Below are positions 1 to 29,967 of a stretch of 29,967 nt of DNA, piece by piece. The notes under the pieces were generated by a model, which saw nothing but the letters and a program-made list of their open reading frames with translations, did no database searches and was not told the origin of the DNA. Within the stretch, counting starts at the first letter, position 1. The number at the start of each line of letters is the position of its first letter. The position numbers and the translations under genes are program-made. Source of the stretch: a virus; IMG/VR virus record IMGVR_UViG_3300034167_000091, positions 1 through 29,967 of that record, one strand, 5' to 3'.

Positions 1-126
1 ACCTGGTATCTATCATTTTAATTAATCGTGCCTGTGTTAAGGTCTTATAACTTGGGAATAAAAGTAGTGATTTCTCTTCTAATTCAAAAAGAAAATAGAC
101 AAAAAACTTTAGTTCTTCTAAAATTT
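1..126. repeat. Terminal direct repeat, left copy
   Basis: These 126 bases are identical to 29825-29950 at the other end of the window (offset 29824). The repeat cuts through a small minus-strand gene that becomes complete only when the ends are joined. This is what an assembler leaves when it walks past the closing point of a circular or circularly permuted molecule. A true short terminal repeat of the virion DNA is a less likely alternative, because the divergence after 29950 is an artefact rather than the edge of a repeat. Confidence 0.9.
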
Positions 127-169
127 CGCCATCAGTCATATCAAATACTTCTTCTTCTTTATTCTCCAT
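1..169 (-). CDS. Small acidic protein of 67 aa, 5' part (gene spans the contig junction)
   Basis: An ATG at 167-169 opens a reading frame that runs off base 1 and continues at 29824 down to a TGA at 29790-29792, giving 67 residues after circularisation. The protein starts MENKEEEVFDMTDG, has a hydrophobic/aromatic middle (LKFFVYFLFELEE) and ends DYEQDEE. I recognise no family. Its start overlaps the end of the phosphoesterase gene by 11 nt and its end overlaps the next small gene, so it is translated as part of a tight minus-strand operon crossing the junction. It is complete only on the circular map. Confidence 0.7.
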   Translation of the reverse strand, partial: MENKEEEVFDMTDGEILEELKFFVYFLFELEEKSLLLFPSYKTLTQARLIKMIDTR

Positions 170-1004
170 ATAAAACACCGTTATAAACACATTTATAATC
201 TATTATAGCGTGAGGTTGTGCAAAGAATAAAACCTTGTCGCCATCTATTTTAAAAGTAACCTCAAGAAAGCCTTGACACCAATCCGCAATCTTACCTGTT
301 GGTAGATATTCTACTGCTTCCATTAACCTTGTACATCCTACTTCAAACCAAGCATTAATATTATGCCTGTTTCTAATGTATCGCATTCCTAATCTGTGTG
401 AGTGTCCAGTACATCCACTTCCCCAATATTCTATAATGTTTTTCTCGCTTGCGTTCTTTGTCAAAGATAGACCGTGAGTAATATCAAAAATATCAAAGTA
501 ATTAAACACATCCGTAGGGTCGTAAACCATATCGTTTTCCGCCAGGTGCAGCATCTCTTCAAACTTGGTACTTTCAAAATGTTTATAAAGAATAGCTAAC
601 CTTGCAAGTTGACCTTTAGATAATAAAAATGGTTTAGTTACTCGTTCACAGTGGTTGCCAGTGCGAATACGAATTTTAGCATCCGTACTTAATCTTAAAG
701 GCTTTAGAATTTGTTCTTCGGTGTATCTAAACTCTTCAACTTCGTTATATCCTTTTAAGATACCTTCCATAAAAAGTTTATTGGTATGTTTAGAAACAAA
801 AGGTAAGTCTACTATATCTCCGTTGATACAGACTTCATCAAATTTATTGTGTTGTAGGACATTATTAATAACTCGCAAACATTTAAGGTCTGCTAACCAA
901 CCGTGAGGGTCAGAAAATACGAATAGTTTATAAGTTCTTTTGTCGGTTAATTTCTTTAACTGATATTGGTTATATTCAGTTTCGGATAGTCTTGGTCTGT
1001 ACAT
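159..1004 (-). CDS. Calcineurin-like metallophosphoesterase
   Basis: 281 aa with all the metal-binding motifs of the calcineurin-like phosphoesterase fold: SDPHG (D32, H34), GDIVD (D63, D66), GNHCE (N117, H118), a later THG (H177) and GHSH (H201, H203). The family uses a two-metal centre to hydrolyse phosphomono- or phosphodiesters, and phage members have been linked to nucleic-acid end processing. The substrate here cannot be read from sequence. There is no signal peptide, so it is probably cytoplasmic. It follows the holin gene and has its own promoter candidate 15 nt upstream (1019-1042). The start chosen is the ATG at 1002-1004. Confidence 0.85.
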   Translation of the reverse strand: MYRPRLSETEYNQYQLKKLTDKRTYKLFVFSDPHGWLADLKCLRVINNVLQHNKFDEVCINGDIVDLPFVSKHTNKLFMEGILKGYNEVEEFRYTEEQILKPLRLSTDAKIRIRTGNHCERVTKPFLLSKGQLARLAILYKHFESTKFEEMLHLAENDMVYDPTDVFNYFDIFDITHGLSLTKNASEKNIIEYWGSGCTGHSHRLGMRYIRNRHNINAWFEVGCTRLMEAVEYLPTGKIADWCQGFLEVTFKIDGDKVLFFAQPHAIIDYKCVYNGVLYGE

Positions 1005-1018
1005 ATTAGTTTTTTTGT

Positions 1019-1042
1019 CGAAATTACTAATTATTTTAGCAA
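1019..1042 (-). promoter_or_regulatory. Promoter candidate with CTAA-N5-TTAG palindrome, before the phosphoesterase
   Basis: The minus strand reads TTGCTAAAA, three variable bases, TTAGTA, then ATTTCG. It matches the elements at 13288 and 16045 at the same 24-nt length, with one deviation from the Bacteroidota -7 consensus TAnnTTTG (TAATTTCG). The CTAA-N5-TTAG palindrome occupies 1027-1039, between the TTG and the -7 box. It lies between the holin stop and the phosphoesterase start. Confidence 0.55.
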
Positions 1043-1048
1043 ATGCAA

Positions 1049-1240
1049 TTATCTTTTATTCAAAGGCTTACGATTAATGGTTGTCATATAACCACCTAAA
1101 GCAATTAAAGCCGAAAGAAATAATTTAAAGCAAGTATTAAAAGACCAAACAAAGTTATCCCAATCAATAGTCACCCAAGCATTTGCAATAGCTACAATCG
1201 CTCCAAATACAGTTGAAAGTGTGTTACGCAATTTTAGCAT
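1049..1240 (-). CDS. Putative holin, small membrane protein
   Basis: 63 aa with two hydrophobic stretches, about residues 9-25 and 35-56, and a basic C-terminus (NRKPLNKR). Size, two membrane segments and a start overlapping the end of the lysozyme gene by 17 nt fit a phage holin that permeabilises the inner membrane at lysis. Holins are poorly conserved, so the call rests on topology and position rather than on a named family. A pinholin or a non-lytic membrane protein is possible. Confidence 0.65.
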   Translation of the reverse strand: MLKLRNTLSTVFGAIVAIANAWVTIDWDNFVWSFNTCFKLFLSALIALGGYMTTINRKPLNKR

Positions 1241-1676
1241 ATTCGTTGTATTCAGCTAATCTTCTATTTAATAAACCTTTGTTTACTACACCTCCTGCTT
1301 TAGTCCACATCAAGAAACCAACTTTAATTTTTTCAATAGTTTGCCCACCGTTGATAAACTTAACCAAAGAAGACTTTGCAAACGCTCCACAACCTATATT
1401 ATAACAAAGACAAAATAAAGCATCAAACTCATTTTGTTTTAATGGTCTTAATACATATTTAGAAACGCAATTAGCGTACTGCGCAGAAGTGTCTACAAAC
1501 AATTTAAACGCTTCATCTTTACTTGCTAATTTATCGCCTTTTTTTACAGGTTGTCCGTTAGCGTACTTTGTGCTTCCTATGCCAATTGTCCAAACTGCTG
1601 CACTGCACTGGTAAGCATCTAATTTAACACCTTCTAATTGTGCTAATAATTTTAAACCTTCGTTACTGATTTGCAT
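1224..1676 (-). CDS. Endolysin, GH24 (T4/P22-type) lysozyme
   Basis: 150 aa. The T4-lysozyme signature E-x8-D/C-x5-T is present: Glu15 in QLEGVKLDAY, Cys24 in the usual Asp position and Thr30 in VWTIGIG. The Cys variant is common in phage GH24 enzymes. The family hydrolyses the MurNAc-GlcNAc bond of peptidoglycan. The second half (LKQNEFDALFCLCYNIG) matches the family core. There is no cleavable signal or SAR segment at the N-terminus, so export should depend on the holin encoded next, whose start overlaps this gene. The start overlaps the upstream membrane protein gene by 14 nt. Confidence 0.92.
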   Translation of the reverse strand: MQISNEGLKLLAQLEGVKLDAYQCSAAVWTIGIGSTKYANGQPVKKGDKLASKDEAFKLFVDTSAQYANCVSKYVLRPLKQNEFDALFCLCYNIGCGAFAKSSLVKFINGGQTIEKIKVGFLMWTKAGGVVNKGLLNRRLAEYNEYAKIA

Positions 1677-1947
1677 CTCTTTTTTCCTTTAACATTTCTA
1701 TAAATGAATCTCTTTGTTGCATTAAATACTGCTCCCTTGCAATAAATCTTGTTCTTTCATCTTCTACTATTTTATCAATATACAGTTGTTTTTGGTTTAC
1801 CAAAGTTGTATACCGTTCTAATTGCTCGTTAAATATCATATTTTGATAATATAACCCAGCTATCATTAAAATAATTGTAAAGGACTGCTCCTTTAACTTA
1901 CTTAAAAAAGTTGTTTGCATATTTTTGCCTTCTTCTATTTGTGCCAT
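1663..1947 (-). CDS. Small membrane protein with TM segment and coiled coil, lysis-cassette candidate
   Basis: 94 aa. One membrane segment at about residues 23-39 (FTIILMIAGLYYQNMIF) is followed by a charged heptad-like helix rich in Q, E, R and L to the C-terminus. An in-frame Met at residue 10 is an alternative start. This topology resembles an i-spanin (Rz-like), and the gene lies directly before the lysozyme, but no family is recognised and no outer-membrane partner overlaps it. A role as holin accessory or virion-associated protein is equally possible. Its 5' end overlaps the previous gene by 13 nt. Confidence 0.55.
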   Translation of the reverse strand: MAQIEEGKNMQTTFLSKLKEQSFTIILMIAGLYYQNMIFNEQLERYTTLVNQKQLYIDKIVEDERTRFIAREQYLMQQRDSFIEMLKEKRDANQ

Positions 1948-2204
1948 AAGTAATCTTTAATAAAAGTTATTCCTGTAATCGTAAGTATAAAAGCACCAAT
2001 TCTAATAGCCCAATTAATACCAGTGTTATAATCTCGTACTTCTTGAACCCTTACATCAGTTTCTTCTAAAGCACCTTCGATTGTTTCTAATCTCTGAAGG
2101 ATTCCGTTTCTATTTAGCTTTGAGCCTGTAATAGCCTGGCTAATCATTTCCACATTAATAGACAAAGCCTTTAGCTGGTCGTTTATTTCTTTTAACTCAT
2201 TCAT
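1935..2204 (-). CDS. Coiled-coil protein with C-terminal membrane anchor (XhlA-like topology)
   Basis: 89 aa. Residues 1-60 form an amphipathic, coiled-coil-like region with regular hydrophobic spacing (LQRLETIEGALEETDVRVQEV). Residues 64-86 form a single C-terminal membrane segment. XhlA and related haemolysin-like proteins of phage lysis cassettes share this layout and lie between tail genes and the lysozyme, as here. That similarity is topological only. The ATG overlaps the stop of the large baseplate gene by one base, so translation is probably coupled. Confidence 0.5.
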   Translation of the reverse strand: MNELKEINDQLKALSINVEMISQAITGSKLNRNGILQRLETIEGALEETDVRVQEVRDYNTGINWAIRIGAFILTITGITFIKDYLWHK

Positions 2205-4765
2205 TACTCGTTTTCGCCTTCTTGTGAATTACTTGTTGTACTTCCTGGTGTTCCTTGACCTGCATTCATATCATCATCAGTTGTTGACCAAGTAGTAAAA
2301 TTAACTTCTAATTGATTAGTTTGGCTTTGGTGTGTTGTTATGTTTGTTTTGTTTGATACATAATCAAAAGATGCCTCGTGCATAAAGTGTAACCCTTGTG
2401 CTAAAGCAATATTAAATACTTGACCAAAGTTTATATTCTTACCATAAACATTACCTGTAAATTTCTGCCAGGTAGCTTGATAAAAAGATAAAATTGAACG
2501 AGTAATACATTCCTGCATTGGTCTTTGTGGATTTAATTCCCCAGCAGTTTCCCAATTTCTTAACCATTTAGTTGAGTTTTGGATTAAATTATATTCTCCG
2601 CCTGTATCATATCCAATAAAGTCTTCAATAACTTGTGATTCGTATTTATTTCTAATACCACCGTGATATTGACCACTTAATTCATAAGTATTTGAGAATG
2701 GTTTTGGTAAATTAAAATCATCGTAAGAAACAATATTTGTAGCATTATAAATAAAACCTTTTGTATTTTGATAGTTTTGTGGAATAATACTTACCTTAAT
2801 ATCATCAAAGTAAGTTGTATGAACGGTAGCTATATTTGAACTCCATTGAGTTCTTAAAATTAAAGTACCCCAATTATTCATTACATAACCAGTATCTAAA
2901 GAATTTTTATCATAAGTAGATAATAACTTAAACTTTGCCCAATTATCTTCATCAGTCATTTTAATTGCAATTTTATCTGTTCCATTCCAAAGTGAACTTT
3001 GAATAAGATTTCTAAAATTACCATTTGAAGATAAATATCTAATTCCTGAAGTACCTCCTGGATTAGGTATACCTTCAAGTGATTTAGCAAATCCAAGAAA
3101 AACCGAATCTCCAGGCTCGTGAGAACCATCAAAATAAACAGAACATTCTATTTTTACTGCAAAGTAATTAATAAATGTAGCATCGTTTGAAATTCTAAAC
3201 ACATTATATAAGCCTTGATTAAAAGTAGGCATTGCGCCTCCATTATAAGTTTGATTTTCAGTAACCGCTAAAATCCTATTGTCAAAAGGTCTATTTTGTC
3301 CTGTTTGATTAGAAAAAGCAAAGTTTGTACCTAATGAACCAAAAGAAGTCCAATTATCAGGGTCTACCGTACTATTTGCGTAATCTTTAAAAAATCCATA
3401 GTTATTAATTAAGTTTCTTTCGTAGTATGGATAGTTAAATTTAACACTTGTTAATCGCTTATTTAGACTTACTAATTGATTTACATCCGACCATTTAACA
3501 ATACCTGAATTACCAATAGAAGAATAGAAGTTAAAAGAATAACCAATTATATAAGTTCCATTGCTATCGTATAATAAGCCATTTTGAAACTTTTGTTTAA
3601 CTGATACATTATCTAATAAAAGATAACCTATTGAATCATCATTATCATTAAAAAAATTAATATTATAAGTACCTGCACTTGCCGTATAATTAAATTCATA
3701 ATAAACCCAATCATTTGTAGTAGTAACAGAATATACTTGTACTCCATTAATAATAACTCTTGCTACCGCTCTTGGAGTAGTACCACCAAAATTCTTTGCC
3801 CAAAAACTTACAGTATATTGAGCAGCGTTAAAACTTAAAGATTGATTAATATTAGAACTATTATCTCCAAATATTTTAGGACATTGACTACCGTTTAATC
3901 CTCCTGTTAGAGAATTTGTAACAGTTCCACTTGTATTCCAATATTCGTAAATATAAGGCACAGTACCATTTATACTAAATGAACCATCCTTTACCAAATT
4001 ATTTACCGCAACATCGTTTACACCTATAACATACCAGGTAGCATCTTTATTTGATTGATATAAAACGCAACCTAAAGACTCCATTAAATGTGTTAAAAGA
4101 AAATAGCAATCTTTTGGCTCAAATGTAGCCCAATCAACTGCTGAATATTCTGATAAGATTAAATTAACAGAATTTATAAGATTGCCATTTATTTTAAATT
4201 GAGTAAAAAAAGCCACATTTAAATCGCTCCCAGTCTTCTTTAATAACCTGCAAATAAAATTACTTAAAGTTATACCTGTGTCTACATTTGTATCGTTGTA
4301 TAAACCGTAATAATCTTCTCTATAATATTTAACATTTTTTAAAACTGCAAGGTTATCAGTAGCCGTAAGCTGAAGAAAATATTGTTCTTGCCATTCATAT
4401 TGGATAACATCAGGCAAAAGAAATCCTACCCACTTTAAAGTTTCAGTAGCACCATCAGTTTCGTAAAAGCTAACCTTCCAAGTATATTCATTTGTATCAA
4501 AAAAGAAATCAGAAGGTTGAGCAATAGAATTTACAGGTATAAAACATTGTATATCCGCATAAGAAGAACGAATAGGAGCAAAGATATTGTCTTTACTTGC
4601 TTTGTAATTTAAAACAAAAGGAGAATTTTGAGCAGGGATTAATTCAATTACATCAGGAAAATCTTCAGTAGCTTCTTGTTTTTCAAATTTAACTATATAA
4701 TAAAAATTAGTACCTACTTGGTTTAATCCTTTAAATTGTAAATTATAAAGATGGTTATAATACAT
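2204..4765 (-). CDS. Large tail-tip/baseplate protein with carbohydrate-binding-like insertions
   Basis: 853 aa, encoded directly downstream of the tape measure, where siphophages place distal tail and baseplate-hub proteins. The N-terminal region (about 1-250) is beta-rich and probably joins the tail. About residues 265-390 contain a jelly-roll-like module (YTVSFWAKN ... YLLLDNVSVKQ) resembling carbohydrate-binding modules of the CBM4/9 type. A second region at about 455-670 ends in a similar strand (TTYFDDIKVSII). The C-terminal end is T/S/N/Q-rich (STTDDDMNAGQGTPGSTTSNSQEGENE). A receptor-binding or capsule-binding role is inferred. Module boundaries are estimates. Confidence 0.65.
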   Translation of the reverse strand: MYYNHLYNLQFKGLNQVGTNFYYIVKFEKQEATEDFPDVIELIPAQNSPFVLNYKASKDNIFAPIRSSYADIQCFIPVNSIAQPSDFFFDTNEYTWKVSFYETDGATETLKWVGFLLPDVIQYEWQEQYFLQLTATDNLAVLKNVKYYREDYYGLYNDTNVDTGITLSNFICRLLKKTGSDLNVAFFTQFKINGNLINSVNLILSEYSAVDWATFEPKDCYFLLTHLMESLGCVLYQSNKDATWYVIGVNDVAVNNLVKDGSFSINGTVPYIYEYWNTSGTVTNSLTGGLNGSQCPKIFGDNSSNINQSLSFNAAQYTVSFWAKNFGGTTPRAVARVIINGVQVYSVTTTNDWVYYEFNYTASAGTYNINFFNDNDDSIGYLLLDNVSVKQKFQNGLLYDSNGTYIIGYSFNFYSSIGNSGIVKWSDVNQLVSLNKRLTSVKFNYPYYERNLINNYGFFKDYANSTVDPDNWTSFGSLGTNFAFSNQTGQNRPFDNRILAVTENQTYNGGAMPTFNQGLYNVFRISNDATFINYFAVKIECSVYFDGSHEPGDSVFLGFAKSLEGIPNPGGTSGIRYLSSNGNFRNLIQSSLWNGTDKIAIKMTDEDNWAKFKLLSTYDKNSLDTGYVMNNWGTLILRTQWSSNIATVHTTYFDDIKVSIIPQNYQNTKGFIYNATNIVSYDDFNLPKPFSNTYELSGQYHGGIRNKYESQVIEDFIGYDTGGEYNLIQNSTKWLRNWETAGELNPQRPMQECITRSILSFYQATWQKFTGNVYGKNINFGQVFNIALAQGLHFMHEASFDYVSNKTNITTHQSQTNQLEVNFTTWSTTDDDMNAGQGTPGSTTSNSQEGENE

Positions 4766-6507
4766 TATATTACTCTTGAGTTTTTAATTGCTTGGTTATC
4801 TAATAATAATCTCATTTTGTCTCCCATAATATCTACTTGATAACCACCCTGACCTGTTGATGCACTTGGCATAGCTACCATAGCACTTTTACCACCACCA
4901 CCTAAAGCAAAAGGGTTAAATCCTAATCCACCCATAGTTTTAGCAATCTCCCCTATCTTTTGTAAAGCATTACCACCCGAACTTAAACCACCTGTTAAAA
5001 CAAATAATACTGCTGCTGCTGCAATCGCTGATGCTAACTTTATCATTAATCTTTTTAACCCATCTAATATACCTTGAAAGGCATTACCCCCACCATCAAT
5101 CATTGTGGTAAACATTTGTTCAAATCCACTTGCTAAAGTACCAACTATCATAGTTGAATATCCTAATAAAGTATTTTGATGTTCTATTTCTGCATTAACT
5201 GCTGCAATAGCTTTTTGTTCTTTATCGTAATCTTGTAATAATTTTGGAAAGTTTGATTCTTTTAAACCTCCTAAATCAGTAGGAGCATTTGGAATTTGAC
5301 TTATACCTTTTGTAGGTGCTATAAAATTAATAGGTTGTTTTGCTGCCAAAGCTGCTGCTTTTTTAGCATCCTCTGCTATCTTTTTATTTTTAGCCGATAA
5401 ATCTTTTTGAAGACCAGCCATTTGGGCATTAGCAATAGTACGAATATCTTTATATGAATTATAATAAGAAAAATATAAATCTCTATTATATTCATCAGTT
5501 TCATTCAACATTGCCTGTTGATAAAACTGCATATTTGTATTAATAAACTTTAAATGCTCTTGTAGCTTACTTATATCAGTAGCTTGACCTACTTTAGATA
5601 GTATTTTATTATAATCAGCAATAATTTTTTCAGCATCTTCATTTCTAACCATATTACTGATTGAAAATTGGTCTCTTTTTACATCTACATCTACAATATA
5701 ATTTAATGCAGTTAATGCTTTTTGTAATAAACCTACAAATGTAAATAAAACACCGCTATTTAATTTTCCTAATGTTATTTGGAATTGATTAAATGAATCA
5801 GCTACATTGGATATTTTACCTCCTAAAGTATTTGATATTTTATTCATTGCACCTGAAACACCTTCGGCAGCACCTAAAGATAAAACATACTTTTGAATAG
5901 ATTCAGCAGTATTGTCTACTTGTGTTTTAATTCCTTTGAATGTGAATGTAACTTGGTCTCCAGCAACTGATGCTCTTACTCCAAATTCCTTTAAACGCTC
6001 AAATTCGCCTGTCTGCGCATCTAAAATTGCTTCAGCTAATTGGTCAAAGGATTTACCAGTAGAACTCGCTAAATCGCCTAATAATCGCATTTGTGCAATA
6101 TTAGGTTTAAAGCCTTGATTTGCTAACTTAACAAAAGCACCTGTTAATTCATCTACCTGGAATGGAGTTGTAGCAGCAAACTCTTGTATTTGAGATAATG
6201 CTAATTGAGCAGCAGAACTGCTACCTAAAGTATTTGATAAAACTGCTTCAAATTTTTGGAATTGTGATGTGGCATCTATAACACCTTTACCGAAACTAAC
6301 AATAGAACCTACTGCAAAAGCACCTGCAACAATACCACCAACTTTAGAAGCAGCAGCACCTATTGCATTAAAATCTTTTTCTGAATTTTCGCCAGTTTTT
6401 TTAGTCCTATTGTTAAACTTATTTAGTTCTTCAGAAGCACTATCTAAACCCGATTTAAGACCTTGTATCTGTGCGGTTAGTTCAACTATTAATTTCTCGT
6501 TTGCCAT
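4765..6507 (-). CDS. Tape measure protein
   Basis: 580 aa. The N-terminus is a long helix (ELTAQIQGLKSGLDSASEELNKFNNRTKK) followed by an Ala/Gly-rich hydrophobic segment (GGIVAGAFAVGSIVSFGKG). A conserved tape-measure core (SNTLGSSSAAQLALSQIQEFAATTPF) comes next. A second hydrophobic region at about 488-510 is predicted to be membrane-active. The family sets tail length and helps DNA delivery. The gene is the longest between the tail chaperones and the baseplate gene, as expected. At about 1.5 angstroms per residue, 580 residues suggest a tail under 90 nm. It overlaps the chaperone T frame by 26 nt. Confidence 0.88.
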   Translation of the reverse strand: MANEKLIVELTAQIQGLKSGLDSASEELNKFNNRTKKTGENSEKDFNAIGAAASKVGGIVAGAFAVGSIVSFGKGVIDATSQFQKFEAVLSNTLGSSSAAQLALSQIQEFAATTPFQVDELTGAFVKLANQGFKPNIAQMRLLGDLASSTGKSFDQLAEAILDAQTGEFERLKEFGVRASVAGDQVTFTFKGIKTQVDNTAESIQKYVLSLGAAEGVSGAMNKISNTLGGKISNVADSFNQFQITLGKLNSGVLFTFVGLLQKALTALNYIVDVDVKRDQFSISNMVRNEDAEKIIADYNKILSKVGQATDISKLQEHLKFINTNMQFYQQAMLNETDEYNRDLYFSYYNSYKDIRTIANAQMAGLQKDLSAKNKKIAEDAKKAAALAAKQPINFIAPTKGISQIPNAPTDLGGLKESNFPKLLQDYDKEQKAIAAVNAEIEHQNTLLGYSTMIVGTLASGFEQMFTTMIDGGGNAFQGILDGLKRLMIKLASAIAAAAVLFVLTGGLSSGGNALQKIGEIAKTMGGLGFNPFALGGGGKSAMVAMPSASTGQGGYQVDIMGDKMRLLLDNQAIKNSRVI

Positions 6508-7182
6508 CTTCTAACTTCTTTAAGATTTGTTGTTTTTCTTCGTTTGATGTTAACTTTTTTGGCACTCTATTCATTATAGCAAACTTATCAGTCCATAGTG
6601 GCATTATTTCTTTAGGCTTTTTCATTTGGCTCTTTTTAGATACATTAACATTGTTAATATAACTTAAAGTTGCCCTTGTGTGTTCCCACTGATTAGCCTC
6701 TTTTTTAAAGAAATTAAATAGTAACCTTTGATAATTTGCCCAAGTCATATCTTCAAACTCATCAGGCATTAAACCAACTTCGCCAATCGCAAAGTCGATT
6801 ATATCATCCCAAGTTACTTTTTTTTTGAACCTTCTTCTTTACTTGCCATAGCCTTAAATCCATTTTGGATATACTGGCTACTTTCTAAAGATTTAGTCCA
6901 AGCATCAATAATTGTTTGAATATTTGATAAATCCATATCATCAATCCAATTAGTAACATCATCTAAAGAAACATCAAATGTTCTTTTACTTATTTTATAA
7001 TAGTTCTTTAAACCGCAATAAGTTATATCCCTAACAAAATCAATCATTTGATAGTCAATATCTAACTTTTTAGCTTCTCCAGCATCAGTTGCCGTAAGAA
7101 CATTATAACTCATTAAGGCGTAGTTACCGAACTTTAAAGTCCTAACCTCGCCACCCATTGTAATTTCAATAAGTCCGTTCAT
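6482..7182 (-). CDS. Tail assembly chaperone GT fusion by -1 ribosomal frameshift
   Basis: The reading frame of a 95-aa stretch (from MPDEFEDMTWANYQRL to the TAA at 6482) stays open upstream of its Met for 16 codons (VTWDDIIDFAIGEVGL) to the A9 run at 6818-6826. In the 0 frame the run is the heptamer A-AAA-AAG followed at once by UAA, the G stop. Slipping back one base gives a 233-aa G-T protein. Tail chaperones G and GT are made this way in lambda and many siphophages, and both frames lie directly before the tape measure. A 7-bp hairpin (ACUUUGC/GCGAAGU) lies about 21 nt downstream. Independent initiation at 6769 is the alternative. Confidence 0.8.
6814..7182 (-). CDS. Tail assembly chaperone G (unshifted product)
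   Basis: 122 aa ending KEEGSKKK with the stop immediately after the slippery run. The protein begins MNGLIEITMGGEVRTLKFGNYALMSY, typical of tail-chaperone G proteins of Bacteroidota phages, and is mostly helical (DFVRDITYCGLKNYYKI, NIQTIIDAWTKSLE). G and GT coat the tape measure during tail-tube assembly and are absent from the virion in well-studied phages. Position between tail tube and tape measure supports the call. Confidence 0.8.
   Translation of the reverse strand: MNGLIEITMGGEVRTLKFGNYALMSYNVLTATDAGEAKKLDIDYQMIDFVRDITYCGLKNYYKISKRTFDVSLDDVTNWIDDMDLSNIQTIIDAWTKSLESSQYIQNGFKAMASKEEGSKKK
6817..6823 (-). promoter_or_regulatory. Slippery heptamer A-AAA-AAG
   Basis: The minus strand reads GGT TCA AAA AAA AAG TAA in the G frame. 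A-AAA-AAG is the classic efficient bacterial -1 frameshift site, the same as in E. coli dnaX, and here it is followed directly by the G stop codon. A purine-rich stretch (GAAGAAGG) lies just upstream. Confidence 0.82.
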
Positions 7183-7197
7183 AGTTTGTGTTTTTAA

Positions 7198-7608
7198 TTA
7201 TACGATTGGTGTAAATGTAGGTGTTCCTGTTCCTGCAAACTCAATAGAGTAAGTAGCTACATCTTCCATCGGTGCTGAAATTTCGCAAGAAGTAATGTAA
7301 GCAGTTTGCGTAACTGATGTAGCACCTGGTATTAAGTTAGTCCAAACAATTTGAACACTTGCTGGAGGATTTGCTTTATAAGCAGCAAAAATATCTGTTA
7401 AATCTTTATTCGCTGCAACAAAGTCTGCAAGACCTTCTGCTGAATAAGTAATGTCTCTTAAACCTGGCATAATTTCTTTCCAAGCACCACTTTCTTTTGA
7501 AGTAGTCTCAAAAACATCCTGATTCATAGACATTGTAACATTTGTTAATTCTGCTAATTGCGTTCCATCCATTTTTAAGATTTGCGCTGTGCCGTTGTAA
7601 ACTGCCAT
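7198..7608 (-). CDS. Phage tail tube protein, copy 2
   Basis: 136 aa, single-domain major tail protein of the TP901-1-like type, which polymerises into the tail tube. Diagnostic segments shared with the neighbouring paralogue are MPGLRDITYSAEGLADF (about residues 47-63) and SAPMEDVATYSIEFAGT near the C-terminus. It is followed by the tail chaperones. Which paralogue forms the bulk of the tube cannot be decided from sequence. Confidence 0.75.
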   Translation of the reverse strand: MAVYNGTAQILKMDGTQLAELTNVTMSMNQDVFETTSKESGAWKEIMPGLRDITYSAEGLADFVAANKDLTDIFAAYKANPPASVQIVWTNLIPGATSVTQTAYITSCEISAPMEDVATYSIEFAGTGTPTFTPIV

Positions 7609-7630
7609 ATTATTATTATTTTAAAGTTAA

Positions 7631-8035
7631 TTAATCTGTTATTGTGTAAGTTCCTGTAAATGATACTGTATAAGAAGTTATATCTTCCATAGGAGCGTTT
7701 ACTTCAATGCTTTCTATATAAGCTAAACCTGTGTAATAAGCAGTTGCTAAAACAGGATTAGATATTAGTATGTTTATAGGTGTTCTTGCTTCGTAAGCAG
7801 CAAACAAAGTTGTTATTCCTAAATCACTTCCTCCTTCATTAAAATCAACCAAAGCATCAGCCGTAAAAGCAAAATCTCTTAAGCCTGGTATAGATACTGA
7901 ATAACCGCCTGATTGCTTACAAGTAGCATCTATCATAGCATCGTTTAATGTTATAGTTACATTTGTTTGACACATCAAAGGAAAATCCGTATCTGCATCG
8001 TAAAGTAATATATCCGAACCGTTTAAAACACTCAT
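7631..8035 (-). CDS. Phage tail tube protein, copy 1
   Basis: 134 aa, clearly related to the next gene downstream. Both start with a short strand naming a G-x-x-x-x-(L/I) pattern, share (I/M)PGLRDF-type and NAPMEDITSYTVSFTGT motifs, and have the same length. The gene begins 4 nt inside the stop of the DUF3168-type tail completion gene, an ATGA-type overlap. One member may be the tube and the other a terminator, tail-tip or decoration variant. Confidence 0.72.
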   Translation of the reverse strand: MSVLNGSDILLYDADTDFPLMCQTNVTITLNDAMIDATCKQSGGYSVSIPGLRDFAFTADALVDFNEGGSDLGITTLFAAYEARTPINILISNPVLATAYYTGLAYIESIEVNAPMEDITSYTVSFTGTYTITD

Positions 8036-8478
8036 ATTCCTTGTTGTAATTTAAATGTAAATCTTATTAATCTTCTCACTAAAACCCCTGTATCAACCAA
8101 TTGTTCAAGTGTATTTGTACTCTCCATTAGTGTTCTAATTACATACCAATCAGGTAATAAATCTAAATAACCATCCTGCCTTGTTCTAACCAATTCCATT
8201 ACTTCGTTTGATATTCTATCCGATAGTAATTTACCACCAAAAGAGTTGTCAAACCTTGTACCTACCTCAATTAGAACGCTAACTTCTTGACCGTATGATT
8301 GCTTACTACCTTCCAATAATTCCGTTGAATTAAAAGTAGAAAGCAAAATATATGGTTCAGTCGCTGCTGCTAAAACTGATGCCGAATCAAATACTGGAAC
8401 TTCTTGTAGGTCTATAACGATTGCACCGCTTAACCTTTCGTAAAGTTTTTGTCTAATAAGTTCTCCGACATCTTTCAT
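8032..8478 (-). CDS. Tail completion/terminator protein (DUF3168-like)
   Basis: 148 aa: MKDVGELIRQKLYERLSGAI, then PVFDSASVLAAATEPYILLSTF, SYGQEVSVLIEVGTRFDNSFGGKLLSDRISNEVMELVR and a C-terminal strand VRRLIRFTFKLQQ. This follows the DUF3168/tail completion pattern, whose members cap the tail tube and join it to the head. The gene order (connector, adaptor, gp10-like, this, tail tube) is the standard HK97-like order. A promoter-like TAAATTTG ends 4 nt before its ATG. Confidence 0.72.
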   Translation of the reverse strand: MKDVGELIRQKLYERLSGAIVIDLQEVPVFDSASVLAAATEPYILLSTFNSTELLEGSKQSYGQEVSVLIEVGTRFDNSFGGKLLSDRISNEVMELVRTRQDGYLDLLPDWYVIRTLMESTNTLEQLVDTGVLVRRLIRFTFKLQQGI

Positions 8479-8482
8479 TGTA

Positions 8483-8504
8483 CAAATTTACGATTATTTA
8501 GTAA
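8483..8504 (-). promoter_or_regulatory. Promoter candidate directly before the tail completion gene
   Basis: The minus strand carries TAAATTTG (8483-8490), a perfect TAnnTTTG -7 box, preceded by TTACTAAA. The ATG follows after TACA, so a normal start point would make the message leaderless. A close relative (CTAAAT...ATCGTAAATTTGTA) lies before the portal gene at 18189. Confidence 0.45.
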
Positions 8505-8913
8505 TATTCTTACGAATTTTTTTCATATCACTTAAAAAGATTTTTCTATACTTTATAAATGCTGGTATTAAATATGGTTGTGGTTGCATAGTACCTTCTC
8601 CATTAACATAATATTGATAAGCAAACTTCTCAAATCCTACTGGAATAACTTTATTTTTACCTGTACCAAATTCAACATAAGGTGCATAAGGAGCAGCGTT
8701 ACCACCAAAAGCAACAATACCTGTTAATTGATTATCTTGATAACTTGTATTGCCTGAACCTCTTAAATGACCATCTCGAATAGGTACTTCATTTAAAGCC
8801 TCTGCAAATATTTGGTCAGTATTCCTAACCACCGAAGATTTAACTTGTAATTCAGCTTCTTTAGAAAGTCTTTTAAACCTTGCCGTAACAACTTTAATGT
8901 TTCTTACCTTCAT
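8494..8913 (-). CDS. HK97 gp10-like head-tail joining protein
   Basis: 139 aa. The middle carries the family hallmarks: EALNEVPIRDGHLRGSGNTSYQ, then GIVAFGGNAAPYAPYVEFGTGKN (about residues 65-87), the classic YAxYVEFGT motif. Members sit at the head-tail interface. The N-terminus (ARFKRLSKEAELQVKSSVVRNTDQIFAEAL) is a long helix. The ATG overlaps the adaptor gene stop by one base. Confidence 0.85.
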   Translation of the reverse strand: MKVRNIKVVTARFKRLSKEAELQVKSSVVRNTDQIFAEALNEVPIRDGHLRGSGNTSYQDNQLTGIVAFGGNAAPYAPYVEFGTGKNKVIPVGFEKFAYQYYVNGEGTMQPQPYLIPAFIKYRKIFLSDMKKIRKNITK

Positions 8914-9314
8914 TATACAACAATAAACTTGTTATCTTCAGTCATTAAGAACTCGTAGAACTCGGTAATTAAGAAGAAAGTTGGGTCAATTAACCTGCCT
9001 AAAGTAGTCATTATAACTATTTCTTTTTTTCTTTCATCCGTTACCTGGAATGCTTTAATAATGTACTCGCCACTATTATAAACAATCTTATTGATTTGAG
9101 ATAAATTAGGATAGTCATCATAACGAATCGTAAACTCGTAGATATTGTCTAAAGATATTTTACCATCTTCGAGATTTCTAAAGCCTTGTTTTGCTCTAAT
9201 CTTTGCCCAAACTACCTTTTGGTCTACAAATGTACCAAAGTAACCACCTGTACCATCTGCACCAGTCTGTAAAGTTTGTATTGCGATTTGATTTCTTAAA
9301 ACTCCTGCCTTCAT
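8913..9314 (-). CDS. Head-tail adaptor protein (phage H-T join family)
   Basis: 133 aa beginning MKAGVLRNQIAIQTLQTGADGTGGYFGTFVDQKVVWAKI, the recognisable start of the SPP1 gp16/HK97 gp7-like head-tail joining family: a small beta-barrel that docks under the connector ring. LDNIYEFTIRYDDYP and GEYIIKAFQVTDERKKEIVIM complete the barrel. Single-base overlaps with both neighbours indicate coupled translation. Confidence 0.85.
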   Translation of the reverse strand: MKAGVLRNQIAIQTLQTGADGTGGYFGTFVDQKVVWAKIRAKQGFRNLEDGKISLDNIYEFTIRYDDYPNLSQINKIVYNSGEYIIKAFQVTDERKKEIVIMTTLGRLIDPTFFLITEFYEFLMTEDNKFIVV

Positions 9315-9844
9315 TAGATACCAAATAAAGTGTTACGACAATATGGTTGTGCTTGTCTTTTAGCATCCGAACTTAACTCGTACGCTTGGTCGTAAATAGA
9401 GTAATTTTCCCTATTCTCGTAATCAGTAGACACTTGTTTTAATATGGCTAATTTTAAGCCTTTAGGACACACTGCAAAGCCTGCTTCGTACTCTATTGTC
9501 AAACCAACGGTAGAATAAGCCTCAAGCATCTTATATTGCAATCCACGAGCAGTATATTCTAAAGCTACATCTTCATCATTTACAACCGAATCAATTAAGG
9601 TAACTGGACCATAAGGAATCTCTTGTGGAATGTGAAAGTAAAACCAATAAGCCCTTAAGGTTTTTTCTCCTAAAGATAGTCCTGTAAACTTCTCTATTCG
9701 CTCCCTTGCTGAAGTAATTAGTTCTTCTATTAAGTCGTTCTCCGATTCCGAAGAAATACGCATATAGTCTTTAGCCTCTTGCAAGGTAACTGGCTCTACT
9801 GAAAGGTCTGTAACCACCTCGCACTGAAATTCACTATTTATCAT
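9314..9844 (-). CDS. Head-tail connector protein (gp6-like)
   Basis: 176 aa. VTLQEAKDYMRISSESENDLIEELITSARERIEKFTGLSL (about 18-57) is the typical N-terminal helical pair of the phage gp6-like connector family, which forms a ring beneath the portal. GLTIEYEAGFAVCPKGLKLAILKQVSTDYENRENY is the conserved C-terminal helix region. Its start overlaps the preceding 53-aa gene by 11 nt. Confidence 0.88.
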   Translation of the reverse strand: MINSEFQCEVVTDLSVEPVTLQEAKDYMRISSESENDLIEELITSARERIEKFTGLSLGEKTLRAYWFYFHIPQEIPYGPVTLIDSVVNDEDVALEYTARGLQYKMLEAYSTVGLTIEYEAGFAVCPKGLKLAILKQVSTDYENRENYSIYDQAYELSSDAKRQAQPYCRNTLFGI

Positions 9845-9995
9845 CTTCTTTTATAGGTTCTTGAATGTCTAAAACTCTTTTAAGTTCTAATAAAGCATCA
9901 GCTACTAATTTTGCATCCCCTAAATTAAATACTCCTTTTTGTGTAGCAATATCAAGTCCTTGACCTAATATTCCAAATATTTGTTCGTTTGTCAT
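9834..9995 (-). CDS. 53-aa helical protein, paralogue of the adjacent 50-aa protein
   Basis: A short gene from ATG at 9993-9995 to TAG at 9834-9836. The protein starts MTNEQIFGILGQGLDIATQK and carries LDIA-x-x-KG-x-FNL, followed by a helix (DAKLVADALLELKRVL) and an acidic tail. The same motif occurs in the gene just upstream. It overlaps the connector gene by 11 nt, which supports real translation. Function unknown. Proteins with a KGxFNL motif recur in Bacteroidota phages. Confidence 0.7.
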   Translation of the reverse strand: MTNEQIFGILGQGLDIATQKGVFNLGDAKLVADALLELKRVLDIQEPIKEDDK

Positions 9996-10011
9996 TTTCA
10001 AAGTTACATTT

Positions 10012-10164
10012 TTATTCTATTTCTCCAAACTCAATATCGGGTTGGCTTTCAATAAATTCAATAGCTTTTACAATATTTGATACTTCGATTAAGTTAAAGC
10101 AACCTTTTGAGATTGCAATATTTAATGCTTCTTTAATAATTTGTTTTGATGTTTTGTTATCCAT
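10012..10164 (-). CDS. 50-aa helical protein, paralogue of the adjacent 53-aa protein
   Basis: ATG at 10162-10164, TAA at 10012-10014. The protein starts MDNKTSKQIIKEALNIAISK and contains LNIA-x-x-KG-x-FNL at the same place as LDIA-x-x-KG-x-FNL in the next gene, then a helix (EVSNIVKAIEFIE) and an acidic end (DIEFGEIE). It starts two bases after the stop of the 107-aa gene. Function unknown. Frame, spacing and paralogy support a real gene. Confidence 0.68.
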   Translation of the reverse strand: MDNKTSKQIIKEALNIAISKGCFNLIEVSNIVKAIEFIESQPDIEFGEIE

Positions 10165-10166
10165 AA

Positions 10167-10490
10167 TTAAAAGGGTAAAGGTGTGTTTACTGGGTATGTA
10201 GGTGGATTGATTAAAGAATCAATTTGTCCTTGAATACAAGCCTCTAAATTACTTACTCCATCTACTCCTAAAACCGATTGCACCCAACTAACAACAATTT
10301 CGTTAGTCAAGTCCTCGTAAGGAATAAAAGTTTCTACATTCTCCGTTGAGAATTGTGCAAGGTTAGAAAGTGATGCTGAATATTCGCCATCAACTCCTAC
10401 TACTAAATAATTTGCTATCACTACATAATCAGCCTCATCAGCGATTGTTTGTGTGTATAGACTTTCGATTGTCCAAGTGTATGTTGTCAT
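10167..10490 (-). CDS. Fibre-associated small protein, unknown function
   Basis: 107 aa: MTTYTWTIESLYTQTIADEADYVVIANYLVVGVDG, then FIPYEDLTNEIVVSWVQSVLG and a C-terminus PPTYPVNTPLPF. This pattern (TYTW start, FIPYEDLT, WV-x-x-x-LG, proline-rich PLPF end) is common in small proteins encoded next to phage tail fibres. The biochemical role is unknown; structural or fibre-assembly functions are guesses. The ATG overlaps the fibre gene stop by one base. Confidence 0.6.
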   Translation of the reverse strand: MTTYTWTIESLYTQTIADEADYVVIANYLVVGVDGEYSASLSNLAQFSTENVETFIPYEDLTNEIVVSWVQSVLGVDGVSNLEACIQGQIDSLINPPTYPVNTPLPF

Positions 10491-13108
10491 TATGCTTTTA
10501 ATAAAATTTTGTAAGCCGTTCCATTAATTCTAACTGCCCAACTTCTGTCAGAAACTAAAACTTCGGTTGCTACTGCTCCTGCAGGATAAGTTACAGAACC
10601 TACAACAAATTGATTTGCAGCAGTTGCAGTTGCTTCTCTACCTATAATTACACTTGCATCAAAATTACCGCTTTGAGTTCCAGTTCCAATAGCCGTATTA
10701 CTATTTGCAGTTGTTTGAGAACCCAAAGAATCCACCCCAATAGCAGTATTCCCATTTCCAGTAGTATTTAAAACTAAAGTGGATGAACCTATTGCAGTAT
10801 TTGCAAAACCAGTTGTATTTGCTTTTAATGCTCTATAACCTATTGCCGTTACTATTCCACTTGTATTTGCATTTGCTGCCTCAAATCCAACTGCGGTGTT
10901 GTTTCCTGCGGTATTTGAAACCAAAGCAGTAAATCCTACGGCAGTATTATTATTTCCAATTGTGTTTGCTTGTAAAGAACCTCTACCAATTGCAGTATTA
11001 TAACTACCACTAACATTAAATACCAGAGAATTTAATCCTATTGCGGTATTTTCGATACCTGTTGTATTTGATAATAATGATTGAAAACCTATTGCTGTAT
11101 TACTTGTGCCCGTTGTGTTTGCAGTTAAAGCAGTTCCTCCTAATGCAGTATTATTTGCCCCAGTTGATAACCTTAATGATTGATAACCAATAGCGGTAAT
11201 TCCTGTTGCACTTGTGTTTGTTAATGCAGCCTCAAATCCTACTGCTGTGTTATTAGATGCTGTATTATTTTGTAAAGCACTTTGCCCCACTGCCGTATTA
11301 TTATTTTGAGTACTTATACTTTGTAAAGCAGAAATTCCAATAGCGGTATTGCTACTACCAGTTGATAAGAAAAAAAATGTATTTACACCTACGGCAGTAT
11401 TATTACCACCAGTTGTATTTGACCCAGCAGAAAAATGACCTATACAGGTATTATTTGCTCCTGTCGTATTTGCTTTTAAACTTCTATAACCAAAGGCAGA
11501 ATTTAAACTACCACTTGTATTTGCACTTAATGATTCAAATCCAACCGCAGTATTTGTTGCAATATTTCCAGCACCTCTACCTACTTTTACTCCGTTGATT
11601 ATTGCATCTGCAAATGTTGATAATTGACCATTTGTATCTAAAGTCATCGCTGTGGTAAATGTTATTGCACCACCCGCAGTTCCCGAAGGAGCAATATTCC
11701 AAGTATGTCCACCATCAGACATAAAATATCTCATAGAAGAGCCAGTTACCAAATATTTATTTACTCCATCATTAAATACATTATAACCAAGCAAAGTCGC
11801 TCCACCACTATCCCATAATGCAGCTCTCGTTCCTATTTGTAATGCTCTTGATGTTCCAACCCAAGCACTTGGTGTAACTCCTAATCCTATTGCAACTGTT
11901 CCTTCTTGTAAAATTGAGTTTCCTAAAGCACTTGCTCCTGTAAACTTTGGTAAATAATTAGTAGTTCCTGTGCCTGTAATAGGATTTGTTAATACTGCTT
12001 GATATTGAGGAATGTTTAAAACACCACTTGTATAAGTTGCTGCACCCGAAGTTCCTGTTGTAGTTAATGAAATAGCTGCTCTTGCTCTTGCATCAGTAAA
12101 GTAAAGATTTGTACCCTCTGAAATATTAGTTGTACTTCCTGCTATTTTAGTCCATAAACCTGTTGAAGTTACATATTGTAATATATCTCCATTTGAAGGA
12201 CTTTGAGCAGCCACATTATGCAACTCATCCATTTCGTAGCCGTTTTGAATATTTACTTCTATCTGTCCTAAAGTTGGATGTGAACGAGTAACGATACCTA
12301 CATAAACTAAATGATTAGGAGCGTATTGTTTAGTAGAAGTAAAAGCACCAGCAGTTGTAGAAGATAAATATAATTGGTCGCCTTCAGTAAAAGCCGAAGT
12401 ATCTACACCTGTTAAATCCCCAATAACTACCACATAACCGTTAGCGTTATTAGCAATATTTTCTTGAACAAATCCAAAGGTTTGTGCAGAAGTAGAATCG
12501 CCTGTTGCAATAGCTTTTGATACCGTTGGCTTGTTGCCTGTTGCACCACTAATATAAACAATCGTTCCTTTAGTTAAAGTTGCACCTGTATTGTTTCTTA
12601 TTTCTCTTATTAAAGTTCCATTAACCCAAGTAGCAGTAATAGTACCAGCATCTTGTTGAGTTAAGGTTAAAGTATTTGTACCACTACCTGTTACGGCAGC
12701 AGAATTAATTTTATCGTTAAATGCCGTATTCCAATTAGTTGAGTTATCAGTTAAATAAGAAATAGTTCCTGCCGTAGACTTAACGATTCCTGTACCACTT
12801 AAAGTAGCTTGGAAATCAGCAGAAGATAAACCATCTAATAAATCAGCGTTTAAGTTAGTTACTTTAGTAGTTGAAGCAACACTAAAAGGAGCAGTACCAG
12901 TAGCAACCGAAGATGCTAATTGAGAAGTAAAGGTCTTAATACCTGCGATAGTTTGTGCGCCTGTTAAAAGAACACTATTACCTTGTGTATATCCTCTTAA
13001 AATTTCAGCCGTTACCTTTTTAGTAATTGCGTTATCCACTATTGGAATCACATCCGCATCTTGTACGGTCAATAATGGATTTAATTCTGATATTTTAATA
13101 TTAGCCAT
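10490..13108 (-). CDS. Long tail fibre/adhesin with YadA-head-like NTAIG repeats
   Basis: 872 aa. The N-terminus (MANIKISELNPLLTVQDADVIPIVDN) is a typical Bacteroidota phage fibre anchor. Residues about 330-345 carry SEGTNLYFTDARAR, a widespread fibre motif. From about residue 515 to 840 there are roughly 18 repeats of an NTA(I/V)G-x-x-(S/A)L unit separated by NTTG-type turns, like the head of trimeric autotransporter adhesins such as YadA, where they form a left-handed beta-roll. The C-terminus is short (SDRSWAVRINGTAYKILLKA) with no peptidase S74 domain visible. A trimeric receptor-binding fibre is inferred. Confidence 0.8.
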   Translation of the reverse strand: MANIKISELNPLLTVQDADVIPIVDNAITKKVTAEILRGYTQGNSVLLTGAQTIAGIKTFTSQLASSVATGTAPFSVASTTKVTNLNADLLDGLSSADFQATLSGTGIVKSTAGTISYLTDNSTNWNTAFNDKINSAAVTGSGTNTLTLTQQDAGTITATWVNGTLIREIRNNTGATLTKGTIVYISGATGNKPTVSKAIATGDSTSAQTFGFVQENIANNANGYVVVIGDLTGVDTSAFTEGDQLYLSSTTAGAFTSTKQYAPNHLVYVGIVTRSHPTLGQIEVNIQNGYEMDELHNVAAQSPSNGDILQYVTSTGLWTKIAGSTTNISEGTNLYFTDARARAAISLTTTGTSGAATYTSGVLNIPQYQAVLTNPITGTGTTNYLPKFTGASALGNSILQEGTVAIGLGVTPSAWVGTSRALQIGTRAALWDSGGATLLGYNVFNDGVNKYLVTGSSMRYFMSDGGHTWNIAPSGTAGGAITFTTAMTLDTNGQLSTFADAIINGVKVGRGAGNIATNTAVGFESLSANTSGSLNSAFGYRSLKANTTGANNTCIGHFSAGSNTTGGNNTAVGVNTFFFLSTGSSNTAIGISALQSISTQNNNTAVGQSALQNNTASNNTAVGFEAALTNTSATGITAIGYQSLRLSTGANNTALGGTALTANTTGTSNTAIGFQSLLSNTTGIENTAIGLNSLVFNVSGSYNTAIGRGSLQANTIGNNNTAVGFTALVSNTAGNNTAVGFEAANANTSGIVTAIGYRALKANTTGFANTAIGSSTLVLNTTGNGNTAIGVDSLGSQTTANSNTAIGTGTQSGNFDASVIIGREATATAANQFVVGSVTYPAGAVATEVLVSDRSWAVRINGTAYKILLKA
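10640..11570 (-). repeat. Degenerate tandem repeats encoding NTA(I/V)G units
   Basis: About 18 repeats of 14-18 codons, each with an NTA(I/V)G core and a following (S/A)L, inside the fibre gene. On the plus strand they show as recurrent GC(A/G)GTATT and TGTATTTG words. Such arrays can expand or contract by recombination and change fibre length. Edges are approximate. Confidence 0.75.
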
Positions 13109-13109
13109 A

Positions 13110-13283
13110 TTATTTCTTCTTTATTTTGCCTTTAAACTCTTTTGTAACGCCATCTTTGATTATTTCGGTAAAGTAGCCAACCTTTATAAATTCTTTCATC
13201 TTGTCGCTTAAAACAAGGTCGTAGTAGTTACCTCTGTTATACTTCCTACCTTGATACGATATATCGACTGTGCATTTATACAT
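13110..13283 (-). CDS. 57-aa basic protein of unknown function
   Basis: ATG at 13281-13283, TAA at 13110-13112. The protein starts MYKCTVDISYQGRKYNRGNY and ends KEFKGKIKKK; it contains LSDKMKEFIKVGYFTEI. It lies directly before the fibre gene and directly behind a strong promoter candidate whose -7 box ends 4 nt before this ATG. Size and the YNRGNYYDL/GYF pattern resemble small accessory proteins encoded near head genes of Bacteroidota phages. No function can be assigned. Confidence 0.68.
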   Translation of the reverse strand: MYKCTVDISYQGRKYNRGNYYDLVLSDKMKEFIKVGYFTEIIKDGVTKEFKGKIKKK

Positions 13284-13287
13284 TCTA

Positions 13288-13311
13288 CAAAGTTACTAAT
13301 ATTTTTAGCAA
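13288..13311 (-). promoter_or_regulatory. Promoter with CTAA-N5-TTAG palindrome, before the 57-aa and fibre genes
   Basis: The minus strand reads TTGCTAAAA, ATA, TTAGTA, ACTTTG: a perfect TAnnTTTG -7 box (13288-13295), a TTG 13 nt before it and the palindrome at 13296-13308. It overlaps the GIY-YIG stop codon. The ATG follows the box after TAGA. It is nearly identical to the elements at 16045 and 1019. Confidence 0.65.
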
Positions 13312-14018
13312 TTTTCATATTTCCATTTAAATCCACCTCCAGTTTTAGTCTTACCTAAAGCACAATAAGAAATGCTTGTAAGGGAAATGCCTAATTGCCT
13401 ACTTGCTTCAGAATTACTTCTAAATTGATTAATAAAGTTACCTTCTAAATCATATTGGTTTACCTTCTTGCTTCTACCACTATTTAGGCTTTGTAAAAGT
13501 TTAGTTTCTTCGCTTCTTTTAGGCATCTGCATATTTTTTAAAATAGCTTGTACTTTAGCAATATGTTCAGGAGTTTTCTTTTTACCTTTAGCAGCTTCAG
13601 ACATTTTCTTTTTGGTTTCTTCAGTATGTTTTCTACCTAACCAAACTAAACCTAAATTCTTTTTCCATTCTTCAGACATTATCTTTCCTTTACCCGAATC
13701 AGACATTCTTTTTTTACTTTCTTCACTCATAAAACCACTCTTATCAGTAGTAGCCGTATAACGCAAATTAAGCCCATTTAAGACACTTTCATAATACTCT
13801 TGGTAATATCGTTCATAATAGTTTAAATCTTTAACCTCGCACTCCTTAATGATTTCTATTGTATGATTAATAAAACCATATTTTTCAATAGAAGCAAATA
13901 GCTTTGGTTGCCTTTTACATTTGTGATTTTTGTAGGCATTATGCCTTTTAAGATAATTAGTCGTTTGACCAATATAGATTTTCCCACTTGGAGAAGTGAT
14001 TTTGTAAATTCCTATCAT
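13305..14018 (-). CDS. GIY-YIG homing endonuclease with NUMOD3 and NUMOD1 modules
   Basis: 237 aa. GIYKITSPSGKIYIGQTTN (residues 3-21) is the GIY-YIG catalytic domain, with the likely catalytic Glu in NYYERYYQEYY (about 66-76). Three NUMOD3-like DNA-binding motifs follow (MSEESKKRMSDSGKGK, SEEWKKNLGLVWLG, TEETKKKMSEAAKGKK), then a NUMOD1/HTH-type end (FRSNSEASRQLGISLTSISYC). The family makes site-specific double-strand breaks and spreads itself by homing. It stands alone between capsid and fibre genes, with no intron or intein seen in the neighbours, and follows a terminator. Confidence 0.9.
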   Translation of the reverse strand: MIGIYKITSPSGKIYIGQTTNYLKRHNAYKNHKCKRQPKLFASIEKYGFINHTIEIIKECEVKDLNYYERYYQEYYESVLNGLNLRYTATTDKSGFMSEESKKRMSDSGKGKIMSEEWKKNLGLVWLGRKHTEETKKKMSEAAKGKKKTPEHIAKVQAILKNMQMPKRSEETKLLQSLNSGRSKKVNQYDLEGNFINQFRSNSEASRQLGISLTSISYCALGKTKTGGGFKWKYENC

Positions 14019-14038
14019 ATTATTTAATTAAAGCATTG

Positions 14039-14058
14039 TAAAGATAGGTAATATTTAA
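14039..14058 (-). promoter_or_regulatory. Weak promoter candidate before the GIY-YIG gene
   Basis: TATCTTTA on the minus strand (14039-14046) is one base off TAnnTTTG and is preceded by an A/T-rich TTAAATATTACC. It lies just downstream of the capsid terminator and about 20 nt before the endonuclease ATG. The motif is short and the region AT-rich, so chance occurrence is possible. Confidence 0.3.
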
Positions 14059-14062
14059 GAAT

Positions 14063-14095
14063 AAAAAAAGGGTAGATACAATTAAGTACCTACCC
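14063..14095 (-). terminator. Rho-independent terminator after the capsid gene
   Basis: In minus-strand RNA, GGGUAGGUAC pairs with GUAUCUACCC (10 bp, one G-U) around a 6-nt UUAAUU loop, followed by seven U (14063-14069). The one non-Watson-Crick pair is G-U on the minus strand but A-C on the plus strand, which fixes the orientation. It lies 33 nt beyond the capsid stop. Confidence 0.88.
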
Positions 14096-14127
14096 GATTT
14101 TGCTTTAACTAATTAATAGTCAGTAAG

Positions 14128-15258
14128 TTACACGTTACCAAGGTCGGCGAAAATCGCTGCTGTAGGTAGCATAAGGTTAATATTTTCGTAACACTCAATT
14201 CTAGCCGTAACTAAATTTTGTACGAAATTCGTTCCATTCTCATAAGAGAAAGTAACATTTAAACCTTCAACTTCAACACGCTCTAAATAATCACGGTCAA
14301 AGATTAATACTTTGTCATCAGTTACCCAAGAAGCCTCGAATACTGGAGTACCAAAGATAGTTAAACCACCAACACCATTAAGAACAACTGCACCAGCACC
14401 TGCATAATAACCTTTAGCAAAAGTAGCGATAATTAATCTTGCCATTTGAGCAGGAGAAACTAAAGCGTAAGATGCATTAAAGTTAGCAGTTTTTTGGTTA
14501 CCAATTAATTGAATGATTTCTTCAACATCATTTGTTAAACCACCAACGGCAGTAGAACCTGTTGCAGCACCTGAAACAGTTGAGAAGAAAGAAGCATTTT
14601 CAGCCTTAAAGAAATCTCTCAACATCATACGAGTTAAAGTTTGCTCGATAAATGGTAAAGACTTCATCATTTGCTTTGAGAAAGTTGCAAAACCTGCGAT
14701 ATAAGAGTTAACTGTTTTTACTTCAGTCAAATCGTAATCAATTTGTCCTTTAGAAGCACCTTCAGTTTGAGCTACGATAGCACCTTCTGAACCACTTTCT
14801 TTGTAAGTAACATAAGTACCAGTCGCTGATTGTACAGTAGAAATTAAATCTCTAAAGTTCAATTTTTGAGAAGGCAAGATTGCTTGGTTAGGAGCGTATG
14901 TAGCTACTGAATCTCCTGTTAAACTTGTAGATAATAACATATTACCTACTGCTTTTAAATTCATAGTGAATGAACCACCTGAAGACTTTAATTCTTTTTC
15001 AGCGATTGCCATATTAGAATCCAAGTTTTCAGCGATTTGCTCACCGATTGATTTAGTAGATACTTTAGCAGCACTCTTGCGAGATACTTCTTCAGCTTGT
15101 CTATCCATTTCATCTTTTACTGCTTTGATTTCAGCCTTAACTGAATCAATACTTTTTTCTACCATCGTAGACACTTCGTTTTTTACGCTTAATAAAGCGT
15201 TTGCATTTGCATCAAACTTTGCGTTGATGTCATTTGCTAAATTTTTAATTTCTTCCAT
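14128..15258 (-). CDS. Major capsid protein, HK97 fold
   Basis: 376 aa. Residues 1-65 are a charged coiled coil (NDINAKFDANANALLSVKNEV...VKAEIKAVKDEMDRQAEEVSRK), equivalent to the scaffolding delta domain that the prohead protease removes. The rest follows the HK97 capsid plan: LKAVGNMLLSTSLTGDSVATYAPNQAILPS at the new N-terminus, a central VAQTEGASKGQIDYDLTEVKTVNSYIAGFATFSKQMM, and VLIFDRDYLERVEVEGLNVTFS near the end. It follows the protease with a 4-nt gap and is followed by a strong terminator, so the pair can be expressed as a dedicated unit. Confidence 0.92.
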   Translation of the reverse strand: MEEIKNLANDINAKFDANANALLSVKNEVSTMVEKSIDSVKAEIKAVKDEMDRQAEEVSRKSAAKVSTKSIGEQIAENLDSNMAIAEKELKSSGGSFTMNLKAVGNMLLSTSLTGDSVATYAPNQAILPSQKLNFRDLISTVQSATGTYVTYKESGSEGAIVAQTEGASKGQIDYDLTEVKTVNSYIAGFATFSKQMMKSLPFIEQTLTRMMLRDFFKAENASFFSTVSGAATGSTAVGGLTNDVEEIIQLIGNQKTANFNASYALVSPAQMARLIIATFAKGYYAGAGAVVLNGVGGLTIFGTPVFEASWVTDDKVLIFDRDYLERVEVEGLNVTFSYENGTNFVQNLVTARIECYENINLMLPTAAIFADLGNV

Positions 15259-15262
15259 CTTT

Positions 15263-15964
15263 TTAAAGATTTAATAGGTTTCTAAATTGTTTTATTTCTT
15301 GTATCTTATTGTCCTCTTTCGGCTCGGTTTCTTCAGGAGTAACAATAGTCGGCTCTTCGGATTTAACAAGTGAAATAAGTTTTAATAATTCAAATTCAAT
15401 AAGACCAAATGTTTCATCAGTATAGCTACCATTTTTAATAGCCTTAACTAAAGTTTTAATTCGGTCTTCTCTTTCTTCTGCTGATTTAAAGCCAGTAAAA
15501 GGTGTATTAGGGTTTGCACCAAAAGTAACTGCTGAACCTTCCCAAAGTTTAACTTCGTAGATTGCATCAATTTCTTCTCCCATATCTGTGTTTTCTTGTG
15601 ATTTAATTACCTGGTAACCGATAGAGTGTTGAGTAATTACACCATCTCTATAAAGTTTTAAAGCATCTTTACCGTAGCTTGTATCGCTCATTTTAGCTTC
15701 AAAGTATAAACCAAAGCTATCTTCTCTTAATACCATTAATTTCCCTAAAGGTCTGTAAGTATCGTGTTGCCATAAATAAGCAATTTCAGGCTTTGATGAA
15801 TCTGGTCCTCGCTCTGCAATAGTTTTTGTAAATGCACCTGGCATTATAACATCCCCATCTAAATCAATAGAATTGAATTGAGAGAAATAACCTGTAACTA
15901 CTCCTGTTTCGACATCAAGGTCTTTAATACTTGCATCGTAATTCTTGAAACTTATATTTTTCAT
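15263..15964 (-). CDS. Prohead protease (HK97 gp4-like, S78/U35)
   Basis: 233 aa. The His-Ser protease core is clear: GVVTGYFSQFNSIDLDGDVIMPGAF, catalytic His67 in LWQHD and Ser114 in TQHSIGYQV. The family cleaves the capsid delta domain and itself during head maturation. The C-terminal third (about 190-220) is acidic and Pro/Glu-rich. It is preceded by a promoter and a terminator hairpin within 105 nt and followed closely by the capsid gene. Confidence 0.92.
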   Translation of the reverse strand: MKNISFKNYDASIKDLDVETGVVTGYFSQFNSIDLDGDVIMPGAFTKTIAERGPDSSKPEIAYLWQHDTYRPLGKLMVLREDSFGLYFEAKMSDTSYGKDALKLYRDGVITQHSIGYQVIKSQENTDMGEEIDAIYEVKLWEGSAVTFGANPNTPFTGFKSAEEREDRIKTLVKAIKNGSYTDETFGLIEFELLKLISLVKSEEPTIVTPEETEPKEDNKIQEIKQFRNLLNL

Positions 15965-15987
15965 AAGCGATTAATTTTATAGTGTTT

Positions 15988-16017
15988 AAAAAAGAGTGGA
16001 TGTTTTACCACCCACCC
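15988..16017 (-). terminator. Intrinsic terminator or attenuator before the protease gene
   Basis: In minus-strand RNA, GGGUGGGUG pairs with CAUCCACUC (9 bp, two G-U) around the loop GUAAAA, followed by six U (15988-15993). The G-U pairs would be mismatches on the plus strand. It lies between the head morphogenesis stop (16069) and the protease ATG, and about 20 nt downstream of the start point expected from the promoter at 16045. Confidence 0.8.
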
Positions 16018-16044
16018 TAAAACCAAAACACCAAACTATGTATA

Positions 16045-16068
16045 CAAAGATACTAACTTTTTTAGCAA
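16045..16068 (-). promoter_or_regulatory. Promoter with CTAA-N5-TTAG palindrome, before the protease-capsid unit
   Basis: The minus strand reads TTGCTAAAA, AAG, TTAGTA, TCTTTG: -7 box TATCTTTG at 16045-16052, palindrome at 16053-16065, TTG at the far end. It begins right after the stop codon of the head morphogenesis gene. Compared with the element at 13288 it has the same length and differs at only a few positions. Confidence 0.65.
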
Positions 16069-16848
16069 TTATTTATAAATGATATTATTTTCCTTATCTA
16101 ACTTTGCTTTTGTAAGCATTGTGCATTTGCAATTTGCATTATTTTCTATTCCACCTGCTGGGTCTCCTGGATGTTTCATCATTCTACCATCAGCGTTAAA
16201 CTTCTTATCCAAATCAATAGTTTTACCACTTAAAGCTATGTGCCAATCTCTCGGCATCTTTGGATGGTCGTGTAACCAGGTCTTCTCCATTTCAATAGGT
16301 AGTATTTCACTTTGAGTATATTTAGCAGCATTTGTAATCATTACTGATTCAGTTCTTGCTATAAGCCTCGCCCTTGTTTTGGTCATTCCTACTTCTTTAA
16401 TCAATCTTTTTTCTGCACCTCTAAAGCCTTCGTTATTTTCTAACGCTCTTTGGAATGCTGTTTGTATTCTTTTAAGACTTGTATCGTTAATGTCTTTAAT
16501 GTGCTGACCGCCTATGGTGTTAAAGTAATCTTTTAAAGCTGCATCCATTATAGGATTTTCAAAGCCTACTCCTATTGTCGCTTCGGGAGGTAAATTAGCT
16601 TTAAGCCATTTAACATAGCCTCGTGATTGTTTATTCCAAGCAGTATTATAGAAAGTTTGCATTGCCGTTGCAATAGGAACTCCTGTGTAAAGCATTCCAG
16701 CAATAGAATTAGTAAACGCAACCGATTCCGATTCGTTTAAAGCATCTATAATAGGCTGAATAGATTGTTTTAACGCTTTAGAGAACAAACGATAGCCGTA
16801 AGTCTCTAAATACTTTTGTAGGTTAGTGTCAAATTCTTCTTGTGTCAT
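16069..16848 (-). CDS. Head morphogenesis protein (SPP1 gp7/Mu gpF-like)
   Basis: 259 aa. LKRIQTAFQRALENNEGFRGAEKRLIKEVGMTKTRARLIARTESVMITNAAKYTQSE is the diagnostic helical core of the family (RLIARTE). The C-terminus has the usual metal-site-like segment: TWLHDHPKMPRDWHIALSG, then GDPAGGIENNANCKCTML. Members are minor head proteins tied to the portal and to correct head assembly or DNA delivery. The ATG overlaps the portal stop by one base. Confidence 0.88.
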   Translation of the reverse strand: MTQEEFDTNLQKYLETYGYRLFSKALKQSIQPIIDALNESESVAFTNSIAGMLYTGVPIATAMQTFYNTAWNKQSRGYVKWLKANLPPEATIGVGFENPIMDAALKDYFNTIGGQHIKDINDTSLKRIQTAFQRALENNEGFRGAEKRLIKEVGMTKTRARLIARTESVMITNAAKYTQSEILPIEMEKTWLHDHPKMPRDWHIALSGKTIDLDKKFNADGRMMKHPGDPAGGIENNANCKCTMLTKAKLDKENNIIYK

Positions 16849-18173
16849 TATAACGCTTTATCCGCCATTCCTAATTCATCAAGATAGGTTAAGTTTGTAG
16901 GAACTAAAATCCTATCCATATCCGCTTCATCTAATCTATCGTAATTCATTGCATCTCTTTTTTCGTTAGGAGTAATCCACCAAGATTCTTTCATCTGTGC
17001 TACTATCTTCTCCATATCCTTTTGCATTTCAGGAAACGCTTGAACATCGTAGTCAATATAATACTCTACACCATCTCTCAAAGAATAATATAAAGCAACC
17101 TCGTTAAACATACCTTTAATCATATTTAAGATAGGAATAACCGTATTAGTTACCAAACCTTTGTAAGCCATTTCCTTATTGTTATAAGAAGCAGAATCAG
17201 TAGCCATTAAGATAGGGTCTACTCCAAAAACTCTGCATAAAGTATCTCTATCCGCTCCTATTGATTTGATAATTTCAAGGTCTGCTGGACTCATTCCGAT
17301 TTGCTTGTAATCAACAATACCGTTAGTAGCTACAATTCTTTTATAGTTGTCTGCACCTGTTAGCTTTGTGTCTATTTGTTGGTTAATCTTGCTAATTTGC
17401 TCACCATCAAGCATTGCATCCTTATCGCCACTAAATAATAAACCTGCTGCACCGCCATTAATAAATGCTTTAGCTTTTGCTCTTGTACCTTCGTTAGAAC
17501 TTGAAACAGTTTCCCAAGCAGCCATTAAAGGACTCATTCCATAAAGTTGATTCCCACTTACATTGTAATCTGGGTTAAAGAATTTAATATGGTTTACTTC
17601 ATTAACTTTAAATTCTATTTCTTGGTTTCCTATTTGTAGCTTATATGCACTAATAGGGTCAAATGTACCACTACCTATAATTTGTGTAAATTGTGATGGT
17701 AATGGGTAAAGTTTAGTTGGTACTCCTTTGTTTCTACCTACTTCAGGCATAAATTTATAAGAATAAGCGTTACCAGTAATCTCTAAAAAAGAAACTAAAG
17801 ATTCGATATATTCCTGTTGGCTTTGCATTTCGTTAGGTCTTGCAATCAGCTTATTCAAGTCTGTACCTTCTACTTCCGTTAATCCCTTTTTAAGTAAGTT
17901 AAACTTATTATTCTTTGTTCTATTAAAACTCTTTTTGTTCTCTACTTCGTAAACATAGAATGGAACTGAAGCAGCTTTCTTTGCAATCATATTTATAATA
18001 GCAAATACATCGGGATTACCTTGATAGCCATTCCTTACATACGCTCTTGGATTGTTTGGTATGTTAAAGAATATACCATTAAAATAAGAGAATAAAGACT
18101 GGTTGTATTTGTTGCCCGCATCCGAACCTTGAGTAGGTAAGATAGCAGCTTTAATTCGTTGAAAGAAGTTCAT
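16848..18173 (-). CDS. Portal protein, HK97-type
   Basis: About 441 aa from the ATG at 18171-18173 (MNFFQRIKAA); an in-frame TTG two codons upstream is less likely. YQGNPDVFAIINMIAKKAASVPFYVYEV (about 48-75) and NELNKLIARPNEMQSQQEYIESLVSFLEITGNAYSY-like segments are standard for the HK97 portal family, as are KFFNPDYNVSGNQLYGMSPLMAAWE and VFGVDPILMATDSASYNNKEMA. The portal is the dodecameric ring through which DNA is packaged and ejected. It follows the terminase genes. Confidence 0.92.
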   Translation of the reverse strand: MNFFQRIKAAILPTQGSDAGNKYNQSLFSYFNGIFFNIPNNPRAYVRNGYQGNPDVFAIINMIAKKAASVPFYVYEVENKKSFNRTKNNKFNLLKKGLTEVEGTDLNKLIARPNEMQSQQEYIESLVSFLEITGNAYSYKFMPEVGRNKGVPTKLYPLPSQFTQIIGSGTFDPISAYKLQIGNQEIEFKVNEVNHIKFFNPDYNVSGNQLYGMSPLMAAWETVSSSNEGTRAKAKAFINGGAAGLLFSGDKDAMLDGEQISKINQQIDTKLTGADNYKRIVATNGIVDYKQIGMSPADLEIIKSIGADRDTLCRVFGVDPILMATDSASYNNKEMAYKGLVTNTVIPILNMIKGMFNEVALYYSLRDGVEYYIDYDVQAFPEMQKDMEKIVAQMKESWWITPNEKRDAMNYDRLDEADMDRILVPTNLTYLDELGMADKAL

Positions 18174-18188
18174 AAGCAATTATTTTTA

Positions 18189-18212
18189 CAAATTTACGAT
18201 AAATTTAGATAA
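18189..18212 (-). promoter_or_regulatory. Promoter candidate before the portal gene
   Basis: TAAATTTG on the minus strand (18189-18196) is a perfect TAnnTTTG box, 15 nt before the portal ATG, preceded by CTAAATTTATCG and a TT 24 nt from the box end. It closely resembles the element at 8483 (shared CTAAAT and ATCGTAAATTTGTA). Confidence 0.45.
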
Positions 18213-18215
18213 CTT

Positions 18216-19520
18216 TTACATTACAACAAAGTCAAACTTCTTTAGTTCAAACCACATCCGCATCATTAAGGCATCACTTATATCGGGACTTCTACCTAAA
18301 TGTTCTTTTACTTTGTCTTTAGGTAGCACCGCAAGTTTACCATCCTTATCAGCGTTATGCCTTTGCACCCACTCTAACTCTTCGGTCAATTCCTTTTTGA
18401 TTGTTACATCTTCGGTTATAACCCACACTCCAGCTTCATTGATTAACTCTGCAAGTTTGTAGTAGCATTCCGATTTTAAGTTTATATAGTTACCCGTTAA
18501 TGCTTTGCTATTATTAACAAATCCTTTAAAGCCATAGTCGACCACACCCGAGCCGACCCCATCTTCATCGCAGATAATTTGAGAATAAGGAATGGAATGC
18601 TTTTTTGCCAGGTGCTTAATGTATGCTGCTACTTCGTTGGTTGCCTTATTGGACAACTTATGTATTTCAATTACCCTAAAGCCTGACCAAACCATTATCA
18701 AAGTTTTATCCTTACCGAATCGTGCAATATCCGCAGAGATATAACCTTTACCATTTGGAATATGCTCATTAGTAAATAAGTCAATTATCTTATCATACTG
18801 TATTAAAGCGTTGTCATTGTCATCGTATTCCCAGTTACCAAATAATAAACGCTCCTTACTAAACTTATCTAACGATTGCAGGGACTGAATGTAATGCTCT
18901 GAAATATAAGGATTGTCCTGTATTAAAGATTGAATAAAGGCTTTGCTCTCGCTTATCGTACCATCCTTTGTAGGCTTATAAAAGTTATTATAAACATATC
19001 CTTTTGCAGGGTTACAAGTGCCGAGCATCTTTGGTATTATTTTAAATTCCGTTAGCTTGTATCTAATCCTTGACTTAACTATGTTCCAGGCTTTTTCTGT
19101 TATTTGATTGCACTCATCTATGAATGCTCCAGAAATTTCAAGTGAACCTAATTCATCAAAATTTACATCCGAAGGATATTGGAATAAATCTTTTAGGTAA
19201 ATAGCTGAACCATTTGAGAATGTAATTATATTGGATTGAGCGTTATAAATGTAGTGTTGCCCTGACTTAATACCTTGCAGTTTACATACATCGTAGAATG
19301 AATTTAAGGTAGTATCTTTTAAAGTCTTAAGGACTGCTCTACCCATTAGCCATCTTGAGCCTGGATATTTTAAGCAGCATTTGATAATCCAATAAACACC
19401 AAGTGCTGATTTGCCTCCTGCTACACCACCTCCAAATATAACCTCGCTTGTTTTGTTGTCTTCTAATCTATCGAGTGCTTTAGTCTGCTTCTTCGTTAGT
19501 ATCATAGGTTTTAGTTTCAT
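18216..19520 (-). CDS. terL: Terminase large subunit
   Basis: 434 aa. ATPase: Walker A FGGGVAGGKS (29-38, Lys37) and Walker B GAFIDEC (Asp135, Glu136). Nuclease: SADIARFGKDK (Asp264), IICDEDGVGSG (Asp318/Asp320) and SPDISDAL (Asp413/Asp416), the RNase H-like acidic cluster. It cuts concatemeric DNA and pumps it into the prohead through the portal. A possible alternative start is the Met at residue 6. The 5' end overlaps the small terminase by 41 nt, unusually long, which would favour the internal Met. Confidence 0.95.
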   Translation of the reverse strand: MKLKPMILTKKQTKALDRLEDNKTSEVIFGGGVAGGKSALGVYWIIKCCLKYPGSRWLMGRAVLKTLKDTTLNSFYDVCKLQGIKSGQHYIYNAQSNIITFSNGSAIYLKDLFQYPSDVNFDELGSLEISGAFIDECNQITEKAWNIVKSRIRYKLTEFKIIPKMLGTCNPAKGYVYNNFYKPTKDGTISESKAFIQSLIQDNPYISEHYIQSLQSLDKFSKERLLFGNWEYDDNDNALIQYDKIIDLFTNEHIPNGKGYISADIARFGKDKTLIMVWSGFRVIEIHKLSNKATNEVAAYIKHLAKKHSIPYSQIICDEDGVGSGVVDYGFKGFVNNSKALTGNYINLKSECYYKLAELINEAGVWVITEDVTIKKELTEELEWVQRHNADKDGKLAVLPKDKVKEHLGRSPDISDALMMRMWFELKKFDFVVM

Positions 19521-19848
19521 TGAAAGTAATACCTAAATCCATACCGCCTGTATGTTTTAAAGTAGTACCTAATCTTTCGGCTTCTTCAGGTGTGCCGATT
19601 AACTTATATAATCCCATCTGTAAAGTAGGGTTTTCGCTTTTATACCACTTTGAACGCATTGATGTTTTAATCTCTACTTTGTTTTTTTCAAGTGCTTCTT
19701 TTATTGAGTGGAATTCGTGCAATTTATGGTTGTAAAATGTAGTCTTATCGCAAGGTAAAAACGCTACAACATCCTCAATAAAGAACAATTTGTGCTTATC
19801 TATTGCCTCTAAAGACTTCTTCTCTAATTCCTCTGTTTTATATGCCAT
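19480..19848 (-). CDS. terS: Terminase small subunit
   Basis: 122 aa, placed directly before the large subunit. DVVAFLPCDKTTFYNHKLHEFHSIKEALEKNK (about 26-57) is an HTH-like DNA-binding segment, followed by helices (KTSMRSKWYKSENPTLQMGLYKLIGTPEEAERLG) that look like the oligomerisation region. The C-terminus is acidic (DTNEEAD). The family recognises the packaging site and loads TerL. The ATG overlaps the methyltransferase gene end by 11 nt. Confidence 0.8.
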   Translation of the reverse strand: MAYKTEELEKKSLEAIDKHKLFFIEDVVAFLPCDKTTFYNHKLHEFHSIKEALEKNKVEIKTSMRSKWYKSENPTLQMGLYKLIGTPEEAERLGTTLKHTGGMDLGITFNETKTYDTNEEAD

Positions 19849-21034
19849 AATCTACTCCGTTCCTTTTAATTTTTATTGTTGGGTCAAGTTTACGCATTCG
19901 GTCTATTATTACCTGGCAATACTTTGGGTCTAATTCAATACCGTAGCATTTACGATTTAATTGATGTGCTGCTACCATTGTTGTTCCTCCACCTAAATAT
20001 AAATCAGCAACTAAATCATTATGCTTACCCCATTTATTAAAAAACCAATGCGCTAATAATGTAGGCTTTTGTGTTGGATGTAATCTCTTTTTAGTATCTT
20101 CTTTTTCCATACCAAATATTCCAGCCCATTTAATTCTTGCTATTTCTCTTTTATGTTTTGTCTTTGACCAACACAACTCAAATGTGCTTCCATACATTTT
20201 ATCTGAACTTTTATCTTCTTCAATATCATCATTTCCATTTGCCCTTTTATCCCATACAATCCAGCTACCTTCATTTTTATTAGGGATTAGCTCTGCAAAG
20301 TAATCAGACCCCCATATAAATATTTCTTTACAATCATTAAATATTGAAAATATAGTATTAATTAATTCAGGTTTAAAATCATCATTATCTCCAATTACAT
20401 TAGAATATTTATTACCACCTTTACTTCCTTTAAATTTACTATCCATATCTGAATAATCAGCATTTAAAAACATACCATAAGGAGGGTCAGTAAATACCAT
20501 ATCAGCCTTCTGTCCGTTCATTAATAAAGCCACTTGGTCGCTATCCGTACTATCTCCGCAAAGCAAACGATGCTCTCCTATTTCAAATAAATCCCCTAAT
20601 ACTATATCTGTTTCTATTCCGCCTTCAGGTGTTTCAAAGTCATCTTCTTCAGCTTCTAATTCTTTACCAAAATCTGGTACATCTAATCCCCAAGCATCAA
20701 GTTCTTCAGCATCCCACTCGTTAGCCAACATATTCCAATCCCATTCGCCACCGCTTACATTATCCTTGATAATAAACTGCTTTTGTTCTTGCTCTGTCAA
20801 ATCGGTAACTTTAATAATTGGCACTTCTTTTAATCCAGCGTGAATACAAGCCTTTAATCTCATATTACCACCCAAGACTATCATATCATCGTTTACAACA
20901 ATAGGTCTTATTTCAAGCATCTTTGGAAACTCCTTAATTGATGCTACTAATTTTGCAAACTTATCATCCTTTATAATTCTTGGATTATTAGGGTTTGACT
21001 TTACTAATTTAATGCTTACTAATTCGGTTTTCAT
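19838..21034 (-). CDS. ParB-like domain fused to a DNA methyltransferase
   Basis: 398 aa. Residues 1-90 are a ParB/Srx-type domain (NPNNPR at 14-19, IVLGGNMRLKA at 52-62). Residues 145-390 are a class beta N6-adenine/N4-cytosine methyltransferase: DPPY at 183-186 precedes the SAM-binding motif, here DLYLGGGTT at 344-352 in place of the usual DPFxGxGTT. LHPTQKP before motif I is typical. No restriction partner lies nearby, so it is an orphan enzyme, probably protecting phage DNA or marking it for packaging. A promoter box ends 4 nt before its ATG. Confidence 0.9.
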   Translation of the reverse strand: MKTELVSIKLVKSNPNNPRIIKDDKFAKLVASIKEFPKMLEIRPIVVNDDMIVLGGNMRLKACIHAGLKEVPIIKVTDLTEQEQKQFIIKDNVSGGEWDWNMLANEWDAEELDAWGLDVPDFGKELEAEEDDFETPEGGIETDIVLGDLFEIGEHRLLCGDSTDSDQVALLMNGQKADMVFTDPPYGMFLNADYSDMDSKFKGSKGGNKYSNVIGDNDDFKPELINTIFSIFNDCKEIFIWGSDYFAELIPNKNEGSWIVWDKRANGNDDIEEDKSSDKMYGSTFELCWSKTKHKREIARIKWAGIFGMEKEDTKKRLHPTQKPTLLAHWFFNKWGKHNDLVADLYLGGGTTMVAAHQLNRKCYGIELDPKYCQVIIDRMRKLDPTIKIKRNGVDYGI

Positions 21035-21038
21035 TTTA

Positions 21039-21062
21039 CAAAGGTAATATATTTTTATAATT
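21039..21062 (-). promoter_or_regulatory. Promoter candidate directly before the methyltransferase gene
   Basis: TACCTTTG on the minus strand (21039-21046) matches TAnnTTTG and is followed by TAAA and then the ATG. The upstream stretch TTATAAAAATATAT is A/T-rich, without a clear TTG. Box-to-ATG spacing equals that at 8483 and 13288. Confidence 0.45.
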
Positions 21063-21435
21063 CAGCTACTTTTTGCGTGTACAGGTCAATTAAGTCTTGA
21101 TAGTCAGCTTTGCCCATCTTCTTTGTTTGATGCCTTTTGTGTTCAAGAAAATCCATTCCGCCTTTACCTATTTCTTTTTCCAGTCTTTTATAATATTCGA
21201 TATAATTGCCTTTTTGAGCAATATTACAACCGTAGCACTGTGGTCTGCAGTTTTGTTCATCATATCTTAAACTTAAAATACCTCTCGAATAAAAATGACC
21301 ATTTTGTATTTTTTTGTAAGGCATTACCTTGTCGCAAGTAAAGCACTTAACATCTAAATTCTCATCAGCGTACTTTAAACGAATATAAGTTGAGAATATC
21401 GCATCTGCTTTTTTCTTTAAGATTGTTGTACTCAT
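21055..21435 (-). CDS. ninG: NinG-like recombination nuclease (lambda Rap family)
   Basis: 126 aa. The treble-clef zinc site is visible: C31-x2-C34 (CFTC), NGHFYSRG with His47, then C63, C67 and C70 (NCRPQCYGC). This is the lambda NinG/Rap family of Holliday-junction and branched-DNA nucleases acting with phage recombination. The protein is shorter than lambda NinG and lacks its long N-terminal part. It follows two small membrane protein genes and precedes the methyltransferase. Confidence 0.82.
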   Translation of the reverse strand: MSTTILKKKADAIFSTYIRLKYADENLDVKCFTCDKVMPYKKIQNGHFYSRGILSLRYDEQNCRPQCYGCNIAQKGNYIEYYKRLEKEIGKGGMDFLEHKRHQTKKMGKADYQDLIDLYTQKVAEL

Positions 21436-21442
21436 AGCTTAT

Positions 21443-21535
21443 TTATTTCTTCTTTAACTTCTTGTTAATAATCCATATCCATACAAAAACATTCAAAATT
21501 GTACTTGCAATCCAATAAATAATTAATAGTGTCAT
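21443..21535 (-). CDS. 30-aa single-span membrane peptide
   Basis: ATG at 21533-21535, TAA at 21443-21445. The peptide starts MTLLIIYWIASTILNVFVWI and ends WIINKKLKKK: one hydrophobic helix with a basic, cytoplasmic-type tail. The ATG overlaps the stop of the 120-aa membrane protein as ATGA, a strong sign of coupled translation. Function unknown. It could be a partner subunit of the upstream membrane protein. Confidence 0.6.
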   Translation of the reverse strand: MTLLIIYWIASTILNVFVWIWIINKKLKKK

Positions 21536-21894
21536 TTTAAAAGTATTTTAGTGTAAAACATCTCAAAAACTACTCCCCAAATAATAGAGAATAGAATTAT
21601 ATCAAAATAACCAAAGATAGGTTTGTAAGTTACAATAGCTAAAGAAATAAAAAGTAACATCAAGGCTTTAAATAAGTGCCAGCCATCCGTTAAAAACGAA
21701 AGCATAGTTGAAGATAAAAAAAACTTCTCGCCATTTTCTTTTTCGCCCCACTGCCATTTATTACGCCAAGACATATTCCAATCCCAAAACTGACGATTCT
21801 TAAAGTTTCCAAATATGGAAATATAGTACCTGGTACTTAATGTGTCCATTACTGAATTACAGAATGCTGCTAATATTACAAAGATTAAACTCAT
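21532..21894 (-). CDS. Integral membrane protein, about three TM segments
   Basis: 120 aa. Hydrophobic stretches lie at about 2-19 (SLIFVILAAFCNSVMDTL), 74-92 (FKALMLLFISLAIVTY) and 96-116 (FDIILFSIIWGVVFEMFY). Between the first two lies an aromatic loop (FWDWNMSWRNKWQWGEKENG). Similar W-rich membrane proteins occur in Bacteroidota, but I cannot assign a function. Superinfection exclusion or a membrane modification role is speculation. A 188-nt leader with two inverted repeats precedes it. Confidence 0.7.
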   Translation of the reverse strand: MSLIFVILAAFCNSVMDTLSTRYYISIFGNFKNRQFWDWNMSWRNKWQWGEKENGEKFFLSSTMLSFLTDGWHLFKALMLLFISLAIVTYKPIFGYFDIILFSIIWGVVFEMFYTKILLK

Positions 21895-21919
21895 AAGTTG
21901 TCATTAAAGTTACAAAAGT

Positions 21920-21932
21920 TCCCATTTTGGGA
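21920..21932. terminator. Weak terminator-like hairpin upstream of the membrane protein gene
   Basis: TCCCA-TTT-TGGGA forms a 5-bp stem with a 3-nt loop, flanked by AAAA on one side and TTTTT on the other (plus-strand sense). On the minus strand the tail is ACTTTTG, so termination there would be weak. It could end the early transcript before the 120-aa gene or act as an operator. Confidence 0.35.
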
Positions 21933-21971
21933 TTTTTAAAGCTCATTATTCGTATAAATGCGTATCAATAC

Positions 21972-21987
21972 GGCTCACTTTTGAGCT
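21972..21987. repeat. Inverted repeat GGCTCA-CTTT-TGAGCT
   Basis: A 6-bp stem (five Watson-Crick pairs and one G-T pair) with a 4-base loop, in the 188-nt gap between the 143-aa gene and the 120-aa membrane protein gene. It has no run of U after it on the minus strand, so it is more likely an operator or RNA hairpin than a terminator. Confidence 0.4.
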
Positions 21988-22082
21988 ACAAATGTTATTT
22001 TTTCCACTATAACGCTAAAATTAGATATTATTTTCCATTATTAGTCAATCTAAAGGCTTACATTTTTCTTTTGTTTGTCATA

Positions 22083-22514
22083 TTATAGCTTACCTCCAAA
22101 TATTTCTTTGTAGTATTGTTTAAAATTATCTGTTTTACCAAATAAACCATCATCCCAAGCATCTTTCATTTGCTCCTTCTCCATTTCTTTGGCTTGTCTT
22201 ACAACCTCTGCTGCAATTGTTAAATTTTCCCTACTTATTAATTTATCTATATCTAATTCTGTTAATAAAAAGTCTAATGCCGTTTGCTTTTCCATTTTGT
22301 TAAATGTTTGTTGCCCTTTTAAAAATTCTCGCAAACCATCAACAACTTCTTTGTCATTTTCTACAAGTTTGCCATTTACAAAAATATCTCCGTTTTCACA
22401 AAATCTTAAAAGTTCTTTTGTCCCATTATTTTTTAAAAAAACAACATTTTGTTCTGATATTAATAATGGAGCTGTCATAAGATTTGTTTTACTTTTAGTG
22501 TTAAATGTTTTCAT
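22083..22514 (-). CDS. 143-aa protein of unknown function
   Basis: The N-terminal part (about 18-68) is beta-like, PLLISEQNVVFLKNNGTKELLRFCENGDIFVNGKLVEND, with an F/ENGDIFVNGK hairpin common in small Bacteroidota phage proteins. The C-terminal part is helical and ends EKEQMKDAWDDGLFGKTDNFKQYYKEIFGGKL, also a recurrent ending in this group. No enzyme motif is visible. It follows the 63-aa gene by 23 nt. Function unknown. Confidence 0.7.
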   Translation of the reverse strand: MKTFNTKSKTNLMTAPLLISEQNVVFLKNNGTKELLRFCENGDIFVNGKLVENDKEVVDGLREFLKGQQTFNKMEKQTALDFLLTELDIDKLISRENLTIAAEVVRQAKEMEKEQMKDAWDDGLFGKTDNFKQYYKEIFGGKL

Positions 22515-22537
22515 TTCCCTTTTGTTTGTTGTTTAAG

Positions 22538-22729
22538 TTATTCTTTTACCCAATAAAAATCTAATAATGTTTTCATTAAAAATCTCTTAATAAAATTCGG
22601 CTTATTATAAGTCGCAAAAGCAGTACAATTATTTTTTGTATTACTTGATAAACAATACCATCCTTTTATTTGTTTAGTTTCTCTAAACTTGGGTAAGCAA
22701 TTAGTTGTTAATGTTTCAGTTGTATTCAT
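22538..22729 (-). CDS. 63-aa protein of unknown function
   Basis: Starts MNTTETLTTNCLPKFRETKQ and contains KGWYCLSSNTKNNCTAFATY and a basic/aromatic end (FIKRFLMKTLLDFYWVKE). The GWY-(C/A)-(L/I)-S motif also occurs in the 72-aa protein at 28339-28557, and both genes are preceded by a related leader element. No family recognised. An imperfect hairpin lies 8-29 nt upstream of the ATG. Confidence 0.55.
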   Translation of the reverse strand: MNTTETLTTNCLPKFRETKQIKGWYCLSSNTKNNCTAFATYNKPNFIKRFLMKTLLDFYWVKE

Positions 22730-22736
22730 AATTTAA

Positions 22737-22773
22737 TTCGGTTTACCTTAAGACCGAAAGGTTTTGGTTTGTT
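22737..22773 (-). promoter_or_regulatory. Leader hairpin and shared motif before the 63-aa gene
   Basis: TTCGGT (22737-22742) pairs with ACCGAA (22753-22758) around a 10-nt loop, just before the 63-aa start codon. Plus-strand words AGACCG (22751-22756) and TTTGGTTTGTT (22763-22773) recur together, without the 6-nt spacer, at 28564-28580 before the 72-aa gene. The rest of the gap 22774-22911 shows no gene. Confidence 0.45.
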
Positions 22774-22911
22774 AATTGTTTTTTTGGTGCTTGTTAAATG
22801 TTTTAGTAAAGTTTCATGCACTTTGTCCAGTTAATTCGTTAAAAAACAATACATTACAACCTTTGTAAATATTGCAGGTGTTAAATCTTATCAATCCCAC
22901 CTTTACATCTT

Positions 22912-23271
22912 TTATAAGTCATCTATCATTTCTAGCGTTTTAACTCTATCAGTCAATTCTGCTATAATTATTTCTGCTTCGTGCCTCAAAGTTAGTAATT
23001 CGTTCCTTAATAAAGAATTTTCTCCTTCTAAATCAGTCATCATCACAAAAGCTAAATTAAGCGTTTCTAAAGCATTAAGATTGTCTTTGTAGGTCTTACT
23101 ATCAATTTTTGTTTTATTAGCCTCTATTAGCTTTATTTGCATCACTAAAAGTAAATCTGCTATCCTAAACAAAGTAGCTTGTCTAAAATCAGTCTTTGGA
23201 ATCCTTTTATCAAGTTCATCCTGTAAAATAGCTTTTAATGGCTCACTTAACTCGTGTAACTTTCTCATCAC
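22912..23271 (-). CDS. 119-aa helical protein of unknown function
   Basis: MMRKLHELSEPLKAILQDELDKRIPKTDFRQATLFRIADLLLVMQ, then KTYKDNLNALETLNLAFVMMTDLEGENSLLRNELLTLRHEAEIIIAELTDRVKTLE: nearly all helix, with a coiled-coil-like C-terminal half. No motif points to an activity. Its start overlaps the previous small gene by 29 nt, in the operon behind the replication ATPase. A structural or partner role in replication is possible but not shown. Confidence 0.65.
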   Translation of the reverse strand: MMRKLHELSEPLKAILQDELDKRIPKTDFRQATLFRIADLLLVMQIKLIEANKTKIDSKTYKDNLNALETLNLAFVMMTDLEGENSLLRNELLTLRHEAEIIIAELTDRVKTLEMIDDL

Positions 23272-23434
23272 TTAAAATAAACTTCTTGTCCTGCACTGGG
23301 TTAATTAAATTAATAATCTCTCTCAAAGCATCCACATAATACTGCGAACTTAGCTTATGAATTGGTAATTGCTCAAATAGATCTAAAGTAAATAGTCTAT
23401 CTTCTGAATACTTTGCAAACTCTTGTAGTGTCAT
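23243..23434 (-). CDS. 63-aa protein of unknown function
   Basis: MTLQEFAKYSEDRLFTLDLFEQLPIHKLSSQYYVDALREIINLINPVQDKKFILSDEKVTRVK. Mostly helical, basic at the end. It overlaps both neighbours (4 nt with the HTH gene as ATGA, 29 nt with the 119-aa gene), which supports translation in a coupled series. Unrecognised. Confidence 0.6.
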   Translation of the reverse strand: MTLQEFAKYSEDRLFTLDLFEQLPIHKLSSQYYVDALREIINLINPVQDKKFILSDEKVTRVK

Positions 23435-23625
23435 ATCTTTTCTAATAAAACTTTGTTAAACATATCTTTTTTTACAGTATATCCAAGTTCTTCGTATAAT
23501 TTAAGATACCTGTATACGGTCCTATTTGTAACATTTAAATATTTAGCTATTGTATAAATGTTTCGTGATTTTTCTTGTAGTAGCTGCATCAATCGGATAC
23601 ACCTGTACATTTTGTGCTGGTTCAT
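23431..23625 (-). CDS. Small winged/HTH DNA-binding protein
   Basis: 64 aa. MYRCIRLMQLLQEKSRNIYTIAKYLNVTNRTVYRYLKLYEELGY is a textbook HTH_11/DeoR-type helix-turn-helix (recognition helix NVTNRTVYRYLKLYEELG). The remainder (TVKKDMFNKVLLEKI) would be the wing. The protein is only one domain long, with no ligand-binding part, so a simple repressor or activator of phage promoters is plausible. It follows the ATPase by 2 nt. It is a candidate binder of the CTAA-N5-TTAG palindromes, by inference only. Confidence 0.75.
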   Translation of the reverse strand: MNQHKMYRCIRLMQLLQEKSRNIYTIAKYLNVTNRTVYRYLKLYEELGYTVKKDMFNKVLLEKI

Positions 23626-23627
23626 AA

Positions 23628-24575
23628 TTAAAAAGGTAATTGTTTTGGTTTTTCAAATGTAACATAATTTCCAGCATAACTCTTTATACCGTTTATTTCT
23701 TCGTAATAACAATTCCTAAACTTATCAAAAAATAAGTCGAATTCTCCTAAATTACCTATTCCTTTAGGCTTTGTCTTTTGTACTATTATTTTAACCTGGT
23801 TAGGTTCGTAAACATTACCAAATTCATCTTTAAAGCCTTTAGGATACCTCCAAACGCAAATCATTTGCTCGCCTTTACGAAATGCCGTTTCTCCTCCGTC
23901 AATGTATCTCGGATCAGCAGGAGGATAATAGCTTATTCCGTCTTGCTCTCTTTTGCTTCCAGTTTCCCTTGCATTGTGCATAATAATAGCGTGATGGTAA
24001 TTATACTTTCTTGAGTACATTCTTATTTTACCTAAAACTCTTGCCATATACATATCCCTTGCTTCTCCGTTTAGTTCGTGCTTAACTTCGTTAAAAGGGT
24101 CAGTAGTAACTGTATCAAATTGAATATTGTATTGCTCTACTGCTTCATAAAAATCCGGTAGTGTTATATCTCTTTCGCCTGTGTCCATTACATAAAAATA
24201 CTCACTTACTTCTTGACCGTATCTAAACATTTCAGCCTGTGTCATTTTTCCTATTCGATTACCATCCAAATCATAAAAAGATTTACCTGACCATTTGTGT
24301 AATATCTCTGCAAAGATTTCCGTTGGTGTTCCTGTTTCGGGACTAAATATTAAATGCTTCCATTTATGTTTTTTTGTTAAAGCTATTAAACACTCCCACC
24401 AAAATTCAGACTTACCACTTCCAGGTGTTCCGTAGATATAAGAAGTTGCACCTTTTTTAAAAGATATTAGGTTGTCCATTTGTGAGAATCCTACGGTAGC
24501 ACCTTTATTTAAACCTTTCTCGTATAGAGTATTAAGGGAATCGGATATATCCGAATATTTGCGTATAAAGTCCAT
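23628..24575 (-). CDS. RecA/DnaB-fold replicative ATPase (helicase-like)
   Basis: 315 aa. Walker A GTPGSGKS at 49-56 and a Walker B-like FDTVTTDPF ending near Asp159. The layout (short N-terminal helix, GFSQMDNLISFKKGATSYIYG, then HHAIIMHNARE with a sensor-type polar end) fits RepA/DnaB-C and KaiC-like hexameric ATPases in phage replication modules. There is no DnaB N-terminal domain, so it is shorter than host DnaB. The C-terminus ends KPKQLPF. The gene starts at the stop of the initiator gene, which argues for joint action at the origin. Confidence 0.82.
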   Translation of the reverse strand: MDFIRKYSDISDSLNTLYEKGLNKGATVGFSQMDNLISFKKGATSYIYGTPGSGKSEFWWECLIALTKKHKWKHLIFSPETGTPTEIFAEILHKWSGKSFYDLDGNRIGKMTQAEMFRYGQEVSEYFYVMDTGERDITLPDFYEAVEQYNIQFDTVTTDPFNEVKHELNGEARDMYMARVLGKIRMYSRKYNYHHAIIMHNARETGSKREQDGISYYPPADPRYIDGGETAFRKGEQMICVWRYPKGFKDEFGNVYEPNQVKIIVQKTKPKGIGNLGEFDLFFDKFRNCYYEEINGIKSYAGNYVTFEKPKQLPF

Positions 24576-25267
24576 TAGTTCATTAATTTAGGGTAAAGAT
24601 GGTATTTTTTCTTTTCATTTTCAGGAGTAAACCAATTCTGCATTGTATTTTTCCAATTGATTACCTGGTTGCCCTTACTATTTTTCCAACCTAAATTAGA
24701 ATAGTAATTAAAGGCTTTAGTTGCTGCTTCTTTTGAATATCCATTTTCATCAAAATAAACTAAAACATCATTTAAAATAGGAGGAATAAAAACTACTTCT
24801 TCTTTTACTTTCCTTTTATTTACTTTACTTTCCTTTACTTTACTTTCCTTTATAGCATTGCCATCGCATTGCGTTCGCATTGCGTTCGCATTCGTGTCGC
24901 ATTGCGTTTCTATATTAACCGCATTTTCAGCCCTTTTTTCCCATCTTTTGCTTGCAGACTGTTTAGCTTTAGTTACTTTATCATTCCTTTCATCCAACCT
25001 TTTTTGTATACTATTGCTACTTACATACCCATCTTTTACTATAAATAAATCAAAGTCATTAATGACCGATTCAATCAATTCAGTTGTGCATCTATAATCA
25101 TAAGCAAGTAAAGATGGATTGTCTTCTAATTTGTTATTGTTGTGGTATAAATCTTCGACTAAAGACCAGTAGACACCATAGCCAAGCATACCTTGAGTAG
25201 CTATTAGCTTTTTAATTTTTATATCGCTCCTGGCGGTATAATCGTGCGAAAAATAAAATGTATTCAT
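24575..25267 (-). CDS. Replication initiator protein (Lin1244/Lin1753-like, DUF4373 N-terminal domain)
   Basis: 230 aa. Residues 1-100 (FYFSHDYTARSDIKIKKLIATQGMLGYGVYWSLVEDLYHNNN) match the winged-helix domain of Lin1244/Lin1753-type proteins found in phage replication modules. Residues 105-160 are a charged linker containing KESKVKESKVNKRKVKEE. Its DNA carries tandem iterons and AT-rich repeats. Residues 165-220 (LVYFDENGYSKEAATKAFNYYSNLGWKNSKGNQVINWKNTMQNWF) look like the C-terminal domain of DnaD/O-type proteins that load helicase. The ATG lies 6 nt after the U-run of a strong terminator hairpin, pointing to attenuation or RNA control of initiator synthesis. Confidence 0.82.
   Translation of the reverse strand: MNTFYFSHDYTARSDIKIKKLIATQGMLGYGVYWSLVEDLYHNNNKLEDNPSLLAYDYRCTTELIESVINDFDLFIVKDGYVSSNSIQKRLDERNDKVTKAKQSASKRWEKRAENAVNIETQCDTNANAMRTQCDGNAIKESKVKESKVNKRKVKEEVVFIPPILNDVLVYFDENGYSKEAATKAFNYYSNLGWKNSKGNQVINWKNTMQNWFTPENEKKKYHLYPKLMN
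24804..24908. other. Putative replication origin inside the initiator gene
   Basis: Five head-to-tail 11-bp iterons occupy 24854-24908: AGCATTGCCAT, CGCATTGCGTT, CGCATTGCGTT, CGCATTCGTGT, CGCATTGCGTT. Next to them lie three copies of the AT-rich 13-mer TTTACTTTCCTTT (24804-24816, 24824-24836, 24839-24851) in a pyrimidine tract. Eleven is not a multiple of three, so the iterons are not explained by a repeated peptide. Iterons beside an AT-rich unwinding region within the initiator gene is the lambda origin plan. Confidence 0.75.
24854..24908. repeat. Five tandem 11-bp iterons
   Basis: Consensus CGCATTGCGTT. Copies 2, 3 and 5 are identical, copy 1 differs at 3 positions and copy 4 at 4. There are no spacers. 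The 11-bp period puts each copy on nearly the same face of the helix, as expected for cooperative initiator binding. GC is locally about 50 percent, in contrast to the surroundings. Confidence 0.85.
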
Positions 25268-25273
25268 TCGAGT

Positions 25274-25314
25274 AAAAAAAAGAAACCCATCGGTAGAGAG
25301 TTACGATAGGTTTC
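25274..25314 (-). terminator. Strong intrinsic terminator just before the initiator start codon
   Basis: In minus-strand RNA, GAAACCUAUCG pairs with CGAUGGGUUUC (11 bp, one U-G) around the loop UAACUCUCUAC, followed by eight U (25274-25281). The AUG of the initiator is 6 nt past the last U. The G-U pair is a mismatch on the plus strand, which fixes orientation. Readthrough or antitermination must occur for this promoter to express the initiator. Confidence 0.88.
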
Positions 25315-25378
25315 AGGTTATAATATAACCATTAGGTAATATCTAACAGGCTCTCTACTTCCTATTAGATACTTAATA
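25274..25378 (-). ncRNA. Structured leader or small RNA with kissing-loop candidate
   Basis: About 105 nt in three hairpins. H1: UAUCUAAUAGG with CCUGUUAGAUA (11 bp, one U-G; 25340-25371), loop AAGUAGAGAG. H2: GGUUAUA with UAUAACC (7 bp; 25316-25330), single-base loop. H3: the 11-bp terminator (25282-25314). H1 loop GUAGAGAG and H3 loop CUCUCUAC are perfectly complementary over 8 nt. Both G-U pairs form only on the minus strand. A TATATTTG promoter box lies directly upstream and eight U end the RNA. It could act as an attenuator of the initiator gene, a free small RNA, or both. I cannot match it to a named family. Confidence 0.75.
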
Positions 25379-25383
25379 CAATG

Positions 25384-25407
25384 CAAATATAACTATTTTC
25401 TTCTTAA
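25384..25407 (-). promoter_or_regulatory. Promoter candidate for the structured RNA and initiator
   Basis: TATATTTG on the minus strand (25384-25391) is a perfect TAnnTTTG box. A TTA lies at the same 24-nt spacing as the TTG of the stronger promoters. The expected start point, about 25377-25379, is only a few bases before hairpin H1. It overlaps the end of the 96-aa HTH gene. Confidence 0.55.
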
Positions 25408-25683
25408 TTTAAAGTATTTTTCTAATCTTAATGTTAAGGCAAATTTGCTTATTCCGTACTTATCAGCATAGTGTTGCATACTTAAGCCATTATCCAGGTA
25501 ATCTGCTAAAAAGATAGGAAATAGCTTATCTGCTCTAACTGTTACCTTTTTTATATGGTTATGCTTTGTCTTAACACCTCTTGCCTTAAATACCTTTCTA
25601 ATATGCTTCTCGGAGATATTATACTTTTTACTTAAGTCTTGAATAGTTATGTTATTTGTTTGGTAATCTTCTATGTAATCCAT
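25393..25683 (-). CDS. Small protein with two HTH-like motifs
   Basis: 96 aa. ITIQDLSKKYNISEKHIRKVFKARGVKT (about 12-39) is a helix-turn-helix of the homeodomain/Hin-resolvase sort. NGLSMQHYADKYGISKFALTLRLEKYFKLRRK (about 65-96) looks like a second one. No catalytic domain is present. A regulator or origin-binding accessory is inferred. It sits between the DUF3127 gene and the initiator leader, with a perfect 6-bp palindrome 20 nt before its start that could be an autoregulatory operator. Confidence 0.65.
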   Translation of the reverse strand: MDYIEDYQTNNITIQDLSKKYNISEKHIRKVFKARGVKTKHNHIKKVTVRADKLFPIFLADYLDNGLSMQHYADKYGISKFALTLRLEKYFKLRRK

Positions 25684-25702
25684 CTCTTATAATTTTAAAA
25701 TA

Positions 25703-25719
25703 CTAACGCTGCTCGTTAG
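25703..25719. promoter_or_regulatory. Palindrome CTAACG-CTGCT-CGTTAG, operator candidate
   Basis: A perfect 6-bp inverted repeat around 5 bases, 20 nt upstream of the 96-aa HTH gene. No U-run follows on either strand, so an operator is more likely than a terminator. It lies in a 146-nt gap (25684-25829) with no gene. Confidence 0.45.
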
Positions 25720-25787
25720 CACTTGGGTGTTAATCTCTGCTAAAATTGTAAAACTTTCCCCTAATATTGCGCAGACACCTCTTATCT

Positions 25788-25820
25788 TTGGTGCAAAAAG
25801 AACGCTTGCAGCAGCACCAA
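25788..25820. repeat. Inverted repeat TTGGTGC ... GCACCAA
   Basis: A perfect 7-bp stem with a 19-nt loop, just downstream of the DUF3127 gene. A competing stem TGCAA/TTGCA (25792-25796 with 25806-25810) overlaps its first arm. On the minus strand the loop contains UUUUU, but no U-run follows the stem, so it is a weak or non-terminator hairpin. Confidence 0.5.
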
Positions 25821-25829
25821 TTTCTTTAA

Positions 25830-26153
25830 TTAAAACGGTAAACTATCGCTTTCAGCCTCGTCTGTAATTACATTTGTACCTACTTCGTTAATCTTCCAGC
25901 AAACGATATTTGTGAAAGAATCTTCTTTACCTTCTTTGTTTTTATACAACTTACCTGCAATGTTAATTTGACATACAACTTCGCTACCTGGAGCAAATGA
26001 TTGTAATAAGTCAATCTTCTTTTGTGCAAATTGTAATTTAATGTGTTGCGTGTATTCGCCATTCAAGGTCTCTAAAATGATTTCTTGCTTTCTGAATTTT
26101 TCGCTTACTTCTTGGACTGGTCCGATTGAATAAATTGTTCCTTGTACTTCCAT
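25830..26153 (-). CDS. DUF3127 OB-fold, single-stranded DNA-binding-like protein
   Basis: 107 aa. MEVQGTIYSIGPVQEVSEKFRKQEIILET, then QHIKLQFAQKKIDLLQSFAPGSEVVCQINIAGKLYKNKEGKEDSFTNIVCWKI: the beta-strand pattern of the DUF3127 family, an OB-fold found mainly in Bacteroidota and in their phages' replication genes. The tail DEAESDSLPF is acidic with a PF end, like the tip of bacterial SSB that recruits partner proteins. It follows the exonuclease gene by 11 nt, consistent with a recombination-replication role. Confidence 0.82.
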   Translation of the reverse strand: MEVQGTIYSIGPVQEVSEKFRKQEIILETLNGEYTQHIKLQFAQKKIDLLQSFAPGSEVVCQINIAGKLYKNKEGKEDSFTNIVCWKINEVGTNVITDEAESDSLPF

Positions 26154-26164
26154 TTTCTATTTTT

Positions 26165-26794
26165 TTAAAGGGTTATAATTCGTGTACCTAATTTTGCCTG
26201 TATCTCGGCATCGTAATTCTTTAGCCATTCTCGGCATTGTTCTACTTTGTCAATAATCTCTTGCTCTTTATCTAAATCTCGTTTAAACTCATAAGATACC
26301 CAGCGTTCAAAGTCTTCTAAATGTGAGTAGCTTACTTTGACACCATAATTAGCAGCAGCAGGAGTATCGCCTAAATAATAGAATAGTGTAGCAAACTCTT
26401 TATTACATAACATCATATAGCCTCGCAACTGCCATTCGTAATCAGTATTAAGTTCTAAAGCTGAATCTAATAATGTTTTTCTATTCCAAGAACACTTGGT
26501 GTCAATTATAGAGTTCTCAAGGATTACATCGGGAGTACCTACTAACCACTCGTTAGCGTAAATATCTTCGTTCTTATAGGCTTTAATACCACCGTATAAA
26601 ACTTTAGATGCAAACTCAATAGCTTCGTTTTCTAATAAAATACCTTTGGTTAAATATTTAGAAGATAGTTCTTCTTTGTCTTCAGCATAGCATTCTTTAA
26701 GATATGTTATGCAAGTTTGCGACAATTCGCCTGGCTTCTTTGACTTGCTCATTAATTTCCCTAATGATGAAGGTCTTGCTTTAAAGTATTTCAT
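26165..26794 (-). CDS. YqaJ/lambda-exonuclease-like PD-(D/E)XK nuclease
   Basis: 209 aa. GILLENEAIEFA (Glu55-Glu57), GTPDVILE (Asp89), IIDTKCSW (D98-T-K100) and YEWQLRGYM (about 127-135) form the PD-(D/E)XK core of YqaJ-like recombinases. These degrade one strand from DNA ends and hand 3' tails to an annealing protein. The start overlaps the end of the ERF annealing gene by 4 nt, the standard exonuclease-annealase pair for phage recombination. Confidence 0.87.
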   Translation of the reverse strand: MKYFKARPSSLGKLMSKSKKPGELSQTCITYLKECYAEDKEELSSKYLTKGILLENEAIEFASKVLYGGIKAYKNEDIYANEWLVGTPDVILENSIIDTKCSWNRKTLLDSALELNTDYEWQLRGYMMLCNKEFATLFYYLGDTPAAANYGVKVSYSHLEDFERWVSYEFKRDLDKEQEIIDKVEQCREWLKNYDAEIQAKLGTRIITL

Positions 26795-27336
26795 TTTGCA
26801 GTTAGTGCTTCAAAAGTTTCATCATTCATTGTATATCTCTCTTGAATAGCTTTTAGGTTCTTTGAATCCTTTAGAAATCCTGCTCTGCATTTGTCAAACA
26901 ATTCAGTACCTACTTTTAAGATTGGCTTTAGTTTTTCCTCTACCATCTTAACTGCATCGTGCATATTTGTTGCATCAGCATCTTTGGTATCACATAATAA
27001 AAATAAACCCTGAAGTGCATACTTTCTTGCATAAGAACTTGAACTTCCAAAAGACTGGCTAATATCCATACCCTTGCGGTTTGGGTCTATACCAGCAGAA
27101 GCACAAACTTCAATAAAGCTACTATCTTTATCATAAAAATGAATGTAAGATTCGCAGAAAATAAGTCCAGCTATTTCTTTAATCCTATCCGATATTATCA
27201 TAGTACATCCGTACTTAAGTAATAAAGGTTTAACTGCTTCCAAGATATCTTCCGTAGAACGATACTTGTATTTCCCGAAGGAATTGAATTGATTTTTAGG
27301 TGCTTTTAGCTCCGATTGAATTTTTAATAATGACAT
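26791..27336 (-). CDS. erf: ERF-family single-strand annealing protein
   Basis: 181 aa. FGKYKYRSTEDILEAVKPLLLKYGC (about 20-44) and DISQSFGSSSSYARKYALQGLFLL (about 93-116) are the two hallmark blocks of ERF, as in P22 Erf. ERF proteins form rings that anneal complementary single strands for recombination and genome circularisation. The C-terminal quarter is helical and ends EALTAK. The partner exonuclease overlaps its stop codon. A promoter-like box lies 20 nt upstream. Confidence 0.9.
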   Translation of the reverse strand: MSLLKIQSELKAPKNQFNSFGKYKYRSTEDILEAVKPLLLKYGCTMIISDRIKEIAGLIFCESYIHFYDKDSSFIEVCASAGIDPNRKGMDISQSFGSSSSYARKYALQGLFLLCDTKDADATNMHDAVKMVEEKLKPILKVGTELFDKCRAGFLKDSKNLKAIQERYTMNDETFEALTAK

Positions 27337-27355
27337 AGTTTTAAGTTTTGGTTTT

Positions 27356-27379
27356 TAAAGATACAATTTATTTTATTAA
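27356..27379 (-). promoter_or_regulatory. Promoter candidate before the ERF recombination operon
   Basis: TATCTTTA on the minus strand (27356-27363) is one base off TAnnTTTG. With the upstream TTAATAAAA and TTGTA it agrees at about 17 of 24 positions with the palindromic promoter at 16045. It lies 20-43 nt before the ERF ATG. Confidence 0.45.
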
Positions 27380-27604
27380 ATTAAGGTAATTATTTTTAAT
27401 TATTTGCTTCGATAAATGAAGTTCGTAATCGTTTGTAACTCTTTGTATTTCAGCTTCTTTGACTTTATTTATAAGATACATTGCCTGGACCGATTTGCAG
27501 TAATTACCATCTTCTAATGTTTGCCTATAAAGCCTTTTTAACTTATCCAACTTACTCTCCTTCGGCGGATTATTAATGAATTTGTGTACTGTTATAATGC
27601 TCAT
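27368..27604 (-). CDS. 78-aa helical protein of unknown function
   Basis: MSIITVHKFINNPPKESKLDKLKRLYRQTLEDGNYCKSVQAMYLINKVKEAEIQRVTNDYELHLSKQIIKNNYLNLIK. Basic and helical, no recognisable motif. Its ATG overlaps the stop of the gene before (TAATG), suggesting coupled translation. Unknown. Confidence 0.6.
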   Translation of the reverse strand: MSIITVHKFINNPPKESKLDKLKRLYRQTLEDGNYCKSVQAMYLINKVKEAEIQRVTNDYELHLSKQIIKNNYLNLIK

Positions 27605-27960
27605 TATTTCGGTCTACAAATGTTATAAATTGCACTACCTAAAGAAGATTGACAAGCCAGCACTGGTTGTTTTAAGATTGCTAAAATCAATTCTTCGTAA
27701 TTCTCGTTGATAAACTCTTCGACATCCTGTGTAAAGTAAATAGGATTCTCTGCCTGCTCCATACTTGTAGGGTCTAATTCAATTTTTACTTGACCTCTTG
27801 ATATGTCGTAGTTTTCTAATACCCAAAAGCGTAGGTCAGCTTGTTTAAATCTATGGTGGTAAATAATAAAACCATCGGTGTATTCGGTGTAATAGGTGTT
27901 TTGATAGTCTATTTCAACTACATTAATGTCCTGGATAATTGGATTTTTTAACTTCTTCAT
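27604..27960 (-). CDS. 118-aa protein of unknown function
   Basis: The frame is open from an ATG at 28005, but the Met at 27958-27960 (MKKLKNPIIQDINVVEID) forms an ATGA overlap with the preceding stop, and I prefer it. The protein alternates strands (YYTEYTDGFIIYHHRFKQADLRFWVLENYDI, GQVKIELDP) and a C-terminal helix (DVEEFINENYEELILAILKQP). No family is recognised. It belongs to the early operon before the recombination genes. Confidence 0.62.
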   Translation of the reverse strand: MKKLKNPIIQDINVVEIDYQNTYYTEYTDGFIIYHHRFKQADLRFWVLENYDISRGQVKIELDPTSMEQAENPIYFTQDVEEFINENYEELILAILKQPVLACQSSLGSAIYNICRPK

Positions 27961-28142
27961 TTTTTTCGGGTTATGGTTAAACAATTTTTGGTTAATTCTT
28001 TGCAAGAGTAAGTCTTGCCGTTATAAGTTTTGTAATACGATAGTAAGGCTCGGATTCGGTTGCCTTCTCGTTTGTCTACTTGCATAGTCTCCCCTATGCC
28101 CAGCGACTTAATTTGTAGTGCTTGTTGTTTTTGGTAAATCAT
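27957..28142 (-). CDS. 61-aa protein, small phage GESM/YYK-type family
   Basis: MIYQKQQALQIKSLGIGETMQVDKREGNRIRALLSYYKTYNGKTYSCKELTKNCLTITRKK. The pattern (I/L)KxLxIGE-(S/T)-M-x-V, then YYKxxxGKxYxxKE and a terminal IxR is widespread in tiny phage early proteins that resemble DNA-binding HTH mimics. The real function is unknown. It overlaps the previous gene by 35 nt, so a start at Met20 (28085) is possible. Confidence 0.6.
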   Translation of the reverse strand: MIYQKQQALQIKSLGIGETMQVDKREGNRIRALLSYYKTYNGKTYSCKELTKNCLTITRKK

Positions 28143-28299
28143 CTAATAGTTGTAAGGCTCGTTTAAATACTTGGATTCTTGCGTACACTTGTCTTGACTG
28201 ATAAGGGTCTTTTTGTACACTTGGTAGCTGATTAGTTAGCTTGTTAATTGCATCTTTTAAGCCTTGCTCAAATGATGGTTCTTGGTTAAAGTTTAACAT
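28108..28299 (-). CDS. 63-aa protein of unknown function
   Basis: MLNFNQEPSFEQGLKDAINKLTNQLPSVQKDPYQSRQVYARIQVFKRALQLLDDLPKTTSTTN. Two helices separated by a Pro/Gln loop. No family is recognised. It is preceded by a short gap containing an imperfect TGCAG/CTGCA stem and begins the run of overlapping early genes that leads to the ERF operon. Confidence 0.58.
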   Translation of the reverse strand: MLNFNQEPSFEQGLKDAINKLTNQLPSVQKDPYQSRQVYARIQVFKRALQLLDDLPKTTSTTN

Positions 28300-28338
28300 A
28301 GTTTGTATGCAGTGTAGGATGCTGCACCCCTTTTGGTT

Positions 28339-28557
28339 TTAGTATCCTCTATTAATAAGTTGAGTTAATCTTTTAGAAAATGATTTTTCTGTATAAAATC
28401 TAATCACATCGTCTTTTGCAGTAAAAACGAATTTACCTTGACAAAAAGTTATTGAATAAATACCATCTCTTGAAATTGCATACCATCCAGCATTTTCATT
28501 AGAAGTTGAAAAAATACCATTTAAGTTTCTTTCTTTATTAATTTCTTTAGTTGTCAT
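28339..28557 (-). CDS. 72-aa protein of unknown function, GWY motif
   Basis: MTTKEINKERNLNGIFSTSNENAGWYAISRDGIYSITFCQGKFVFTAKDDVIRFYTEKSFSKRLTQLINRGY. Residues 24-50 look like a small beta-hairpin unit (GWYAIS...YSITF..GKFVF). The GWY-x-(L/I)-S motif and the leader element at 28564-28585 are shared with the 63-aa gene at 22538, suggesting common control or ancestry. Function unknown. Confidence 0.58.
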   Translation of the reverse strand: MTTKEINKERNLNGIFSTSNENAGWYAISRDGIYSITFCQGKFVFTAKDDVIRFYTEKSFSKRLTQLINRGY

Positions 28558-28563
28558 AATTTT

Positions 28564-28585
28564 AGACCGTTTGGTTTGTTTCGGT
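28564..28585 (-). promoter_or_regulatory. Leader motif shared with the 63-aa gene
   Basis: Plus-strand AGACCGTTTGGTTTGTT (28564-28580) equals the 22751-22773 element minus a 6-nt insertion. ACCG (28566-28569) can pair with CGGT (28582-28585). It lies 7-28 nt upstream of the 72-aa ATG. The rest of the 122-nt gap is AT-rich, with no gene seen. Confidence 0.4.
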
Positions 28586-28679
28586 ATTCAAATATCTTAA
28601 TTAAGATTTAATTACCAAACATTATTTTACAAAAAGCCATAAATAAATCATAACTCGCTGATAATCAAAGAGAATAATT

Positions 28680-29114
28680 TTAAAGTTTTTTAAGGATAAG
28701 GTAAATTACAACACCAATACCTAATAAATAGAGTAAAGTGTTATTCCCTTTTGGCTTTTCTTCTTGAATAGTGGTTTTATCCACCTTTATAGCCTTGTTT
28801 TCTTTCTTATCGATTTTAAGGCTCTGTAAGCGTTTTCTTTCCTTGATGTGCCTCTTTATATGGATTGCCTTGAGTTTGTGCTTGTAATCGCCTCTAATAG
28901 CTTCTAAAGGTGTAACCTGATGGTTTACTAATGTATCAAAAATATAAGCTATTTCTTCGGTTGTTTCAATATCGCTTGAATCGGTAGCTAATTCTACCTT
29001 TTGAACAATAGTTATAACGGAATCCACTTTTGTAGTTTCTACCAGCTTTTTAGACTTACAAGAAGAAGATAGTAAAATTACTACCAATAGGATTATTACG
29101 CTTTTGGACTCCAT
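28680..29114 (-). CDS. Putative unimolecular spanin (lipoprotein signal plus C-terminal TM)
   Basis: 144 aa. MESKSVIILLVVILLSSSCKSK is a lipoprotein signal with Cys19 as the likely lipidated residue (a loose lipobox, as is common in Bacteroidota). The middle is charged and helical (HKLKAIHIKRHIKERKRLQSLKIDKKENK). Residues 124-144 (NNTLLYLLGIGVVIYLILKKL) form one C-terminal membrane helix. An outer-membrane lipid anchor joined to an inner-membrane anchor is the definition of a u-spanin, which fuses the two membranes at the last step of lysis. On the circle it lies six genes downstream of the holin. A membrane lipoprotein of other function is the alternative. Confidence 0.6.
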   Translation of the reverse strand: MESKSVIILLVVILLSSSCKSKKLVETTKVDSVITIVQKVELATDSSDIETTEEIAYIFDTLVNHQVTPLEAIRGDYKHKLKAIHIKRHIKERKRLQSLKIDKKENKAIKVDKTTIQEEKPKGNNTLLYLLGIGVVIYLILKKL

Positions 29115-29302
29115 AGTTTAATTAGTTTCTTTTGTCTTTCTAATCTGCAATCTGCCTTGCATTTTGAGCAATATACTTTAGTACCTGAAGATATGTATTC
29201 AGCTTTACAACACTCTGAAATAGTCAAAGGGTTTACCTGCTCTATTTCTTGTATTACTTCTTCCTTTAAGTCTTCGCTTATTTCTTTTGATTTCTTTGCC
29301 AT
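29096..29302 (-). CDS. 68-aa zinc-ribbon-like protein
   Basis: CC at 31-32 and C45-x2-C48-x3-C52 (ECCKAEYISSGTKVYCSKCKADC) form a zinc-ribbon knuckle pair, a motif seen in many tiny Bacteroidota phage proteins. The first 25 residues are an acidic helix. Substrate or partner unknown; DNA, RNA or protein binding is possible. It overlaps the spanin candidate by 19 nt. A TAAATTTG box lies 28 nt before its ATG. Confidence 0.65.
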   Translation of the reverse strand: MAKKSKEISEDLKEEVIQEIEQVNPLTISECCKAEYISSGTKVYCSKCKADCRLERQKKLIKLWSPKA

Positions 29303-29330
29303 AATCTAAACTAACATTAAGTTCCTTTCG

Positions 29331-29353
29331 CAAATTTAACCAAAATAAAGTAA
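29331..29353 (-). promoter_or_regulatory. Promoter candidate before the zinc-ribbon gene
   Basis: TAAATTTG on the minus strand (29331-29338) matches TAnnTTTG, with TTACT about 15 nt further upstream. It lies in the 56-nt gap between the DUF3310 gene and the zinc-ribbon gene. Confidence 0.4.
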
Positions 29354-29358
29354 TATTC

Positions 29359-29688
29359 CTACTTACCGCTTTCATACTCTATATCTCTTTGTAGGCATTC
29401 AATAGCTTTCTTTAAGTCCTGGACCAAAGCATCCTTCTTACCTGCTCTTAAAATATACTTAATAGCGTTGCCCTTCATAAAGGATAAATTATAAGCATTT
29501 GCAATATCAATTACATCCACAGGAACACCTTTTATTTCTACTTTGTAGTATTTAGGCTTTGTGATAATATCAGCAATTTGATTCCCAGTTAATTCAACAG
29601 GTTTGAATTGATGTTTTACGCTGCAATTAGTACAAACTTCTGTACATTCACAATTCTCTAAATGGTTAATTTCTTCGATACTTTTCAT
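29359..29688 (-). CDS. DUF3310 protein (phage nucleotide-kinase-like small protein)
   Basis: 109 aa. Residues 48-106 (YYKVEIKGVPVDVIDIANAYNLSFMKGNAIKYILRAGKKDALVQDLKKAIECLQRDIE) match the DUF3310 pattern: YYK start, (V/I)DVI, F-x-x-GNAIKYI-x-RAGKK and a DL-KAI-YLxR-like helix. The family is widespread in phages, sometimes called nucleotide kinase-like without firm biochemical proof. The N-terminus carries a Cys cluster (C13, C15, C19, C22) not usual in the family, possibly a metal site. Confidence 0.8.
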   Translation of the reverse strand: MKSIEEINHLENCECTEVCTNCSVKHQFKPVELTGNQIADIITKPKYYKVEIKGVPVDVIDIANAYNLSFMKGNAIKYILRAGKKDALVQDLKKAIECLQRDIEYESGK

Positions 29689-29809
29689 TTTGTTTCTCTT
29701 TTAGTTTTTCTTTATTGGTTTCGTTTATTAATTCTCTTCTAATAATTTCAATTTCTTTGTATAATTCTTTTAGTCTTTCTACTAACATCTCACTCTTCGT
29801 CTTGTTCAT
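29666..29809 (-). CDS. 47-aa coiled-coil-like protein
   Basis: ATG at 29807-29809, TAA at 29666-29668. It starts MNKTKSEMLVERLKELYKEI, continues as one charged helix (EIIRRELINETNKEKLKEKQ) and ends NEKYRRN. It overlaps the DUF3310 start by 23 nt and the 67-aa gene end by 20 nt, as tightly packed early genes do. A second Met at residue 8 is an alternative start. No known function. Confidence 0.5.
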   Translation of the reverse strand: MNKTKSEMLVERLKELYKEIEIIRRELINETNKEKLKEKQNEKYRRN

Positions 29810-29950
29810 AATCTAAAAAATCTAACCTGGTATCTATCATTTTAATTAATCGTGCCTGTGTTAAGGTCTTATAACTTGGGAATAAAAGTAGTGATTTCTC
29901 TTCTAATTCAAAAAGAAAATAGACAAAAAACTTTAGTTCTTCTAAAATTT
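29790..29950 (-). CDS. 67-aa protein, 3' part (second half of the junction gene)
   Basis: This is the end of the gene that opens at 169. Bases 29825-29950 duplicate 1-126, and the unique 3' end (29790-29824) encodes LDFLDYEQDEE and the stop. Upstream of 29950 the frame runs into the fold-back artefact, so no start exists in this copy. Confidence 0.7.
29825..29950. repeat. Terminal direct repeat, right copy
   Basis: Exact copy of bases 1-126. Joining the ends at this overlap gives a circle of about 29,824 bp and restores the 67-aa gene. Confidence 0.9.
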
Positions 29951-29967
29951 TTTGTCTATTTTCTTTT
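29948..29967. other. Fold-back inverted repeat at the contig end
   Basis: The last 20 bases are the exact reverse complement of 29911-29930, with a 17-nt spacer. The left copy of the same region (from base 127) continues as normal coding sequence instead. This marks a self-primed or chimeric read end rather than phage sequence. Confidence 0.85.

Follow-up and report, generated by a model that had tools for sequence, protein, structure and literature searches.

An unnamed RNA leader with kissing loops that probably controls replication in Bacteroidota phages

Introduction

In the ColE1 RNA I/RNA II and R1 CopA/CopT systems, replication is controlled by kissing RNAs that come from opposite strands and whose loops vary between relatives. 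The pRNA of phage phi29 carries two complementary loops, which pair between molecules and build the packaging ring. The put RNAs of phage HK022 lie in a leader ahead of the early genes and fold into two hairpins; they are not known to have a terminator as a structural half or loop-loop pairing. In pT181-type systems, a leader with an intrinsic terminator and an antiterminator precedes the repC initiator gene, and recognition by a separate antisense RNA proceeds through kissing (PMC4878617).

Here, a leader was analyzed in a 29,967-nucleotide stretch of viral DNA (positions 1 to 29,967 of the IMG/VR record IMGVR_UViG_3300034167_000091, hereafter the window). Its two complementary loops lie on the same strand, in two hairpins of one predicted transcript directly ahead of a replication initiator gene. 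We propose that this unnamed RNA switch probably controls phage replication.

Results

Structure of the leader

A sequence-only reading of the window had placed three hairpins in a row on the minus strand, with a promoter box before the first and eight U after the third. Box and U-run were both found (25384-25391 and 25274-25281). The Flavobacterium consensus TAnnTTTG is a -7 element that spans positions -12 to -5 (PMC6847099), and the predicted start site is therefore 25379. The elements of the leader are as follows.

25384-25391, minus strand: -7 box TATATTTG, Bacteroidota sigma-A type, read directly
25274-25379, minus strand: predicted leader or terminated small RNA of about 106 nt, as deduced from promoter box and terminator
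25338-25373, minus strand: hairpin H1, 11 bp at 25340-25371, extendable to 13 bp, with the loop AA-GUAGAGAG
25351-25358, minus strand: kissing segment of loop 1, GUAGAGAG (DNA GTAGAGAG), read directly and covarying with loop 3
25316-25330, minus strand: hairpin H2, GGUUAU/AUAACC, 6 bp with a 3-nt loop
25282-25314, minus strand: hairpin H3, the putative terminator stem, 11 bp, with the loop UAA-CUCUCUAC
25293-25300, minus strand: kissing segment of loop 3, CUCUCUAC (DNA CTCTCTAC), read directly and covarying
25274-25281, minus strand: U8 tract, read directly, a predicted intrinsic terminator together with H3

Hairpins of 11, 7 and 11 bp had been claimed. This held for H1 and H3; H2 has only 6 bp in the RNA, because the seventh pair would leave a 1-nt loop. 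The 8-nt complementarity between loops 1 and 3, GTAGAGAG and CTCTCTAC, was confirmed (99.6% paired in 34 relatives). In the window it consists of eight Watson-Crick pairs, and the unpaired loop bases always lie 5' of each segment. The double role assigned to the third hairpin agrees with H3, which has the form of a terminator with U8 and holds a kissing segment in its loop. Both loop 8-mers are unique to the leader within the window, and in relatives a search for trans targets elsewhere in the phage was unconvincing, without clear enrichment (5 occurrences of the own loop 8-mers in 762 kb versus 23 in 6,092 kb for other loop types). The partner loop is therefore the evident target.

Three genes on the same strand adjoin the leader or follow it in the operon.

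25393-25683, minus strand: gene of a small HTH-like protein, 96 aa, upstream of the leader; open reading frame with weak HTH/DNA-binding matches
24575-25267, minus strand: replication initiator gene, 230 aa, first behind the leader; Pfam Lin1244_N (E 3e-11) and phrog_2562 (E 9e-26)
23628-24575, minus strand: DnaB-like or AAA ATPase, whose gene comes second in the replication operon; PHROG helicase families, weak Pfam DnaB_C and AAA_25

The family phrog_2562 is annotated as replication initiation protein. The AUG of this Lin1244_N protein (25265-25267, minus strand) stands 6 nt past the U-run, as had been noted, and the spacer reads ACTCGA. Since the terminator ends 6 nt ahead of the start codon, there is no space for a second promoter. 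On the other side, the stop codon of the HTH-like gene lies just ahead of the promoter box. ERF, exonuclease and SSB-like (DUF3127) genes are located upstream in the window.

Folding of the minus-strand leader gave z = -4.5, a value reached by none of 200 shuffles; the plus strand of the region gave z = -2.9. Both H1 and H3 hold conserved wobble pairs (U.G in H1 in 34/34 relatives; U.G and G.U in H3) that can form on the minus strand only. This strand preference had been recognized in the sequence-only reading; it fixes the strand and points to RNA. Together with the fold value and the covariation described below, these pairs uphold its view of a functional minus-strand RNA. A detector for a promoter box, a hairpin and a second hairpin with a complementary loop scored 40 at the window leader, compared with a best score of 36 among 300 whole-window shuffles, and no second site in the window scored 28 or more. 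Matches were obtained in 126 of 266 viral loci (2.2 Mb), compared with a single match after shuffling and 2 matches in bacterial loci (0.64 Mb). Many of the viral loci were chosen for carrying the element, which leaves the rates in shuffled and bacterial sequence as the unbiased ones.

Conservation and covariation in the window family

Searches with the initiator, the HTH protein and the terminator stem gathered 44 distinct RNAs, and the covariation alignment was built from the 34 relatives without indels in the loops. Across this alignment 97.6% of all cells were paired. For the kissing helix the value was 99.6%, with 29 two-sided compensatory cells, which count sequences and not independent events. 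All kissing pairs were Watson-Crick, with no G.U in 272 cells, and a single mismatch in the loop-loop helix was seen in the relative L195. The covariation score of the helix was 0.290 compared with 0.062 after shuffling and at most 0.060 when the partner was slid; sliding by 1-3 bases lowered the paired fraction from 99.6% to 28-53%. In the stems, two-sided compensatory change was found at two pairs of H1 and at one pair of H3, which was 100% paired, and the five outer pairs of H2 were paired in 98.8% of cells. Homologous leaders had been named as the place where the sequence-only reading could fail; the compensatory changes present in them favor it instead. The loop-loop contact is well supported by this covariation.

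The mean pairwise difference, calculated without a tree, was 0.149 in the kissing loops, 0.096 in H1 and 0.062 in H3. The loop types of the family are GTAGAGAG, GTTGAGAG, GGAGAGAG, GTAGTGAG and GTTGTGAG; in addition, L012/L015 have GTAGTAAG and one subfamily has GTCGAGA(T/A). Every type is matched by its own complement. The promoter box was kept in all aligned relatives (variant TATCTTTG in L171), and the U-run had at least 7 U in all relatives of the family. The consensus fold consisted of three hairpins only. An antiterminator between the arms of H2 and H3 (GGUU-AACC pairing) was considered and rejected, as it is broken in relatives carrying GAAUCC, and no conserved alternative antiterminator was present among the folds compared.

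At least five downstream proteins were found behind leaders of the window family (MNTFYFSHDYTARSD..., MAHKKDAYYFSHD..., MKYYLHDSNSF..., MSGWIKVHRKL... and MKFLEKDLEDY...), and for each of these five types the start codon lies near the U-run. Loop type GTAGTGAG occurred with all five, loop type being independent of the gene, and HTH proteins 100% identical to that of the window accompanied three loop types. That loop type is tied neither to the downstream gene nor to the HTH protein argues against a DNA site read by a protein and for mutual recognition of the loops. In L012, L016, L139, L143, L173 and others, the gene behind the leader has been swapped (at least five proteins) with the leader remaining similar, and a recombination boundary lies at the leader.

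Distribution in viral contigs and isolate phages

The same layout, with dissimilar stems, was present in about ten families of viral contigs, usually ahead of replication genes. Contigs found only by loop pattern (L034, L044, L052/L037/L108, L056, L110 and L118/L135) share the layout and have very different stems. With membership set as a sigma-A box, a 5' hairpin, a terminator-like hairpin and loops complementary over at least 7 bases, the class comprises the window, its 44-member family, about ten other families and the isolates described below; H2 is missing from several of the other families. Loop pairs of unrelated leaders change in register (GTAGAGAG/CTCTCTAC, GTACGAC/GTCGTAC, ATTGGAA/TTCCAAT and CCGCCAAG/CTTGGCGG). 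A viral pattern search with two free positions per loop yielded 24 new sites. The free positions were complementary in 17 of them, with 1/16 expected for each (P ~8e-16, which assumes random independent sites, several sites being near relatives). The full layout of promoter, H1 and H3 was present in 16 of these 17 sites and the structure was absent from the seven non-complementary ones.

Genes behind the leaders of the wider class encode initiator-like HTH proteins, BT4734-like/PriCT primase, primase-helicases, helicases and exonuclease-like proteins. Genes of other kinds follow some leaders (L056 and the second leader of phage Freya_1). The U-tract behind H3 was poor in about 5 of about 22 compared leaders (L034, L052, L325, L331 and L338), and termination may therefore not be the shared function. 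In L014, L044, L311 and L321, a single molecule arranged as a straight stack could not hold H1, H2, H3 and the kissing helix together, as by rough estimate the tether covers only 0.64-0.72 of the span; the values are taken from well-parsed leaders because some automatic folds were distorted by tail pairings. With so short a tether, H2 would have to open, the stack to bend or the contact to be intermolecular.

Several contigs showed further features. L325 (IMGVR_UViG_3300020045_002394) has two leaders at ~2003 and ~6344 with the unrelated loops GTAGTGAG and GTGAGACG, each before its own replication-type operon. In L037 and L108 the promoter box is TATATTGC instead of TAnnTTTG, which fits the motif TAnnTTGY reported for an alternative sigma factor in F. 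psychrophilum (PMC9723704). A different RNA was seen on the minus strand of L049 (~935) and L079 (~6104), where a GTAGAGAG hairpin is combined with a terminator that has CTCTCTAC in its loop; its stems compensate between the two contigs, and it does not lie directly ahead of any gene.

Isolate phages were found through their replication proteins. Those of at least six genera, with Flavobacterium, Cellulophaga and Polaribacter as hosts, carry the leader with other loop pairs, in the gap ahead of the replication genes. Among Flavobacterium phages, the loops are GTGAGAAG/CTTCTCAC in morran9-1, GTGAGACG/CGTCTCAC in tooticki6-1, hemulen9-1 and lillamy9-4, GTGGAACG/CGTTCCAC in mumin6-1 and snusmum6-2, and TGAGAGC/GCTCTCA in elemoC_14-1A. 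The Cellulophaga phages phi19:1 and phi10:1 have GTACGAC/GTCGTAC (box TATATTTA in phi10:1), and Nekkels_1, with ATTGGAA/TTCCAAT and a short first hairpin, is a weaker case. The loops of the Polaribacter phages Freya_1 and Danklef_1 are GGTGGAA/TTCCACC. In Freya_1 (L344) this leader lies at ~6203 ahead of the replication genes, and a second one with CCGCCAAG/CTTGGCGG lies at ~2103 ahead of the gene of a beta-lactamase-fold protein. The Muminvirus/Lillamyvirus leader is present in 46 phage records, and the sister leaders of tooticki, mumin and morran show compensated loop changes amid few others. Lysogenic immunity is not the role of the leader in the muminphages, since these have been reported to be strictly lytic (PMC7077304). 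In morran9-1 (L137), the annotated gene morran91_gp042 overlaps the leader (1511-1654) and is probably not a gene. The same locus has an Rfam DUF805b RNA (RF02914, 52 bits) at 192-226 on the plus strand, upstream in the same gene cluster. The leader was not found in the examined stretches of Fpv5, FL-1, phiST, Leeuwenhoekiella phage Arctus_1, a Porphyromonas phage and a faecal contig.

Across the window, the contigs and the isolates, comparison supports the predicted hairpins and the pairing of their loops, the strand of the RNA, its promoter box and terminator, and its place in the genome.

Searches for described relatives

The sequence-only reading knew of no named family with this layout, and the searches concur. 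No Rfam family matched the window at the gathering score, and none matched positions 25200-25450 at E values up to 5; the leaders of 15 other loci were likewise without a match at the gathering score. The comparison included Flavo-1. Literature searches, with subscription journals mostly outside their scope, returned no description of the leader. A phage DNA search with the window leader gave no match. In bacterial genome contigs, the terminator pattern of the window family had 85 matches, none with kissing loops, and those inspected were ordinary terminators or chance matches. A degenerate loop pattern gave no match in 9 and in 397 Flavobacteriaceae genomes, and plasmids gave none with the patterns used. 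With these patterns, the class was thus not found in hosts or prophages.

Discussion

In the reading we favor, to which we assign a probability of roughly 45%, the leader works in cis as a transcription attenuator for the phage replication operon, and the loop-loop contact tunes its terminator. It is favored because any polymerase heading for the initiator, from the leader's own promoter or from farther upstream, has to cross H3 and U8 first. RNA polymerase would start near 25379, and H1 would fold first, at the extreme 5' end. The loop of the emerging H3 would then pair over eight bases with the waiting loop of H1. The H3 stem and U8 would terminate most transcripts and release a compact RNA of about 106 nt, and the read-through fraction would supply the replication initiator and all genes behind it. 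This fraction would be set by the loop-loop contact inside the same nascent RNA; our guess is that the contact helps H3 to fold and favors termination. The location of the leader directly ahead of non-homologous replication genes, in the window family and in the wider class, speaks for an attenuator. Weak U-tracts, tight tethers, the leaders before other genes and the finding of no conserved antiterminator among the folds compared speak against it.

The contact could also be made in trans. Terminated RNA would accumulate with genome number, and its H1 loop would kiss the H3 loop in the nascent leaders of other genomes, or its H3 loop their H1 loop, promoting their termination. Such a built-in antisense would limit replication and could shut off superinfecting phages that share its loop type. 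The kissing loops are the most variable paired element and yet complementary, the near-identical leaders of the sister phages tooticki, mumin and morran differ in compensated loops, L325 and Freya_1 each have two leaders with unrelated loop pairs, and some tethers are tight. A precedent exists in the attenuation of pT181-type rep mRNA, which is started by loop-loop contact to an antisense RNA (PMC4878617). However, an intramolecular contact is strongly favored by local concentration and would prevail in most cases, and drift with compensation also accounts for the variation of the loops. We consider an action in trans somewhat unlikely. That the phage RNA is its own antisense, so that released RNA kisses the nascent leaders of other copies and shuts down their replication operon, we judge unlikely.

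Control of termination might be secondary if the leader served as a stable small RNA in its own right or as a binding site for a protein; kissing would then lock both ends, and the compact RNA would resist decay or bind a phage or host protein. Most members do have a promoter and terminator-like ends, H1 lies near the predicted 5' end in all families and the structure is retained where the U-tract is poor. A role of this kind appears improbable nonetheless, as the place ahead of replication genes is retained despite gene swaps and as the HTH protein, whose identical copies neighbor three loop pairs, is not a loop-specific partner. Antitermination in the manner of HK022 put, with the folded RNA making RNA polymerase ignore this and later terminators, would fit hairpins at the 5' terminus ahead of phage replication genes, followed immediately by a terminator, in phages of which several are lytic (PMC7077304). 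It is very doubtful, given that the loop of the terminator is itself one kissing partner and that no conserved unpaired polymerase-contact motif was seen across families. The least probable reading is a DNA element, in which the initiator or some other protein would recognize the loop sequences as inverted repeats in duplex DNA, at an origin for instance. Strict Watson-Crick complementarity and the adjoining initiator gene would suit it, but the conserved G.U pairs in both flanking stems favor RNA, a same-strand promoter box precedes H1 in nearly every leader, five unrelated downstream proteins share one loop type, and three loop types are found beside identical HTH proteins.

The leader represents an unnamed structured-RNA class with strong covariation in the replication region of Bacteroidota phages, a large group whose gene control is little known. 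Because cultured virulent phages with cultured hosts belong to the class, the mechanism is testable now. Should loop pairing control the initiator, phages would have combined loop-loop control of the plasmid kind with transcription attenuation in a single transcript. As compensated changes can swap one loop pair for another, the leader could also yield many switches that work independently of each other, in a phylum for which genetic parts are scarce. If the RNA is instead its own antisense, it would count genomes and exclude superinfectors of the same loop type, and fast compensated change of the loops would let phages escape each other.

Among known systems, Flavo-1 (RF01705) and other Bacteroidota motifs of Rfam are alike in being structured RNAs of this phylum, without a model match. 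HK022 put shares hairpins in a phage leader and differs by the terminator half and the loop-loop pairing of the RNA described here. From phi29 pRNA the kissing leader is set apart by its place beside replication genes and by its promoter and terminator-like ends. The contacts are similar to those of ColE1 and R1 in length, variability and the tie to replication genes, but in the phage RNA a single strand and a single predicted transcript supply both hairpins. As a working analogue the pT181 type comes closest; it has a leader with an intrinsic terminator directly before the initiator start codon and uses loop-loop recognition. No conserved antisense promoter and, among the folds compared, no conserved antiterminator were found for the phage leader, in contrast to that system. 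On the antisense strand, 23 of 104 loci had a TAnnTTTG box in the 250 nt behind loop 3, and so did 59 of 416 control stretches, which is no clear excess. A further difference is that the phage leader has both complementary loops in the same RNA and carries one of them on the terminator hairpin. We therefore describe it as an unnamed RNA class with both kissing loops in one predicted transcript, of the kind of a leader attenuator with kissing loops.
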